Below are positions 1 to 64,000 of a stretch of DNA of 64,000 nt, in pieces. How positions within the stretch are numbered: the first letter of the stretch is position 1; every line of letters begins with the position of its first letter. The stretch covers positions 1-64,000 of the forward strand of contig JAQWBQ010000002.1 of assembly GCA_028706295.1 (NCBI GenBank), written 5' to 3'. Both the position numbers and the translations under genes were made by a program. Source of the stretch: Bacteroidales bacterium (GTDB taxonomy: Bacteria > Bacteroidota > Bacteroidia > Bacteroidales > FEN-979). Under the pieces are notes generated by a model, which saw only the letters and a program-made list of their open reading frames with translations, ran no database searches and was not told the DNA's origin.

Positions 1-293
1 GGAAGAACCGGAGCCAGACCGTCCGGGATGACTTCAAATCCGGGAATCATATCGGTGAATTCAGCAACATTTGGAGTCGTCGGAGCCAGCAGGGGAACAA
101 GATATTCAAATGGAGTGTCCAACTTCGCATCTTCAAATTCTGCTTCACGCGGCGTGACCGGTGAAAGTTCGAACGTGCTGGTAGTGCGTGCCGATTCACG
201 GTTCAAAGAGGATGAGTCGGAATCTGCAAAGGCGCCAAAAGCCAGGTTGAGATTGATTCCCAGTACAACAAGAATTATGGTGAGTGTTTTCAT
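1..293 (-). CDS. Partial secreted protein of unknown function (N-terminal 97 aa)
   Basis: This reading frame is absent from the ORF track because it runs off the left edge. Read on the minus strand from the ATG at 293 it begins MKTLTIILVVLGINLNLAFG, a clear Sec signal peptide. The mature part is proline-, Ser/Thr- and acid-rich and contains a repeated pattern, SPVTPREAEFED and then APTTPNVAEFTD. No domain is recognised. A canonical -7 box lies about 130 bases upstream, so the gene probably has a long leader. The plus-strand ORF 28..360 is its antisense shadow. Secretion is well supported by the N-terminus; function is unknown. Confidence 0.7.
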   Translation of the reverse strand, partial: MKTLTIILVVLGINLNLAFGAFADSDSSSLNRESARTTSTFELSPVTPREAEFEDAKLDTPFEYLVPLLAPTTPNVAEFTDMIPGFEVIPDGLAPVL

Positions 294-421
294 CTTTTTT
301 CGATTTATTTTCTGTAGTTTTCATTTTGATTCATACGACGATGCCATTTTCATTTCGTGACAACCTTCTGAATCAATTAACAATTATTTAACAAATGATT
401 GATATATAATTAAATGTACTG

Positions 422-429
422 CAAAGGTA
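422..429 (-). promoter_or_regulatory. -7 promoter box for the partial secreted protein
   Basis: The plus strand reads CAAAGGTA, that is TACCTTTG on the minus strand, a perfect match to the Bacteroidota -7 consensus TAnnTTTG. The surrounding 294-546 gap is AT-rich and holds nothing else I can support. The predicted leader to the ATG at 293 is about 120 nt. Confidence 0.55.
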
Positions 430-546
430 AAAATTAATTTAGATTCAATTAAAATAAAATCGTTTAAAACGACTTCATTCCCGACGAAATACGGAAAAAC
501 GTCGATGAAAATCTAATTAATTATGAATCAAGATTATAAGAGAAAA

Positions 547-2733
547 CTATAAATAGTCTTCAAAATACTGGACCATTTTTTTGTTCAGGTGAACACGGTC
601 TTTCCCGCGAACATTGTGCTCGTGCCCCGGATACAGAAAGAAGTCGACCGGTTTACCTTCGTCAACGCACTTTTTCAGGAATACCAGCGAATTTTGCGGG
701 ACCACGGTCTCATCCTGATCGTCGTGAATAATCAGAACCTTTCCGGTAAGATCTTTGACATAGTTGATCAAAGCCGCATTCCTGTAACCCTCCGGATTAT
801 CCTGTGGCATATCCATGTAACGCTCCCCATACATGATTTCGTAATATTTCCAATCAACGACCGGCCCCCCGCAAACGGCAACCCTGAAGGTTCCCGGATT
901 TTTTAACATCATGGTCAGGGTCATGAATCCGCCGTAACTCCATCCATTGATACCTATCCGTGTGGAATCGACATAGGGCAGGGATTTCAGAAATTCAACA
1001 CCGGCCATCTGGTCTTCGAGTTCAGCGACACCCAGATTCCTGAAAATTGCCTGTTCAAAATCGTTTCCCCTGTTCGAAGTACCCCGGTTATCGAGGGTAA
1101 ATACAAGAAAGCCTCTGGTGGCAAGGTAGTTCAGGAAAAGGCCGCCCCCTCCGAGCCATGAATTGGTGACCATCTGCGAATGTGGTCCGCCGTAAACATA
1201 GATGATCACGGGATATTTTTTTGTCGAATCAAAATCGACGGGCTTGATGAGCCGGCTGTACAATGGAATTTGATTCCGGTTTGAGATGGTGAAAATGGTA
1301 GTCGTTCCCAATTTGTAATCTTTCAATGGATTTTCAGCCGACAGGAGGATCTCTGTTTTATTTTTCCGGATATTCTTCAGCACAATCTTCCGCGGTGTCG
1401 TCAGATTGCTGTAGGTGTCGATAATGTGCAGTCCGTCATCCGAAATTTTGGGATTATGGATTCCCGGTTCGGGTGTTTCCATTTGTATTTGGTCTGATGT
1501 CAGGTTGAGAGAAAAAAGCTGATTGTCAATCGGATGCTCCCGGTTAGCAAGGAAATAAACAGATTTTAGTGATCCGTTATGTGATAAAAGTTGTGTAACC
1601 TCCCATGGACCTGAAGTCAGTTGTTTTATCAATGTTCCATCCGAACTGTAAAGATAGAGGTGATTAAAACCGTCGCGGCGGCTTTGCCATATAAACCGGG
1701 ATGGATCCTTACCAATAAAACAAGGACCGTTCAGGGGTTCCACATACTTCTGACTGGTCTCCTCGAAGAGGGTCTTAACCAGGCGACCGGTACGGCAATC
1801 ATATGCGTTTAATTGCATGTGATTCTGATCCCGGTTCAAAACGGCAATATAAATCCTTTTTTCATCGGGGCTCCAGGTAACATTGGTCAGGTACTCGATG
1901 GTATCGGGAGCAAGGGTACGGGAATTCTCCTTCTGAAACGGAATCATAACGGTATCGGTGTGAAGATAAATAACCGCTCCCGTTCGCAGGTTCATCACGC
2001 CAAGGGTCACCTTATGACTTTCCGACCCGGCCATGGGATATTTGACAGGTTTTACCGTCGCAATCCGGGTTGTGATGTCCACCAGGGGATAACTTGCAAC
2101 ACCTCTTTCGTCCATCCGGTAAAAGGCCAGATAATTGCCTTTCGGTGACCAAAAAGTCCCCTTTGAGATTCCAAATTCGTTCCGGTGCACACGGCCCGAA
2201 CCGAAAAGTATGGCGGGAGCGGGATCTGCCTCAACCCGGACTTCCTTTCCGTTTTGGGAATAATAAAGGGCATTATCGATGGTGTAAGCCACCCGGCGTG
2301 TTGAATCGAAAATATCAATGTTCTCTGCTTTTTCGTTCCATTCATTTTCCACCCGGGCCGTACGATCAGATAAATCGCAACCGATAATATGATTCTTGTG
2401 GATGAAATAAAATCCGGTAATATCCCTGAATGTCAGCGAAGGGAACCGCAGCAGGGTATCCTGACGGATTGACAACAGCATCCTGTTCATTTCGCGAAGG
2501 CGCATTACCGTATCCCGGACTGTATGTTCGGCGCTTCCCGTGATGATGGCATCGCGGGTAACATACGCGAAATGGGTTGACCCCGGAATCCATTGCAGTT
2601 GGCTCAGATTGGCGGGACTCAACCTGGGATTCAGGTTGGTTGCATCTTCGATGGTGAGGAGTCTGGACTGTGCCGGCAGAAAAAAAGGAAAAACTGCAAG
2701 AAGCAGGAGTGAAATCAGTTTTTTGGAGTTCAT
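547..2733 (-). CDS. S9B dipeptidyl-peptidase IV-like serine peptidase
   Basis: This 728-aa exported peptidase has an N-terminal signal peptide (MNSKKLISLLLLAVFPFFLPAQS), an eight-bladed-propeller-type DPPIV N-terminal domain over roughly residues 90-450, and a C-terminal alpha/beta-hydrolase domain. The nucleophile motif GWSYGGFMT fits GxSxGG, and the Asp (DDQDETV) and His (GHEHNV) of the triad follow in the right order near the C-terminus. The length is normal for the family. Such enzymes remove X-Pro or X-Ala dipeptides in the periplasm or at the surface and feed peptide fermentation. The gene lies 69 bases downstream of metF on the same strand with no obvious promoter box between, so it may be read through or have its own weak promoter. 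Confidence 0.93.
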   Translation of the reverse strand: MNSKKLISLLLLAVFPFFLPAQSRLLTIEDATNLNPRLSPANLSQLQWIPGSTHFAYVTRDAIITGSAEHTVRDTVMRLREMNRMLLSIRQDTLLRFPSLTFRDITGFYFIHKNHIIGCDLSDRTARVENEWNEKAENIDIFDSTRRVAYTIDNALYYSQNGKEVRVEADPAPAILFGSGRVHRNEFGISKGTFWSPKGNYLAFYRMDERGVASYPLVDITTRIATVKPVKYPMAGSESHKVTLGVMNLRTGAVIYLHTDTVMIPFQKENSRTLAPDTIEYLTNVTWSPDEKRIYIAVLNRDQNHMQLNAYDCRTGRLVKTLFEETSQKYVEPLNGPCFIGKDPSRFIWQSRRDGFNHLYLYSSDGTLIKQLTSGPWEVTQLLSHNGSLKSVYFLANREHPIDNQLFSLNLTSDQIQMETPEPGIHNPKISDDGLHIIDTYSNLTTPRKIVLKNIRKNKTEILLSAENPLKDYKLGTTTIFTISNRNQIPLYSRLIKPVDFDSTKKYPVIIYVYGGPHSQMVTNSWLGGGGLFLNYLATRGFLVFTLDNRGTSNRGNDFEQAIFRNLGVAELEDQMAGVEFLKSLPYVDSTRIGINGWSYGGFMTLTMMLKNPGTFRVAVCGGPVVDWKYYEIMYGERYMDMPQDNPEGYRNAALINYVKDLTGKVLIIHDDQDETVVPQNSLVFLKKCVDEGKPVDFFLYPGHEHNVRGKDRVHLNKKMVQYFEDYL

Positions 2734-2802
2734 AAAAATGGGGAATGCGAATGGTTATAGTTTCTGAATTTGAATGGTAAGGCAGGTTTTCAACGACGGA
2801 CT

Positions 2803-3786
2803 TTATTTGATATTATTACCGGATCCCTTGCCGAATATAGCTTGTGCGATCTGCCGGATGTTTTCGGAAATGCCGACACTGAAATAGTGTAAAACCGGGA
2901 CCCCGAAAGTGATCAGTTCTTCTGATTGCCTGATACTCCATTCAATGCCTGCCTTAAAAGCATCTTCATTGGTTTTACAGGCAAGGATGATTCTGACCAG
3001 TTCTTCGGGGATATCAATATAAAATACCTGGGGTAGAAGGTTTATTTCCCTGATGGTGCATATAGGTTTAAGTCCGGGAATGATCGGGATATCGATCCCT
3101 GTTTTCCGGCAGGACTCCACGAAATCAAAATATTTTCTGTTATCAAAGAACATCTGTGTGATGATGAAGTCGGCTCCGGCATCCACCTTGCTTTTCAGAT
3201 ATTTCAGATCATAATGCAGGTTTGGCGATTCAATATGTTTTTCCGGATACCCCGCAACGCCTACACAAAAATTGGTTTTAAATGTGTTCAGCAATTCATC
3301 GTCCAGATAAATTCCCTTGTTCATGTTTGTTATCTGGCGAACCAGGGAGTCGGCGTAGGAATGTCCGTCCTTTTCCGGAATGAAAGTACGCTGGTTTTTC
3401 GGAGCATCGCCTCTCAATGCAAGGATATTGTCTATTCCCAGATAATGGAAATCAATGAGCGCATACTCTGTCTCTTCTTTAGTGAACCCTCCGCAAATGA
3501 TATGAGGCACCACTTCGACCGACGGATATTTATATTTGATGGCTGCAGATATGGCAACGGTTCCCGGGCGTTTCCGGATAGTCTTTTTCTCAAGCAGACC
3601 ATTTTCACGTTTCTTGTAGATCACTTCCTCCTGATGGTATGTCACATTGATGAATGAAGGATGGTACTCTATCAGGGGATCGATGGTCCTGTAAACATTG
3701 CTGATGCTGTTTCCCCTGAGCGGAGGCAGTAACTCAAAAGAAAACAGGGTTTGATCAGCTTTTTTTATAAGATCAATTACTTTCAT
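2803..3786 (-). CDS. metF: 5,10-methylenetetrahydrofolate reductase
   Basis: MetF reduces 5,10-methylene-THF to 5-methyl-THF, the methyl donor for methionine synthase. The 327-aa product is a single TIM-barrel MTHFR domain, slightly longer than E. coli MetF. Recognisable segments are FSFELLPPLRG at the N-terminus, the central ALRGDAP motif, and TQMFFDN, all typical of the flavin- and folate-binding barrel. The ATG overlaps the metH stop codon (ATGA at 3783-3786), so the two genes are almost certainly translationally coupled and work in the same step of the methyl cycle. Confidence 0.96.
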   Translation of the reverse strand: MKVIDLIKKADQTLFSFELLPPLRGNSISNVYRTIDPLIEYHPSFINVTYHQEEVIYKKRENGLLEKKTIRKRPGTVAISAAIKYKYPSVEVVPHIICGGFTKEETEYALIDFHYLGIDNILALRGDAPKNQRTFIPEKDGHSYADSLVRQITNMNKGIYLDDELLNTFKTNFCVGVAGYPEKHIESPNLHYDLKYLKSKVDAGADFIITQMFFDNRKYFDFVESCRKTGIDIPIIPGLKPICTIREINLLPQVFYIDIPEELVRIILACKTNEDAFKAGIEWSIRQSEELITFGVPVLHYFSVGISENIRQIAQAIFGKGSGNNIK

Positions 3787-6700
3787 GTTCTGTAGTTCAG
3801 GTTATTGCTCAGGAGGCTCTCTGCACGTTCGATCGTGATCCCCTTGCGACGGGCATAATCGGTAATCTGATCTTTCCCGATGCGGCCCACATTAAAATAC
3901 CGGGAGCCGGGATATGAAAAATAGTAACCGCTGACCGATGCGCCTGGATACATGGCAAAGTTCTCGGTCAGTTTTATACCGGCCTGGTTTGAGACATCAA
4001 GAAGGTCAAACAGTGTGATTTTTTCCGAATGTTCTGGACAGGCCGGATATCCCGGGGCGGGTCTTATTCCCACATATTCTTCCCGGATCAGTGCCGGTAT
4101 ATCGAAGTTTTCTTCTTTTGCGTATCCCCAGAATTCTGTCCTGACCCGTTGATGGATCAGTTCGGCGAATGCTTCAGCGAGCCGGTCGGCAAGTATCTTA
4201 ATCATGATGGCATGATAGTCATCCAGTTCCTGTTCATAATATTCTACCCATTCTTCAACACCCAGGCCGGCGGTAACAGCGAAAAACCCCATATAATCCG
4301 TAACACCTGAATCCTTTGGCGCCACGAAATCGGCAAGGCAAAGGTTGGGATCTCCGGGTTCCTTATGTTGCTGACTCCTGAGAAACCGGAAAGTGGCAAT
4401 CACGCGCGACCGGTCAGTATCCTGATAAACTTCTATATCATCGCCGGTTGAATTGCAGGGATATAATCCGATCACTCCCCGCGCAAAGAGCATCTTTTTT
4501 GAGATGATGTCGCCGATCATTTGTTTTGCATCCGCTAAAAGTTTCTTTGCTTCCCTGCCTTTTACAGGATCGGTGAGGATGGCCGGGTATTTTCCGTTGA
4601 GCTTCCACGCATGAAAGAAAAAAGTCCAGTCAATGTACCCGCTGATCTCTTCAAGCGGATAATCGGGAAATATTTTATTACCGATCCATTGCGGTTTACA
4701 GATCCGCCGGTTTTTCCAATCGGTTTTGAGTCGGTTCTTCCGCGCTTCACAAATTGATATGTAACCGGGATCCTCCTTTTTTTCATGGGCGTTTCGAAGT
4801 TCGTTGTAACGTGCTTTTAGTTGTTCCTGAAACGATCCCCCGTTCCCTTTTCCCAGCAGATTCGCAATAATTCCGGCAGCCCTGGAGGCATCTTTAACAT
4901 GGACAACAGCGTGCGGATAGTAAGGGTCGATTTTAACTGCAGTATGAATTTCAGAAGTGGTTGCGCCTCCGATCAGGAGTGGAATGTTGAGATGATTCCG
5001 ATCCATCTCTTTGGCAACATGCACCATTTCTTCGAGTGAAGGGGTTATCAATCCGCTCAGTCCGATGATATCGGCTTTATGTTGTATTGCTGCTTCGAGG
5101 ATCCTGGCAGCGGGTACCATGACGCCAAGGTCAATGACTTCATAATTGTTGCATGCCAACACAACTCCGACAATATTTTTTCCGATATCATGAACATCTC
5201 CTTTTACCGTCGCCAGAATTACCCTGCCTTTCCGGCTGATATGGTTTTTTTGCGCAGCCCTTTCCGATTCGAGCAAGGGAGCCAGTCGGGCCACTGCTTT
5301 CTTCATTACACGGGCGCTTCTTACAACCTGTGGAAGGAACATTTTCCCGTTGCCGAACAGTTCGCCCACCTGGTTCATTCCCTCCATCAGGGGACCCTCA
5401 ATAATCTGTAAAGCAGACTCAAAATGGGTCAGCGTTTCATCGATATCCGAATCAATGAACTCCGGGATACCATGAACCATGGCATGGGTCAGCCTTTCGG
5501 CTGGCTGAAAAGATCGCCAACCCTTGCCCGGATCCTCCTTTTTATAGGTTTCTTTGATTTGATCTGTAAAGGCAACCAGCCGTCCGGTGGCATCCTTTCT
5601 TCTGTTCAGAATTACATCTTCGATCAGCCGGAGTAGATCGGAAGGGATTTCATCGTACACAGGCAAAGCGCCTGCATTGACGATACCCATGTCAAGTCCG
5701 GCTTTAACTGCATGAAACAAAAATGCCGAGTGGATCGCTTCACGCAGGGCGTCATTGCCCCGGAATGAAAATGAAAGGTTGCTGATTCCGCCGCTCGTCC
5801 GGGTGAAAGGAAGATTGCTTTTGATCCAGCTCACGGCCCGGAGGTAATCAACGGCATAATTATTATGATCCTCGATCCCCGTTGCAACTGTCAGAATGTT
5901 AGGATCAAAGATGATATCTTCCGGGGGGAAATGGATCCGGTGCAACAGGAGATCGTAAGCACGTTTGGCAATGGCAATTCTACGCTCAAAGGTCGTCGCC
6001 TGCCCCTCCTCGTCGAACGCCATGATGACCGCGGCTGCCCCGAACCGTCTCAAAATGGCTGCATGCTCCAGGAATTGTTCTTCTCCCTCCTTCAGGCTTA
6101 TGCTGTTCACGACGGGTTTTCCCTGGATGCATTTTAACCCGGCGTGGATGACATTAAACCGGGAAGAATCGATCATGATCGGGACCCGGGCAACTTCAGG
6201 ATCAGAAGCTACCATGTTCAGAAATCCGGTCATTGCTTTTTCGCCATCCAACATTGCCTCATCCATACTGATATCAAGGATTTGTGCACCGTTTTCAACC
6301 TGCTGGCGGGCTACCGACAAGGCTTCTTCATACTGTTCCTCTTTGATCAGCCGGGCAAATTTTCTGGATCCGCTGACGTTGGTTCGTTCTCCTATATTTA
6401 TAAAGTTACTGCCATTAAAAATCGTGAGGGGTTCCAGCCCGCTTAAACGGAGTTCATGCTTTTTCCGGGGTACTTCGCGGGGTTTGGCATGGTCCGACAA
6501 TTCCACGAATTTCCGGATATGGTCGGGCGTGGTTCCGCAGCAACCCCCAACCAGGTTCAGATACCCGTTTTCGAGAAAATCTTTAACATGACGGGCCATT
6601 TCATCGGGCGATTGGGTATACTGGCCAAACTGGTCGGGAAGTCCGGCATTGGGATACGCAATCACCGGGAAGGGTGCTTTTTCAGAGAGTTCCTCGAGAT

Positions 6701-7481
6701 GAGGCCGCAACTCTTCGGCTCCGAGGGAACAATTCAAACCCACCGCGAAAAGATCGAAATGAGATACAGCGTTCAAAAATGCTTCGAGGGTTTGCCCCGA
6801 CAGGGTCCGGCCTGAGTTGTCGGAAAGGGTTACTGAAGCAATGACCGGAATCTTGCTATGCTTTTTTCCAAAAGTATGGCTACGGGAGCCGATCTCATCG
6901 AAAGCGGCAATCAGAGCTGCTTTGGCATTCAGGGTGTCGAAGATGGTCTCGACCATGATAAGATCCACGCCGCCATCGAGTAATCCCCGGACCTGTTCCC
7001 GGTAGGCATCGTAAAGCTGGTCGAAAGTCACTGCCCTGAATGCCGGATTCTGAACATCTGGCGACAAGGATGCGGTCTTATTGGTCGGGCCAACAGAGCC
7101 GGCAACCCACCTGGGTTTATCGTTTGGGTATTCTGTGAAAAGCCCAACCGCTTTACGGGCCAGCTTCGCCGCGGCAAAATTCATCTCATACACCAGATCT
7201 TCCAAATGATAATCACTTTGAGAGATCCGGTTGGCATTGAAGGTATCGGTTTCAATTATATCCGCGCCGGCATCCAGATATGCTTCATGAACCGACTGAA
7301 TGAGATCGGGTTGGGTCAGAACCAACAGATCATTATTGCCCGAGAGGCTATAGGGAAACTCTTTAAACCGTTCGCCCCGATACTGGGATTCGCCGGGCTT
7401 GTGATGCTGGATCATGGTTCCCATAGCTCCATCCAGCACTAAAATCCTGTAATTGACCTCCTTGTATATATCGGGCGTCAT
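3783..7481 (-). CDS. metH: Cobalamin-dependent methionine synthase
   Basis: MetH transfers the methyl group of 5-methyl-THF to homocysteine through cobalamin. All modules are present in order: homocysteine S-methyltransferase (about 1-325, zinc motif GGCCGTTPDHI), pterin-binding domain (about 350-610), cobalamin cap and Rossmann B12 domain (KGDVHDIGKNIVG, with the DxHxxG cobalt-ligand histidine), and the C-terminal SAM-dependent activation domain (RPAPGYPACPEH). The ORF track begins at a GTG at 7490; I prefer the ATG at 7481, which leaves 11 bases after the upstream phosphopantetheinyl transferase stop. The full-length protein of about 1232 aa matches the family norm. No cobalamin riboswitch is seen directly upstream because the gene is internal to an operon. 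Confidence 0.96.
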   Translation of the reverse strand: MTPDIYKEVNYRILVLDGAMGTMIQHHKPGESQYRGERFKEFPYSLSGNNDLLVLTQPDLIQSVHEAYLDAGADIIETDTFNANRISQSDYHLEDLVYEMNFAAAKLARKAVGLFTEYPNDKPRWVAGSVGPTNKTASLSPDVQNPAFRAVTFDQLYDAYREQVRGLLDGGVDLIMVETIFDTLNAKAALIAAFDEIGSRSHTFGKKHSKIPVIASVTLSDNSGRTLSGQTLEAFLNAVSHFDLFAVGLNCSLGAEELRPHLEELSEKAPFPVIAYPNAGLPDQFGQYTQSPDEMARHVKDFLENGYLNLVGGCCGTTPDHIRKFVELSDHAKPREVPRKKHELRLSGLEPLTIFNGSNFINIGERTNVSGSRKFARLIKEEQYEEALSVARQQVENGAQILDISMDEAMLDGEKAMTGFLNMVASDPEVARVPIMIDSSRFNVIHAGLKCIQGKPVVNSISLKEGEEQFLEHAAILRRFGAAAVIMAFDEEGQATTFERRIAIAKRAYDLLLHRIHFPPEDIIFDPNILTVATGIEDHNNYAVDYLRAVSWIKSNLPFTRTSGGISNLSFSFRGNDALREAIHSAFLFHAVKAGLDMGIVNAGALPVYDEIPSDLLRLIEDVILNRRKDATGRLVAFTDQIKETYKKEDPGKGWRSFQPAERLTHAMVHGIPEFIDSDIDETLTHFESALQIIEGPLMEGMNQVGELFGNGKMFLPQVVRSARVMKKAVARLAPLLESERAAQKNHISRKGRVILATVKGDVHDIGKNIVGVVLACNNYEVIDLGVMVPAARILEAAIQHKADIIGLSGLITPSLEEMVHVAKEMDRNHLNIPLLIGGATTSEIHTAVKIDPYYPHAVVHVKDASRAAGIIANLLGKGNGGSFQEQLKARYNELRNAHEKKEDPGYISICEARKNRLKTDWKNRRICKPQWIGNKIFPDYPLEEISGYIDWTFFFHAWKLNGKYPAILTDPVKGREAKKLLADAKQMIGDIISKKMLFARGVIGLYPCNSTGDDIEVYQDTDRSRVIATFRFLRSQQHKEPGDPNLCLADFVAPKDSGVTDYMGFFAVTAGLGVEEWVEYYEQELDDYHAIMIKILADRLAEAFAELIHQRVRTEFWGYAKEENFDIPALIREEYVGIRPAPGYPACPEHSEKITLFDLLDVSNQAGIKLTENFAMYPGASVSGYYFSYPGSRYFNVGRIGKDQITDYARRKGITIERAESLLSNNLNYRT

Positions 7482-7492
7482 GAAAGTCACTG

Positions 7493-8131
7493 TTAATAAG
7501 CCAAAACCAGCATCCAGCCATCAAAGATCCGGTAATGAAGCGTATGATGTGTGATAATTCCTTCGTGCGAAAGGGTGGCCTGGCATGTCTGATCCGGATT
7601 GCAAAGATAATCAAATGAATGAATGAAGATATCTGTCCGGAAGTCGATGGCCGGTGATCCGAAAATTTTAAAGAGGGCCTCTTTACCACCCCAGTAAATA
7701 TGAAGTTTTTCAAGTTGAAAGGGTTCCGAAACTGCCATGAGTTCATCTTCACGGAGAAACCGTTCTTTTACCTTTAAAATCCGGGATCGGATTTGCTCCA
7801 CGTCAATGCCGACCCGGTAGCGTTTGGAGCAGGCAGCAGCGGCCCAGACTCCGGAGTGTGACAGGGAAATATTGCAACAGTCTGATGGCAGATAGGGTTT
7901 CCCGTTTGCATCGTAACAGATACGGAGATCATTTTGCCCGGTCATGGTTTTGATCAGGAGTCTGGTACCCAGCCACTGTTTTTGCCTTCCGGGATGTTTA
8001 AAAGATTGAATTACAGCAAAGTCTTCTGGTGAGGGTGACAGTAGTTCCAGAAGGGTCTGGTAAGTTTCCGTGATGTGCCACAGACCCACTTCGATACCGT
8101 CACAGAATTTTTTTTCCTGAATTAAAGGCAT
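7493..8131 (-). CDS. 4'-phosphopantetheinyl transferase superfamily protein
   Basis: The product (212 aa from the ATG at 8131) would transfer the phosphopantetheine arm of CoA to a carrier-protein serine. The Sfp-type signatures are visible: LSHSGVWAAAA, then VGIDVEQ with the Mg-binding Asp, and further on the WGGKEALFK motif (W-x-x-KEA). The ORF track starts at a TTG at 8167, but that codon lies inside a perfect -7 promoter box (8165-8172), so it cannot be in the transcript; the ATG at 8131 fits. It is the first gene of an operon with metH and metF, an unexpected partnership with no obvious metabolic link. Its carrier-protein substrate cannot be told from sequence. Confidence 0.88.
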   Translation of the reverse strand: MPLIQEKKFCDGIEVGLWHITETYQTLLELLSPSPEDFAVIQSFKHPGRQKQWLGTRLLIKTMTGQNDLRICYDANGKPYLPSDCCNISLSHSGVWAAAACSKRYRVGIDVEQIRSRILKVKERFLREDELMAVSEPFQLEKLHIYWGGKEALFKIFGSPAIDFRTDIFIHSFDYLCNPDQTCQATLSHEGIITHHTLHYRIFDGWMLVLAY

Positions 8132-8164
8132 GAAAAAGAAGCGATTTCTTTTGTACAGGAGCCG

Positions 8165-8172
8165 CAAAGTTA
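8165..8172 (-). promoter_or_regulatory. -7 box of the PPTase-metH-metF operon
   Basis: CAAAGTTA on the plus strand is TAACTTTG on the minus strand, a full TAnnTTTG match. Transcription would start near 8158, between this box and the ATG at 8131, which rules out the TTG start given in the ORF track. Confidence 0.6.
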
Positions 8173-8205
8173 GTATATATCATCGTCAGGTATCAGGAAT
8201 TTATC

Positions 8206-8213
8206 TATTTTTG
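8206..8213 (+). promoter_or_regulatory. -7 box of ahcY
   Basis: TATTTTTG fits TAnnTTTG and lies 25 bases before the ahcY ATG, giving a leader of about 20 nt, too short for a SAM- or SAH-sensing riboswitch. It sits back-to-back with the methionine-operon promoter, so both halves of the methyl cycle could be co-controlled from one 110-base intergenic region. Confidence 0.5.
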
Positions 8214-8238
8214 CAGGCTGATTTTAAAACATATCATT

Positions 8239-9660
8239 ATGGGAACAGCAGTGTTGTCGAAAGAATTGACTTATAAAGTTGCAGATGTTAAGCTTGCCGA
8301 CTGGGGACGGAAAGAAATTGAGATGGCCGAGAAAGAGATGCCCGGATTGATGGCCATCAGAAAAAAGTACAGCCAGGAAAAACCTTTGAAAGGGGCGCGG
8401 ATCAGCGGATCGTTGCACATGACCATACAGACTGCCGTGCTTATTGAAACCCTGGTTGAGCTTGGGGCTGATGTAAGATGGGCAAGTTGCAATATATTTT
8501 CTACTCAGGATCACGCTGCTGCAGCCATTGCAGTTAAAGGAATCCCGGTTTTTGCATGGAAAGGGGAGACACTCGATGAATACTGGTGGTGTACCGGTAT
8601 GGCACTGAGTTTCCCGGGCGGACAGGGCCCTACCCTGGTTGTCGATGACGGTGGGGATGCCACCATGATGATCCATAAAGGCTATGAGGCGGAAAATGAC
8701 CCCGGATTGTTGAATACCGTTGCAGGTAATGACGATGAAAATGCATTTTACCATCAACTACAGCAAATCTATGTTGAGGATAAGACAAGGTGGCACCGGA
8801 CGGTTGCTTCCTGGAAAGGTGTATCCGAAGAGACTACCACCGGGGTTCATCGCCTCTATCAGATGAAGGAAAAGGGATCGTTGTTGGTACCGGCGATTAA
8901 CGTCAATGATTCGGTAACAAAATCCAAATTTGATAATCTTTACGGTTGCCGCGAGTCACTGGCCGATGGTATTAAGCGGGCTACGGATGTGATGATTGCA
9001 GGGAAAGTGGTTGTAGTTCTGGGATATGGCGATGTGGGGAAGGGATGTGCGAAATCGATGAAATCATACGGAGCCCGTGTTATTGTGACAGAGATCGATC
9101 CGATATGCGCACTGCAGGCTGCCATGGAGGGATTCGAAGTGAGCACCCTGGAGGATGCCCTGCAGGAGGGAAATATTTTTGTCACAACAACCGGGAATAA
9201 AGATGTCATAACAGCTGTGCATCTTTCCAAAATGAGAGATGAAGCCATAGTATGTAACATTGGCCATTTTGACAACGAGATACAGGTCAGCCAGTTAAAT
9301 CAGTGGCCCGGAATCAGAAAGATCAATATCAAACCCCAGGTCGATAAATATGTCTATCCGGAAGGTAAGATAATTTACCTTCTTGCCGAGGGGAGACTGG
9401 TAAACCTGGGATGCGCCACAGGCCACCCCTCTTTTGTCATGTCGAATTCATTTACCAATCAAACCCTCGCCCAGCTCGAACTTTGGAAAAATAATTATGC
9501 CATAGATGTTTACCGTTTGCCAAAAAGACTCGATGAAGAGGTTGCACGGCTGCATCTGGAGCAATTGGGAGTCAAATTAACGAAGCTTACTCCCGAACAG
9601 GCCGATTATTTAGGCGTTCCAGCTGAAGGACCTTACAAACCGGAACATTACAGATACTAG
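8239..9660 (+). CDS. ahcY: S-adenosylhomocysteine hydrolase
   Basis: AhcY splits S-adenosylhomocysteine to adenosine and homocysteine, the substrate of MetH encoded divergently next door. The 473-aa protein is the long bacterial form. Diagnostic segments are [16 protein letters not shown] and [16 protein letters not shown] in the substrate domain, [14 protein letters not shown], the NAD-binding [10 protein letters not shown], and the C-terminal ending KPEHYRY, where the Lys/Tyr tail completes the NAD site of the neighbouring subunit. Everything needed for catalysis appears intact. Confidence 0.97.
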
Positions 9661-9665
9661 GCTGG

Positions 9666-9680
9666 ACAATGGACAATTGA
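9666..9680 (-). repeat. Copy 1 of a 15-bp dispersed intergenic motif
   Basis: Read on the minus strand this is TCAATTGTCCATTGT, identical to 57258-57272. Both copies lie in intergenic DNA. Similar CAATTGTCCATTG strings are, as far as I recall, frequent between genes in Bacteroidota genomes, but their role is unknown. Confidence 0.6.
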
Positions 9681-9713
9681 AAATGGAAGATCCTTCAATT
9701 CTTTAATTCACAC

Positions 9714-9753
9714 ATTCACTCAATCACTCATTCGCTCATTCACTCATTCACTC
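9714..9753. repeat. Five tandem copies of an 8-bp unit (ATTCACTC)
   Basis: Five consecutive units read ATTCACTC, AATCACTC, ATTCGCTC, ATTCACTC, ATTCACTC. They lie in the 124-base gap between the convergent genes ahcY and the Rieske-like lipoprotein. It is a short microsatellite-like array without spacers, so not CRISPR; it may be slippage-generated filler or a transcription-end zone. Confidence 0.85.
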
Positions 9754-9784
9754 AATAAAATTTTCCTGCGCACATTCCCCGTTA

Positions 9785-10222
9785 TTAATTGGAAATGTAA
9801 AGCATGGTGCCATCGTACATAGTGGTGTACTGTTTTAACGGGTAGCGCGATGGTCCCTCGTAGGGAGTCCCGTCGGTCATAATGAATTTCGAATTGCATA
9901 CCGGGCAATAACAGGTAATACCGGAAGCCTCGACCCGGATCTGAGCTCCGCTGGAAGTAGGATCGTATGGGCAGGCTCGTTCGAATGCAACGAACTCATT
10001 GACAGATTTCCTGAAGATCAGAATCCCGTTATATCCACCGTTCACTGTTTCCCAACCATTTACGGTATTCAGATGGATATACTTGGTTCCGTTGGGATCG
10101 AGTGCAATGCTGACATACACATAAGGTATCTCAGGTGCGTCTTCCTCTTTCTTACAGGAAGACGGGATTAATAATAACTGGAACAGCATGCTGATCGTCA
10201 GCAGTCGGATCACACTTTTCAT
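9785..10222 (-). CDS. Rieske-like lipoprotein with non-canonical cluster ligands
   Basis: The 145-aa product has a lipoprotein signal peptide with lipobox LIPSSC, so it should be anchored in the envelope. The rest resembles a small Rieske fold: ACPYDPTSSG corresponds to the first CxH loop and CYCPVCNSKF to the second CPxH loop. The two histidines that bind the outer iron in a true Rieske [2Fe-2S] centre are replaced, by Tyr in CPY and by Cys in CPVC. It may therefore bind a different metal centre, form a disulfide, or have lost redox function. It stands alone, convergent with ahcY and divergent from the small basic protein. The fold assignment is moderately sure, the function unknown. Confidence 0.75.
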   Translation of the reverse strand: MKSVIRLLTISMLFQLLLIPSSCKKEEDAPEIPYVYVSIALDPNGTKYIHLNTVNGWETVNGGYNGILIFRKSVNEFVAFERACPYDPTSSGAQIRVEASGITCYCPVCNSKFIMTDGTPYEGPSRYPLKQYTTMYDGTMLYISN

Positions 10223-10311
10223 GTTCAGGTCAACGGTGCAACAAATATCCGATTTTTAACGTTACTTTGTATAAGAATATTATCGTACCCGTTATAAAAC
10301 AGGTTCACAAT

Positions 10312-10575
10312 ATGCGTTTGGAAATCCGCCGGTGGGCTTTGACCCTGACGATTCTTTTTTTTGTTTGTCCGTTACTGTTTTCCGGTTTACCTCCCCAGGA
10401 GTCAAAAGTGAATCAGCGAAGGATCGAGAAGGAACGCGAAAAGAAAAAAAAGGAGGCCGTGAAGAAATATGAACAGGCGGTAAAAAGGCACCAAAAAATG
10501 CAGTCAAAAGATACCAAATCCCGGATGAAACAGACCCGGAAAGAGTCCAGAAAGAATACTCCCCTGAAACCTTAA
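10312..10575 (+). CDS. Small basic exported protein, unknown function
   Basis: From the ATG at 10312 the product is 87 aa: a signal peptide or single N-terminal membrane segment (RRWALTLTILFFVCPLLFSG) followed by a Lys/Arg-rich, probably helical tail (KEREKKKKEAVKKYEQAVKRH). The track start at 10267 would place the signal peptide unusually far inside the protein, and a near-consensus -7 box (TTACTTTG, about 10262-10269) would overlap it, so the internal ATG is preferred. Small basic proteins of this look occur in Bacteroidota, but I know no function. Confidence 0.6.
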   Translation: MRLEIRRWALTLTILFFVCPLLFSGLPPQESKVNQRRIEKEREKKKKEAVKKYEQAVKRHQKMQSKDTKSRMKQTRKESRKNTPLKP

Positions 10576-10690
10576 AAAAAAGGTGGCTTAGCCTTATTTT
10601 TAGGCACTTTACCGATTATTTATTTCATTTTGTATAAAAGACTTCAGGCTAATTTAGAATGGTTATATATTTGAATAGCCAACTAAAAAT

Positions 10691-10723
10691 TTTGAATTAT
10701 ATTTTAAATAATTATTACTTTTA
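10691..10723 (+). promoter_or_regulatory. Probable promoter of the TonB/T9SS operon
   Basis: TTTG at 10691-10694 and TACTTTTA at 10716-10723 are spaced by 21 bases and resemble the Bacteroidota -33/-7 pair, with one mismatch in the -7 box. The same TACTTTTA variant precedes the second ECF sigma gene at 40908-40915. The leader to the ATG at 10770 would be about 40 nt. Confidence 0.4.
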
Positions 10724-10769
10724 CCGCCTTTTCTAAGCGCAATAATAATCTAACATAAAATTGTATGGT

Positions 10770-13700
10770 ATGTTAAGAAATTTACTACTTACTATTGGAT
10801 TAGTACTGGCAACAAGCTTGTTGGTATTCTCACAATCCGGATCTGGTACTCTTAAGGGAAAGATCATTGACAAGCAGACAAAAGAGCCAATTTCCTTTGC
10901 CAATGTTGTCGCTGAGGTTGGGGGTGTTCAGGTTGGCGGATCCACATCCGATTTTGACGGTAATTTTCAGATCAAGCCGGTCCCCGCGGGGAAGGTCGAC
11001 CTGAAGGCAAGTTTTGTGGGTTACAAACCGTTTATGATCCGCGGGATCATCATTTTCTCTGAAAAGATAACCTTCCAGGATGTTGAGCTCGAAGCATCCA
11101 CCACCAATCTTCAGGAGATTGAAGTAGTCGATTACAAAGTGCCTTTGATCTCGAAGGACCAGACTACTTCGGGGGGAACCGTAACCTCGGAGGAAATTTC
11201 GAAAATGGCCAATAAATCTGCCACCGCAGTAGCCACAACGGTCGGAGGGGTTACCACCGATGCCAACGGGAATATCACGAGTATGCGTGGTCAAAGATCA
11301 TCAGGTACCGTTTATTACATCGACGGTATGCGTGTTACCGGGAACAATGCTCTGCCTCAAAGCGCTATTGAGCAGGTTGAAGTGATCCTGGGTGGTACAC
11401 CGGCTGCTTATGGTGATGCCACGGGTGGTATTATTAATGTTACTACCAAGGGGCCTTCAAAGGATTTCTCCGGCGGAATCGACCTCCAGACTTCCCAGTA
11501 TCTGGATGCCTTCGGATACAACCGTGTTGGTCTGAACTTTACCGGTCCCGTTGTTTCCAAAAAAGATACTGTAAGGGGAACCAAGACCCCGATCATGGGA
11601 TTTTTCATTGCCGGCGACTTCATTTATCAGAAAGACGGCGCTCCGGCAGCCTTTGCCAATTATAAAGTCACCGACGATGTTCAGGATTACCTGAACCTGA
11701 CTCCGCTCCGGTTGTATGGCCAGAATAATTCGGTGTTCTACAACTCCGAATTCATCACGTATAATCAGATGGAGCGGACAAAAACGACCCTGAATTCAGC
11801 CGGAACCAACATTAATGTATCAGGCAAACTCGATTTCCGGGTCTCCCCGACCATCAACGTGTCGGTGGGAGGAACTTTTGCATGGTATGATTCACGGAAT
11901 TTCAGTTTCGCCAGCTCCCTGATGAACTGGCAGAACAACTCACATTCAAATGGTTATACCTGGCGTGTTAACGGAAGGTTCACACAGAGGTTCCCGACAG
12001 CTGCCGAAAGTAAGAGTTTCGTAAAAAATATTTATTACTCCATCGGGGCCGACTTCACCCGTTCATTTGCTAAAACCGAAGATGCCGAACATCAGAAAAA
12101 CTATTTCCAATATGGTTATATCGGCAGTTTTGCCACCCAGACTACCCGCGCTTACACTCCCGAGCTTGCTTATGACTCTGTTATACAAAAATGGGCCCAC
12201 CTTCAGAATGGTACCCGCGATACCGTGGTGATCTTTAAACCTTCAGATATCAATCCTTCATCAGCCAATTGGACTACACAGTACTACGGTTTCTTTGATG
12301 ATCCCGAAGGACATTATCAAAACCTTGATGAAATTATCTCGGGTCGCGGTCTGATCAACGGAATGGAACCGGCTGCACCTTATAACCTGTTCAACGGCGT
12401 TGGGAACCGTCCCGATTCCTATTCTGAAAGCACCAGCGATCAGCTTGCCGTCAATGCCTCCTTCGCGGCCGACTTCGGCAACCATGAAATCCAGTTGGGG
12501 TTACAATATCAGCAACGAAAAAGTTCAGGCTTTGGGATAGCCGGCAGAAGTTTGTGGGGAATCATGCGCGGTTTGACAAACGCCCAGCTTAAAGACCTTG
12601 ACCTGGCCAACCCCCACCCGGTTTACCGTGACGGAGTATTCATGGATACCATTAATTATGCACGTAAATATGTGCAAACCCTGCAGCGTACCTTTGATAT
12701 AAATCTTCGTAAGAAACTCGGTCTGCCTGTCGACGGGGTCGATTATATCGATATCGATTCCTATAGTTTTGCCGAGAATTCAATTAATTATTACGACGCC
12801 GACATGAACCTGCATACATCCCATGTTACCGGCGATCTTTTTACCCTCGATATGTTCGATGCCGATGAATTATTCTTCAATGGTGACCCTATTGTTAACT
12901 ATTATGGTTATGATTACACCGGTAAAAAACTCTCGAGCAACCCGAGTTTTGAGGATTTCTTCAATCAGAAAGATGCGGATGGGAATTTTACCAGGGCCAT
13001 CGGATCGTATCAGCCCATTTACATGGCCGGGTATATTCAGGATAAATTCGCTTTTAAAGACCTGATTTTCAATATCGGGGTCCGGGTTGACCGTTTCGAC
13101 GCCAACCAGATGATCTTAAAGGATCCTTACCTTTTTTACGAGGCAAAAACAGTCGGAGAGGTTAAAGACATAAACGGTCAGATTGTTTCTCACCCAACAA
13201 GCATGGGCAGCGATTATGTGGTTTATGTTGATGACGGGAACAATCCTTCTGCCATCACCGGTTATAGAAACGGTAATGTCTGGTACAACTCCGAAGGTAG
13301 TGTGATCACTGACCCGGAATCTGTGCTTGACAGAGGAAACGGGGTTATGCCTTACCTGGTGCCAAACCAGTCAAAAACGCTTTCTCCCAACGTTTTCAAG
13401 GATTATGAGCCTCAAACCAACTGGATGCCCCGTATTTCATTCTCCTTCCCGATCTCTGACGATGCTTTGTTCTATGCACATTATGATATCTTGACTCAAC
13501 GGCCTTCATCAGCAGAGGTTCAGATTGATCCTGTTTCTTATTATTATCTTGGAGTGACCGGAGCCACGGGTACCATCAACAATCCCGCTCTGAAACCCGA
13601 AAGGACCATTGACTATGAACTGGGATTCCAGCAGAAAATCAACAATGCCTCTTCGCTGAAATTATCCGTGTTTTATCGTGAAATGCGTGATCAGATCCAG

Positions 13701-14483
13701 CAGTACCGCCTGACCGGCGCCTACCCCAAAACATACTATTCGTATACCAATATCGACTTCGGTACCGTTAAGGGATTGACCCTTACGTATGACTTACGGC
13801 GTTCGGGAAATGCCCGCGTCCGTTTTAATTATACCCTGCAATTTGCCGACGGTACCGGTTCAGATGCCAATGCCGCTTCAACCATTATCCGTTCCGATCA
13901 GCCCAACCTGCGTACGTTGAACCCGCTGAACTTCGACCGCCGTCACCAGTTCAACATCAGCCTCGACTATCGCTGGGGCTCCGGCAAAGACTATAACGGA
14001 CCCGTGATCAAACGCAAAAAAAGCGGAAAATCACCTGTACAGATCCTTTCGAACTTTGGAGCCAACATTACCCTCACCGGAGGTTCGGGAACACCGTACA
14101 CAAAGACCAGCAAGATCCTGTATCAGGGAGCCATGGGCCCCATCAAGGGAAGTATCAACGGCGCCCGCCTTCCCTGGCAGTTCCTGATCAATGCCCGGGT
14201 TGACAAAGACTTTAATTTCATGCTGACCAAGAAAAAGATGGGCACCTTCAATGTCTATTTCGAATTTACCAACCTGTTAAATACCATGAATGTGACGGCA
14301 GTTTATCCCTATACCGGTACTGCCAACGACGATGGATACCTCTCCGCTCCCGAATGGCAAAATGCCATCAGTCAGCAGGTCAATGAACAGTCCTTCAGGG
14401 ATCTTTATACGATCTCGATGGACAATCCATACCGTTATAGCGCTCCGCGGACAATCCGTTTAGGTGTTATGTTTAATTTCTAA
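10770..14483 (+). CDS. TonB-dependent outer-membrane receptor
   Basis: From the ATG at 10770 (the track uses a TTG nine bases upstream) the protein is 1237 aa. It has a signal peptide ending at VFSQS, a carboxypeptidase-regulatory-like beta-sandwich (about 25-110: GTLKGKIIDKQTKEPISFAN), a plug domain (about 130-240, GQRSSGTVYYIDGMRV) and a 22-strand-type barrel ending in LGVMFNF with the terminal aromatic residue. No SusD-like lipoprotein follows, so this is not a SusCD glycan importer. Instead it is the first gene of a tight operon with a very large T9SS-exported protein and a PorV/PorQ-family barrel, pointing to import or assembly linked to secretion. Substrate unknown. Confidence 0.9.
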   Translation: MLRNLLLTIGLVLATSLLVFSQSGSGTLKGKIIDKQTKEPISFANVVAEVGGVQVGGSTSDFDGNFQIKPVPAGKVDLKASFVGYKPFMIRGIIIFSEKITFQDVELEASTTNLQEIEVVDYKVPLISKDQTTSGGTVTSEEISKMANKSATAVATTVGGVTTDANGNITSMRGQRSSGTVYYIDGMRVTGNNALPQSAIEQVEVILGGTPAAYGDATGGIINVTTKGPSKDFSGGIDLQTSQYLDAFGYNRVGLNFTGPVVSKKDTVRGTKTPIMGFFIAGDFIYQKDGAPAAFANYKVTDDVQDYLNLTPLRLYGQNNSVFYNSEFITYNQMERTKTTLNSAGTNINVSGKLDFRVSPTINVSVGGTFAWYDSRNFSFASSLMNWQNNSHSNGYTWRVNGRFTQRFPTAAESKSFVKNIYYSIGADFTRSFAKTEDAEHQKNYFQYGYIGSFATQTTRAYTPELAYDSVIQKWAHLQNGTRDTVVIFKPSDINPSSANWTTQYYGFFDDPEGHYQNLDEIISGRGLINGMEPAAPYNLFNGVGNRPDSYSESTSDQLAVNASFAADFGNHEIQLGLQYQQRKSSGFGIAGRSLWGIMRGLTNAQLKDLDLANPHPVYRDGVFMDTINYARKYVQTLQRTFDINLRKKLGLPVDGVDYIDIDSYSFAENSINYYDADMNLHTSHVTGDLFTLDMFDADELFFNGDPIVNYYGYDYTGKKLSSNPSFEDFFNQKDADGNFTRAIGSYQPIYMAGYIQDKFAFKDLIFNIGVRVDRFDANQMILKDPYLFYEAKTVGEVKDINGQIVSHPTSMGSDYVVYVDDGNNPSAITGYRNGNVWYNSEGSVITDPESVLDRGNGVMPYLVPNQSKTLSPNVFKDYEPQTNWMPRISFSFPISDDALFYAHYDILTQRPSSAEVQIDPVSYYYLGVTGATGTINNPALKPERTIDYELGFQQKINNASSLKLSVFYREMRDQIQQYRLTGAYPKTYYSYTNIDFGTVKGLTLTYDLRRSGNARVRFNYTLQFADGTGSDANAASTIIRSDQPNLRTLNPLNFDRRHQFNISLDYRWGSGKDYNGPVIKRKKSGKSPVQILSNFGANITLTGGSGTPYTKTSKILYQGAMGPIKGSINGARLPWQFLINARVDKDFNFMLTKKKMGTFNVYFEFTNLLNTMNVTAVYPYTGTANDDGYLSAPEWQNAISQQVNEQSFRDLYTISMDNPYRYSAPRTIRLGVMFNF

Positions 14484-14539
14484 TGTATTTAACCATGTCC
14501 ATAAGAAGAAATACCCGTCTATCATTAAATAATGCAACT

Positions 14540-17500
14540 ATGAAAAATATACATCGCCTCTTAGTGATTGCGCTCAGCTTGATGGTGGTTACAAGTGTTG
14601 TTCGTGCCGAGGAAGTGCACGTAGCAAGTGGAAAGAGCACCAATACCCTGAAGGAAACTGCAGCCGGTTGCGCCTCCGGCTCCACTTATAAATATCTTGA
14701 TATCAATAACGTCAGAACCCTTTGTTATTCCTATGGTAACGGGTGGTTCCTCGAAAATGCCGAGTATGAAATTCCAAAGGGATCCAAGAAAACTTCCATG
14801 TTCTCCTTCTCCCTCTGGATTGGTGGTATCGATATCAATAACAACTTAAAACTGGCGGCTTACAGGTACGGACAAGGTACCGGGAACCCTTCGCATGTTA
14901 AAAACGATTTCTGGCCGGGACCTCTTACTGTTGATGGCACTGCAGCCATTGATGCCGAAACCTGCGCCCAATACGATAAACTGTTCCCAATGACCCGTGC
15001 TGAGGTGCAGGAATTCCTGGCCTGGTGGGACAATCAGGCTGAATATCCTGATTATTCCATTCCCAAGTCAATCCTCGATTGGCCTGCACACGGAAACAAA
15101 TCAAAGGGACAGGCTTACTATCTCGCTCCTTTCATGGATATCAATAACGACGGGGTATATGATCCGCGTCAGGGCGATTATCCTTACTATGACCTGGCTA
15201 ATAAACTCTGTCCGAAATATCTGAAACCCGGTGAGCTGATAGCCCGTGCAAAAATCAAGAACGGCGGACCGACCGATACCATGGGTATTCTGGTCGACCA
15301 GGTACTGAAAGGCGACCAGACCCTCTGGAGCGTTTACAATGACAAGGGTAATTATCACTCTGAAACAACCGGCGACCCGATCGGTATGGAGATACGGGCC
15401 CAATATTTTGCCTTTGCCACAAACGACGAAATCAACAACATGACCTTTTACTCCTACGAACTGATTAACCGGTCGACTTACACCCTCACCGGGACCTATT
15501 TCAGCCAATGGGTTGATCCGGATTTGGGATATGCCAACGATGACTACGTGGGTTGTGATGTAAACCGTGGTCTTGGGTATTGCTATAACGGAACTCCTAT
15601 TGACGGAACCGGTCAGACTTATGCTTACGGCGCCCATCCACCTGCCGTAGGCGTCGACTTTTTCCAGGGTCCCTACCTTGACCCGGACGGATTTGATAAT
15701 CCCGCCTACAAGGGCTCCAGCGAAAAAGGACCATCCTTTAAAGGAAGTTGCGACATTGTAGGACTTAACGGAACTGAGATAACCATGCGTTATGGCCCCG
15801 GTGAAATTTACGAAGGTAACTTCCTGGTAAAATCTGATGCCATCAACGGAATTAATTTTGGTGACGGGATAAAAGATAATGAGCGTTTCGGGATGCGCCG
15901 TTTCGTTTACCATAATAACAGTAATGCCGGGGTCCCGTCGTATATGACCGACCCTTCTTATGCTCCTGAATATTATCTGTTCCTCCGCGGTATCTGGAAA
16001 GACAATTCAAAGATGATTTACAGCGGGAATGCACACTACTCAGCAGGTGGTCTCGGACCTGAATGCGACTTCATGTTTCCGGGTCTGACCGACCTTTGCG
16101 ACTGGGGAACCGCCGGACAACCTCCGGTAGGAGAAAAATACTGGACTGAAGTCACAGCAAAGAACAATCCCCAGGACCGTCGGTTTATGCAATCGGCAGG
16201 TCCGTTTACCTTGATGCCGGGAGCCTGTAACTACATTACCGTTGGTATTCCCTGGGCCCGGTCCATTACAGGAACCGCTGAAGAATCAGTCCGGCTCCTG
16301 CAGATTGTTGACGATAAATGTCAGCAATTGTTCGATAACTGCTTTGCCGTGTTAAATGGTCCCAATGCTCCGGATCTGACTATTGAAGAGATGGATAAAC
16401 AGCTCATTGTATATATTTCCAACAGAAAAACCAATGATGCCGGTAATAATTTCGGAGAGAAGTATCAGGAATTTGACCCGACCATCCCCAACCCGGACAC
16501 GCTTCCGCACAACAAACGTAATGACTCGTTGTACCATTTTGAAGGGTACCAGATTTACCAGTTGAAAGATGCCACTGTTTCAGCTGCCGATATCGGAGAT
16601 GAGAGCAAAGTAAGGCTGGTTGCCCAGTGTGATGTTGAAAATGGTGTCTCTAAACTTGTGAACTGGACTTATGACCAGAACCTGGGTGGTGAAATCGGTG
16701 AAATAATGGTAGATGGTGAGGATCAGGGAATCCGTCACTCCTTTGTATTTACCAAGGATATGTTTGCAACCGGCGATGAGAATCTGATCAATCACAAACA
16801 GTATTACTATGTCGCGGTGGCATATGCCTATAACCAGTATAAAAAATATATCCAGAATGACCCGACAGCCCTCGACGGGCAGAAGACTCCCTATCTGCAG
16901 GGCCGAAGCAATATCAAGGTCTATACCGGGATTCCGCATATTCCGCTGGGATCCGTAACCAATTCGGTTTATGGACAGGGTCCTATAATCACGCGTATCC
17001 AGGGCCAGGGAAACGGTGGAATGATCCTCGATTTCAGCGAGGCCACCATCCAGGAAATCCTTTCTAAACCTCCCATTGATTCCACCAAAACCAAACTCGG
17101 AGATCCCGATTACCCGATTGCTTACAAACCTACCTATCTTGTAGGGAAAGGACCTCTGCAGGTTAAAGTGATCGATCCGCTGAATGTGGTCCCCGGAGAA
17201 TATACCGTGAAATTTGATTCGATGGTAACTGTAAGCGTCAATAATCCTTTCACCAATACCAAGAAAATCCAGTTTGGGAAATGGACACTTATCAATAATA
17301 GTACACACCAGCAATTCCGGTCGGATACCACCACTATTTATCAATATGAACAGCTATTCCTTGACCTGGGACTTGCGCTCACCATTCAGCAGGTTCCTAA
17401 TGCAGGCGACTCCATCAGAGGAACTGTGACCGCCACGAACGGATTGCTTTATGCATCACCAGCCCTCTTTGAAGATAGTACCAAGGCCTGGCTCACCGGG

Positions 17501-18856
17501 GTCATCGACAGTGATATTCCTCAATCGGCACAGAACTGGGTAAGGTCCGGGACCTATAAAGGTTCAACTGCAGCGTATTATGACTGGAACATGGGCGCCG
17601 GTGATGTCGGACAGCCCTGGGACCCGAATAAGAATTTCCAGAAGATCCAGGCAGGTATCTGGGCTCCTTACCCACTTGCAGCTATCAATGGCGATGAGCT
17701 TTATGGCGGCGCAGCATCGAGTAAAAGATCAAAGTTGCTGTCGACCATGGATAATCTGGCCAGTGTGGATATTGTAATTACGCCCGTCAAGGAACTGTGG
17801 ACCCGTTGCCCGGTTGTAGAACTTTGTCCAAAGACACAACTTGCAGAAGGCGGAGCAAAACTGTTCAATTTCAGAATTCACGCCTCCGTGAACGTTGACG
17901 GAGATACCGGGGTTGTCAGCAGCAATCCGTTATACAATTCGAATTACATCAGTGCAACGGGAATGGGATGGTTCCCGGGGTATGCCATCAATCTTGAAAC
18001 CGGCGAAAGGCTGAACATGATGTTCGGTGAAAATTCCTGGCTGGTTGCCGATAACGGTCGCGACATGATCTGGAACCCAACTTCAAGAGTTTATGACAAC
18101 TCAGGCGTTCCGGTATTCGGAGGCCAGCATTTCGTTTATATCATGGCGAACAGGTCCTACCCGGCAATCTCGGGAATAAAACTTGATTTCCCTGCTTACG
18201 ATGCCGGCGCCTACATCATGTCATCCATGCTGAAGATTCCTTCGACCATTTATAAGGATTACACCTATGGCACTGCAATGTATGTTAATGCGCCATTGGC
18301 TGTTGAAGGCAAAGAATGGTTAAGTAACGCGGTGACAACCAAAATCAGGGTATCGAAACCTTATCAGCGTTATTATTCCTCGCCGTTGCCTGCCGGTTCG
18401 ACTGATACCGTCAACAGGAATTACCCGATGTATATTTTCGATACAAAGACCATTTCGACCTCAAAGGACAACCAGGACAAGGCAACCACCGATCTCGACC
18501 TGATCAATGTAGTACCTAATCCCTATTACGCTTATGACGATTATGAAACCAATCAGCTTGATAATCGGATTAAGATTGTAAATCTTCCGACCAAATGTAC
18601 GGTTACCATTTTTGATATGAGCGGAACGCTGATACGGCAGTTCAATGTCGACAAGTCAGGCATTCCACAACCACGTTCATCAACTGCCGGGCAAGCGACT
18701 GATGCAAAAACTTCAATTGATTGGGATTTGAAGAATTTTGCCGGAATTCCGATTGCCGGGGGTGTCTATCTGATCCACGTTAAGGCCGATGGTCTTGGCG
18801 AACGTACCATAAAATGGTTTGGAATCTTGCGACCTGTTGACTTGAACTCCTTGTAA
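14540..18856 (+). CDS. Very large surface or secreted protein with T9SS-type C-terminal domain
   Basis: About 1438 aa from the ATG at 14540, which is followed by a signal peptide (MKNIHRLLVIALSLMVVTSV). The track start at 14483 overlaps the receptor stop but would bury the signal, so the internal start is chosen. The body is rich in Asp/Asn/Gly/Tyr, with stretches such as APFMDINNDGVYDPRQGDY that look like calcium-binding loops; I recognise no enzyme motif. The C-terminus (VVPNPYYAYDDYE, then VTIFDMSGTLIRQF and AGGVYLIHVKADG) matches T9SS sorting or FlgD-like beta-sandwich domains. It sits between a TonB receptor and a PorV/PorQ protein and is probably delivered through T9SS. Export is likely; the molecular role is unknown. 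Confidence 0.85.
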   Translation: MKNIHRLLVIALSLMVVTSVVRAEEVHVASGKSTNTLKETAAGCASGSTYKYLDINNVRTLCYSYGNGWFLENAEYEIPKGSKKTSMFSFSLWIGGIDINNNLKLAAYRYGQGTGNPSHVKNDFWPGPLTVDGTAAIDAETCAQYDKLFPMTRAEVQEFLAWWDNQAEYPDYSIPKSILDWPAHGNKSKGQAYYLAPFMDINNDGVYDPRQGDYPYYDLANKLCPKYLKPGELIARAKIKNGGPTDTMGILVDQVLKGDQTLWSVYNDKGNYHSETTGDPIGMEIRAQYFAFATNDEINNMTFYSYELINRSTYTLTGTYFSQWVDPDLGYANDDYVGCDVNRGLGYCYNGTPIDGTGQTYAYGAHPPAVGVDFFQGPYLDPDGFDNPAYKGSSEKGPSFKGSCDIVGLNGTEITMRYGPGEIYEGNFLVKSDAINGINFGDGIKDNERFGMRRFVYHNNSNAGVPSYMTDPSYAPEYYLFLRGIWKDNSKMIYSGNAHYSAGGLGPECDFMFPGLTDLCDWGTAGQPPVGEKYWTEVTAKNNPQDRRFMQSAGPFTLMPGACNYITVGIPWARSITGTAEESVRLLQIVDDKCQQLFDNCFAVLNGPNAPDLTIEEMDKQLIVYISNRKTNDAGNNFGEKYQEFDPTIPNPDTLPHNKRNDSLYHFEGYQIYQLKDATVSAADIGDESKVRLVAQCDVENGVSKLVNWTYDQNLGGEIGEIMVDGEDQGIRHSFVFTKDMFATGDENLINHKQYYYVAVAYAYNQYKKYIQNDPTALDGQKTPYLQGRSNIKVYTGIPHIPLGSVTNSVYGQGPIITRIQGQGNGGMILDFSEATIQEILSKPPIDSTKTKLGDPDYPIAYKPTYLVGKGPLQVKVIDPLNVVPGEYTVKFDSMVTVSVNNPFTNTKKIQFGKWTLINNSTHQQFRSDTTTIYQYEQLFLDLGLALTIQQVPNAGDSIRGTVTATNGLLYASPALFEDSTKAWLTGVIDSDIPQSAQNWVRSGTYKGSTAAYYDWNMGAGDVGQPWDPNKNFQKIQAGIWAPYPLAAINGDELYGGAASSKRSKLLSTMDNLASVDIVITPVKELWTRCPVVELCPKTQLAEGGAKLFNFRIHASVNVDGDTGVVSSNPLYNSNYISATGMGWFPGYAINLETGERLNMMFGENSWLVADNGRDMIWNPTSRVYDNSGVPVFGGQHFVYIMANRSYPAISGIKLDFPAYDAGAYIMSSMLKIPSTIYKDYTYGTAMYVNAPLAVEGKEWLSNAVTTKIRVSKPYQRYYSSPLPAGSTDTVNRNYPMYIFDTKTISTSKDNQDKATTDLDLINVVPNPYYAYDDYETNQLDNRIKIVNLPTKCTVTIFDMSGTLIRQFNVDKSGIPQPRSSTAGQATDAKTSIDWDLKNFAGIPIAGGVYLIHVKADGLGERTIKWFGILRPVDLNSL

Positions 18857-18899
18857 TGTCTGATATTTAATGAATAGCAAACAAAAAAATTCCAGGATT

Positions 18900-19976
18900 A
18901 TGAAAAAAATATATAGCTGCTTGGTTGCGATATTTCTGATGGGATTGATTTTAATTCCTTTAGATAAAGTAACAGCTGGTAACAAGGACCGTTCAGGTCA
19001 GGCTGGGGCATCGGAATTGCTGATCAATCCCTGGGCGCGAAGTTCGGGTTGGGGTTCTGTCGGAACGGCCAATACACAGGGACTTGAGGCAATTTTTACC
19101 AATGTCGCCGGTACTGGTTTTACCAAAGGGACCGAGATCATTTTCTCTTACACGAACTGGCTGAGTGGCTCAGGAGTTAATCTGATGGCATTCGGATTAA
19201 GTCAGAAACTGGGTCAGAATGGTGGCGTTCTGACGGCAGCCGTTATGTCGATGAGCTTCGGCGATATCGATATTACCACCGTCAGCTCTCCGGAACCGAT
19301 CCAGGGTACCTTTAGTCCGAATTACATGAACATCAATCTTTCCTATGCCAAGGCGTTCTCCAACAGTATTTATGGAGGGATCACGGTAAAGCTTATTACC
19401 GAGACCATTTCCGACGCCAGCGCTACTGCTATTGCTCTTGATGCGGGTATCCAATACGTGACCGGTGAAAAGGAGCAGATCAAATTCGGGATCGCGTTGA
19501 AAAACGTAGGAGCTCCTATGCGGTTTACCGGGGATGGTCTTTCCTTCCGCGGCGTAATTCCTGGCCATGGAAATGACAATGACCAGTTTACCGTTGAACA
19601 ACGCTCTGCCAAATATGAGCTTCCGGCTACTTTAAGGATCGGCGCCTCTTATGACTTCCTGATCGGCGAAATGCACCGGATCACACTGGCCGGCAACTTT
19701 ACATCAAATTCATTTACCAAAGATCAGTTCACATTGGGACTCGAGTATGCACTGAAGTATTACCTGCAACTAAGAGCGGGTTATACTTACCAGAACGGTA
19801 TTTTTGAGACTGATCTTTCAGAACGCGGAACTGTTTTCACAGGCCCGAGCGCAGGATTCACCGTTTCTGTTCCATTTAACAAGGAAAAGGAAACAGGTAT
19901 TGCGATTGATTATTCATTCCGCGCTACCAATCCCTTCCAGGGAACCCATAGTGTTGGCATTAAACTTAACTTTTAA
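18900..19976 (+). CDS. PorV/PorQ-family outer-membrane beta-barrel protein
   Basis: About 358 aa from the ATG at 18900 (the track start at 18870 adds ten residues before the signal peptide MKKIYSCLVAIFLMGLIL). The mature N-terminus GASELLINPWARSSGWGSVGTA, followed by LEAIFTNVAG, is the hallmark of the PorV/PorQ (UPF0164-like) barrel family, and the protein ends GTHSVGIKLNF as outer-membrane barrels do. PorV shuttles T9SS cargo from the translocon to the attachment complex in known systems. This copy is linked to one large putative cargo, so it may be a dedicated shuttle. It is the third gene of the operon, followed by a strong terminator. Confidence 0.85.
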   Translation: MKKIYSCLVAIFLMGLILIPLDKVTAGNKDRSGQAGASELLINPWARSSGWGSVGTANTQGLEAIFTNVAGTGFTKGTEIIFSYTNWLSGSGVNLMAFGLSQKLGQNGGVLTAAVMSMSFGDIDITTVSSPEPIQGTFSPNYMNINLSYAKAFSNSIYGGITVKLITETISDASATAIALDAGIQYVTGEKEQIKFGIALKNVGAPMRFTGDGLSFRGVIPGHGNDNDQFTVEQRSAKYELPATLRIGASYDFLIGEMHRITLAGNFTSNSFTKDQFTLGLEYALKYYLQLRAGYTYQNGIFETDLSERGTVFTGPSAGFTVSVPFNKEKETGIAIDYSFRATNPFQGTHSVGIKLNF

Positions 19977-20010
19977 TCATAGGATTTAAAGTTTATCTTA
20001 TTTTCTTTTT

Positions 20011-20042
20011 GGCAAAAGGACCCTTTCATAGGGTCTTTTGCC
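20011..20042 (+). terminator. Rho-independent-type terminator after the TonB/T9SS operon
   Basis: The hairpin arms GGCAAAAGGACCCT and AGGGTCTTTTGCC pair over 13 bp with a single bulged G and a TTTC-type loop, followed by TTATTATATT. A T-rich run also precedes it, so it might work in both directions. It separates the T9SS operon from greA and covers the false N-terminal extension of greA in the ORF track. Confidence 0.8.
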
Positions 20043-20071
20043 TTATTATATTAACACAAAAAATCTCTGAA

Positions 20072-20554
20072 ATGTCTGATATAAAATATTATACTTCTGA
20101 AGGACTGGAGAAGCTTAAAGAAGAACTAAGTCATCTTACAACTGTCGAAAGACCAGCGATATCACGACAAATTGCTGATGCGAGAGACAAAGGCGACCTT
20201 TCGGAGAATGCCGAATATGCTGCGGCTAAAGAGGCTCAGTCGATGCTCGAATTGAAGATCTCCAAACTTCAGGAGGTAATAAGCAATGCCAGGCTGATTG
20301 ATGAACGAAAACTTGATAACTCGAAAGTTTTGATTTTTTCAACCGTGACCATTAAGAATACCCAGAATGGTTCCATGGTTTCTTATACCCTTGTTCCTGA
20401 AAACGAAGCAAATATAAAAACCGGTAAGCTCTCAGTCAGTTCACCCATTGCCAAGGGACTACTTGGAAAAAGTATCGGAGAACATGTCGAAATTATTGTT
20501 CCGGCCGGAAAGATCACTTTTCAGATTGTTGAAATTTCACGTCAAAACCAATAA
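20072..20554 (+). CDS. greA: Transcription elongation factor GreA
   Basis: GreA inserts into the RNA polymerase secondary channel and stimulates cleavage of backtracked transcripts. The product (160 aa from the ATG at 20072) has the N-terminal coiled coil with the acidic tip (ARDKGDLSENAEYAAAKE) and a C-terminal FKBP-like domain ending in TFQIVEISRQ. The track start at 20009 lies within the preceding terminator hairpin and adds a meaningless 21-residue extension. The HIT gene follows after two bases. Confidence 0.96.
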   Translation: MSDIKYYTSEGLEKLKEELSHLTTVERPAISRQIADARDKGDLSENAEYAAAKEAQSMLELKISKLQEVISNARLIDERKLDNSKVLIFSTVTIKNTQNGSMVSYTLVPENEANIKTGKLSVSSPIAKGLLGKSIGEHVEIIVPAGKITFQIVEISRQNQ

Positions 20555-20556
20555 CT

Positions 20557-20955
20557 ATGCCTACCATCTTTACCCGGATTGTCCTTGGCGAAATACCTTG
20601 TTACAAGGTAGCTGAAGATGATCATTACCTGGCATTTTTAGATATAAACCCGTTACAGGAAGGACATACACTCGTCATTCCCAAAACAGAGATTGATTAT
20701 ATACTCAGCCTCGATGATTCACTGCATGCTGGATTGTGGAATTTTGCGAAAAAAGTAGGGAAGGCTATCGAAAAAGTAGTGCCCTGCCAGCGGATCGGAA
20801 TCACGGTGATCGGACTTGAAGTTCCCCATGCGCATATTCACCTCATTCCTTTGAAATCAATGTTTGATATGGATTTCAGGAAACCAAAACTCCATTTCAC
20901 TCCGGAGGAGTTTCAACACCTGGCTGACAGGATCCATGCTGAAATAAGGGATTAA
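20557..20955 (+). CDS. HIT family nucleotide-binding hydrolase (HinT-like)
   Basis: The 132-aa single-domain HIT protein carries the histidine triad in PHAHIHLIP (HxHxH) and the N-terminal FTRIVLGEIPCYKVAEDD typical of HinT-like phosphoramidases acting on AMP-lysine and related nucleotides. It lies two bases after greA and surely shares its transcript. The C-terminal triad segment is slightly shorter than in E. coli HinT but complete. Confidence 0.92.
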   Translation: MPTIFTRIVLGEIPCYKVAEDDHYLAFLDINPLQEGHTLVIPKTEIDYILSLDDSLHAGLWNFAKKVGKAIEKVVPCQRIGITVIGLEVPHAHIHLIPLKSMFDMDFRKPKLHFTPEEFQHLADRIHAEIRD

Positions 20956-20984
20956 AAAAAGGTCATATTCCCGGGATCACCCGG
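20953..20984 (-). terminator. Possible terminator of the PurF-like gene
   Basis: On the minus strand CCGGG-TGAT-CCCGG forms a 5-bp GC stem, followed after about nine bases by a run of seven T. The U-run is further from the stem than in a textbook terminator, so support is modest. It sits in the convergent gap between the HIT gene and the PurF-like gene. Confidence 0.35.
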
Positions 20985-20999
20985 TCTGAATCGTACTTT

Positions 21000-22901
21000 T
21001 CAGTAGGCTCTTACATTTCGGCCTTCAATATAGTTAATGAAGGCTTTATTCACGACTTTATTCCCACCCGGGGTCGGGTAATCGCCTGTGAAATACCAAT
21101 CTCCCTTGTGATCCGGAATAGCGTTATGCAGGTCCTCTATAGTCTGGTAAACTATCTGAACCTGTGCCCTGCAATTTGCCGGAGTAAGTAAAGCTGAGAT
21201 TTTTGAAGAGATCCGATCCGGTGAAAAGGGCTGGTAGATTTCCTTTACAAAATTTACGATCTTTTCTTTCGGAAGTTGTTCCTGAAGTTTGGATTTTCGG
21301 TAAACCTCGTTGATGACATGTTCCTGGTTCGTTTCCTTTAACAGTTCAATGGCTGCCTTGAACGCGATGAAATCACTGATCCGGGCCATGTCGATCCCGT
21401 AACAGTCGGGATACCGGATCTGAGGGGCTGAAGAGGCGATCACGATACGCCTGGGCCCCAGCCGGTCTAAAATACGCAGGATGCTTTGTTTGAGCGTTGT
21501 ACCTCTGACAATCGAATCATCGAGAACTACGAGGTTATCGATACCCCTCCTGATACTGCCGTAAGTGATATCGTAAACATGTGCAGCCAGATCATCGCGT
21601 TGTGAATCCTGGGTAATAAAAGTCCGGAGTTTAACGTCTTTAACTGCAACTTTTTCAGCTCTGGGCTTCAGGTTGAAGATTTTATTCAGTGTTTCCCTAT
21701 TAAGGTCATTCCCTGTTTCCAGAATCCTTTCAATTTTTATCTTATCACAAAAGGAACCCACCTCTTCAATAAGGCCGTAATAGGCATCAATTGCTGTATT
21801 TGGAATATATGAGAAAACGGTATTTTCAATATCATGGTCAATGGCGCGAAGAATGGCAGGGGCGAGGAAGTTTCCCAGTTTTTTCCGCTCCCGGTAAATC
21901 TCAAAATCGGTACCGCGTGAAAAGTAGATCCGTTCAAAGGAGCAGGACCTCTTTTCGACCGGTTTATGGATTTGTTTTTCGGTTATTTTACCCTCTTTCT
22001 TGATGATCAGGGCATGCCCCGGCTTTAATTCCGTGATTTGACTTTCGAAAATATTTAAAGCTGTCTGGATAGCCGGCCGTTCGGAAGTAACTACCACAAT
22101 TTCCTCATCGTAATAATAAAATGCGGGACGGATGCCCGATGGATCACGCATAACGAATGCGTCGCCGTGGCCAAACATTCCTGCAATGACATAACCGCCA
22201 TCCCATGTTTTGGCAGCCCGGCGGAGGATTTTCTGTACATTCAGGTTTTTGGCGATGTGATGGGTAATGGATCTCTTTGGATATCCTTTTGATTTAAATT
22301 TCTGGTACAGCTCTTCATTCTCTTCATCCAGAAAGTGACCGATTTTTTCGAGAATGGTGATGGTATCGCTTGTTTCGACCGGGTATTGGCCAAGATCAAT
22401 CAGTTTGTTGAATAATTCATCGACATTGGTCATGTTGAAATTTCCTGCAAGGACCAGGTTCTTGGTCATCCAGTTGTTTTCACGTATCAGCGGATGCAGA
22501 TTCAAAATGTTGTTCTTGCCATAGGTCCCATACCGGAGATGGCCCAGGTACATTTCTCCCAGGATATCGACCTTTTGTTTCAACCATGTAACATCGGTTA
22601 TTCTTTGCGGGTGGCGTTCCTCCAGGTCTTTGATCATCTGACCGACCATATTAAAAATATCCCGGATCGGTCCGTTGGCGTTTGACCGGATACGGTTGAT
22701 AAACCGGTTGCCGGGTTCGAGATTGAACTTAATGGAGGCAATCCCTGCCCCGTCCTGGCCTCTGTTGTGCTGTTTCTGCATCAAAAGATGCAGTTTGTTC
22801 AAACCATAAAATGGTGTTCCGTATTTTGAAAGATAAAACTCGAGAGGTTTCAGAAGGCGTACCAGGGCAATACCACATTCATGATGAATGAAATCGCTCA
22901 T
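21000..22901 (-). CDS. Long amidophosphoribosyltransferase-like protein (PurF family)
   Basis: This 633-aa protein has an N-terminal class II glutamine amidotransferase domain, where HECGIALV places the likely nucleophile at Cys9 after removal of a short propeptide and NRGQDGAG is conserved. A phosphoribosyltransferase domain carries the PRPP loop VVLDDSIVRGTT. True PurF is about 470-510 aa; this is a longer form with extra sequence in and between the domains, known as a second PurF-like protein in Bacteroidales. It may make phosphoribosylamine for purines or act on a related reaction. No other purine genes are nearby, so I leave the symbol open. Confidence 0.85.
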   Translation of the reverse strand: MSDFIHHECGIALVRLLKPLEFYLSKYGTPFYGLNKLHLLMQKQHNRGQDGAGIASIKFNLEPGNRFINRIRSNANGPIRDIFNMVGQMIKDLEERHPQRITDVTWLKQKVDILGEMYLGHLRYGTYGKNNILNLHPLIRENNWMTKNLVLAGNFNMTNVDELFNKLIDLGQYPVETSDTITILEKIGHFLDEENEELYQKFKSKGYPKRSITHHIAKNLNVQKILRRAAKTWDGGYVIAGMFGHGDAFVMRDPSGIRPAFYYYDEEIVVVTSERPAIQTALNIFESQITELKPGHALIIKKEGKITEKQIHKPVEKRSCSFERIYFSRGTDFEIYRERKKLGNFLAPAILRAIDHDIENTVFSYIPNTAIDAYYGLIEEVGSFCDKIKIERILETGNDLNRETLNKIFNLKPRAEKVAVKDVKLRTFITQDSQRDDLAAHVYDITYGSIRRGIDNLVVLDDSIVRGTTLKQSILRILDRLGPRRIVIASSAPQIRYPDCYGIDMARISDFIAFKAAIELLKETNQEHVINEVYRKSKLQEQLPKEKIVNFVKEIYQPFSPDRISSKISALLTPANCRAQVQIVYQTIEDLHNAIPDHKGDWYFTGDYPTPGGNKVVNKAFINYIEGRNVRAY

Positions 22902-22920
22902 GGAGAGAAAAATTGAAGCG

Positions 22921-22928
22921 CAAAGGTA
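22921..22928 (-). promoter_or_regulatory. -7 box of the PurF-like gene
   Basis: CAAAGGTA on the plus strand is TACCTTTG on the minus strand, a perfect consensus box 20 bases before the ATG at 22901, giving a very short leader. It is the same octamer as at 422-429 and 45203-45210. Confidence 0.6.
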
Positions 22929-22932
22929 CGAA

Positions 22933-24918
22933 TTATTTATGATTGCAGTTTAGCTCGATCAACCTGCCGGCTTGCTGACTTCCCAGTAGTTGAGCTTTTT
23001 TCCAGTCGTTGCAGGCTCCTTCAGGGTCTTTCAGCATGAATTTCACCGATCCACGACCGACCCACGCATCCGCATAGTCCGGATCAATCCGGATGGCAGC
23101 GTTAAAGTCGGCGATGGCTCCCGAAAGATCATGGAAATACAGAGCCCGGATCATTCCACGGTTGTTATATGCTTTGGAGTAACCGGGATCCAGTTGAATG
23201 GCTGTATCATAATGAGCAACGGCCTCCCGGAACAGCTTTTCTTTGTATAGCCCGTTGGCAGCATCAAATTGGATCCGGGCCTGTTGTTTGTTCTGTTCCC
23301 GGTAATTTCCCGATATCATCTGTGCCCGGAACAAGGCCATGTGCAGTGAATCAATGGTTGGGAAATCGGGTTGGCAATAAAATCCACGAATCCATGATCC
23401 GGCGATTCCGTTCTTTGTCAGACCGGAAATCTCGGGCAAGGTAAACAGGTTTAATTCAGGAATATCTGACCTGTAATTCTGCCGTGCGAAAATCGCGGAA
23501 AACCCATCGGCATAAATAAGTCGCCAGGATTTCATCTCCTTCAACTGCAAGGTCCATGGATAGTATTTCAAATAGTTATAAATGATTAAATCCGGCTCGT
23601 ACCGGGCTATCAGGTGTGGGAGCCCGCCGTCCCAACTTTTCGTTATATCCTGATACAATGATTCCTTCATTACTTCAAGACGTCCGTCGATAAAAACCGG
23701 TTGGGGCAGAACCCACGAAAGCCATCCGCCAAAACCGAGACTGTTCATGACCTTTCCATCCAGATGATGATCAAGCAGGAATCTGGTTGCATCGTACGGT
23801 TGATGACTTGGGTTGATTCCCAGTCCGGTTTTGTTAAAAGATTTGCTTTCAAGGTAAAAGGCATTGGTGATAAGGCGTGGTATCAAAAAGGATGGGATCA
23901 TGATAAGTATCAGGAAAACAGAACCGGAAAGGAATTTTGACCGGTACCGGAATCGTTGCAGGGTCGTGGCAGATAGCCGGTTTACCAGGGGGAAGCTTAC
24001 CAGGACAAAAAGCGGTATGTTTCTGATTGAAGTTATTGCAAGGATTGCAGTACATGAAAGTAGAATCAATTCATGGACACGGGTGGCTGAAAAATTCAAA
24101 ATAACCAGTAGGAGCGTACCCAGAAAAAGCAACAGAAAAAGATAGTCGCGAAACAGGAATTCACGGTTAGCAAAGAACGGGATAAACTCCTGGACATGTT
24201 GGTTAAACAAATTATCGGGGTCGAACCGCGTGAGAAGTTCCCAGGGAAACAACAATCCATTTAATCTATAAGGATTTAAAATGCATATTGTCAATGAAAT
24301 AATGGCCCACAGGAACAAACGCCTGTCAGCTTTTTTGTCTTCAATCCATTTCGCGACTGCATAGACGAAGATAATGAAGATGCCCAGAATAAAAAGCGCA
24401 TGCATATTGCACCAGAAAAGCATGGTGATTGGGAGCAGAAATAGCCTGTCTTTGGTTCGCTGGGTATAGTCATCCAGTATCAGCAGGGTGACCAGTATGA
24501 AAATGAATGTAAACAGTTCAGGTCGAGGGGCTATTCTCGGATCTATAAGTAAGAATGCGATCAGGAACCAGAAAATCGTACTGGGAAGCGGGATGCCCTC
24601 CTTTCGGTTCATGATCAATAGAATAAGAAATATTGTGCATACCAGGATGCATACCAGGATGGAGATCGCCGGATAGCCTCCCCACCTGTAGCATTGGAAG
24701 ATTAATGCCTGAAACAGCCATTGAAGATCAATATAACGATTGGCTGTTACAGAATAAGTACTTAGATCATGGGTGGGTACTTGATGATGCTGCGCGATCC
24801 ATTGGCCATATTTCAGATGAAATCCGAGGTCCGGGTCGGAAAGCTGTCGTAGGGAAAGGATAAAAACAAATCCTGCGACAAGAATCAGTGGGATTAACCA
24901 CTTGTTTGTTGACTTCAT
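22933..24918 (-). CDS. Polytopic GT-C-like membrane protein with C-terminal TPR repeats
   Basis: The 661-aa protein has about ten hydrophobic segments in the first 430 residues and a soluble C-terminal part with at least two tetratricopeptide repeats (AVAHYDTAIQLDPGYSKAYNNRG and the following AIADFNAAIRIDPDYADAWVGRG-type unit). The first loop carries DPDLGFHLKYGQWI and later HDLSTYS, resembling GT-C membrane glycosyltransferases, which use an acidic motif in this loop, but the family is not certain. No sugar genes flank it. Probable role: transfer of a lipid-linked sugar in the inner membrane with TPR-mediated partner binding; this is inference. Confidence 0.7.
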   Translation of the reverse strand: MKSTNKWLIPLILVAGFVFILSLRQLSDPDLGFHLKYGQWIAQHHQVPTHDLSTYSVTANRYIDLQWLFQALIFQCYRWGGYPAISILVCILVCTIFLILLIMNRKEGIPLPSTIFWFLIAFLLIDPRIAPRPELFTFIFILVTLLILDDYTQRTKDRLFLLPITMLFWCNMHALFILGIFIIFVYAVAKWIEDKKADRRLFLWAIISLTICILNPYRLNGLLFPWELLTRFDPDNLFNQHVQEFIPFFANREFLFRDYLFLLLFLGTLLLVILNFSATRVHELILLSCTAILAITSIRNIPLFVLVSFPLVNRLSATTLQRFRYRSKFLSGSVFLILIMIPSFLIPRLITNAFYLESKSFNKTGLGINPSHQPYDATRFLLDHHLDGKVMNSLGFGGWLSWVLPQPVFIDGRLEVMKESLYQDITKSWDGGLPHLIARYEPDLIIYNYLKYYPWTLQLKEMKSWRLIYADGFSAIFARQNYRSDIPELNLFTLPEISGLTKNGIAGSWIRGFYCQPDFPTIDSLHMALFRAQMISGNYREQNKQQARIQFDAANGLYKEKLFREAVAHYDTAIQLDPGYSKAYNNRGMIRALYFHDLSGAIADFNAAIRIDPDYADAWVGRGSVKFMLKDPEGACNDWKKAQLLGSQQAGRLIELNCNHK

Positions 24919-24933
24919 GATCAGAAATGATTA

Positions 24934-24941
24934 CAAATGTA
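24934..24941 (-). promoter_or_regulatory. -7 box of the GT-C/TPR membrane protein gene
   Basis: CAAATGTA on the plus strand is TACATTTG on the minus strand, matching TAnnTTTG, 15 bases before the ATG at 24918. It lies back-to-back with the mnmH promoter. Confidence 0.45.
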
Positions 24942-24952
24942 CAATCAAAACA

Positions 24953-24984
24953 TTTGTCGGTTAGCCAAATCGGGATTAATTTTG
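24953..24984 (+). promoter_or_regulatory. Promoter of the mnmH/nifS-selD selenium operon
   Basis: TTTG at 24953-24956 and TAATTTTG at 24977-24984 with a 20-base spacer give a full -33/-7 Bacteroidota promoter. Transcription would begin near 24990, sixteen bases before the ATG at 25006, so the track start at 24937 is outside the transcript. Confidence 0.65.
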
Positions 24985-25005
24985 ACGAATCGTACATTTC
25001 AGCCG

Positions 25006-26058
25006 ATGATTTCAGCAATCGAATCGATAACTCCGATTTTGTACAAACAGTTTAAAACAATTGTTGATGTAAGGTCCCCTTCTGAGTTCGCCCAGGGTCA
25101 TATCCCGGGATCTCATAACATACCCTTGTTTACCGACGAGGAGCGGTCACAGGTTGGGACTCTTTACACAAAAGTCAACCCGGATGAAGCATTTGCCCAT
25201 GGACTTGACATAGCTATTCCAAAGGTCAAAGAGTATCTCAGGTCTCTCCGGGAAGTTGTATCGCCCGGAGGCAGGATTCTGGTTCATTGCTGGCGTGGCG
25301 GACTGCGCAGCTCGGCAATGGCGGAGGTTTTCAGGAATGCAGGGTTTGAGGTGTTTCTTCTCGGGGGCGGGTACAAGGCATTTCGTCATCACATAAGAGA
25401 ACAACTTTCAGAACTCCGACCGGTTTTTATTCTGGGTGGTTTCACGGGGAGCGGAAAAACTGAGATTCTTCATGCGTTGCAAGAGGAAGGTGAACAGATC
25501 ATTGACCTGGAACGCCTTGCATGTCACAAGGGCAGTGTTTTCGGAGCACTGGGACAACCGGTCCAGCCAACCAACGAACAATTTGAGAACAATCTGGGAG
25601 ACCTTTGGCTGGACCTTGACCCACGGAAACCGTTATGGATTGAAGATGAAAGCCGGATGATCGGAAATGTCACATTACCCGAACCGATTAATGACAAACT
25701 GTGCAGATCTGTGATGATCCGGTTAAAAGTCGATACAGAATTCCGAATAGAGAGACTGGTACATGATTACGCCCTGTTTGACAAATCCGTTTTGGCTGAG
25801 GCTATTCAAAAAATCAGGCTCCGGCTGGGTGGAACCGAGACTAAAATTGCTTTGGATGCACTTTGGGCCGGAGATTTTCAAATTGTTGCCGGGATCACCT
25901 TGAAGTACTATGACAAAGCCTATCAGCACACGCTTGAACGAAGAAAGGATTTGCGGATCTATGACTTTAAAATGGAGCACGGCAATGCCCGCGAAATTGC
26001 AAAAGCGATTAAAAAATTTGTGAAAAAAATTATATTAAGTGAAACCGATATACCTTGA
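25006..26058 (+). CDS. mnmH: tRNA 2-selenouridine synthase
   Basis: MnmH (SelU) replaces sulfur by selenium in 2-thiouridine at the tRNA wobble base, by way of a geranylated intermediate, using selenophosphate. From the ATG at 25006 it is 350 aa: an N-terminal rhodanese domain (VDVRSPSEFAQGHIPGSHN) with the active cysteine in HCWRGG (about residue 95), then a P-loop domain (GGFTGSGKT, about 144-152). Both halves look intact. The next gene starts inside its 3' end and supplies selenophosphate, so this is a self-contained selenium-tRNA cassette. Confidence 0.95.
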   Translation: MISAIESITPILYKQFKTIVDVRSPSEFAQGHIPGSHNIPLFTDEERSQVGTLYTKVNPDEAFAHGLDIAIPKVKEYLRSLREVVSPGGRILVHCWRGGLRSSAMAEVFRNAGFEVFLLGGGYKAFRHHIREQLSELRPVFILGGFTGSGKTEILHALQEEGEQIIDLERLACHKGSVFGALGQPVQPTNEQFENNLGDLWLDLDPRKPLWIEDESRMIGNVTLPEPINDKLCRSVMIRLKVDTEFRIERLVHDYALFDKSVLAEAIQKIRLRLGGTETKIALDALWAGDFQIVAGITLKYYDKAYQHTLERRKDLRIYDFKMEHGNAREIAKAIKKFVKKIILSETDIP

Positions 26059-28252
26059 TTACAATGCCACGACTCCGGTTGACCCACAGGTCATAGCCGC
26101 GATGCAGCCTTACCTCGACTACTTCTTTGGAAATCCGTCGAGTATCCACAGTTATGGGACCGATACCAAAAGAGCAATTGAGGTCGCCCGAAGCCAGGTT
26201 GCCGCGCTTCTTCATGCTGATCCGGATGAGATTATTTTCACCAGCGGGGGCACCGAATCAAACAACCTGGCGATTAAAGGAGTTGCATATGCCTATCGTG
26301 ACCGGGGGAACCATATCATTACCAGTTCCATAGAGCATCCTGCTGTCACGGAGGTATGCCGGTGGCTTGAAAAAAATGGTTTCGATATCACTTTTGTACC
26401 GGTCGACGGCACGGGCAGGATCGATCCTTCAACGATTGAAAAGGCTATCCGCCCCGAAACGATCCTGATATCCATTATGCATGCGAATAATGAGACAGGG
26501 ACCATTCAGCCTGTTGCTGAAATCGGCAGAATTGCACGGGAACGGCATATCCTGTTTCACTCCGATGCTGCCCAGTCGATCGGGAAGATCAGAACGGATG
26601 TAAACGAAATGTCGGTTGACCTCCTTTCGGTCGCTGGTCATAAACTTTACGCCCCCAAAGGCATAGGTGCATTGTACATCAGAAGGGGAATCCGTCTGGA
26701 AAAACTGATGCATGGAGCAGATCACGAATCAAACATCAGACCGGGAACTGAAAATGTCATGCACATAGCCGGTTTGGGTGCGGCTGCCACCCTTTTTACA
26801 GATGCAGGCGGCCAGGATATCCTGCAAGCCCGATCGGAGGAAATAAAACGACTTCGCGATCGACTGCATGAAGGAATTCAGCGTTATATTCCTGAAGTCA
26901 GACTGAACGGTCACCCTGATTATCGTTTGCCTAACACGCTGAGTCTGGGATTCCCGGATATTGATGCAGCCTTACTTTTAAACGAAATGAAAGAAGTCGC
27001 TGCCTCTGCAGGGGCTGCCTGTCATTCCGACCGGAAGGACGTTTCGGGTGTGCTTGCGGCAATGCAGGTGCCTTACCGTTTCGCCATGGGAACCATAAGA
27101 TTTTCGCTGGGAAGGATGACGACCGAAGAGGAAGTTGACCGGGCCATTCTTTTCATCGTTGGTGCTTTTAACCGGTTGAACAGATCCGACAAGCCGGCAG
27201 CAGAAAAGGATGAACAGAATAGCATCAGGTTGACCTCCTACACCCATTCACTGGGATGTGCATGCAAGATCAGGCCCCAGTTATTGGAGAAAATTCTGCA
27301 CCAGATTCCTTCAAACCCCGATGACCATATTTTAGTTGACCAGAAGACTTCTGATGATGCGGCGGTTTACCTTTTTGATGACGACCGTGCCATTGTTCAG
27401 ACTGTTGATCTCATCCCACCGGTTGTGGATGATCCTTATCTGTATGGGGCCATCACAGCCGCAAACGCACTTAGTGATATTTATGCCATGGGTGCTGTGC
27501 CGTTGTTTGCACTAAGCATCGTGGCTTTTCCCGAGTCCCGGATCCCACTTGAGGTTCTTGGAAAAATCCTTCAGGGGGCAAACGACAAACTGGATGAAGC
27601 CGGAATCAGGATCATCGGAGGGCACTCCATTGAAGACCATGAGCCGAAACTGGGATTGGTTATAACCGGTGAAGTACACCCCGGAAAGATAATCCGTAAT
27701 TCGACCCTTAATCCGGGCGATATTTTGTTACTCACAAAACCTTTGGGTACGGGGATCATGACCACGGCATTGAAGCGGGGACTTACAAACCCGGGCGAAA
27801 TGGAGGAAGCAACACGGGTAATGACACAGCTCAACCGCTTGCCTGCCGAGATCATGCGGCAATTTCCGGTAAGCGCCTGTACCGACATCACCGGTTTTGG
27901 TTTGCTGGGGCATCTTAAAGAAATGGTTCTGGCAGCCGGTGTAGAGGTTGTCATTAATTCGGATCTTGTTCCGTTACTGAAATCCGCTCTCCGTTATGCG
28001 GCCGCGGGAATCATTCCGGGTGGAACACAAAACAATTTAGATTTTATCGCGGATATCACGCGATGGCAGGATGGAATTGCCGGGGTCATGAAAACGGTTT
28101 TGGCTGATGCCCAGACCTCCGGAGGGTTGTTGATCGCGGTTCCTGAATCCCGGGCCGATGAATTACTGAAATGCTTACATTCGGCCGGAATACCTGAAGC
28201 CTCGGTGATCGGATTTGTTGTCAAAGGACAACCCGCGATAGAAGTGAGATAG
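26039..28252 (+). CDS. selD: Fusion of cysteine desulfurase (NifS-like) and selenophosphate synthetase (SelD)
   Basis: A single 737-aa chain joins two enzymes. Residues 1-380 are a PLP-dependent NifS-like desulfurase: HANNETG, the PLP lysine in AGHKLYAPKG (about 202), and the mobile-loop cysteine in SAGAACHSD (about 328). After a short linker (about 381-395) comes SelD, with the active Cys in LGCACKI (about 407 and 409), the DDAAVY ATP/metal motif and ADAQTSGGLL. Such a protein could strip selenium from selenocysteine and pass it straight to selenophosphate formation. It starts at a GTG overlapping the end of mnmH by 20 bases, implying coupling. The SelD active site is Cys, not selenocysteine. 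No selA or selB is seen here. Confidence 0.95.
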   Translation: MKPIYLDYNATTPVDPQVIAAMQPYLDYFFGNPSSIHSYGTDTKRAIEVARSQVAALLHADPDEIIFTSGGTESNNLAIKGVAYAYRDRGNHIITSSIEHPAVTEVCRWLEKNGFDITFVPVDGTGRIDPSTIEKAIRPETILISIMHANNETGTIQPVAEIGRIARERHILFHSDAAQSIGKIRTDVNEMSVDLLSVAGHKLYAPKGIGALYIRRGIRLEKLMHGADHESNIRPGTENVMHIAGLGAAATLFTDAGGQDILQARSEEIKRLRDRLHEGIQRYIPEVRLNGHPDYRLPNTLSLGFPDIDAALLLNEMKEVAASAGAACHSDRKDVSGVLAAMQVPYRFAMGTIRFSLGRMTTEEEVDRAILFIVGAFNRLNRSDKPAAEKDEQNSIRLTSYTHSLGCACKIRPQLLEKILHQIPSNPDDHILVDQKTSDDAAVYLFDDDRAIVQTVDLIPPVVDDPYLYGAITAANALSDIYAMGAVPLFALSIVAFPESRIPLEVLGKILQGANDKLDEAGIRIIGGHSIEDHEPKLGLVITGEVHPGKIIRNSTLNPGDILLLTKPLGTGIMTTALKRGLTNPGEMEEATRVMTQLNRLPAEIMRQFPVSACTDITGFGLLGHLKEMVLAAGVEVVINSDLVPLLKSALRYAAAGIIPGGTQNNLDFIADITRWQDGIAGVMKTVLADAQTSGGLLIAVPESRADELLKCLHSAGIPEASVIGFVVKGQPAIEVR

Positions 28253-28254
28253 AA

Positions 28255-30045
28255 TCAACGGCCTTTCAATCGTTCGAGCAACTCCTTGTCCATTATTTTC
28301 CCGATCGGATAGATCCCTTTTCTCGAATCGGAATAGGGCGATTTATTGTAAAACCAGTTCAGGATTTGTTGTGGATTGCCGGCAAAGAGGCTGTCGTCCG
28401 CTTTTTTTCTTTCAAATTCGACTTTAAGCTGAGGATCCCGTGCTAACATTTCAGCAGCCATTTTTTCGATAACATAGGATTCTCCGTACTCCTTTTGTTC
28501 CATAATGGCATCAAAAAATCCCCAGTAAACAAGCGATCCATCACCCCGGGGCTCCAGCATCTGTGGTATCACACGACCGGCCTGCTGCCGCACTTCAACA
28601 ATCATGGATCCTTTCGGGAACCAACGGTTTTCAGAAAATTCATCATAATCGATCAGACTCATGGGATGGTGCCCCTCATAAGAATTAGTTTGCCATTTCG
28701 GATTTTTAAACCTGCAGGTTCTGATCGGAAGGATGGTATCCTTTTTCAAGGCGGTCATCTGAATACCGTGGATCCTCAGTTTTTCAATGATATCGCCCCA
28801 CTCGGCGGGAATAATGTAGGCCTGCGGCAATTGAACCTGTATCAGTGGTCGTGTTTTATAAAAGTAGGGCAGTTTGAAAAGAACCGGATTTGTCCCATAC
28901 CGGAACCAATTCCCGTTGGAAAGGGAACTTTTTTCCACCTCATAATCAATTCCTTTAAATTCGACCATAACACTGTCGCTCATGAGTGTTTCGAACTGAA
29001 GTGTAAAAGGTTGGCTGATAAATTGTTCAGAGCGGGTAAAATCATCGGCCTGGTTTACCATTTTTTTCAGATGGTCATGTTGGTTTGCCAGGATTTCAAG
29101 GGTGGCCAATATACAATGATACGTTGCGTTTACCCTTTTTTGATAGGATTTGAGCATGTGGGTCTCAATCAGAATTCCCGGTCGGTTACGCAGTGCAACA
29201 TAACCCTGTGAAAGCATGGGAGGGGCGACCTCCGTAATAAGTCCACTACGGGGATCGTGCCAGTTGCGGAAATCAACGTACGGGAACATGAAATTACCTG
29301 CGGTATCGAGCCGGGAGGTTAAAGCAGGGATAAAAATCCCCGACGCCCATTTGGTCAGCCCCGAATCCATCTCCCCATATATCTCCATCAGGTAGGTGAG
29401 GGTGTACTGATAATCGGCCCCGTCGGTAGTATGGGTATCGATGAAAAAATCGGGCAACCATTTATTGAACAACCTGAGCCATGCCTTCATTTCGGGAGCA
29501 TCCGCCTTCAGGAAATCACGATTCAGGTTCAGGTTGTTGGCAGTGGTGCGCCAGCCCATTTCCCGGGGTCCGTTCTGGTTGATCCGGTTAAAGGGACCGA
29601 AACGTTCATGACCATCGGTGTTGAATATCGGAATGAACAGGATGGATAAGTTATTTAAAAAGCCAATAGGAATTTTTTTCAGGACAAGATCGCGGATAAG
29701 CATAAGTCCGGCATCCTTTCCATCGGGTTCACCGGCATGGATGCAAGCCTCGATCAATACAACGATCCTGCCGCGTTGCCTGATGGCATCGGGATCAGAT
29801 AAACCGTCACGATCAAAAATCATCAGCGGAAGATTCCTTCCCTGGGCGCTTTTCCCAAAGGTTGTCCAGGTTATCGCGGGCGAGGCTGAAGCCAGGTCTT
29901 TACAAAATGCTACGGTTTCATCATACTGGGGAGTCTCAGTACCGCCGGACTTTTCAAACCGGGTAAGCCAACGATCCGTCTGTGGTAACACGCATTGAAT
30001 AAAAGCGGTAAAACAGAGCAGGGTGCATAAAAGTTTTCGCATCAT
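28255..30045 (-). CDS. Secreted M14-family zinc carboxypeptidase-like protein
   Basis: About 596 aa from the MM start at 30045/30042, with signal peptide MMRKLLCTLLCFTAFIQCVLPQ. The N-terminal 300 residues form an M14 domain: the zinc ligands are in ACIHAGEPDGKDAG (HxxE) and probably FIDTHTTDG, and the catalytic Glu is in GILIETHMLK. The C-terminal half is a beta-rich region without a clear match. The track start at 30075 is a TTG lying beyond a perfect -7 box and is rejected. The gene ends two bases from the convergent NifS-SelD stop. Likely role: trimming peptides outside the cytoplasm. Confidence 0.9.
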   Translation of the reverse strand: MMRKLLCTLLCFTAFIQCVLPQTDRWLTRFEKSGGTETPQYDETVAFCKDLASASPAITWTTFGKSAQGRNLPLMIFDRDGLSDPDAIRQRGRIVVLIEACIHAGEPDGKDAGLMLIRDLVLKKIPIGFLNNLSILFIPIFNTDGHERFGPFNRINQNGPREMGWRTTANNLNLNRDFLKADAPEMKAWLRLFNKWLPDFFIDTHTTDGADYQYTLTYLMEIYGEMDSGLTKWASGIFIPALTSRLDTAGNFMFPYVDFRNWHDPRSGLITEVAPPMLSQGYVALRNRPGILIETHMLKSYQKRVNATYHCILATLEILANQHDHLKKMVNQADDFTRSEQFISQPFTLQFETLMSDSVMVEFKGIDYEVEKSSLSNGNWFRYGTNPVLFKLPYFYKTRPLIQVQLPQAYIIPAEWGDIIEKLRIHGIQMTALKKDTILPIRTCRFKNPKWQTNSYEGHHPMSLIDYDEFSENRWFPKGSMIVEVRQQAGRVIPQMLEPRGDGSLVYWGFFDAIMEQKEYGESYVIEKMAAEMLARDPQLKVEFERKKADDSLFAGNPQQILNWFYNKSPYSDSRKGIYPIGKIMDKELLERLKGR

Positions 30046-30063
30046 CGATATTTTCGCAGACTC

Positions 30064-30071
30064 CAAACTTA
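30064..30071 (-). promoter_or_regulatory. -7 box of the M14 peptidase gene
   Basis: CAAACTTA on the plus strand is TAAGTTTG on the minus strand, a full TAnnTTTG match. Transcription would start near 30057, twelve bases before the ATG at 30045. Confidence 0.55.
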
Positions 30072-30134
30072 ACAAAAAAACAGATCATATGGAAACATTT
30101 GGAACTGTGTTGCTTCAGGTTGATGAGAAATTCC

Positions 30135-30142
30135 TAACTTTG
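30135..30142 (+). promoter_or_regulatory. -7 box of the tetR-tolC operon
   Basis: TAACTTTG matches TAnnTTTG and lies 55 bases before the ATG at 30198. The start at 30174 in the track is a TTG just after the predicted start site and is less likely. Confidence 0.5.
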
Positions 30143-30197
30143 CGTTTGGTATCCGCTTACAGAAATACCGGGGTTGACCTTCCAATTATTACAAACA

Positions 30198-30878
30198 ATG
30201 GTTGATTTTAATACCATTCCCGAATCACAGACCTTTTATCCTTCAAGGATAATGGATCCTGTATTGATAGATATTCTGGAACGGGTAAGGGCGCTCTTTT
30301 ATAAAAATGGTGTCCGAAGTGTTTCGATCGATGCCATCTGCAGCAACATCGGGATTTCCAGGAAAAAGCTCCATCTCTATTTCTCAAGTAAAAGTGATTT
30401 GGTTGAGAAGCTGCTGACCCTGGAGCGGCAAAATTTTGAAGAGATTTTTAACAGGAATAATTTCGACGGGGTCAACTCCATTGATATTCTTCTTACCGTT
30501 AGTCTGGAACTGGGGGAACGTTTTTGGGATATAAGTCCATCCATGACTTTTGACCTGGAAAAATATTACCCCGACATATATCACAAACATGTGGAACAGC
30601 GCATCGAGTCGATATATGAAAAAATGGTACTCAACATCAGAAAAGGAATCCGACAGGGAATTTACCGCGACGATCTGAGTGTTGAGCTGGTTGCTCGACT
30701 CTATATCCGCCGGCTTTTGGATCTTCACAACCCGGAGTTTTTCCCCGCCGAAGAATTCTCTTTCCAGACACTCTTCGATGTCATGTTTGATAATTTCATT
30801 CGTGGGATTTCCAACCAGCGGGGTATTGACTATTATGAAAAGCAAAAAAGAAAAGTAAATTTTAAGAAATTCCAGTGA
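30198..30878 (+). CDS. TetR/AcrR family transcriptional regulator
   Basis: From the ATG at 30198 the protein is 226 aa. The N-terminal helix-turn-helix domain is clear (ALFYKNGVRSVSIDAICSNI followed by GISRKKLHLYFSSKSDL), and the all-helical C-terminal ligand domain is diverged, as usual. It lies four bases upstream of a TolC-type efflux gene and probably represses it and, by the usual logic, the convergently encoded adaptor and pump. A basic C-terminal tail (KQKRKVNFKKFQ) is unusual for the family. Confidence 0.9.
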   Translation: MVDFNTIPESQTFYPSRIMDPVLIDILERVRALFYKNGVRSVSIDAICSNIGISRKKLHLYFSSKSDLVEKLLTLERQNFEEIFNRNNFDGVNSIDILLTVSLELGERFWDISPSMTFDLEKYYPDIYHKHVEQRIESIYEKMVLNIRKGIRQGIYRDDLSVELVARLYIRRLLDLHNPEFFPAEEFSFQTLFDVMFDNFIRGISNQRGIDYYEKQKRKVNFKKFQ

Positions 30879-30882
30879 GTTG

Positions 30883-32253
30883 ATGAAGCCCTCCTTTACG
30901 TTCCTGGTTTTTTTATTCTGCTTTTTTTTATCTGTGCAATCTGTTGCCCAGAGATCAAATATTCCGGGATCTTCCGAGCTGCTGAGAATGTCGCTTGAAC
31001 AGGCACAGGCTTATGCCTTGGAAAACAATTATGACCTGATAAACTCCGCCACGGATGTCGAAATAGCGCGGAAGATGGTTAAGCAAAATACCGCCATCGG
31101 ATTGCCCCAAATCAATGCAGGAGTCGATTATCTGGATTACCTGGTCATTCCCACCCAGATGATCCCGAATTTCTTTACGCAGCCCCCAAACCCTTCTGAG
31201 CTTATTCCGGTGAAATTTGGCGCCACCTACAATATGTCTGTAAAAGGCACCCTCACCCAGTTACTTTACAGCGGCCAGTATCTTGTGGGATTGCAGACTG
31301 CAAAAGCGTACCTGGAAACCTCCAAGCAGAAAAATCTGAAGGATAAAGTCGATGTTAGAGATCTGATCGCCGACATATATTTTCGCTTACTTGTGGTAGA
31401 TGAAGGGATTAAAATTCTTGACTCGACCTATATGGTTGTAAGTAAACTGGTCGAAGAGATCAGGAAAAGTTATAAAGTAGGTATTCTTGAGGATATTGAA
31501 GTGGATCAGGCCGAACTGAACCGATCCAATTTATGGGCTACGCTGACCTATACCAAAAACCAACGAACGCTGGTTTATGCTAATTTGAAATTCATTATCG
31601 GATTGAAAGATAATCAGGAACTGGAGCTTACCGACAACCTGAATTACTTTCTGGCACAGGTAAATCCCAATGAACTTTTAAATCAACAATTTGATTATCA
31701 GTCGAATATTGATTATAAATTATTGAAGAAAGCTGATTATCTGACCCTCATGCAGTACAAGCTTTCCAAAACCACATACCAACCTACCCTCAGCGGATTC
31801 CTTGGTGCATCTACTTCGGCACAACGCAACACCTGGTCCTTCTTTAACTCCAAGGAAGTATGGTACCCCACTGTTAATTTCGGCATTTCACTTCAGATAC
31901 CGATCTGGAGTAGTGGCGGAAGGAAATATGCAGTTGACCAGGCCCGGTTGAATGTGGAAAAAACGAAGGTCACAGATGAAAAGATGAGGGTAGGACTTGA
32001 GTTACAGGTAGCAACTGTGCGGACAGAGTTCAACAATGCCTACACCATTTACAAAAACAAAGAAAAAGGATTTGAGACTGCACTCAGGATCTATGAAAAG
32101 ACGATGGAGAAATACAAGCAGGGAATGGTAGGAAGCACCGACCTTAATCAACGATACCAGCAATTTCTGTCGGCTAACAGCGATTATATGCAGTCCATTT
32201 ATGCCTTGCTGAGTCAGAAGATCAAATTGTCAAAACTACTGGAGAAATTTTAG
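30883..32253 (+). CDS. TolC-family outer-membrane efflux protein
   Basis: From the ATG at 30883 this 456-aa outer-membrane channel has a signal peptide (FLFCFFLSVQSVAQ) and two OEP repeats, seen as the repeated helical segments starting LRMSLEQAQAYALENNYDL and, in the second half, VNFGISLQIPIW. It would form the trimeric exit duct for the RND pump whose adaptor and transporter are encoded on the opposite strand and converge on its 3' end with a 26-base gap. In most Bacteroidota loci all four genes run together, so this split arrangement is notable. Confidence 0.92.
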   Translation: MKPSFTFLVFLFCFFLSVQSVAQRSNIPGSSELLRMSLEQAQAYALENNYDLINSATDVEIARKMVKQNTAIGLPQINAGVDYLDYLVIPTQMIPNFFTQPPNPSELIPVKFGATYNMSVKGTLTQLLYSGQYLVGLQTAKAYLETSKQKNLKDKVDVRDLIADIYFRLLVVDEGIKILDSTYMVVSKLVEEIRKSYKVGILEDIEVDQAELNRSNLWATLTYTKNQRTLVYANLKFIIGLKDNQELELTDNLNYFLAQVNPNELLNQQFDYQSNIDYKLLKKADYLTLMQYKLSKTTYQPTLSGFLGASTSAQRNTWSFFNSKEVWYPTVNFGISLQIPIWSSGGRKYAVDQARLNVEKTKVTDEKMRVGLELQVATVRTEFNNAYTIYKNKEKGFETALRIYEKTMEKYKQGMVGSTDLNQRYQQFLSANSDYMQSIYALLSQKIKLSKLLEKF

Positions 32254-32279
32254 AAATCAACAGCCTGTCTCTGACATTT

Positions 32280-35200
32280 TTACGACCACCAGTTCTTTTT
32301 AGGGTTTGATTTTTTTCTTTTCCACCTGATTTTCATCTTTGTATCAATCAACACCATTGCCGGGACAAATACCAGCGTGAGAAAGGTCGCAAAACTCAAA
32401 CCGAAGATAATAGTCCAGGAAAGCGGACCCCAGAACATTGCATTGTCTCCTCCAAAGTAGATATGGGGATTCAGATGCGTGAACAGGGAAACAAAGTCGA
32501 TATTCATTCCGATTGCAAGCGGAACAAGCCCGAGAATGGTGGCAGTCGCCGTGAGAACAACAGGGGTAATCCTGGTTTTACCGGCCTGAATGATCGCTTC
32601 TTTTGATTTCATTCCCCGTTGCTTCAATTCATCACAGAATTCAACAATAAGGATCCCGTTTCTTACAACAATACCTCCTAAAGCAACAATACCAAGTCCG
32701 GTCATCATAATACTGATCGACATTCCAAAAACTGCAATGCCAAAAAGAACCCCGATTATGCTGAACAGGACTTCACTTAATATGATAAGTGATTTGCTGA
32801 GAGATCCGAACTGGGTGATCAAAATGAAAAAGATCAGACCGATCGCTATGAGCATGGCCTTTGCCAGAAACGCCATCGTATCAGCCTGGTCCTCCTGTTC
32901 TCCGGTAAGGCTGATCTCAATGCCCCGGGGTTTCTCAAATGCGGGGATGGCTTTGTTTATGGCCAGAACAATTTCGTTTGCCGTGTGTCCCGAAAGGACT
33001 TCAGAGGATAGCGTGATCACCCGTTTCAGGTTTTTCCGTTTAATTCCTCCATACGTATCCTTGTACTGAATCGAAGCCACAGACGAAATCGGAATCTGCC
33101 TTAATTGTCCGGAATTCATGTCCCGGTAAGTGATCCTGGAATTGATGATCTGGTTGATATTGGTCCGCTCTTCTTCTGAGAACCTCAGTTGAATCGGGTA
33201 CTCATCTTCTTCCTCTTTGTATTTTGAAATTTCCTTCCCATAGATAGCTGTTCGCATCTCCATCCCGATCTGACCAAGCGACAATCCTTCGCGGTTCGCA
33301 CGAACCCGGTCGATGTTGATAATGATCTCCGGTTTGTTATTTTCGAAATCTGATTTTAATTGTTCGATTCCGGGAATGTTTATGGAATCAAGGTAGGACT
33401 TAAATTTGGTGGCCGTAACGATCAATTCATCCAGATCCTCGCCGGTTATTTCGATGTTGACGGGCTTTCCGGTAGGCGGACCCATCTTATTTTTATCGAC
33501 GGTGACTGTGACCCCGGGAAAGCTCTTCAACTCCTTTCGCATGGAATCCATGTACGTTTGCGTCGAAATTCCCTGCCTGTACCTGCTTTCGACAAAATTT
33601 ACAGTGATCTTGCCTTTGTTTGATGAGACCGACCGGTCGAACATACTTTCACCGGCGCCAAGTCCTACATTGGTGATAACCGACTCAACGATCGGATTCT
33701 TTTCACCAAGAATGGAATGAACTTTCCGCTCTACAAGATGTGTTACAGAATCGGTAACGCGCTGATCAGTCCCTTCCGGGAGTTTGATAAAAACATAGAT
33801 ATATCCCGGTTTGTTGTCGGGAAAAAATCTAACCTGAGGTTTCACCAGTCCGATCATCATAATGGAAGCAAAAAACATGATGATCACACCAATGAGCAGA
33901 TACCATGGGTTTTTACCCTTTAAGGCGATAAGAAGCGTTTTTTCGTACATGTGCATGATCCATGGCCAAAGGTCGTTCTGAAATTTCAGAATAGCCTTTT
34001 TCAGTACGATCCGGTACAGGAGGTTCAGGATTAAAGCCAACATGAAAACATTACCGATTGCAAATCCACCGGCAAGGTAAGATATCAGTGCAAGTACTCC
34101 AAGCAATACACTGATTATCAGCAATCTTTTACGATCAGTCCGGTGATCGGTCTGATCATATTCATGCTTCATGAACGACACGGCAAACACCGGATTGATG
34201 ATATATGCCACGAATAACGAAGCAAAAAGCGTCAATATCAATGTTACGGGAAGGTAATACATGAATTTTCCGACAACCCCGGGCCAGAAAGCCAGTGGGA
34301 AGAACGGGGCGAGTGTGGTCAGGGTACCTGAAAGAATCGGTAGAAAGACTTCACCGGCCGCATGTTTAGCGGCCTTGACAATATCGGTCTCGTATCGGTG
34401 TAAACGATGGGTGTTTTCAATGACCACGATCGCATCATCCACAATGATTCCCAATGCAAAAATGAATCCGAACATTACGATCATATTCATGGTAAAGCCC
34501 AATCCCGGCATGATCAGATAGGCCATGAACATGGAAAGGGGAACCGATAATCCGACGAAAAATGCATTGTTGAACCCCATAAAGAACATCAATACCAGCA
34601 CCACCATAATAAAACCAATTACAATCGTGTTGTTGAGTTCTTCCAGCGTGCTTTTGGTGAATCGTGACTGATCGCCCGTGAGGGTAATGCTGAGATCGGG
34701 TGGATAATAATTCGTTTTCATGTTCTCCATGATCTCTTTGATTTCCCGGGAGGCATTCAGCAGGTTTTCTCCGCTTTTTTTTATGACATTTAACGTGATC
34801 ACATTTTTGCCATCCAACCGGGCAAAGCTTTCCTGCTCTTTGAAGCCATCCCTGACCTCGGCAATATCCTGAATATAAACAATGGCGCCGCTCGAAGATT
34901 TCAGAATGATATTTTTGATTTGTTCAGGCGATTTAAACTGGCCAGCCAGCCTGATGGTGTATTTAGTTCCGAATGATGTGATGGTACCGGCTGAAACCGT
35001 TACATTTTCAGAAGCGACTGCCGATTCGATATCGCGAAAAGAGACACTGGCGGCCTGCATCTTGTACATGTCCACATCAATTTGGATCTCCCGTTCCAGT
35101 GATCCCACGATATCGACCCGGGTGATCTCCTTTAAGGTTTCAATCTTATCCTGTGCATCCTCGGCATATTCCTTCAGGCGCTGCAAGTCATAATCGCCCG

Positions 35201-35663
35201 AAAGGTTGATAAACATGATGGGTACTTCGGAAATATCAACCTCTTTGATATCAGGATCTTTTGGAAGATTGTTCGGCAAGGTGGATTTGGATTTGTCAAC
35301 GGCATCACGGACCCTTTGTTTGGCCTCAGAGACTTCAATTCCGGGATTGAATTCCACCACAATGGAGGAGAAGTCCTGAACCGAATTGCTGGTAATTTCT
35401 TTTACATCGGCAAGTGATTTGCACTGCTTCTCAATCGGACGTGTAACCAGGTTTTCCATATCCTCCGGTGAGGTGCCCGGATACGCGGTATTGATAATAA
35501 TTGTCGGAATTACGATTTCAGGAAACTGCTCCTTGGGGATGTTAAAATAGGACAACAGGCCAAGTGCAGTTATAAATACAGCCAGGACGTAAATACTGGT
35601 CTTGTTGTCGATAGCCCAACTGGTTGCAAAGAACTCTTTGAGCCGGTCAGTTTTTTCTTTCAT
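32280..35663 (-). CDS. RND efflux transporter, AcrB/HAE family
   Basis: This 1127-aa inner-membrane proton-driven pump has the RND repeat: TM1 at about 20-40, porter domains, TM2-TM6, and the TM4 proton relay in FALGIIVDDAIVVIENTH (Asp-Asp at 409-410). The second half repeats the pattern with GIVALGGIVVRNGILIVEF. It is about 80 residues longer than AcrB. The extra length includes two added hydrophobic helices at about 513-550 between the two halves. It follows the adaptor gene by three bases and is therefore in the same operon. Confidence 0.93.
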   Translation of the reverse strand: MKEKTDRLKEFFATSWAIDNKTSIYVLAVFITALGLLSYFNIPKEQFPEIVIPTIIINTAYPGTSPEDMENLVTRPIEKQCKSLADVKEITSNSVQDFSSIVVEFNPGIEVSEAKQRVRDAVDKSKSTLPNNLPKDPDIKEVDISEVPIMFINLSGDYDLQRLKEYAEDAQDKIETLKEITRVDIVGSLEREIQIDVDMYKMQAASVSFRDIESAVASENVTVSAGTITSFGTKYTIRLAGQFKSPEQIKNIILKSSSGAIVYIQDIAEVRDGFKEQESFARLDGKNVITLNVIKKSGENLLNASREIKEIMENMKTNYYPPDLSITLTGDQSRFTKSTLEELNNTIVIGFIMVVLVLMFFMGFNNAFFVGLSVPLSMFMAYLIMPGLGFTMNMIVMFGFIFALGIIVDDAIVVIENTHRLHRYETDIVKAAKHAAGEVFLPILSGTLTTLAPFFPLAFWPGVVGKFMYYLPVTLILTLFASLFVAYIINPVFAVSFMKHEYDQTDHRTDRKRLLIISVLLGVLALISYLAGGFAIGNVFMLALILNLLYRIVLKKAILKFQNDLWPWIMHMYEKTLLIALKGKNPWYLLIGVIIMFFASIMMIGLVKPQVRFFPDNKPGYIYVFIKLPEGTDQRVTDSVTHLVERKVHSILGEKNPIVESVITNVGLGAGESMFDRSVSSNKGKITVNFVESRYRQGISTQTYMDSMRKELKSFPGVTVTVDKNKMGPPTGKPVNIEITGEDLDELIVTATKFKSYLDSINIPGIEQLKSDFENNKPEIIINIDRVRANREGLSLGQIGMEMRTAIYGKEISKYKEEEDEYPIQLRFSEEERTNINQIINSRITYRDMNSGQLRQIPISSVASIQYKDTYGGIKRKNLKRVITLSSEVLSGHTANEIVLAINKAIPAFEKPRGIEISLTGEQEDQADTMAFLAKAMLIAIGLIFFILITQFGSLSKSLIILSEVLFSIIGVLFGIAVFGMSISIMMTGLGIVALGGIVVRNGILIVEFCDELKQRGMKSKEAIIQAGKTRITPVVLTATATILGLVPLAIGMNIDFVSLFTHLNPHIYFGGDNAMFWGPLSWTIIFGLSFATFLTLVFVPAMVLIDTKMKIRWKRKKSNPKKNWWS

Positions 35664-35666
35664 CTT

Positions 35667-36782
35667 CTAAAAGTCAATGAATTGTCCGTCATAAAGATCT
35701 TTGTACCCTGCTGTTATAATCATGTCCCCCTCATTTAATCCGGTAAGAATTTCTGTAAGTCCGTTAAACGATACAAAAGGCGCCACTGCACGTTTTCTGG
35801 CAACCTTTTTTCCGTTCTCAAGTGAGGCGATGAAAACGAACTGACCTTCATTTCTGGAACTCTGGATGAAATTCTGTGGGATTGAAATGGTAGATGGATT
35901 GATATAATCCCTGATTTTAAGGACCGCGATCATATTGGCCCGGAAAGTAATATCGGTCACGGGCAGGGAAACTTCAATAATAAAGGTCCGGTTGGTGGGA
36001 TTGATATATTTACTGGCAAAGGTAACTTTCTGATCAAGCTCCCGGTTTAAATCGGGAAGATACACCTTGACCTGGTCGCCGGGATGCACTTTAGCAGAAT
36101 AGGCTTCTCCGACATCTGCAACCGCTTTGGCCCTCGAAAAATTCACAATCCGGAATGCAGGGATGGGAGAGGAGGAGGATGCCATTTGTCCGACTTTAAT
36201 GGGGATATCTTCAATAGTTCCGTCGATGGGGGCGGTGATCACCGACATCTTGATCTGGTCTTCCAGGGTTGCAATGCCGTTCTGCGCCGATTCCATGTCG
36301 TTCTTAGCTTTAAGGTATTGAATCTCGGAACCGATATTCTGATCCCACAGAATTTTTTGCCGGTTGAAGATGTCCGTAAGAAAGGCCAGTTTGCTTTTCA
36401 GATCGACAAGCTGCTGTTTCATGACTTCGGCATCCAATTCGGCAAGAACTGCTCCTTTGTTCACATAATCACCTTCATGAACTAAAATCTTCGTTACGAC
36501 GCCTCCCTGATTACGCGGGCTGACCCCGATATTGTCGTTGCCATCAATCCGGCCCTGGACCTCGATATAATGTTCAAAAGGTTTTTTACGCAAGGTATCA
36601 ACCAGCACTTTGGTTGCTTCAGATCCTGCGGGATGAAGTTCCTGTTCGAGCTTCAGGATCTCAGCAGTCAGTCGATCGTGTTCCTTTTTAAGTTCCGTTA
36701 GCCGGGCTTGTTTGTCTGTTTGTCTGTTGCCACATGACGCTAGAAAAAAAATGATACCCGTTATGATCAGCATCTTTCTCAT
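35667..36782 (-). CDS. RND efflux periplasmic adaptor lipoprotein (HlyD/AcrA-like)
   Basis: The 371-aa protein has a lipobox (FFLASCGN), so it should be anchored to the inner membrane by lipid. A coiled-coil hairpin (about 25-45 and 115-170) is flanked by the biotinyl-lipoyl motif (LVHEGDYVNKGAVLAELD) and a beta-barrel domain. It bridges the RND pump and the TolC channel. It is the first gene of the operon with the pump; a -7 box lies about 55 bases upstream. Confidence 0.92.
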   Translation of the reverse strand: MRKMLIITGIIFFLASCGNRQTDKQARLTELKKEHDRLTAEILKLEQELHPAGSEATKVLVDTLRKKPFEHYIEVQGRIDGNDNIGVSPRNQGGVVTKILVHEGDYVNKGAVLAELDAEVMKQQLVDLKSKLAFLTDIFNRQKILWDQNIGSEIQYLKAKNDMESAQNGIATLEDQIKMSVITAPIDGTIEDIPIKVGQMASSSSPIPAFRIVNFSRAKAVADVGEAYSAKVHPGDQVKVYLPDLNRELDQKVTFASKYINPTNRTFIIEVSLPVTDITFRANMIAVLKIRDYINPSTISIPQNFIQSSRNEGQFVFIASLENGKKVARKRAVAPFVSFNGLTEILTGLNEGDMIITAGYKDLYDGQFIDF

Positions 36783-36834
36783 GATGAAATTCTGATGTTA
36801 ATGGATGAATATTCAAAATCAATGTTGAATGCGC

Positions 36835-36842
36835 CAAATATA
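36835..36842 (-). promoter_or_regulatory. -7 box of the adaptor-RND pump operon
   Basis: CAAATATA on the plus strand is TATATTTG on the minus strand, matching TAnnTTTG, with a predicted leader of about 45 nt before the ATG at 36782. Confidence 0.45.
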
Positions 36843-36899
36843 GTGATTTTCAGGGTTAAAAATCATTCCTGAAGAATTTCGGTTTTGCCCTCTTTTCAA

Positions 36900-36907
36900 T
36901 ATCTTTG
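36900..36907 (+). promoter_or_regulatory. -7 box upstream of the first ECF sigma gene
   Basis: TATCTTTG matches TAnnTTTG; a TTTC at 36876-36879 could serve as -33 with a 20-base spacer. Transcription would begin near 36914. Confidence 0.45.
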
Positions 36908-36915
36908 CTAAGTAA

Positions 36916-36968
36916 ATACCAGGTTATTAATTATTCTGATACAGAGCGAAATATTTAACCACTGGTAT
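36916..36968 (+). promoter_or_regulatory. Possible 5'-leader hairpin before the ECF sigma gene
   Basis: ATACCAG at 36916-36922 pairs with CTGGTAT at 36962-36968, extended by GTTA/TAAC across a 2-base bulge to an 11-bp stem with a loop of about 30. It would form the very 5' end of the sigma-factor mRNA. Confidence 0.35.
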
Positions 36969-37101
36969 GCTGGAATGGAAATCTCCATGAATGATAAAGC
37001 ATGGTGTTTGAGACCAATCTGTTTAAATTTGAGGATTAAGATGTTCTCATTTTCAGGCAACTATTTTCTTAAGTTCGTGTCTTTACCTTACTGGTTCCCG
37101 G

Positions 37102-37662
37102 ATGCTCGAGGATGATTCCATACTTGAGGGGTGCATAGCGGGATCACGCAGCGCCCAGAGCGCCCTTTATCGGAAATACAGCCCGGTAATGATGGCGGTA
37201 TGCCTGCGTTATGCCCAAAACAGGGATGAGGCTGAAGATATTTTGCAGGAAGCGTTCCTGAAAATCTTTCAGAATATCAGATCGTTCCGGAAAGAAGGAT
37301 CATTTGAAGGGTGGATGAAGCGGATTATGATCAACCATGCATTAAATTATTTCAGGAAGAATCGCCGAATGCCATTTATCGAAGACCTGGAAGCAATAAA
37401 TGAAAAGGAGGTTATGGAAAACGATGATCAGATTTCGGTTCATGCCCCGGTTTCGGCTGATACCATTATTGCCCTGATCCAGATGCTTCCTCCGGGTTAC
37501 CGTCTTGTATTCAATATGTACGTATTTGAGGAATATAGCCATAAGGAGATTTCTGAGGCTTTATTGATTTCCGAAAATACTTCAAAAACTCAGCTTCTGA
37601 AAGCCAGGAGAATGCTGAGAAAAAAGTTATATGAAAAAAATCTGGTGAAAAATACGCCTTAA
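37102..37662 (+). CDS. ECF RNA polymerase sigma factor (first copy)
   Basis: The 186-aa sigma-70 family ECF factor has region 2 (CLRYAQNRDEAEDILQEAFLKIFQNI) and region 4 helix-turn-helix (YSHKEISEALLISENTSKTQ), with no region 1.1 or 3. It is clearly paralogous to the sigma factor at 40934, for example ALYRKYSPVMMAVCLRYA here against ALYKRFSPKMYGICLRYA there. The next gene, three bases on, encodes a membrane protein with an anti-sigma-like N-terminus that should hold it inactive until an envelope signal arrives. Confidence 0.95.
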   Translation: MLEDDSILEGCIAGSRSAQSALYRKYSPVMMAVCLRYAQNRDEAEDILQEAFLKIFQNIRSFRKEGSFEGWMKRIMINHALNYFRKNRRMPFIEDLEAINEKEVMENDDQISVHAPVSADTIIALIQMLPPGYRLVFNMYVFEEYSHKEISEALLISENTSKTQLLKARRMLRKKLYEKNLVKNTP

Positions 37663-37665
37663 TCA

Positions 37666-39111
37666 ATGAATGAAGACCTAAATAAAAAGACTGAATCCGA
37701 CAGTAATCTGGAACAGTTCATGCGGCAATCCCTGGCAGGTCACCGCGTCGAACCCAGTCCGGGTATCTGGAAGGGAATAAGCCGGAAGTTATTATGGCAC
37801 GAAATAAGTCATTTTAATTTTTCAAATGTTACCCGAAAATTGTGGATGCTGGGCGGTACCGGGCTTCTGGTCATCACGGCCGGACTCTATTTTTTATCAT
37901 CCGGATCGGGCAAAACATCCGAAACCAAAACCCTGAAGCCAACTGTGATTTCCACATCACTTCTTTCACCAGATGCCGGAATCCATGAAAAACATACAGC
38001 AGTCCTTGTGACTTCTTCTCACGTTGAAAAACAAATTAGTTCGTTATCTGATAATCGTCATAAGCAACAGAAAACCAATGAAATGGAGAAGGATCCCACG
38101 ACTTCCGATCCTTCCTTACCAATAAAAGGGAGCGCCCTGGACGATCTAAAATCAAATACTGACCATTCCGGTCACCAGGAAGTAGGGACCCTCTTCTCAG
38201 TTCCTGCCGAAAATCAACCCGTTTCGAACCTATATAAAGAAAATACTGACCTTTCCGGCTCTGCCTCCTCTATCGCGGGAATCCTCCGGCTCCCATCCCG
38301 TGGACCGGGTTTGCTTAACATTGCATTAAATCCTGATACCACAGTGATCATTCAAACGCAGGACCACCTTTTCAAAATCCATTTTCCGGGTGGCCCTTCC
38401 GGCGCTTTTTTTTCGGCATCGCTGGGTATTCAACCTGAAATCACCTTCAACCCGGGCGTATCATCTGATTCAAAATTAAATTTCTGGATCAATGGCCGTG
38501 CTTCTGTACATTTTTCCCGTTTTTCGATTTCAACAGGGATCAACGCAGGTTACTTAACCGATGAATGCAAATACCAGATCGAATATATAAGCAGGGACAG
38601 CGTCGGATTTTATACCTCTGTGGTTTCCTATGAAGTAGGCGCCGGTAATAAAATCATCTACAACACGACCACAGAAAATATCTACGACAGTGTTCAGCAT
38701 ATAGCTGATGACCGGACGCGTGCCCGGTACACTTATTTACAGGTTCCGTTGCTTGTCGGATACCGGTTGTTTCAATCCGACCTTTTAAGCCTTACTATTC
38801 ATGCCGGACCCATGGTTTCATTCCTGCTGAATTCCCGCGAACCCGAACCGGAAATCAATTACAGAAGTTTTAAAGTCATAAAAATCGAGAATCAAACCCC
38901 TCAAAGGAACGCTATCAATTGGCAGGTTTGTATAGATCTGAATCTTGAATTCCGGATGAATAAATCGCTGAGTCTCTATGTCGAACCGTCCTGCAGGTAT
39001 TTTCTCAGCGCTCCGACGAAATCCGAAAACAACAGTTCTGAGAAATCCTGGTCAACAGGTCTTGATTTAGGATTGCAGTATAAATTCGGGCAAAACTTCA
39101 AAAAGAAATGA
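37666..39111 (+). CDS. Dma-like anti-sigma factor predicted to span inner and outer membranes
   Basis: The 481-aa protein has a cytoplasmic N-terminus of about 58 residues with VEPSPGIWKGISRKL, one transmembrane helix (about 59-79), a low-complexity periplasmic linker (about 80-225) rich in Ser/Thr/Pro/Lys, and a C-terminal half of alternating beta strands (FFSASLGIQPEITFNPG to the end LGLQYKFGQ) typical of an OMP_b-brl outer-membrane barrel. This is the layout of the dual-membrane-spanning anti-sigma factors described in Bacteroides thetaiotaomicron. It follows its sigma factor by three bases and overlaps the next gene by four (ATGA). The second anti-sigma here shares the N-terminal motif but lacks the barrel. 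Topology is inferred from sequence. Confidence 0.8.
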   Translation: MNEDLNKKTESDSNLEQFMRQSLAGHRVEPSPGIWKGISRKLLWHEISHFNFSNVTRKLWMLGGTGLLVITAGLYFLSSGSGKTSETKTLKPTVISTSLLSPDAGIHEKHTAVLVTSSHVEKQISSLSDNRHKQQKTNEMEKDPTTSDPSLPIKGSALDDLKSNTDHSGHQEVGTLFSVPAENQPVSNLYKENTDLSGSASSIAGILRLPSRGPGLLNIALNPDTTVIIQTQDHLFKIHFPGGPSGAFFSASLGIQPEITFNPGVSSDSKLNFWINGRASVHFSRFSISTGINAGYLTDECKYQIEYISRDSVGFYTSVVSYEVGAGNKIIYNTTTENIYDSVQHIADDRTRARYTYLQVPLLVGYRLFQSDLLSLTIHAGPMVSFLLNSREPEPEINYRSFKVIKIENQTPQRNAINWQVCIDLNLEFRMNKSLSLYVEPSCRYFLSAPTKSENNSSEKSWSTGLDLGLQYKFGQNFKKK

Positions 39112-40880
39112 AAAAGATTCTATTCTTGGTCCTGTTGATGGCGTGGTCCTTTGAAGGATTTCTGCAACCCATGGCCGGGGATCAACCAGGCGCTGACTGT
39201 CATGCTGATTTTTCGGCAACACCAGAACCTTCCGATCCAATGACTATTCATTTTCAGGATTTATCAACAGGCCAGATAACCAATTGGCAATGGAGTTTTG
39301 GCGACGGGGTGACATCTTCCGTTCAAAATCCCGTTCATACCTATCCTGCCGGAGGAACCTATTTTGCCTGCCTGACCATATACAACAGCGATCCCGGTTT
39401 GATTTGCCACGACATGATTTGCATTGCAATTACCATCCATGAGCCGGGTCAATGTGTTGCCGACTACCAGTATTCAACCGACAATGCCAACCGGTTGCGA
39501 GTTCTGTTTACCGATAAATCGTCAGGAACCATTGATGGATGGCACTGGGATTTTGGTGATGGTACTGTATCGGGTGAACAGAACCCGACCCATATATTTC
39601 CTGACTATGGGAAGTATAAAGTCTGCCTGACCGCTTATAATATCAGTTCACCATCAACCTGCAGCGACATCAAATGCGATTCGGTCGAGGTCAAAATTAT
39701 CGCTGATTGTCATGCCTCTTTTGATTACGTGCTCGATACCATGAACCAGGCGCCCAACACCTTCGTTTTTAATGACCGGTCGACAGGAAATGCAAATTCT
39801 TTCCAATGGACTTTTGATGATGGAGCAATCGTGAATGGACGAAATGCCGTACATCAATTTTCAACCCAGGGGAATCACAAGGTATGTCAGATAATTAGTC
39901 ACTACGAACAGGGAAATCTATTATGCAGGGACTCCTCCTGTGCCATGGTCCCGACAGCCAGCTACCTGAATCTTGGAGGTCACCTTTTTACAGGAAAATA
40001 CCCGATTAACAATCCGGTCCCTTCCGGAGATACCGGAATAGCTTACATCTACAGACTGACCGGAACTGAATTGAGGCCTTTTGATACCCTGCGTTTTACC
40101 CATCTTGGGTACTTTTCTTTTCCACAAATCCTCACCGGAAAGTACATCATCCGTGCGGAATTATCAGGGGGATCGAAAAATTATAGCAACTATTTTCCCT
40201 CCTATTATCCCGACGACTTTTTGTGGATCGGTTCACAGGGAATTACCTTGGCAGATTCCAATATTTTCAAGGCGAATATTGATATGAAACCGGTAAAAAT
40301 AATCCCGGTCGGATCCGGTATTATCAAAGGTTCAGTCATTCCTGCACTGAACGGTCAAACGAACAATCCGGTACCCGAAACAGAGGTCTTGCTTTATGGG
40401 GGTGATTTGGTACCGCTCTCTTATACTAAAACAGATAATAACGGACATTTTGAATTTACCGGCTTGCCTCTGGATGCCTATTACCTTTATGTCGAGTATC
40501 CCGGAAAATATTCAAGATTTACCGCGGTGTGGATTGATGAACAAAATCCTGTGCAGGAAGCAGTCTGTCTCGAACTTTTCGATCACAATGTTACTGGTAT
40601 TGAAGAAAAGACGGGTGCACAGATCCGGATCACCGGCCTGTTCCCCAATCCGGTTGTGTCCGACCTCCGGGTATCCATCATTGCATTCTTGCCGGGTCAT
40701 CTCAGATACCGGATCATGGATGTGACCGGCATGGTACACTATACTGGAAGTTTGGAATACCGGTCAGGATCACAATTCATTCCTTTGACGACAGGGGATA
40801 TTCCCTATGGGTTGTTTCTGATCGATTTTCAAACGCCGGAAGGGGAACGTATTGCCACCTGTAAACTGGTGAAATACTAA
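39108..40880 (+). CDS. PKD-repeat surface protein with T9SS sorting domain
   Basis: The 590-aa exported protein (signal peptide IFLVLLMAWSFEGFLQ-like at the N-terminus) has three PKD domains at about 28-110, 113-195 and 196-278. Each has a W-x-FGDG or FDDG signature and conserved cysteines that probably form disulfides. Two Ig-like beta-sandwich domains follow (about 283-395 and 400-490, FTGLPLDAYYLYVEYPGK). The C-terminus (GLFPNPVVSDLRVSI and later PYGLFLIDFQTPEGE) is a type A T9SS sorting domain. It overlaps the anti-sigma gene by four bases, so it is co-translated with it. The first Ig-like domain resembles the periplasmic part of the 197-aa protein encoded at 41494. Confidence 0.88.
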   Translation: MKKILFLVLLMAWSFEGFLQPMAGDQPGADCHADFSATPEPSDPMTIHFQDLSTGQITNWQWSFGDGVTSSVQNPVHTYPAGGTYFACLTIYNSDPGLICHDMICIAITIHEPGQCVADYQYSTDNANRLRVLFTDKSSGTIDGWHWDFGDGTVSGEQNPTHIFPDYGKYKVCLTAYNISSPSTCSDIKCDSVEVKIIADCHASFDYVLDTMNQAPNTFVFNDRSTGNANSFQWTFDDGAIVNGRNAVHQFSTQGNHKVCQIISHYEQGNLLCRDSSCAMVPTASYLNLGGHLFTGKYPINNPVPSGDTGIAYIYRLTGTELRPFDTLRFTHLGYFSFPQILTGKYIIRAELSGGSKNYSNYFPSYYPDDFLWIGSQGITLADSNIFKANIDMKPVKIIPVGSGIIKGSVIPALNGQTNNPVPETEVLLYGGDLVPLSYTKTDNNGHFEFTGLPLDAYYLYVEYPGKYSRFTAVWIDEQNPVQEAVCLELFDHNVTGIEEKTGAQIRITGLFPNPVVSDLRVSIIAFLPGHLRYRIMDVTGMVHYTGSLEYRSGSQFIPLTTGDIPYGLFLIDFQTPEGERIATCKLVKY

Positions 40881-40907
40881 CTTCATTTTTTTTCCGATAA
40901 AATTATT

Positions 40908-40915
40908 TACTTTTA
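40908..40915 (+). promoter_or_regulatory. Near-consensus -7 box of the second ECF sigma gene
   Basis: TACTTTTA differs from TAnnTTTG at the last base and is the same octamer as before the TonB operon (10716-10723). It lies 19 bases before the ATG at 40934. Confidence 0.35.
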
Positions 40916-40933
40916 CATTTCATTTCTTCTGAT

Positions 40934-41479
40934 ATGATGGATTCAGATGAGGATCTTGTATCGGGGTGCCTGAAAAAAAACGCCTCCAGTGAATTGGCGC
41001 TTTATAAAAGATTTTCACCAAAAATGTATGGAATATGCTTGCGTTACGCGGGTAATGTAATGGAAGCTGACGAAATCCTGCAGGTCGGATTCATCAGGGT
41101 GTTCAACAATCTTCACAGGTTCCGGTTTGAAGGAGCGCTCGAAGGGTGGATAAAAAAAATCATCGTAAACGCTGCCATAAGTTATTTAACAACTACCCAT
41201 AAACTTCAGAAAGAGGTTGAGCTTAAAGATTTTTACATGGAAGCAACCATTCAGGAAGATGCCCTGTCTAATTTGTCAGAGAAGGATTTATTGAAAATCA
41301 TTCAAAGCATTGCACCTGGTCACCGAACAGTTTTCAATCTTTATTTCATCGAAGGATACGAGCATAAAGAAATCGCTCAGATGCTTGGAATTTCAATCAA
41401 TACATCAAAAACTCAATTATTGAGAGCCAGGCATTCGATCATGCGGAAAATAATAAAAGAAGACCTTTTATCCCATTAG
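40934..41479 (+). CDS. ECF RNA polymerase sigma factor (second copy)
   Basis: The 181-aa sigma-70 ECF factor has region 2 (CLRYAGNVMEADEILQVGFIRVFNNL) and region 4 (YEHKEIAQMLGISINTSKTQLLRAR). It lies 53 bases after the PKD gene, with its own possible promoter, and 14 bases before a small membrane protein that looks like its anti-sigma factor. Together with the copy at 37102 it points to a local duplication of a sigma/anti-sigma pair. Confidence 0.95.
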   Translation: MMDSDEDLVSGCLKKNASSELALYKRFSPKMYGICLRYAGNVMEADEILQVGFIRVFNNLHRFRFEGALEGWIKKIIVNAAISYLTTTHKLQKEVELKDFYMEATIQEDALSNLSEKDLLKIIQSIAPGHRTVFNLYFIEGYEHKEIAQMLGISINTSKTQLLRARHSIMRKIIKEDLLSH

Positions 41480-41493
41480 TTCAATCTAAGACC

Positions 41494-42087
41494 ATGGACC
41501 AGCACGACCAACTGGAACAAAAATGCAAGGCTGCCTTTAACAATTTTGAGGTCGAGCCTCCTGCCCCTGTTTGGGATGCTGTGAACCGGGAATTACACCC
41601 TCCCCGGCGACAGTTCTCTATTTGGGAATATCTGGATCCAACTACCTTTTTTTCCAATCGTAGGGCAAGACTTACTGGAGTTTTTAGTACGGCTGCAGTG
41701 ATCCTGTTTTTCGTAACGGTCTATTTTCTTTCTCTGGATCGGCACATCATCAATGGACATGCTTATACCGGTGACCGGAGGCTTGTTTCCGGCACTGCAA
41801 TTCTTTTTACCGTTCAAGACAAATGTAAGCCCTGGGATTCGGTTCAATTCTATCGAACAGTACCGGTTGATGCCAACGGATATTTTTATTTTAAAGGTGT
41901 TGATGACGGTAGTTACTTATTGAGAATTGAACCCGGACACCAACCGGAAAATACAGACCAATTTATTGCCTCCTGGTTTGATATGCATGGTGATCCTGCC
42001 CAATCGCATGTTATCGTTATAGATGATGAAGATGTCAGGACCGATGTGCATTTAATACGGAAAGATCATCCGCAAACCGGACCCTGA
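41494..42087 (+). CDS. Short anti-sigma-like membrane protein with one periplasmic Ig-like domain
   Basis: The 197-aa protein has a cytoplasmic N-terminus carrying VEPPAPVWDAVNREL, alignable with VEPSPGIWKGISRKL of the Dma-like protein at 37666. One transmembrane helix follows (about 59-80) and then a single beta-sandwich (about 86-190, GYFYFKGVDDGSYLLRIEPG). It lacks the linker and outer-membrane barrel. The beta-sandwich resembles the first Ig-like domain of the PKD surface protein upstream. I infer it holds the second ECF factor inactive and senses through the periplasmic domain; direct proof is lacking. Confidence 0.75.
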   Translation: MDQHDQLEQKCKAAFNNFEVEPPAPVWDAVNRELHPPRRQFSIWEYLDPTTFFSNRRARLTGVFSTAAVILFFVTVYFLSLDRHIINGHAYTGDRRLVSGTAILFTVQDKCKPWDSVQFYRTVPVDANGYFYFKGVDDGSYLLRIEPGHQPENTDQFIASWFDMHGDPAQSHVIVIDDEDVRTDVHLIRKDHPQTGP

Positions 42088-42124
42088 CAATAAAAGGTAT
42101 CTTGCAGGTATCTGATTTCTTTCC

Positions 42125-42574
42125 TTAAATCGTATCTGATTCAAACCACTCGGCATAGGAGGTAGCGGTTTCCCTTAAGCATAAACTGAATAATTTGCAT
42201 TCAGGTGGGAGCAAGACTTTGATTCTTTTTGAAAAATCAATTAAAAGGTTCTCACTGGTGGGTTGGTAGGGAAGATAAAGGATATTGCAAAAAGGATCGA
42301 CAGGAGCATGAGAAATATCCTTTTCAGAATCCTCCTGTAACAACAACGCATGATCAAGCGGATCAATTATAGCTCCCTTGATTAATCTCTTCAGATCTCC
42401 GAAATCCATTACCATTCCGAGCTTAGAACTGTCAGGATCAGTAATCGGAGTTCCGATCACGGTAACTGACAGTTCATAAGAATGGCCATGAATATTTTTA
42501 CAAGGACCATCATATCCCTTTAAAGCGTGAGCAGCCTCAAACCGGAATTCTTTGGTAATCCTGATCTGATCCAT
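42125..42574 (-). CDS. queD: 6-carboxytetrahydropterin synthase (QueD/PTPS family)
   Basis: The 149-aa protein has the zinc-binding FRFEAAHALKGYDG and CKNIHGHSYEL (CxxxHGH), plus the catalytic His/Glu region near the C-terminus (LCLRETATSYAEW). The compact CxxxHGH spacing is that of bacterial QueD in queuosine (7-deazaguanine) synthesis. No queC or queE lies in the window. A second, differently spaced PTPS homologue lies at 57911 beside folE. Confidence 0.88.
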   Translation of the reverse strand: MDQIRITKEFRFEAAHALKGYDGPCKNIHGHSYELSVTVIGTPITDPDSSKLGMVMDFGDLKRLIKGAIIDPLDHALLLQEDSEKDISHAPVDPFCNILYLPYQPTSENLLIDFSKRIKVLLPPECKLFSLCLRETATSYAEWFESDTI

Positions 42575-42665
42575 GGCAGGTAGTGATTATTTGATAAAAG
42601 GATTGATACTTTTATCGGTCGGTTTTGTGCTCTTTCTCATTTTGGGGTGCATGACTGTAACCTGA
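42573..42665 (+). CDS. Possible 30-aa single-span membrane peptide
   Basis: Below the ORF-track cutoff, an ATG at 42573 opens a 30-codon frame whose product is a short polar start (MAGSDYLIKG) followed by one strongly hydrophobic helix (LILLSVGFVLFLILGC) and MTVT. Its ATG overlaps the divergent queD ATG, and it runs antisense to the predicted queD leader. The clean transmembrane character is suggestive, but a chance open frame is possible and I see no promoter for it. Confidence 0.25.
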   Translation: MAGSDYLIKGLILLSVGFVLFLILGCMTVT

Positions 42666-42670
42666 AATAG

Positions 42671-42678
42671 CAAAATTA
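42671..42678 (-). promoter_or_regulatory. -7 box of queD
   Basis: CAAAATTA on the plus strand is TAATTTTG on the minus strand, a TAnnTTTG match. It predicts a queD leader of about 90 nt. Confidence 0.45.
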
Positions 42679-42738
42679 TTAAAATTTTAACCCTGATAAT
42701 AAAAACTATTCTTAGGAACAGCCTGCTATAAATAACAA

Positions 42739-43299
42739 TTAAGCCGGCAGTAGGTGTTCGAAAAGTATCTTCATACCAATTCCGATCAATACAAGGCCTC
42801 CGATCCGTTCAGCCCAGGCTGAAGGAATGAAATTTGCTTTTTCTCCTAGTTTTACACCCACGACAGAGACCATGAAAGTTATAATCGAAATGACCGCCGC
42901 TGCCTCCAGAATATTGACTTTGATAAAACCAAAAGAGATCCCTGTGATCAGCGCATCGATGCTTGTGGCCACTGCAAGTGAAAGGATCACACTTATCTTT
43001 CTGATATCGAGCAAATTCTTCTCATGTTCCGCCCTGAAAGACTGGATAATCATCTTAATCCCAATAAAGGTAAGGATGGAAAAGGCAATCCAGTGATCAA
43101 AAGTTTCGACCATCGACTGGAAACTGCTTCCAACTATCCAGCCTGATATCGGCATCAGTCCCTGGAATAATCCAAAGAAGAAGGCCATGATCAGGATGGT
43201 CTTCCAGGTCATCTTCCGGGTAGAACCAAAACTGATCGCAACCGCGAAACAGTCCATTGATAATCCAAGTGAAATCAGCAGAAGCTCGGTGAAATTCAT
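42739..43299 (-). CDS. mntP: Manganese efflux pump MntP
   Basis: The 186-aa six-helix inner-membrane protein has duplicated three-helix halves. The hallmark acidic residues are in LGLSMDCFAVAISFG (first half) and the paired ATSIDALITGISFGF (second half), which line the metal path in MntP. It exports Mn(II). It lies 54 bases downstream of msrC on the same strand and is probably the last gene of the tnaA-msrC-mntP transcript. No separate -7 box was seen. Confidence 0.93.
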   Translation of the reverse strand: MNFTELLLISLGLSMDCFAVAISFGSTRKMTWKTILIMAFFFGLFQGLMPISGWIVGSSFQSMVETFDHWIAFSILTFIGIKMIIQSFRAEHEKNLLDIRKISVILSLAVATSIDALITGISFGFIKVNILEAAAVISIITFMVSVVGVKLGEKANFIPSAWAERIGGLVLIGIGMKILFEHLLPA

Positions 43300-43353
43300 T
43301 TCAATATGTTAAACGGATTATCTGCAGGGAATCTGTTAACGGTAATAACGATG

Positions 43354-43809
43354 TCAATGATAAATAAGGTCGACAATTTTTTCGAGCCATATTGCGTCTG
43401 TTTCGTCAAAAGAACTCAATTCTTTACTGTCAACATCCAGTACAGCCGTTATTTCGCCATGATCATTTTTAACCGGAACCACAATTTCTGACCGGGATCG
43501 CGAGTCACAGGCTATATGACCCGGAAACTGATGTACGTCGGGTACAATAATAGTTTTTTTCTGATCGATTCCTGCCCAGCATACGCCCGTATGTTTTTTT
43601 AAAATCTGACAGGCAACTGCACCCTGGTACATTTTCACGATCAGCTCACCCTTATTTAAAAAGTAAAAGCCTGTCCAGAAATAGGAGTCCATTTTATGGT
43701 GAAGAACCGCGATGATGGTTGCCATTCTCGCATCAGGGTCCCCTGTTGCGGTTAGCAATTCGCTGATTTGTAAGAAAATCCTTTGGTATCGTTTCTCTTT
43801 GTTCACCAT
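43354..43809 (-). CDS. msrC: Free methionine-(R)-sulfoxide reductase (GAF domain)
   Basis: The 151-aa single GAF-domain protein has all three cysteines of the fRMsr family: VAC (in GAVACQIL), GVC (HTGVCWAG) and the catalytic IACDS in FPGHIACDSRSRSEIVVPV. It reduces free Met-R-sulfoxide, protecting the methionine pool. Its ATG shares one base with the tnaA stop codon, so the two genes are coupled. Finding this repair enzyme with tryptophanase and an Mn exporter suggests an oxidative-stress context, which is inference. Confidence 0.93.
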   Translation of the reverse strand: MVNKEKRYQRIFLQISELLTATGDPDARMATIIAVLHHKMDSYFWTGFYFLNKGELIVKMYQGAVACQILKKHTGVCWAGIDQKKTIIVPDVHQFPGHIACDSRSRSEIVVPVKNDHGEITAVLDVDSKELSSFDETDAIWLEKIVDLIYH

Positions 43810-45182
43810 CAGGCGTGATCAAGGCTCACGGTAAAATGACGCATAATGGGTGCTTCGTTTACGATCTGGTAGCCTTTTGTGATAGTATCGCGGCGATCCC
43901 AAATATTTTTCAGAGCGGCTGCAATAACATCCATATGGTTGTTGGTGTAAACGCGCCGTGGAATTGCCAATCGCATCAATTCAAGTGCGGGGTAACGGTT
44001 TTCGCGGGTCAGGGGATCACGGTCGGCCATGAGTGCCCCGATCTCCACACCCCGGATGCCTGCTTCCAGGTAGAGTTCAATAGCCAGGGTCTGTGCCTGG
44101 AACTCCTCTTTCGGAACCCTATGTAAAAATCGCTTTGCATCTACAAAGACGGCGTGCCCGCCAACAGGTTGCTGAATAGGAATCCCATATGCAATAAGTT
44201 TGTTGCCAAGATACTCAATCTGCTTGATCCGGGTATCCAGGTAGTCGAATTCAGTCCCGTCGTAAAGTCCCTGAGCCAGGGCATTCATATCCCTGCCCGA
44301 CATTCCCCCGTATGTAATGTATCCTTCAAAAATGATGTTAAACACGCTTGCCTGCTCGTGTAACTCCTTACTCCGCATTGCAATAAACCCACCCATGTTG
44401 ACGATGGCATCTTTTTTCGCGCTCATGGTCATCGCGTCGGCATTGCTAAACATCTCTCTGGCGATCTCCCGGATGGTACTGTTCTGAAATTCCGGCTCCC
44501 GCAATTTGATGAAATAGGCATTTTCAGCAAAACGGGCAGCGTCAAACACCACCATTTTACCGTAACGATCAGCCAAAGCCCTTACCTGTCTCAGGTTTTC
44601 AATCGAAACGGGCTGCCCCCCGGAAGTGTTACAGGTAACGGTAATAATGATAAACGGAATCCTGTCATGATGTTCCGCCAGGACATTCTCAAGCTTGTGA
44701 ATATCCACATTACCTTTATAAGGGTGAATCAGTGTGGTGTCGTATGCTTCATCGATGGTGCAGTCAACTGCAACGGCTTTCCTGAATTCAATGTGGCCTT
44801 TCGTGGTATCAAAATGCGCATTTCCGGGTATCATATCGCCTTCCTTGATGAGTACCGAGAACAGGACATTCTCAGCAGCCCTCCCCTGATGGGTCGGCAG
44901 GAAGTACTCAAACCCCAGAATATCTGCGATTGCCTCTTTCATCTTGAAATATGAGGAAGCGCCGGCATAACTTTCATCACCCAGCATCATTGCAGACCAT
45001 TGTTTATCGCTCATCGCCCCGGTACCCGAATCGGTAAGCAAATCAATAAAGACCTGATCACTCCTAAGCCTGAAGAGATTGTATTGGGCCTCTCTGATCC
45101 ACTTTTCACGTTCTGTACGGCTACTTTTCCTGATGGGTTCTACCATCTTGATTTTATAGGATTCCGAAAAAGGCAGTTCCAT
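43809..45182 (-). CDS. tnaA: Tryptophanase
   Basis: TnaA cleaves tryptophan to indole, pyruvate and ammonia with PLP. The 457-aa protein shows PTHQGRAAEN, DAARFAENAYF, and SAKKDAIVNMGG with the PLP lysine at about residue 257. It is told apart from tyrosine phenol-lyase by the active-site segment GIRGVEIG: TPL has Met-Glu-Arg where tryptophanase has Val-Glu-Ile. No leader peptide like E. coli tnaC is visible upstream. It is the first gene of an operon with msrC and mntP, and is divergent from the butyrate-pathway gene ptb. Confidence 0.93.
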   Translation of the reverse strand: MELPFSESYKIKMVEPIRKSSRTEREKWIREAQYNLFRLRSDQVFIDLLTDSGTGAMSDKQWSAMMLGDESYAGASSYFKMKEAIADILGFEYFLPTHQGRAAENVLFSVLIKEGDMIPGNAHFDTTKGHIEFRKAVAVDCTIDEAYDTTLIHPYKGNVDIHKLENVLAEHHDRIPFIIITVTCNTSGGQPVSIENLRQVRALADRYGKMVVFDAARFAENAYFIKLREPEFQNSTIREIAREMFSNADAMTMSAKKDAIVNMGGFIAMRSKELHEQASVFNIIFEGYITYGGMSGRDMNALAQGLYDGTEFDYLDTRIKQIEYLGNKLIAYGIPIQQPVGGHAVFVDAKRFLHRVPKEEFQAQTLAIELYLEAGIRGVEIGALMADRDPLTRENRYPALELMRLAIPRRVYTNNHMDVIAAALKNIWDRRDTITKGYQIVNEAPIMRHFTVSLDHA

Positions 45183-45202
45183 TTATTATGGTTTTGAATC
45201 AG

Positions 45203-45210
45203 CAAAGGTA
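45203..45210 (-). promoter_or_regulatory. -7 box of tnaA
   Basis: CAAAGGTA on the plus strand is TACCTTTG on the minus strand, the perfect consensus, 20 bases before the ATG at 45182. Confidence 0.6.
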
Positions 45211-45268
45211 GAATTTTTTTTAACATAACTTTTTTTCACGACTTCTTGTCTGTTTGGTAAAATTCATG

Positions 45269-45276
45269 TAGGTTTG
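45269..45276 (+). promoter_or_regulatory. -7 box of ptb
   Basis: TAGGTTTG matches TAnnTTTG; a TTG at 45246-45248 may serve as -33 with a 20-base spacer. The leader to the ATG at 45338 is about 55 nt. Confidence 0.5.
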
Positions 45277-45320
45277 CCAATTGATAATCAATTGTTAATA
45301 AGATAACAATACTACAAAAA

Positions 45321-45328
45321 AAGGAGGA
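45321..45328 (+). promoter_or_regulatory. Strong Shine-Dalgarno sequence of ptb
   Basis: AAGGAGGA lies about ten bases before the ATG at 45338. Most genes here have AT-rich leaders with no such sequence, as usual in Bacteroidota, so this is unusual and fixes the ptb start. Confidence 0.7.
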
Positions 45329-45337
45329 ATTTCTATT

Positions 45338-46264
45338 ATGAATACAACAACAGGAATGAGTGGAACGGGTTGTCTGACAAAGCTTACTGACCTTAACGGC
45401 CTGGCTGTGAAATCCGGAAAAAAGAAGTTGGCAGTAGCTGTTGCCCATGATGAACATTGTCTGGAGGCAATCTGTGCGGTTGATAAAATGGGTCTTGTGG
45501 AAGCAATTCTGGTAGGCAATGAAATTAAAATCAAGGATATTGCTGCAAAATTACACCTGGTTATTGACGGAATGCGGATTATTAACGAGGAGGTCGATGC
45601 CAATTCTGTAAAAATAGCGGTGAAAATGGTCCGGAACAAAGAGGCCGATATTCTCATGAAGGGTAATGTTCCGACTGCAACCTTCCTTCGTGGCGTGCTC
45701 GATAAGGAAGTCGGCTTGCGAAAAGGGGATGTACTTTCTCATTTTGCCCTTTTCGAAGTTCCTACCTATCATAAATTGATTGGGTTGACTGATGCCGCGA
45801 TGATCCCTGCCCCGGATTTTAAAACGAAGGTAGCTTTAACTACCAACGCCGTTGAGTTCATGAACAAGCTGGGTTATGTTAAACCGAAAGTGGCCGTTCT
45901 TGCTGCTGTCGAAATGGTTAACGAAGCCATGCCGGCGACCCTAGAGGCAGCCATGCTGTCGAAAATGAGTCAACGCGGACAGATAAAAAATTGTATTATC
46001 GACGGGCCTCTGGCCTATGACAATGCCATAAGTGCTGCAAGCGCAAAGCACAAAGGAATAGTCAGTGAGGTTGCAGGTAATGCCGATCTTCTGGTTGTTC
46101 CTGATATTGAAGCCGGAAATATCCTTTATAAAGCATATGGTTTCTCGGCCAATGCCAAACTCGCGGCGGTGGTTTTAGGTGCTGCCGCTCCGATCGTACT
46201 TACTTCAAGGTCTGATACCGAAGAGTCAAAACAGGCCAGTATTATTATGGCTGCAGCCATATAA
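45338..46264 (+). CDS. ptb: Phosphate butyryltransferase
   Basis: Ptb converts butyryl- or branched acyl-CoA and phosphate to the acyl phosphate. The 308-aa protein belongs to the PTA_PTB family: LAVAVAHDEHCLEAICAV at the N-terminus, ADILMKGNVPTATFLRGVLD, and the C-terminal DLLVVPDIEAGNILYK, as in bacterial Ptb; the long extra domain of Pta is absent. The kinase partner (buk) follows after an amino-acid permease, so the pair probably makes ATP from acyl-CoAs derived from amino acids. Confidence 0.92.
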   Translation: MNTTTGMSGTGCLTKLTDLNGLAVKSGKKKLAVAVAHDEHCLEAICAVDKMGLVEAILVGNEIKIKDIAAKLHLVIDGMRIINEEVDANSVKIAVKMVRNKEADILMKGNVPTATFLRGVLDKEVGLRKGDVLSHFALFEVPTYHKLIGLTDAAMIPAPDFKTKVALTTNAVEFMNKLGYVKPKVAVLAAVEMVNEAMPATLEAAMLSKMSQRGQIKNCIIDGPLAYDNAISAASAKHKGIVSEVAGNADLLVVPDIEAGNILYKAYGFSANAKLAAVVLGAAAPIVLTSRSDTEESKQASIIMAAAI

Positions 46265-46368
46265 TTTACAATCACATGATTTACGATTTACGATTTTAAA
46301 ATGAATTCGTACTTCGTTATTTCAGGCAATTGAAAATAACCTGATGTTCCCTTAAAGCCCTGATCTGA

Positions 46369-47901
46369 ATGTCAAAGGACCTTTTCCTGACAAAATCGCT
46401 TACTGACCTTTTACAGGAAGCAAAGGAGAATAAGACCGGATTAAAAAAAACCCTTACGGGACTTAACCTGACGACACTTGGAATAGGGGCGATCATCGGG
46501 GCAGGGATCTTTGTATTGACCGGTCAGGCAGCCGCACAATATGCAGGACCGGCTATTGTGATCTCCTTTATCATTTCCGGAATCGCCTGTGCCTTCGCCG
46601 GTTTGTGTTATGCCGAATTTGCTTCCATGATTCCCATATCCGGAAGTGCATACACCTATTCCTATGCAACCCTGGGGGAGTTTCTTGCCTGGATCATCGG
46701 ATGGGATCTGATTCTTGAATACCTGTTCGCCGCATCTACCGTGTCGGTGGGTTGGTCGGGTTATATGGTCAGTTTTCTTAAAGATTTCGGGATTAATATT
46801 CCGACTGCTTTTACTGCCGCCTCCGGAACCGTATTGGTTGAAATACCGAAACTGGGATGGCAACAACTCACCGATAACCTGGCGATTTCACTTACAAAAC
46901 AGGGTATTAATGTCGATATATTACCACACGTAACAGCCATTGTGAATCTCCCGGCAATGTTCATTATTGCCTTGCTAACCCTCCTGTTGGTTATCGGTAT
47001 CAGAGAATCTGCAAACTTTAACAACATCATGGTAATTGTGAAAGTAGCGGTAATTATACTTTTTATTGCCATAGGATTTGCTTTCGTCCTATCCGATAAC
47101 TGGACCCCTTTTATTCCGAAGAATACCGGTGAATGGGGGCATTTTGGATGGAGCGGGATACTCCGGGGGGCCGGAGTTATATTTTTCGCATATATTGGGT
47201 TCGATGCGGTTTCCACTGCCGCTCAGGAGGCTAAAAATCCACAACGCGATATGCCCATCGGAATACTGGGTTCGCTGACCGTATCAACGATACTCTATAT
47301 TCTTGTAGCTATCGTCCTGACAGGTATTGTCAGTTATACTACCCTGAATGTCGCCGATCCCGTTGCCGTCGGTGTGGATGCCATGGGAAAAGGTATGTTT
47401 TGGCTTCGTCCGATCGTGAAGATCGCGGCTATCGCGGGACTGAGTTCGGTGATCCTTGTTATGCTCATGGGGCAACCCCGGATTTTCTTCTCCATGTCGA
47501 ATGATGGGTTGTTGCCTCCCGTGTTTTCGAAAGTACATCCGAAATTTAAAACCCCCTATGTAAGTACCTTGCTTACCGGGGGCGCTGCCATCATTTTAGC
47601 CGGGATTCTCCCCATCAGTATCCTGGGCGAACTGGTTTCAATCGGGACCCTTCTTGCTTTTGCAATTGTTTGTGTAAGTATTGTTGTTCTGAGAAAAACC
47701 AGACCCGATATTCCGCGGCCTTTCCGGACCCCTTTCGTTCCCTGGGTTCCGGTATTGGGCGCCCTGATCTGCCTGATCCAGATGGCAGCACTCCCGTTAG
47801 ATACATGGTTGCGGCTGGTGGTATGGATGGCCGTCGGATTTCTGATTTATTTCTCCTACAGCATTCATCATAGCAAACAGCGTAAAAACCATAAACTATA
47901 A
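46369..47901 (+). CDS. APC-family amino-acid permease
   Basis: The 510-aa protein has about 12 transmembrane helices. The N-terminal LTTLGIGAIIGAGIFVLTGQAAAQYAGPA is the substrate-binding TM1 signature (GIG-IIGAGIF) of the CAT/YfnA-type amino-acid transporters, and FFAYIGFDAVSTAAQEAKNPQRDMPIGI marks TM6-TM7. Substrate cannot be read from sequence; neutral, branched or cationic amino acids are plausible. It is wedged between ptb and buk, which suggests it feeds the acyl-CoA pathway those genes complete. A short ATTTACG tandem lies in the gap before it. Confidence 0.9.
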   Translation: MSKDLFLTKSLTDLLQEAKENKTGLKKTLTGLNLTTLGIGAIIGAGIFVLTGQAAAQYAGPAIVISFIISGIACAFAGLCYAEFASMIPISGSAYTYSYATLGEFLAWIIGWDLILEYLFAASTVSVGWSGYMVSFLKDFGINIPTAFTAASGTVLVEIPKLGWQQLTDNLAISLTKQGINVDILPHVTAIVNLPAMFIIALLTLLLVIGIRESANFNNIMVIVKVAVIILFIAIGFAFVLSDNWTPFIPKNTGEWGHFGWSGILRGAGVIFFAYIGFDAVSTAAQEAKNPQRDMPIGILGSLTVSTILYILVAIVLTGIVSYTTLNVADPVAVGVDAMGKGMFWLRPIVKIAAIAGLSSVILVMLMGQPRIFFSMSNDGLLPPVFSKVHPKFKTPYVSTLLTGGAAIILAGILPISILGELVSIGTLLAFAIVCVSIVVLRKTRPDIPRPFRTPFVPWVPVLGALICLIQMAALPLDTWLRLVVWMAVGFLIYFSYSIHHSKQRKNHKL

Positions 47902-47916
47902 ACAGAGGACGTCAGT

Positions 47917-48993
47917 ATGGAAAAGATCAGAATTCTTGCCATCAATCCAGGATCTACTTCAACAAAAATTGCCGTATACCAAAATACGGAACCGATCTTT
48001 TTAAAAAATATAAAGCATACTACTGAAGAACTTGCACCATTCTCCAAGATAACCGATCAGTTTGAATTCAGAAAAGAGATCATTCTTCAACAACTGAAAG
48101 AAGCAGATATCCATATTGAAAGTCTGAATGCCGTCGTGGGCAGGGGAGGGCTGGTTAAACCTATTCCCTCCGGGGTTTATGAAGTTAACGATGCCATGAT
48201 TGCCGATCTCCGAAATAGTCCGGTCGGAGAACATGCGAGTAGCCTCGGCGGACTGATCGCGCACAACCTGGTACAATCCCTGCCCGGCGTGAAAGCATTC
48301 ATTGCCGATCCGGTTGTAGTTGACGAACTCTGCGGGTTGGCCCGAATTTCAGGCCATCCTTTGTTCAACAGGATTTCAATCTTTCATGCCCTGAATCAAA
48401 AAGCTGTAGCCCGCGAATTCGCAAAATCAATCCGGGCAAAATACGAAGATCTTAACCTGATCGTGGTTCATCTGGGAGGCGGAATTTCTGTTGGCGCCCA
48501 CCAGAAAGGAAGTGTTGTCGATGTAAACCAGGCACTGAGCGGTGAAGGACCGTTCAGCCCCGAACGAAGCGGGACTTTACCGGTCGATCAACTGGTAAAA
48601 GTCTGTTTTAGCGGGAACTACACCCAGAAACAGGTGCTGCGGATGATAACCGGTGAAGGTGGACTGGTGGCTTACCTTGGAACAAACAATGCCTATGAGG
48701 TTGAGAAAATGGTTGAATCGGGCAATGAACATGCAAAATTGATCTATCGGGCGATGGCCTATCAGGTCGCAAAATGCGTGGGTGAAATGTTTGTAGTCCT
48801 TCAGTGTGAAGTCGATGCGATCCTGATCACGGGCGGAATAGCGTTCGATAAAACATTCGTCAGCTGGATCCAGGAAAGAATTCACAAAATTGCCCCGGTT
48901 CATGTATATCCTGGTGAAGATGAGATGCGGGCGCTTGCCATCAACGCACTCATGGTTCTGAAAGGGGAGCTGGCAGTTAAGGTTTATGTCTGA
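47917..48993 (+). CDS. buk: Butyrate kinase
   Basis: Buk transfers phosphate from butyryl phosphate (or isobutyryl/isovaleryl phosphate) to ADP. The 358-aa acetate/butyrate kinase family protein has the N-terminal ILAINPGSTSTKIAVY, the VVHLGGGISVGAH motif and the C-terminal AILITGGIAFDKTFV. It starts 15 bases after the permease stop. With ptb it gives substrate-level ATP during amino-acid fermentation. Confidence 0.95.
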   Translation: MEKIRILAINPGSTSTKIAVYQNTEPIFLKNIKHTTEELAPFSKITDQFEFRKEIILQQLKEADIHIESLNAVVGRGGLVKPIPSGVYEVNDAMIADLRNSPVGEHASSLGGLIAHNLVQSLPGVKAFIADPVVVDELCGLARISGHPLFNRISIFHALNQKAVAREFAKSIRAKYEDLNLIVVHLGGGISVGAHQKGSVVDVNQALSGEGPFSPERSGTLPVDQLVKVCFSGNYTQKQVLRMITGEGGLVAYLGTNNAYEVEKMVESGNEHAKLIYRAMAYQVAKCVGEMFVVLQCEVDAILITGGIAFDKTFVSWIQERIHKIAPVHVYPGEDEMRALAINALMVLKGELAVKVYV

Positions 48994-49009
48994 CCGTTTG
49001 TCTCCTCTC

Positions 49010-49660
49010 TTAACCGAGAGATTTTAGAATTGCCTTGACAATATTATCGGTGCCAATCGCTATCTGATCAATGGTTGCATCGAGCATATAGCAGGGGGTT
49101 GTAAAGAGATGAAGCTGTTCGTCGATCACCACCGCTCCATGGTCGGTCCTTACAGCTTTATTTCCCATTTTTTCAATGAAACCAGCTGATGCCGGATCCT
49201 TACCGGTTGTTAGTTTTGTTCCCTTAAATAATTTTGCCAGAATGACGGGTGCAATGCACATGGCGCCAATGGGTTTCCCTACATCGACCATGGATCTGAC
49301 CGCTTTTTCCACCCATGGGTCAACAGAACACCGGTCACCTTCGAAAGCCCACGTGCAGAGGTTCTTGGCACAACCAAACCCGCCCGGGAAGATAAGCGCA
49401 TCGAAATCGGCGGCTTTGAATTCGTTCAGGGCTTTGATATTTCCCCGGGCAATCCTGGCAGATTCGACCAGTACGTTTCGGGTCTCGGCCATTTCAGCGC
49501 CTGTCAAATGATTCACCACATGGTGTTGCCGGATATCGGGAGCGAAACACTGATAGGAGGCGCCTGCTTTATCGATAGCCAACAGGGTGAGGACGGCTTC
49601 ATGAATCTCGGCGCCGTCATATACGCCGCATCCGGCCAGAATTACTGCAAATTTTTTCAT
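49010..49660 (-). CDS. elbB: ElbB/DJ-1-like glyoxalase family protein
   Basis: The 216-aa class I glutamine-amidotransferase-like protein has the nucleophile elbow in PIGAMCIAPVIL and the acidic partner in PGGFGCAKNL. ElbB of E. coli was linked to isoprenoid synthesis and has glyoxalase-type activity; the true substrate is uncertain. The N-terminus KFAVILAGCGVYDGAEIHEAV is typical. It converges with buk, the stops being 16 bases apart. Confidence 0.9.
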   Translation of the reverse strand: MKKFAVILAGCGVYDGAEIHEAVLTLLAIDKAGASYQCFAPDIRQHHVVNHLTGAEMAETRNVLVESARIARGNIKALNEFKAADFDALIFPGGFGCAKNLCTWAFEGDRCSVDPWVEKAVRSMVDVGKPIGAMCIAPVILAKLFKGTKLTTGKDPASAGFIEKMGNKAVRTDHGAVVIDEQLHLFTTPCYMLDATIDQIAIGTDNIVKAILKSLG

Positions 49661-49704
49661 AGGACGCTGGTATTAAAATTATTTAGAAGAAGGTTATGAA
49701 TATT

Positions 49705-49712
49705 CAAAAGTA
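49705..49712 (-). promoter_or_regulatory. -7 box of elbB
   Basis: CAAAAGTA on the plus strand is TACTTTTG on the minus strand, a TAnnTTTG match giving a leader of about 37 nt. Confidence 0.5.
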
Positions 49713-49782
49713 CACATTTATTTAGGTTGAACACATCTCCGAAGGTTCAGGTCATGCGAAAACCCATCACTTTTTACTCATT

Positions 49783-50307
49783 TTATTTTCCCCGGAGTTT
49801 GTACCCGATTGGTTCTATCGGTTCATTTTTCTTCTGAATCAGTTCCCTGATTGCCCTGAAAACTTGTTGGATCTGATCGTCATGGTTCATAACAGTTCTT
49901 TCGAGTTCTTCAATTTTTAAAGATAGTTCACGATGTGTTTCAAGAAATCGACGAAGCTGTGCAAATACCCTCATGATGGCAATGTTTACATGGATTGCTT
50001 TTTTCGATTTAAGGACAGATGAAAGCATTGCCACACCTTGTTCGGTGAAGGCAAATGGCTTGTACCGGGAGCCGCCCCAACTTGAGGTCACAAATTGTGA
50101 CCTCAAGTTGCAGGTTTCATCCGGGTTCAGGATAAACAGGAAGTCGGAGGGAAACCTGTCATTGTTCCTTCTTACTGCTTGTTTTAGCACTTTTGTTGGA
50201 ATTTCATATAACCTTGCCAAATCTGAATCAAGTATTATCTTTTCCCCTCGGATTAGATGAATCAAGCCGGAAATGTTTTCTGTTTTTTCGTGTAGGATTT
50301 CTTCCAT
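49783..50307 (-). CDS. ORF6N domain DNA-binding-like protein
   Basis: The 174-aa protein has an N-terminal ORF6N domain (about 10-100: IRGEKIILDSDLARLYEIPTK to the conserved YKPFAFTEQGVAML) and a C-terminal coiled coil (about 115-160). ORF6N/KilA-N proteins are common in phages and as stray bacterial genes and are thought to bind DNA. No phage genes surround this one. The codons for CNLRSQFVTSSW form a nearly perfect 33-bp palindrome, listed separately. Confidence 0.9.
   Translation of the reverse strand: MEEILHEKTENISGLIHLIRGEKIILDSDLARLYEIPTKVLKQAVRRNNDRFPSDFLFILNPDETCNLRSQFVTSSWGGSRYKPFAFTEQGVAMLSSVLKSKKAIHVNIAIMRVFAQLRRFLETHRELSLKIEELERTVMNHDDQIQQVFRAIRELIQKKNEPIEPIGYKLRGK
50078..50110. 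repeat. 33-bp near-perfect palindrome inside the ORF6N coding sequence
   Basis: Arms CAACTTGAGGTCACAA and TTGTGACCTCAAGTTG are exact reverse complements of 16 bases around a single central A at 50094. Chance occurrence of 16 paired bases in coding DNA is very unlikely. It could be an operator for the protein itself or form a hairpin in its mRNA. Confidence 0.9.
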
Positions 50308-50416
50308 GACTTTTTAATGTTAATCGGCATATTGATGAAATGTAAGTTGGAATAACTGAAAATTATCTGCCTTTGCTTGAAGGACGCAGGATAAATAAGT
50401 ATTTGGATTTATTCGC

Positions 50417-50424
50417 TACCTTTG
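50417..50424 (+). promoter_or_regulatory. -7 box of the Wbp/Wlb sugar operon
   Basis: TACCTTTG is the perfect consensus, 61 bases before the ATG at 50486. Confidence 0.6.
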
Positions 50425-50485
50425 TGCCGTGAGTGGAAATCTCATTCATTCCACTGCCAAATTAAACTAATACAAATCCGACAGC

Positions 50486-51616
50486 ATGAAAAAAATCCAG
50501 ATGGTCGACCTGCGCAGTCAGTATTTAAACATTAAACAGGAGATCGACAAGGGAATCCAGGATGTGGTTGATTCCTGCGCATTTATCAACGGTCCTGCCG
50601 TTCAGGAATTTCAGAAGGAACTGGAAAAATACCTTGAGGTAAAGCATGTGATCCCATGTGCCAACGGTACTGATGCTCTGCAAGTTTCCATGATGGCCCT
50701 CGGCCTGCAACCGGGCGACGAGGTTATAACTTCATCGTTTACCTTTATTGCAACAGCCGAAGTGATAGCTTTACTGAAGCTAACCCCGGTATTGGTCGAT
50801 GTCGATCCCGACACTTTCAACATCGATCCAAAAGCCATTGAACGGGCTATTACATCTAAAACAAAAGCCATTGTTCCGGTTCACCTGTTCGGCCAGGCGG
50901 CCCCCATGGAAGAGATCATGGAGATTGCACGCAAAAACAACCTTTTTGTGGTAGAGGATAATTGCCAGGCCATCGGTGCCGACTATATTTTTAATGACGG
51001 AAGTCGTAAAAAAGCAGGGACCATCGGTCACATCGGATGTACCTCCTTTTTCCCTTCAAAAAACCTGGGTTGTTACGGTGATGGCGGAGCCATTTTCACC
51101 AATGACGATGATCTTGCGAAACAAATGCGTTCGGTGGTAAACCACGGCATGACCGTCAGGTATTACCATGATCACATCGGCGTCAACTCGAGGCTCGACA
51201 GTATTCAGGCGGCAGTTTTAAGGGTCAAGCTCGGACATTTGAATGAATATGCTGAACGGAGGCGTTTTGCCGCAACATTTTATGATAAAGCATTTGCAGG
51301 TCATCCAAAACTGAAGACTCCCGTCAGATACGCCAAATCGAATCACGTATTTCATCAGTACACGCTGGTAACCAACCAGGTTGACCGGAAAGCGCTTATC
51401 GATTTTCTTATGTCAAAGGGAATCCCGGCTATGATCTATTATCCCGTTCCGCTGCATATGCAGAAAGCCTACCTCGACCCCCGTTACAAACACGGTGATT
51501 TCCCTGTCACGGAGCAGCTTTGCCAACATGTTTTCTCCCTGCCGATGCACACGGAACTGGATGATGAACAACTGGAATTTATTACCCGGAATGTTCTCGA
51601 ATTTTTAAAAGATTAA
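50486..51616 (+). CDS. wbpE: DegT/DnrJ-type sugar aminotransferase (WbpE/WlbC-like)
   Basis: The 376-aa PLP-dependent aminotransferase has the internal aldimine lysine at about residue 192 in [15 protein letters not shown], the WbpE-type signature, plus the [11 protein letters not shown] and [11 protein letters not shown] segments. WbpE/WlbC adds the 3-amino group to UDP-3-keto-GlcNAcA on the way to UDP-2,3-diacetamido-2,3-dideoxy-glucuronic acid. The assignment rests on the next two genes, which encode the acetyltransferase and 3-oxidase of the same pathway. The Porphyromonas relative PorR belongs to this group. Confidence 0.88.
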
Positions 51617-51617
51617 A

Positions 51618-52202
51618 ATGGATACGGAATATTTTGCCCACGAAACCGCGGTAATCGACCCGGGGTGTAAAATCGGAAAGGGCACTAAAATATGGCATTT
51701 TACCCATGTGATGAAAGATTGCGAGATTGGCGAAAATTGCAATATCGGCCAAAACGTTGTGGTGTCACCGGGCGTCGTCTTGGGCCGCAACGTGAAAGTT
51801 CAGAATAACGTGTCGATTTATACCGGTGTGATCTGTGAAGATGATGTCTTTCTGGGGCCTTCCATGGTATTTACGAATGTGATAAATCCCCGGAGCCATA
51901 TTTTACGCCGCGATCAATACCAACAGACACTTGTCAGACATGGTGCATCCATTGGGGCAAATGCCACGATCGTTTGCGGTAATGAGATCGGGGCCTTTGC
52001 CTTTATCGGCGCCGGGGCTGTCGTGACAAAAAATGTTGACTCCTATGCCCTCGTAGTCGGCAATCCCGGACGGCAGGTGGGCTGGATGAGTGAGTACGGA
52101 CACCGTTTGTATTTTGATCAGGACGGCATTGCTGTTTGTCCTGAAAGTAAAGTCAGGTACAGCCTTTCAAAAGAAGGGCAGGTATCGAAACTGGAAGAAT
52201 AA
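51618..52202 (+). CDS. wbpD: UDP-3-amino-sugar N-acetyltransferase (WbpD/WlbB-like), hexapeptide fold
   Basis: The 194-aa left-handed beta-helix acetyltransferase has hexapeptide repeats from [17 protein letters not shown] through [17 protein letters not shown] to [20 protein letters not shown]. It acetylates the 3-amino group made by the preceding enzyme, using acetyl-CoA. The gene begins one base after the aminotransferase stop. Confidence 0.9.
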
Positions 52203-52213
52203 TACATCCTGCA

Positions 52214-53194
52214 ATGAACAAACCTCTGAACTTTGCATTGATCGGAGCGGCAGGCTACATAGCCCCGCGTCACATGAAAGCCATACGGGAAACGGGAAAC
52301 CATTTGGTTTGTGCCCTCGACCCCTACGATGGCGTAGGTATCATGGACAGTTATTTTCCCGAATGCGATTTTTTTATCGAGCCGGAACGATTTGACCGGC
52401 ACCTTGACAAACTTCGCAGAATGTCGTCAAATAAAAAGCGACTCGATGACGTAAAGGTCGATTATGTCAGTATCTGTTCGCCTAATTACATGCATGATTC
52501 ACATATCCGGCTGGCATTAAGGAATAATGCACACGCCATTTGTGAGAAACCGATCGTTTTAAATCCCTGGAACCTCGACGCCCTTCGGGAAATTGAAAAG
52601 GAATCAGGGAAAAAGGTCTTTACCATTCTGCAGCTCAGGCTTCATCCCTCAATTCAAAAACTGTTCTCAGAGGTAAAGAAAGGTCCTGAGGATAAAGTGT
52701 ACCATCTCGATCTGACTTACATTACCTCCCGGGGAAACTGGTATTACCGTTCCTGGAAAGGAGATATCTCGAAGTCAGGAGGAATCGCGACCAACATCGG
52801 AGTTCATTTCTTTGATATGCTGACCTGGATTTTTGGTCCGGCCCGTGAAAACGTGGTTCATGTTTTAAAAGAAAACAAAGCTGCCGGCCTTCTGAGCCTG
52901 GAAAAAGCAAATATCCGATGGTTTCTCAGTATCGACTACAATGATATCCCGGAGGAGATCCGTAAAACTGGGAAAAGGACCTATCGTTCACTGACCCTTG
53001 GCGACCAGCAAATCGAGTTTAGTGATGGTTTTACCGACCTTCATACCGAATCTTACCGGAATATCATCGACGGCCATGGATTCGGAATAAATGATGCCCG
53101 GCAAAGCGTCAACATCGTTTATAAGATCAGAAATCAGGTGCCTGTGGGTCTGAAAGGTGATTATCATCCCATTTTAAAAACGGTTACTATTTAA
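52214..53194 (+). CDS. wbpB: UDP-GlcNAcA 3-oxidase (WbpB/WlbA-like)
   Basis: The 326-aa Gfo/Idh/MocA oxidoreductase has an NAD-binding N-terminus NFALIGAAGYIAPRHMKAI and the ALDPYDGVGIMDSYFPE run that is diagnostic for WlbA. CEKPIVLNPWNLDAL contains the conserved catalytic Lys-Pro. It oxidises C3 of UDP-N-acetylglucosaminuronic acid. The dehydrogenase that makes that acid (WbpA) is not in the window. Confidence 0.92.
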   Translation: MNKPLNFALIGAAGYIAPRHMKAIRETGNHLVCALDPYDGVGIMDSYFPECDFFIEPERFDRHLDKLRRMSSNKKRLDDVKVDYVSICSPNYMHDSHIRLALRNNAHAICEKPIVLNPWNLDALREIEKESGKKVFTILQLRLHPSIQKLFSEVKKGPEDKVYHLDLTYITSRGNWYYRSWKGDISKSGGIATNIGVHFFDMLTWIFGPARENVVHVLKENKAAGLLSLEKANIRWFLSIDYNDIPEEIRKTGKRTYRSLTLGDQQIEFSDGFTDLHTESYRNIIDGHGFGINDARQSVNIVYKIRNQVPVGLKGDYHPILKTVTI

Positions 53195-53259
53195 TTCCTG
53201 AAAAATAGGATTATATTCGTGCCATGAAACGGTAACTCCTTTAATTTGGATGATCCATG

Positions 53260-53285
53260 ATCAGGGTACCGCGATATGCCCTGAT
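53260..53285. repeat. Inverted repeat upstream of galE
   Basis: ATCAGGG at 53260-53266 pairs with CCCTGAT at 53279-53285 across a 12-base loop, just after a small TGATC-CAT-GATCA palindrome (53251-53263). It may end the Wbp operon transcript or regulate galE. A TATATTCG at 53212-53219 resembles a -7 box with one mismatch. Confidence 0.4.
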
Positions 53286-53351
53286 ACCGGGTTTTGCAAA
53301 GGGGTAAAAGGTTATAACAGCTATTTCATTGGATCATAAAAAAATTTACTG

Positions 53352-54374
53352 ATGAAAATTTTAGTTACCGGAGGCACCGGATACATTGGATCCCACACCG
53401 CAGTTGAACTGCAGGAAAAAGGACACGAGGTCATCATTGTAGATGATCTTTCAAATTCTCTTATTGAAGTTGTGGATAATATCGGTCGCATTACCGGCAG
53501 GAAACCTGAGTTTGAGAAATTTGACCTGACAGATCCTGTAAAAACCGCTGAGTTTTTCAGAATCCACCATGATATTCAGGCGGTCATACACTTTGCAGCA
53601 TTCAAAGCAGTGGGTGAATCTGTTGAAAAACCGTTGATGTACTACCGTAACAACATTACTTCGCTGATCAATATTTTACAGGGTATGCTGGATAATGATA
53701 TCCGGGATATTGTCTTTTCCTCCTCGTGCACGGTTTACGGACAGCCTGCCCGGTTGCCTGCAAGCGAGGATACCCCCATACAGAAAGCCATCTCTCCCTA
53801 TGGAAATACAAAGCAAATTTCGGAGGAGATCATTTCAGATACTTGTGCAATTTCCAATCTCCGTTCGATCCTGCTGCGTTATTTCAATCCCATCGGAGCT
53901 CATGATACAGCACTGATTGGTGAACTTCCGCTTGGAGTCCCCAATTGCCTGATGCCCTATATAACGCAGACAGCCATCGGCAAACGTCCCTACCTCAGGG
54001 TATGGGGAAACGATTATAACACGCCCGACGGTACTGCCATACGCGATTACATTCATGTGGTGGATCTGGCAAAGGCACATGTAATTGCAGTCGAACGCCT
54101 GGTTGAAAACAGGGTAAGGAAGAATGTAGAGGTTTTCAACCTGGGTACCGGCAACGGATTCTCGGTGTTGGAAGTGATACGATCATTTGAAAGATCCACC
54201 GGAGTGAAACTGAATTATGAGATTAAAGAACGCCGCCCGGGCGATGTCGAACAGGTTTGGGCCGATACCCGGTTTGCGAACGAGGAACTTGGCTGGAAGG
54301 CAGAAAAAACACTCGACGAAATGACCCTGTCGGCCTGGCGCTGGGAACAAGCACTTGCAAATAAAAAAATATAG
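53352..54374 (+). CDS. galE: UDP-glucose 4-epimerase
   Basis: The 340-aa extended SDR has GGTGYIGSHTAVELQ (NAD loop), SSCTVYG, and the YxxxK pair in SPYGNTKQISEEI. GalE interconverts UDP-Glc and UDP-Gal (or the GlcNAc forms). The C-terminal ERRPGDVEQVWAD is typical. It lies 157 bases after wbpB and 32 bases before rfbB. Confidence 0.95.
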   Translation: MKILVTGGTGYIGSHTAVELQEKGHEVIIVDDLSNSLIEVVDNIGRITGRKPEFEKFDLTDPVKTAEFFRIHHDIQAVIHFAAFKAVGESVEKPLMYYRNNITSLINILQGMLDNDIRDIVFSSSCTVYGQPARLPASEDTPIQKAISPYGNTKQISEEIISDTCAISNLRSILLRYFNPIGAHDTALIGELPLGVPNCLMPYITQTAIGKRPYLRVWGNDYNTPDGTAIRDYIHVVDLAKAHVIAVERLVENRVRKNVEVFNLGTGNGFSVLEVIRSFERSTGVKLNYEIKERRPGDVEQVWADTRFANEELGWKAEKTLDEMTLSAWRWEQALANKKI

Positions 54375-54406
54375 CGTTTTTCGTAAATCCAACAAATTTT
54401 GAATAT

Positions 54407-55456
54407 ATGAAGACAATCCTCATCACCGGAGGCGCTGGTTTTATCGGCTCTCATCTTGTACGCAGGTTTGTGAAAAAGTACCCCGAATATAAAATTGTCA
54501 ATCTGGATAATCTGACTTATGCAGGAAATCTTGCAAACCTTCGGGACATCGAAAACGAACCCAATTACGAATTCGTGAAAGCTGATATCACCGCGGGTGA
54601 ATTAATGAAAACCCTGTTCAAAAAATATCGTTTTGACGGGGTTATTCACCTGGCGGCCGAATCGCATGTCGACCGGAGCATTGCCAGCCCCATGGAGTTT
54701 ATTTATGCAAATATTGTCGGAACAGTGAACCTGTTAAATGCTGCCCGAATGTGCTGGGAGGACCCCGTTGGGAAACGGTTTTATCACATTTCGACCGACG
54801 AAGTTTACGGTTCACTGGGATCTGAAGGATTTTTCTATGAAACCACACCCTATGACCCGAGAAGTCCCTATTCGGCTTCGAAAGCCAGCTCCGACCATCT
54901 GGTCCGGGCTTATTACCATACCTACAAGCTACCCGTCGTTATTTCCAACTGCTCCAACAATTACGGTCCATTCCAGTTTCCTGAAAAGCTTATCCCCCTA
55001 TCGATTCATAATATCAGGAACAACAAGCTGATTCCTGTTTACGGAAAAGGTGAAAACATCCGTGACTGGCTGTATGTTGAAGATCATGCGATCGCCATTG
55101 ATTTGATATTCCACGAAGGGACAAACGGTGAAACCTATAATATCGGCGGGCACAATGAATGGAAAAATATTGATCTGATCAGACTTTTATGTGAGATCAT
55201 GGACCGGAAACTGCATCGGGAGGCCGGAACTTCTGAAAATCTGATCACTTTTATTAAGGACAGAGCCGGACATGACCTGCGATATGCGATTGATTCGGGT
55301 AAAATCCAAAAAGAACTTGGCTGGAAACCCAGTCTTCAATTCAGAGAAGGACTTGAAAAAACGGTCGATTGGTATCTGGCCAATGAAGACTGGATGAAAA
55401 ACGTCACATCTGGCGATTACCAGAAATACTACGAGAACCAGTATGTGAAAAGGTAA
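54407..55456 (+). CDS. rfbB: dTDP-glucose 4,6-dehydratase
   Basis: RfbB (RmlB) makes dTDP-4-keto-6-deoxyglucose, the branch point to rhamnose and other deoxy sugars. The 349-aa SDR has GGAGFIGSHLVRRF, HLAAESHVDRSI, HISTDEVYGSLG, and SPYSASKASSDHLV with the catalytic Tyr/Lys. No rmlA, rmlC or rmlD is present here. It converges with fabD with only four bases between the stops. Confidence 0.95.
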   Translation: MKTILITGGAGFIGSHLVRRFVKKYPEYKIVNLDNLTYAGNLANLRDIENEPNYEFVKADITAGELMKTLFKKYRFDGVIHLAAESHVDRSIASPMEFIYANIVGTVNLLNAARMCWEDPVGKRFYHISTDEVYGSLGSEGFFYETTPYDPRSPYSASKASSDHLVRAYYHTYKLPVVISNCSNNYGPFQFPEKLIPLSIHNIRNNKLIPVYGKGENIRDWLYVEDHAIAIDLIFHEGTNGETYNIGGHNEWKNIDLIRLLCEIMDRKLHREAGTSENLITFIKDRAGHDLRYAIDSGKIQKELGWKPSLQFREGLEKTVDWYLANEDWMKNVTSGDYQKYYENQYVKR

Positions 55457-55460
55457 GTTA

Positions 55461-56336
55461 TCAGGCTCCGCTTACGGTAATATCTTTCCCGATCTTTAAG
55501 ATCAGACCCTGGAGCACACTCCCCGGGCCAACTTCTGTAAAATGACGGGCCCCGTCTGCGATCATCTTCTGCGTACTCTGAGTCCAAAGAACGGGGGCAG
55601 TTAACTGTGCCACAAGGTTCTTTTTAATGGATTCAGGATCCGTAACAGGGAGCCCGGTGGCATTCTGGTAAATGGGACAAACCGGTTTGTTTACAGGAGT
55701 GGCATTGATCGCTTCAGCAAGCTCAATCCGTGCAGGTTCCATGAGTGGTGAATGAAATGCGCCCCCGACTTTTAATGGTAATGCGCGGCGGGCGCCTGCG
55801 GCTTTCAGTTTTTCACAGGCGATTTCGATTCCCTTTATACTTCCTGAAATCACAAGTTGGCCGGGAGTGTTATAATTAGCCGGAACCACGATTTCATCAA
55901 TGCTTTTACATATTTCTTCCACCTTCGTATCATCAAGCCCGATAATGGCTGCCATGCCTGAAGGTTCTTTTTCACATGCACTTTGCATTGCGCGCGCCCG
56001 GGTTGCCACAAGTCGTAATCCGTTGTCAAATGAAATCGACTTTGATGCAACAAGCGCACTGAACTCTCCCAGCGAATGGCCTGCTACCATATCGGGTTTA
56101 AACCCTTCACCCAGAGTCATAGCCAGAATGACAGAATGAAGAAAAATTGCAGGCTGGGTTACCCGGGTTTGCCTCAAATCCTCATCGGTACCACTGAACA
56201 TTAAATCTGTTATTCTGAAACCCAGAATATCGTTTGCTTTTTCAAACATTTCCCGGGCTAATGGTGAATTATCGTAAAGTTCTTTTCCCATACCGACAAA
56301 CTGAGCGCCCTGTCCCGGAAATACATATGCTACCAT
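55461..56336 (-). CDS. fabD: Malonyl-CoA:ACP transacylase
   Basis: The 291-aa protein has VFPGQGAQFVGMGKEL at the N-terminus, the nucleophile motif AGHSLGEFSALV, and the catalytic histidine in GGAFHSPLM. FabD loads malonate on acyl carrier protein for fatty-acid synthesis. No other fab genes are adjacent. Confidence 0.95.
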   Translation of the reverse strand: MVAYVFPGQGAQFVGMGKELYDNSPLAREMFEKANDILGFRITDLMFSGTDEDLRQTRVTQPAIFLHSVILAMTLGEGFKPDMVAGHSLGEFSALVASKSISFDNGLRLVATRARAMQSACEKEPSGMAAIIGLDDTKVEEICKSIDEIVVPANYNTPGQLVISGSIKGIEIACEKLKAAGARRALPLKVGGAFHSPLMEPARIELAEAINATPVNKPVCPIYQNATGLPVTDPESIKKNLVAQLTAPVLWTQSTQKMIADGARHFTEVGPGSVLQGLILKIGKDITVSGA

Positions 56337-56426
56337 ACTATTCTCAATGATAAAATGAAAACTCGTTAATAACTAAACAAAATAACCATAATGATTGAGC
56401 CGTACACGACCCGGCGATTCAGACCA

Positions 56427-57158
56427 TTATTTCCGGTCACCTAAAAACCGTAACAAAAAAATGAAAAGATTGATAAAGTCCAAATATAGTGTCAGGGCAC
56501 CCAGAATACTCAGCTTCTGTGCATTGGCATCGCCGTATTCACCTGCCCCGCTGCCGATGTTCTTGAGCCGCTGAACATCGTAAGCGGTCAGTCCGGTAAA
56601 AATTAGTACCCCGATGATGCTGATGACATAATCCATGGTTTCACTTTTCAAAAAGAGATTGATTAGCATTGCCACTATAATCCCGATAAGCCCCATCATC
56701 ATGATCGAACCAAACCGTGTAAGATCGGTCTTTGTCGTATATCCGGTTATGGCCATAATGCCGAACATCACGGCTGCAACGGCAAAAGTTTTAAAAACGG
56801 AGGCGGCGGTATAGACCAGCAAGACAAAACTCAGGCTCATTCCCATCAAAACAGAGAACGAGAGAAAAAGAAGTGTCAAAATGGCAGGTGATAGCCGTTG
56901 AAATCCAAACGACATAAGCAGGACAAATCCGATGGGGGCAAGGGTCACAATCCAGCCCAAGCCGGTCATTCCTCCGGTTTCAAAATTGAAGAGACTCTGT
57001 ATCAGCTTCATGTCTGATGCAAAAAAGTATGCTGTCACAGCAGTGACGATCATTGCCAACGACATCCAGCCAAAGACCCGGGTCATAAAGGTTTTCGCAA
57101 CAACGGTGGTTGGGGTACCCGAAGTGGCGAAATATTGGTTATTTGATTGTTCAAACAT
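56427..57158 (-). CDS. Bax inhibitor-1 / YccA family membrane protein
   Basis: The 243-aa protein has seven hydrophobic helices, with FMTRVFGWMSLAMIVTAVTAYF at the start and GLTAYDVQRLKNIG near the end, the pattern of the BI-1 (TMBIM) family. Bacterial members can conduct calcium in a pH-dependent way or interact with FtsH; the role here is unknown. A clear AAGGAG sits eight bases before the ATG. Confidence 0.92.
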   Translation of the reverse strand: MFEQSNNQYFATSGTPTTVVAKTFMTRVFGWMSLAMIVTAVTAYFFASDMKLIQSLFNFETGGMTGLGWIVTLAPIGFVLLMSFGFQRLSPAILTLLFLSFSVLMGMSLSFVLLVYTAASVFKTFAVAAVMFGIMAITGYTTKTDLTRFGSIMMMGLIGIIVAMLINLFLKSETMDYVISIIGVLIFTGLTAYDVQRLKNIGSGAGEYGDANAQKLSILGALTLYLDFINLFIFLLRFLGDRK

Positions 57159-57165
57159 GGTTTAT

Positions 57166-57173
57166 TCTCCTTC
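57166..57173 (-). promoter_or_regulatory. Shine-Dalgarno of the BI-1 family gene
   Basis: On the minus strand AGAAGGAGAA precedes ACCATG with the GGAG core about eight bases from the ATG at 57158. With ptb this is one of two clear Shine-Dalgarno sequences in the window. Confidence 0.6.
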
Positions 57174-57237
57174 TTTTTAATGTATTAGGTATCTGGGATA
57201 ATCTATTAGCGATTGGGTGTTAAGTTGCATTTATATT

Positions 57238-57278
57238 CAATTATCCATTGTTAATTGTCAATTGTCCATTGTGCATTG
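57238..57278 (+). repeat. AT-rich imperfect tandem of CAATTGTCCATTG-type units (copy 2)
   Basis: The stretch is built of related words: CAATTATCCATTG, then TTAATTGT, then CAATTGTCCATTG, then TGCATTG. It contains 15 bases (57258-57272) identical to the minus strand at 9666-9680. It lies between folE and the BI-1 gene. Confidence 0.65.
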
Positions 57279-57280
57279 AT

Positions 57281-57895
57281 TTAGTGCAGTTTGGTGCCAA
57301 TGAGATGCAGAAACTCCGCCCGTGTCTTATCACGTTCAAAGGCGCCGACAAAATCCGAAGTTGTCGTGACAGAGTTTTGTTTCTGAACACCCCGCATGGC
57401 CATACACAAATGCTGTGCCTCGATGACCACTGCCACTCCCAATGGTTTCAGGGTTTCATAGATAGCATCTTTGATCTGCATGGTCAGCCGTTCCTGTACC
57501 TGCAGCCGGCGGGCATAAATCTCAACTACCCGGGCAATTTTACTCAGCCCTGTGATATATTTATCGGGGATATAGGCAACATGGGCTTTTCCGATAAAGG
57601 GAACAAGGTGGTGCTCACACAAAGAATAGATCTCAATATCCTTCACAATCACCATTTCCCGGTAATCTTCCCTGAATTTGGCTGAGCTGAGTATTTGTCG
57701 GGGATCCAATTCATATCCCTGCGTGAAATACTGGATTGCCTTGGCTACCCTGTGCGGGGTTTTCAAAAGACCTTCACGGTCGGGATTTTCACCGATCAAC
57801 CGTAAAATTTCCCGGTAATGAATGGCTAATTCATCCGTGGCTGCAGTATTGTACTCTTCCAGTTTTTCGTAGTTTTTTTTATTCTCTTCCGCCAT
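57281..57895 (-). CDS. folE: GTP cyclohydrolase I
   Basis: FolE turns GTP into dihydroneopterin triphosphate, the root of folates and biopterins. About 204 aa from the ATG at 57895; the track start is a TTG directly at the upstream stop. Zinc- and substrate-binding motifs are seen: [18 protein letters not shown] with the Cys and two His, [19 protein letters not shown], and [14 protein letters not shown] with the second Cys. It is co-transcribed with the PTPS gene just upstream. Confidence 0.95.
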
Positions 57896-57910
57896 AATTT
57901 TGGGTTTCAA

Positions 57911-58333
57911 TCAAGTGCCAAAATATTCAACAATATTGTTTTCCGACTGTTCCAACCGGATGCAATGAAGGATACCGCCCAGATTCCTGACATCCTGTTC
58001 AAGTTCATTCCAGATCCCGATCGCCACATTTTCGCTGGTGGGCACCTTTCCTTTCAGAAAATCCACTTCAAGGTTCAGATTCCGATGGTCAATGCGCCTG
58101 AGAATCTTCTCTTCGATCAATTTACTGACCTGACGCAGATGAATGATCAAACCGGTTTTTGGATCTACATGTCCTTTAATGGTTACGTACAGGATGTAGT
58201 TATGGCCGTGCCAGTTCGGATTGGAACATTTCCCGAATACCCGGTCGTTCTCTTCATCGGAGAATTCGGGTAGAAACAGCCTGTGTGCAGCGCTGAAATG
58301 CTCCCTCCGGGTGATATAGACCAATTCATTCAT
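57911..58333 (-). CDS. 6-pyruvoyl-tetrahydropterin synthase-like protein (second PTPS)
   Basis: The 140-aa protein has the zinc histidines in FSAAHRLFLPEF and WHGHNYIL, with the catalytic cysteine in GKCSNPNWHGHNY. The C-x5-HGH spacing is that of animal-type PTPS, whereas the QueD at 42125 has CxxxHGH. It is directly upstream of folE, so it probably acts on dihydroneopterin triphosphate; whether it makes a biopterin or a folate precursor is not clear from sequence. Confidence 0.88.
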   Translation of the reverse strand: MNELVYITRREHFSAAHRLFLPEFSDEENDRVFGKCSNPNWHGHNYILYVTIKGHVDPKTGLIIHLRQVSKLIEEKILRRIDHRNLNLEVDFLKGKVPTSENVAIGIWNELEQDVRNLGGILHCIRLEQSENNIVEYFGT

Positions 58334-58343
58334 TGTTACGGGA

Positions 58344-58351
58344 CAAAAGTA
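58344..58351 (-). promoter_or_regulatory. -7 box of the PTPS-folE operon
   Basis: CAAAAGTA on the plus strand is TACTTTTG on the minus strand, a TAnnTTTG match ten bases before the ATG, between the DUF4421-like gene and PTPS, so the two may be separate transcripts. Confidence 0.45.
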
Positions 58352-58362
58352 CCATTTTTTTT

Positions 58363-59391
58363 CTATTTGAACAGGTTAAAGCGCGTTCCCACCCAAATCC
58401 TCACCTGCGAAACATCATAATCGAAAAGGGTATTGCTGAGCCGGTCGGGAATCTGGTTAAAGGCAGTCTGTATCGCTCCCCCGATAAACCATACATCAGA
58501 ATTGTAGCCTGCTGCAATGTGCCCCCCCAATTTGAACGAAAATTCAAAATCATACCAGGTATTCGTCGCATTTTTAAAGGTATAGAATTGTGCTGCAACT
58601 CCGGGAAAAACGGTGCCCGAGATATAAAAATTCCGCAGAAATACCCAGGTATAATTATATCCGGGTGACAAACCCAGGGAATAAAATTCACCGCTGGTGA
58701 CCAATTTTGAACCAGGAATATTGTACTGCCGGATCAGCTCTTCGGGAATGATACCCTGATCGGATGATATCCGGTAATATAAAAAGGATGGGCGAACCAG
58801 AAAGCTCCCGGCACTTTTCTTCTGCCGTTCAGTCTGAATAAATGCAGCCCGTATCGAAAAATGTTCCGGATTGTAAATCCAATAACCCGATAAGCCAAGC
58901 GAAAAGGTTGACATATCCGGTATCAGATAATAACTTCCATCATCCTTTTTAGGAGTACGAATATAGAAACCGGTATACTTTTGAAAGAAAGCCTCCCCGG
59001 CAATTCTCCGGCCAAAAGCATTCACACGCAAATCGAGTGAGGAGGTTGATCCATAGGTTTGTTCATCCAGTACCGAGAAAATGTTTTCCATCGACAACCC
59101 CAGCCCAAACCACTTGTAGAATCCGGCAATCCCGAATCGAAAGTTGACATTGGGCCGGTAAATTATTTTTTCAATATTCCCCGGATTGCTCATGATCTCA
59201 GCATCCTGAAACAAGACAAAAAACCTCCCCGTCAACAGGTGCGTATAATCTGAAATATAAGAGCTGTCGGGCTTTACTTTAAAGTGTCTGAAAAAAGAGG
59301 TCTCTTGTTGACTTCTTCCTGAAGATGAAATAAAAAGAAATACCAGAATGCTGAGGCTGAGAAATCCGTTTCGGGCAGGCATGCCATTCAT
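58363..59391 (-). CDS. DUF4421-like outer-membrane barrel protein
   Basis: The 342-aa exported protein (signal peptide FLSLSILVFLFISSSGRSQ) is built of alternating beta strands, for example FYKWFGLGLSMENIFSV and FRFGIAGFYKW, and ends SQVRIWVGTRFNLFK, consistent with an outer-membrane barrel. The overall pattern matches DUF4421 proteins of Bacteroidota, function unknown. Its ATG overlaps the stop of the upstream AtpI-like gene (ATGA at 59388-59391). It sits where the ATP synthase subunit a gene would often be expected. Confidence 0.75.
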   Translation of the reverse strand: MNGMPARNGFLSLSILVFLFISSSGRSQQETSFFRHFKVKPDSSYISDYTHLLTGRFFVLFQDAEIMSNPGNIEKIIYRPNVNFRFGIAGFYKWFGLGLSMENIFSVLDEQTYGSTSSLDLRVNAFGRRIAGEAFFQKYTGFYIRTPKKDDGSYYLIPDMSTFSLGLSGYWIYNPEHFSIRAAFIQTERQKKSAGSFLVRPSFLYYRISSDQGIIPEELIRQYNIPGSKLVTSGEFYSLGLSPGYNYTWVFLRNFYISGTVFPGVAAQFYTFKNATNTWYDFEFSFKLGGHIAAGYNSDVWFIGGAIQTAFNQIPDRLSNTLFDYDVSQVRIWVGTRFNLFK

Positions 59392-59792
59392 TCGTGTGCA
59401 GACGATCCTTTGGGAATCCGCGTGATCCGGATGATCCAGACCACTTCAAAAATCATATAGACCAGGTAAAGTATAAAAAAGGCAATCATAAACGGGACGG
59501 CATCAGGCCTGTTCCATAATATGTATCCGACCATAATAGCGATAAAGAGTACAAGCTTTACCAGGATGGTAAGAAGAAATGTGTTGACGAAACGGATGAA
59601 TTTTTTTAAAAGGGTCCGTGAAAGAACCATAAATGAAATCATCGTTGTGGCCATGAAGAACAGTAAAAGGAACGGAAGTGTGGGCGACAGGTACGAGCGC
59701 GGGATCATAAATCGCGCGATAACCATGATCACTCCAAGGATAGCTGAGAAAATTAACAGCCGTCTCAGAAATTCAGTATTTAATGATTTCAT
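59388..59792 (-). CDS. ATP synthase I-like four-helix membrane protein
   Basis: The 134-aa protein has four transmembrane helices (about 10-30, 38-58, 72-92, 98-120). It resembles the AtpI-like proteins that often precede the F0F1 operon in Bacteroidota and assist c-ring assembly or Mg handling. AtpZ is encoded 34 bases upstream, yet atpB, atpE and the rest do not follow. The assignment rests on size, topology and neighbourhood. Confidence 0.65.
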   Translation of the reverse strand: MKSLNTEFLRRLLIFSAILGVIMVIARFMIPRSYLSPTLPFLLLFFMATTMISFMVLSRTLLKKFIRFVNTFLLTILVKLVLFIAIMVGYILWNRPDAVPFMIAFFILYLVYMIFEVVWIIRITRIPKGSSAHE

Positions 59793-59826
59793 TTTACAAA
59801 AATATAAAAACCCGGAATTGGGATCG

Positions 59827-60036
59827 TTACTTCTTCAGTAAATCTTTGACAACAAAATAGATGGAAATTATTACTCCCGAAATAGAAAATACAACGGTAA
59901 AGATGGGCTTTGAATGAAGATATTGGTCAAGTTTAAATCCACCGAAAACACTTATCAGAATGATGACCAGCATCTGAAAAGCCATCCCGGAATAACGGGC
60001 GTAACTGTTAAGGTTTTTCTTTGGGTCGGTTGTCAT
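59827..60036 (-). CDS. AtpZ/AtpI-family protein
   Basis: From the ATG at 60036 the product is 69 aa with two transmembrane helices (MAFQMLVIILISVFGGFKLD and FTVVFSISGVIISIYFVVKD), the AtpZ pattern. The start lies inside the 3' end of the bactofilin gene (29-base overlap); the track's longer form extends into bactofilin codons. AtpZ usually accompanies ATP-synthase genes, which are missing here. Confidence 0.8.
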   Translation of the reverse strand: MTTDPKKNLNSYARYSGMAFQMLVIILISVFGGFKLDQYLHSKPIFTVVFSISGVIISIYFVVKDLLKK

Positions 60037-60412
60037 GAATCGGAATGCCGGTACTGGCATCTTTTAATGAAGGCTGCTCCATGGCACAGGTCCCGGAAAA
60101 TCGGGCCCCGGGCTCAATTGCGAGTTTTCCTGTAACGATATCACCGCTGAACCGGGCGGTCTCCTTTAAGGTGAGTAATTCTGTGACTTTGACGTTGGCT
60201 TTTACTTCACCGGAAAAATCGGCATTTTGACATTGAATCTCCCCGTCAATTTTACCGGTTGGTCCGACGACGATCTTACCCTTGCATTGAATGGTACCGC
60301 TAAGCGTGCCATCAATCCTGAAATCACCATTGACCTGGATTTCGCCGTTGACCAATGCACCGGGTCCTAAAATATTGATGGAGGGCATTTCCGGCTCTCT
60401 GTTTTTTGACAT
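60008..60412 (-). CDS. Bactofilin (polymer-forming cytoskeletal protein)
   Basis: The 134-aa protein has a central right-handed beta-helix with repeated glycines and hydrophobic spacing (ALVNGEIQVNGDFRIDGTLSG, then IQCKGKIVVGPTGKIDGEIQ) and short disordered ends. Bactofilins self-assemble into filaments at the membrane and often recruit peptidoglycan hydrolases. It is six bases after the porW/sprE gene, and a membrane-anchored M23 peptidase is divergent upstream. Confidence 0.93.
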   Translation of the reverse strand: MSKNREPEMPSINILGPGALVNGEIQVNGDFRIDGTLSGTIQCKGKIVVGPTGKIDGEIQCQNADFSGEVKANVKVTELLTLKETARFSGDIVTGKLAIEPGARFSGTCAMEQPSLKDASTGIPIHDNRPKEKP

Positions 60413-60418
60413 GTCCGT

Positions 60419-63097
60419 TTATTTTTTAATAGGATAATTCTTTTCAAAGAAGCGAAGATACTGTGGAATATCTTTGTTTTTATACAGAACGGGGTAATTT
60501 TCAACGGAAATCACAAAATCGTAATAGGTGCCTGCGTTCTCCAACCGGGTAAAGATATATTTGCTGTCGCGGATCCCAATCAGGTAATTCATCGCTTTAT
60601 CACTGTTGTCAAAATTGTTTATAGTGATCATTTGGCGCCTTTCATCCAGCAGGATGCTGTTGATCATCAACTGATCCAGATCGTGAAATTTAGTGTTATA
60701 ATCTGAGATTTTGATTTTCAACGCGTCAACATCGACAAGATCCCCATCGACGATGATAACAAAAAAATGAAGTGCGTTGGGATCAAATTTGTACAGTTTT
60801 GATGAAAGGTCAATTTTTGCAGAAGAATCGGGCGATGCGCCGGTAACCGTAGAGCCCGGTTGGGCTCCCAGAAATGCCAGCACATTCTCAGCCAGGGGCT
60901 TCACTTTACTGCGGGGATAATCTTTGATGACTTTGTTGATGGCAACCACCATCGAATCGACTACCTCAATTTTTCCAAGTGCAAGTGCCCTCAAATAATC
61001 AAATTTTGGCATAAAGGCCGTATCGGTCGGAAATTTCGTGTGTGCAATGTCGGTGTTGTTGATGACCATGTAGTATTGCTGGTTCTGAAACGCTTTGTAA
61101 GTATCATTATAGAGGACTGAAGCCTCTGATTTCCGTGCATGGATCTCTTTGTAAAAATTCGGATTGATCAGTAATTTGGCATAATCACTTTCAGGATAAT
61201 TGGAGATGATCTGGTTTTTATACTGATCGCTTTTAGGCTGATTCTGAAGGTGTTGATATAGGATACACAATTCATACAGGGTCTGAACCTTATATTTATT
61301 ATCCGGATACCGTTCCAGAAGTTGTTCAAATGTCTCGGTCGAATTCCCGTAATCACCCAAACCTTCCACATAAATAAATCCTGCCTTATAAAAAGCGTCA
61401 ACGATCTGATCATCGGATGCTTTAATCTTATCTTTGGTCAGTGGTAAATCTTTGAGGTAAAAAGCGCGATCCTTGGGATCAGTCGATTTCGCCAGTAATT
61501 TGGCCGAAATTTTAGAGGTATCGCCGGGGATTAAACTTAAGGTGTCGGGTGCTCCGGCCGGTTCATTTGAGAAAGCAACAAGGGTTTTATCGGTCAGGAA
61601 CCAATTATCTTCAAATTTTCTTCGGCCCCACTTTCTGACAAAGGTGGAAAACCCACTCGACAAGGTAGTCGGATTATAAAAGTACCACCGGCCTTCCTTT
61701 GAGCCACTTGAAAGTGATTCCTGTTGATTCATCTGACCAAATACATTCTTGTTTTCCTGGCGTTCCATCTCCTCCATTTTCTTTTTCATCTCCTCCGCCA
61801 CGAGCTGTGCAATGATCTGATCGATAATCTTGTTGCGTTCACTTTCCGTCATATTGGCAAGTTTCCGGAGGCTGTCCTGCGTACTGATGATCTGTAAATT
61901 CGAAACGAGATCAGTAAGGGTAGCCGTTCGGCGTGAAAGATCCTTGTAATTCGGATAATCCTTTGGCAGAAACTGCAACGTACTGTCGTAATAGGCTTGC
62001 GCCATCTGGTAGTTTTTTCTTCCAAAAAAAATGTCAGCCAGTTCCAGGGATGAAATGGCTTTCTGGTAGTTATTTGTCCGGCTGGCAGTAACTGATTTTC
62101 TATAGAAACCAATGGCAGTGGCAGTGTCGGAATCTTTGATTGCGATGTGGGCAAGCGCATAATAGATCTGGTCCTGAAAATCTTTGTTTTTATCATCCTT
62201 CAGCATTCTTGTCATCTTTTTGATGATAAACTCGCGGTTGCCGCTTTTAGCATCATAACACTGGGCCAGATTTATTTTGGCATTGAACTCCATTTCATAC
62301 GAAGGAGCTTTTTTTACTACATAGGTGTACATCTTTGAAGCCTCGGCAAGATCTCCGTTTTGCTGATATATCTGTCCAAGGATAAATCTGCATCTTGTAC
62401 TCACTGCTCCCGACTGTTTTAATTCAAGGGCTCTGAGAAGATATGGAACGGCAGTGTTATAATTTTTTTGCAGAATGTAGGATTGGGCGTACACCAGGTT
62501 TACCTCAGTTTCATAGGAATCGGGCGCTTCGCCTTTGTTGATTTTACTTAGAAGCATGTCGAGCATGGGTTCAGCCCGGGTAAAATCGCCCAACTGAACG
62601 TTCGATTTGGCCTGCCAGAGCATCGCTTCGTACTTAATCTCATTATCATTGTAAGTCTTGATGACAAACTCGAAGGTTCTCCGCGCCATCGGATAATCCT
62701 GCTTGTAGAAGTAGCTTTTACCGATCAGGAGGTAAGCATCGTCAATCCACCTTACATATTCCTTCCGGTTAAAGGTCATCGAATGCTTGTTGATCGCCTT
62801 TGAAGCCTTTTTTATCGCTATGTCGGTATATTGAGAAAGTTTTCCGGCACTGGTGCGGTCGCCATAGTTAAATACCGGCAGAACGAGTGCATAATTGTCC
62901 TTAATACTCAATTCATAATCCTTCAACCCGGTACGAAGGTTATCCATTCCATTCCAGTATACGTTGTAATGGGAGGTAAGATTATGATAAGTTCTGCGGA
63001 CAAAAGTGTTTTTCTTGGTTGAACAACCACCTGAAACCAACAATCCTGAAATAAAAAGAATCCCTGCAATCCGGGAATAAAACAAGTTCGCTTTCAA
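60419..63097 (-). CDS. porW: T9SS lipoprotein PorW/SprE, tetratricopeptide-rich
   Basis: PorW/SprE is an outer-membrane lipoprotein required for type IX secretion and gliding, thought to link the translocon to PorM/PorN parts. The 892-aa product has lipobox SGGCSTKKN and the family-typical start CSTKKNTFVRRTYHNLTSHYN, then TPR-like repeats through most of the chain (for example ARRTFEFVIKTYNDNE and AVPYLLRALELKQ). The start is a TTG at 63097: an in-frame stop lies just upstream, no earlier ATG exists, and the signal peptide begins there. Confidence 0.88.
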   Translation of the reverse strand: MKANLFYSRIAGILFISGLLVSGGCSTKKNTFVRRTYHNLTSHYNVYWNGMDNLRTGLKDYELSIKDNYALVLPVFNYGDRTSAGKLSQYTDIAIKKASKAINKHSMTFNRKEYVRWIDDAYLLIGKSYFYKQDYPMARRTFEFVIKTYNDNEIKYEAMLWQAKSNVQLGDFTRAEPMLDMLLSKINKGEAPDSYETEVNLVYAQSYILQKNYNTAVPYLLRALELKQSGAVSTRCRFILGQIYQQNGDLAEASKMYTYVVKKAPSYEMEFNAKINLAQCYDAKSGNREFIIKKMTRMLKDDKNKDFQDQIYYALAHIAIKDSDTATAIGFYRKSVTASRTNNYQKAISSLELADIFFGRKNYQMAQAYYDSTLQFLPKDYPNYKDLSRRTATLTDLVSNLQIISTQDSLRKLANMTESERNKIIDQIIAQLVAEEMKKKMEEMERQENKNVFGQMNQQESLSSGSKEGRWYFYNPTTLSSGFSTFVRKWGRRKFEDNWFLTDKTLVAFSNEPAGAPDTLSLIPGDTSKISAKLLAKSTDPKDRAFYLKDLPLTKDKIKASDDQIVDAFYKAGFIYVEGLGDYGNSTETFEQLLERYPDNKYKVQTLYELCILYQHLQNQPKSDQYKNQIISNYPESDYAKLLINPNFYKEIHARKSEASVLYNDTYKAFQNQQYYMVINNTDIAHTKFPTDTAFMPKFDYLRALALGKIEVVDSMVVAINKVIKDYPRSKVKPLAENVLAFLGAQPGSTVTGASPDSSAKIDLSSKLYKFDPNALHFFVIIVDGDLVDVDALKIKISDYNTKFHDLDQLMINSILLDERRQMITINNFDNSDKAMNYLIGIRDSKYIFTRLENAGTYYDFVISVENYPVLYKNKDIPQYLRFFEKNYPIKK

Positions 63098-63116
63098 ATT
63101 TACCTGGTACTAATAA

Positions 63117-63131
63117 ATAGTTATTAACTAT
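63117..63131. repeat. 15-bp palindrome at the predicted porW start of transcription
   Basis: ATAGTTA-T-TAACTAT is an exact palindrome with one central base, lying just downstream of the porW -7 box at 63139-63146. It could be an operator. Confidence 0.4.
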
Positions 63132-63138
63132 AATTTTA

Positions 63139-63146
63139 CAAAAATA
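63139..63146 (-). promoter_or_regulatory. -7 box of the porW-bactofilin operon
   Basis: CAAAAATA on the plus strand is TATTTTTG on the minus strand, matching TAnnTTTG, with a leader of about 35 nt to the TTG start. Confidence 0.45.
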
Positions 63147-63260
63147 TTTTAATTTTTTGAATTGGCCCCGGTCGTTTCCAAGATTTCTCTTCCCGAATGA
63201 AGACTGGCCGAAAAACCCACCCGGGCAGCTCCCATGCTTTACTCCTGAGTCGCTCCTCGC

Positions 63261-63279
63261 CAAAATGAATCGCATTTTG
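63261..63279. repeat. Inverted repeat upstream of the M23 peptidase
   Basis: CAAAATG and CATTTTG are exact reverse complements around AATCG, about 60 bases before the M23 ATG. It may be an operator or a small hairpin; it is the second dyad in this 241-base divergent region. Confidence 0.4.
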
Positions 63280-63338
63280 TGCAGCACCAGTATAATTTTC
63301 CGATATTTGTACCGTTTTCAGAATCAGTCCACCTGTAG

Positions 63339-64000
63339 ATGAGCCCTCCAAAAACGGAAAAAAAAGTATCATGGACCAGGAAATGGCGGAACAAGTATCG
63401 GCTGGTCTTTATGACCGATGATACCCTTGAAGAGCGGTTTACTTTCCGACTGTCGCGGATGAATGTTTTTATTGCTCTGGGTACCTTGGCCATTATCCTC
63501 ATTTTCCTGACTTCCATATTGATTGCCTTCACACCGCTGCGGGAATACATACCGGGTTATACAAACGTTGGCCTGACAAAAAGGCTTTACAAACTTCAAA
63601 TGAAGACCGATTCGATCGAACGCGATCTGATCCGGAAAGAGCAATTTCTGAACAACCTTAGGGATGTAATCAATGGTAAAGATTTCGTGCCCGGCCAGAT
63701 TCCGACAAAGGATACTATGCGCCGTTACAAGGATATCAAACTGAAGCGATCGCCCGAGGATTCTTTGCTGCGTCTCGACATGGAAAATCAGACCCGTTAC
63801 AGCCTTTATAAAATGGAAAGCAAGGAAAGCCCGGCCATGAAAAAAACAAATATCGGAAGTATGGTGTTTTTTACTCCGGTCAAGGGCATTATTACCAACA
63901 AGTTTGACCCTGCCCGTAACCATCTTGGGATTGATGTGGTTTCGAAACAAAATGAAGCAGTCAAGGCAGTACTTGACGGGACGGTCATTCTGGCGGCCTG
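63339..64000 (+). CDS. Membrane-anchored M23 peptidoglycan endopeptidase (partial, 3' end missing)
   Basis: The gene is absent from the ORF track because it runs off the right edge. The 220 visible residues begin MSPPKTEKKVSWTRKWRNKY, with one transmembrane helix (about 47-67, VFIALGTLAIILIFLTSILI), a periplasmic coiled coil (about 80-110), and the start of the M23 (LytM) fold: NHLGIDVV gives the HxGxD zinc motif. The topology resembles LmdC-type peptidases that partner bactofilins elsewhere, fitting the bactofilin gene in the divergent operon. It would cut peptide cross-links in peptidoglycan. Confidence 0.88.
   Translation, partial: MSPPKTEKKVSWTRKWRNKYRLVFMTDDTLEERFTFRLSRMNVFIALGTLAIILIFLTSILIAFTPLREYIPGYTNVGLTKRLYKLQMKTDSIERDLIRKEQFLNNLRDVINGKDFVPGQIPTKDTMRRYKDIKLKRSPEDSLLRLDMENQTRYSLYKMESKESPAMKKTNIGSMVFFTPVKGIITNKFDPARNHLGIDVVSKQNEAVKAVLDGTVILAA

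Follow-up and report, generated by a model that had tools for sequence, protein, structure and literature searches.

The window, the whole 64,000-nucleotide stretch of Bacteroidales DNA analyzed here, contains a minus-strand gene for a 174-residue protein that matches the Pfam ORF6N domain (PF10543) with E = 4e-31 (107.4 bits versus a cut-off of 27.8). Embedded in this gene is a palindrome with arms CAACTTGAGGTCACAA (50078-50093) and TTGTGACCTCAAGTTG (50095-50110), which are 100% complementary around a single A (Table 1). By arithmetic, chance would yield only ~3e-5 perfect 16-bp dyads, odd or even, per 64 kb. On the gene strand, the dyad center coincides with the first base of codon 72, with arms spanning codons 67-77 and the dyad coding for the tail of residue 66 through W77, in a variable loop between the conserved blocks FPxDFMFxL and FTEQGVAML. 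An earlier note had described a near-perfect 33-bp palindrome in the most conserved part of the ORF6N domain. The palindrome is real and indeed perfect, but its placement was wrong, as the dyad codes for a variable loop modeled with low confidence. No second site of this kind was found within the window. A dispersed or mobile palindromic repeat (REP or RPE) was rejected as an explanation because the sequence is a single site in its own 4.0-Mb genome, allowing for up to three mismatches.

Table 1. Features of the ORF6N locus, in window coordinates.
Feature	Position	Strand	Basis or remark
ORF6N gene, 174 aa	49783..50307	minus	ORF list and Pfam; N-terminal ORF6N domain containing a helix-turn-helix (HTH), then C-terminal helices
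C-terminal helices, residues 102-139 and 144-161	49825..50004	minus	AlphaFold
Perfect odd palindrome, proposed operator of the encoded protein	50078..50110		Center 50094, 16-bp arms
Core of the proposed operator, TnnCAnnnTGnnA, offsets -6 to +6	50088..50100		Fixed bases kept in both reading registers across homologs
Specificity bases, offsets 4-5 of one half-site	50089..50090		Partner 50098-50099; 'TG' class, as Q43 predicts
Bases at offsets 7-8 of one half-site	50101..50102		Partner 50086-50087; 'CC' class, as K39 predicts
Predicted recognition helix, residues 38-47, TKVLKQAVRR	50167..50196	minus	AlphaFold
Codon of Q43 (column 34)	50179..50181	minus	Main determinant of offsets 4/5
Codons of K39 and V40 (columns 30 and 31)	50188..50193	minus	Covary with offsets 7/8 and 4/5
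First helix of the predicted HTH, residues 27-34	50206..50229	minus	AlphaFold
Diverged copy of the leader motif TATYACYTTTT-N-SGATTAAG	50320..50345	minus	Upstream of the ORF6N ATG; weak resemblance

The comparison of ORF6N genes covered 30 homologs from other genomes, 38 of the 43 genomes in the window's taxonomic family, a phylum sample and viral contigs. A dyad occupies the homologous place in ~93% of the 151 genes that span it, always with an odd center, with arms of 10-22 bp and with a gene-specific sequence. A later set of 112 genes, drawn mainly from a search of the phylum Bdellovibrionota and complemented by Omnitrophota, Nitrospirota, Elusimicrobia and other genomes, contained the dyad in 109 cases. 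Dyad-bearing genes thus span Bacteroidota, Omnitrophota, Nitrospirota, Bdellovibrionota and viral contigs. Scanning the 43 genomes with a 15-bp consensus returned ~53 sites, almost every one of which lay within or next to an ORF6N gene, versus none for the reversed pattern; exceptions were ORF6N remnants or solitary intergenic copies. ORF6N relatives were present in only five of 50,697 phage records, and a viral search with the single window protein as query gave no match.

Several unusual arrangements were seen during this survey. Solitary palindromes of the ORF6N type without a nearby ORF6N gene occurred at L336:1128, L335:1141 and L338:1162: one precedes a HigBA-like pair by ~190 bp, one lies where two genes converge and one is intergenic. 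In-frame duplication of a segment created two, or nearly three, in-gene palindromes in four genes (L057:1672/1732, L074:928/988, L075:808/868 and L080); these lie 60 bp apart and are mostly perfect, with differing arms. A further locus (L146:1300-1425) features four palindromes with differing arm types at a 34-nt pitch, the first within a truncated ORF6N gene and the array just upstream of an intact one. A search for triple-CAAWTTG arrays returned mostly unrelated repeats. Separately, we noted CAAATTGACCACCCC units, several per repeated element, at contig ends in several genomes (L202 and L207-L214, contig ends of genome G013, among others), and the element carrying them is likely the end of a mobile element. 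A perfect palindrome with 25-bp arms, GGGGACGGTTCTGTTTTTTTTATTATAATAAAAAAAACAGAACCGTCCCC, at L026:3456-3505 is unrelated to the ORF6N site.

Across 136 non-redundant genes, bases at offsets 2-13 pair in 94% of cases, compared to 25% at offsets 17-30, and all four pairs (A-T, T-A, G-C and C-G) occur at most of the varying offsets. With the protein held fixed and synonymous codons randomized, 5.3 of 12 positions would be expected to pair, while 11.3 were observed, corresponding to p<=0.01 in 98% of the genes; controls with shifted centers gave only 2.7-4.3 pairs. The simulation and these controls rule out that protein constraint alone keeps the arms. Moreover, two codon registers are in use for the dyad, whose center falls at codon position 1 (LRSQFVTSS type, including the window gene) or 2 (EVTNCDRL type), and the fixed bases of TnnCAnnnTGnnA are identical across both. 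The dyad is, therefore, maintained by selection as DNA through compensatory change. The earlier note's claim of selection on nucleic acid beyond protein held on the strength of this compensatory change, the two registers and the large excess over synonymous-codon chance. It had proposed that loss of the dyad as synonymous sites vary would refute the claim; in homologs, the opposite was observed and the dyad was kept.

A palindrome in a transcribed region could also act in mRNA as a hairpin, serving as a translation pause, an RNase III site or the target of an RNA-binding ORF6N protein. In favor of this alternative, the palindrome lies nearly always within coding sequence, a stem would likewise be expected to undergo compensatory change, and mismatches in the sites upstream of genes described below comprise six G-T versus one A-C, although these numbers are small. 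Against it, in-gene mismatches are not biased toward wobble pairs, with 27 G-T versus 22 A-C in the 136-gene set and 23 versus 21 in the later set. This lack of a G-T excess reveals no wobble tolerance and argues for a DNA site. In addition, neither the fixed bases at offsets 2, 3 and 6 nor a code linking bases to an HTH helix (see below) would be expected of a hairpin selected for structure only. We consider the hairpin very unlikely.

For protein columns outside the dyad, we computed the mutual information with each dyad base. Base +4 showed values of 0.97 with alignment column 34 and 0.68 with column 31, base +5 values of 0.60 and 0.43 with the same two columns, and column 30 was associated with +7 (0.47) and +8 (0.37). 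These three columns, 30, 31 and 34, correspond to K39, V40 and Q43 of the window protein. Columns 71-73, which adjoin the dyad in the same loop, are associated with offsets +8 to +12, where protein constraint cannot be separated. The remaining columns, including those between helix and palindrome, gave values near 0.02; as the intervening columns show no association, transfer of helix and palindrome as a linked block was rejected.

The associations amount to a legible residue-base code. Gln in column 34 corresponds to TG at +4/+5 (62 of 62 paired sites), Glu to CG (34/34) and Lys to GA (12/12). Arg accompanies GC or partial GC in loose, often asymmetric sites, and the rare Leu apparently CA. 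In column 30, Lys goes with CC in 72 of 74 genes and Arg mostly with TA. The code is the same in both registers: Gln occurs with SQFV or TNCD, Glu with SQIA or ANCD and Arg with CQFG or TNWH. Predictions from column 34 trained only on proteins with <45% identity were correct in 116 of 117 cases, and apart from this column only its helix neighbor, column 31, comes near in predicting +4/+5. With the code fixed beforehand, 84 of 91 sites in the later set were assigned correctly (67/68 for Gln and Glu), and over all genes the score was 202 of 210, compared to a mean of 72 and a maximum of 100 after shuffling. Phylogenetically independent pairs, taken from a tree built without the helix and dyad columns, all changed in the expected direction (Q-E 13/13, Q-R 8/8, Q-K 8/8, E-R 7/7 and E-K 6/6), with none opposite. 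Combinations of Glu with C, Arg or Lys with G, and Gln with T:A are ordinary major-groove contact chemistry. These data show that the dyad matches the specificity of the protein encoded around it. If the code is true, a Q43E/V40R protein would prefer TTGCGACC. The apparent coevolution of residues 34 and 64 within ORF6N proteins is, accordingly, caused by DNA rather than by protein contacts.

The code also bears on a purely mutational origin, in which fold-back template switching would correct imperfect palindromes and keep the dyad without selection. Template switching is known to perfect quasi-palindromes, and the arms are often perfect past the operator core. However, this process does not account for a position and core that stay constant across phyla, for the two registers, for the upstream relocation of sites or for a base code tied to residues encoded ~87 nt away. 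The code largely refutes this alternative, which we regard as all but excluded.

An AlphaFold model of the window protein, based on a 54-sequence alignment (pLDDT 86), predicts an HTH with pLDDT ~96 at helices 27-34 and 38-47. In this model, the covarying residues K39, V40 and Q43 all reside in the second HTH helix, the presumed recognition helix. The loop encoded by the dyad has a pLDDT of ~60, and its low-confidence character would explain why the protein tolerates the dyad. The C-terminal helices are inferred to be a possible dimerization part. Foldseek comparison to viral models returned KilA-N and antirepressor proteins (best E=1e-5), while no match with E<0.001 was found in the PDB and a sequence-based search for relatives with solved structures gave none that was credible.

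Sites outside the coding sequence follow the same code in part. A second palindrome was present at -150 to -8 relative to the start codon in 20 of 136 genes, compared to one of 136 in the next stretch outward, and relocated or second sites in some relatives lie 20-110 bp before the start codon. Among the ten genes lacking an internal dyad, five carry an upstream dyad and five have neither; each of these five upstream dyads agrees with what column 34 of its gene predicts. For genes with both an internal and a flanking site, the flanking site fits the gene's own code in ~9 cases and not in ~8. Some of the misfitting sites are remnants of other ORF6N genes, and extra flanking sites that do not fit the code of the neighboring gene were recorded at L116, L125, L159, L166 and L139.

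The regions before these genes additionally revealed leader motifs. In 35 of the 43 genomes of the window's family, we found a 29-nt motif, TATYACYTTTT-N-SGATTAAG, with as many as ~26 copies per genome and zero hits for the reversed control. It is located at position ~1501 in each of L340-L369 and upstream of many ORF6N genes (for example, L057, L082 and L061). Most copies lie just 5' of start codons, including those of comEC, dprA, comF-like, comM/yifB, ssb and DUF2851 genes; PorP-like, 23S IVP, HicA, IS200-type and ORF6N genes are preceded as well. A role as cassette boundary was dropped, since comEC, dprA, ssb and further housekeeping genes carry the motif upstream as well, which makes a promoter or regulon motif likelier. 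It might represent the promoter of a natural-competence regulon. Omnitrophota ORF6N genes (L011, L014, L020 and L026) share a different leader upstream of the ATG, roughly GTTAGATTT-N12-CGTCTATTGNNGTAGG.

Taken together, we propose that the palindrome is the operator of the ORF6N protein encoded by the same gene and mediates autoregulation. We consider this very likely (probability roughly 0.85), although binding, dimerization and repression are inferred and neither binding nor expression data exist. The protein would read both palindrome halves with its recognition helix and presumably acts as a dimer, as suggested by the two-fold site and the C-terminal helices. Q43, helped by V40, would specify offsets 4/5 and K39 offsets 7/8, with the fixed core TnnCAnnnTGnnA common to the family. 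Half-site symmetry reaches ±13 and sometimes ±22, farther than the base pairs linked to residues of the helix; for the outer part, beyond offset 8, we found no clear protein determinant. Because the site is placed ~215 bp into the gene, where the codons specify a flexible loop, negative autoregulation is most likely, in which the bound protein would block or dampen the gene's transcription. Operators located 215 bp past the start are unusual, however, and the mode of repression, therefore, remains a guess. Of the roles suggested in the earlier note, that of a binding site for the encoded protein gains strong support from the helix-base code and from the upstream sites obeying it, an mRNA hairpin is disfavored by the missing G-U excess and a recombinase target received no positive support.

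A related alternative is a recombination, homing or copy-recognition site, in which ORF6N would be a mobile gene and its protein, by binding to that gene, would regulate its movement or copies that arrive. Consistent with mobility, ORF6N genes are patchily distributed over distant phyla and often multicopy, tandem or broken, and palindromes occur in truncated genes, in the L146 array and at a few solitary intergenic places. Conversely, Pfam detected no nuclease or recombinase domain in the protein, conserved ends were not apparent and the gene contains the site in intact form. Paralogs of one genome also do not avoid common half-sites: 11 of 73 within-genome pairs share one, versus 10.8 after shuffling, which likewise leaves diversification to avoid cross-talk between paralogs unsupported. 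We judge the recombination or homing site very unlikely. A bolder form of the operator model remains possible, although less likely than not, in which these are a widespread class of self-recognizing genes that each carry the address of their own product in the coding sequence. Protein and site would diversify together, and the protein's main targets would be copies of the gene that encodes it, newly arriving ones among them, and not a host regulon; a mobile gene would thereby possess a device for copy-number control or immunity.

No DNA target of ORF6N, a common domain, was described in the literature searched; our analysis supplies such a target, a recognition helix and a near-deterministic code, with binding itself inferred. 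A full-text search restricted to open-license literature found no paper linking ORF6N to a palindrome or inverted repeat; one phage genome description contains both terms (PMC6591296), and its content was not assessed. The window protein resembles phage antirepressors with KilA-N, Bro-N or ORF6N domains in its Pfam domain and viral fold matches, and DNA binding is assumed for these families. The antirepressors retrieved from the literature are phage switch proteins paired with a repressor (PMC2701414), whereas most ORF6N genes of this study are chromosomal and every one has a proposed operator of its own. A closer parallel is Escherichia coli PurR, an autoregulated HTH repressor with an operator inside its own coding sequence. 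Similar to PurR-type autoregulators, ORF6N genes contain a symmetric site inside the gene, with binding by the ORF6N protein inferred. In contrast to such single cases, the internal site is near-universal across phyla and moves with the specificity code, and it is not known to serve other genes. Palindromic elements within genes, such as those of Rickettsia and REP sequences, are dispersed repeats of a common sequence; the ORF6N palindrome shares the in-gene location but is gene-specific and unique in the genome.

Residue-base covariation itself has precedents in the MerR and GntR families, where recognition-helix residues covary with operator bases and, for MerR, correlated positions matched side-chain contacts of known structures, mostly in the recognition helix (PMC5045206, PMC4494728). 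Sites in those studies were derived from regulons, whereas each ORF6N gene holds its own site, so that a single sequence contains both protein and site, and two base pairs can be predicted from one residue with hardly any exceptions. Covariation and single intragenic operators were, thus, already known; new is a whole family that carries an in-gene site with a legible code. Since every gene comes with a site, natural protein-site pairs can be read by the thousands from sequence alone, a rare resource for studying protein-DNA recognition.
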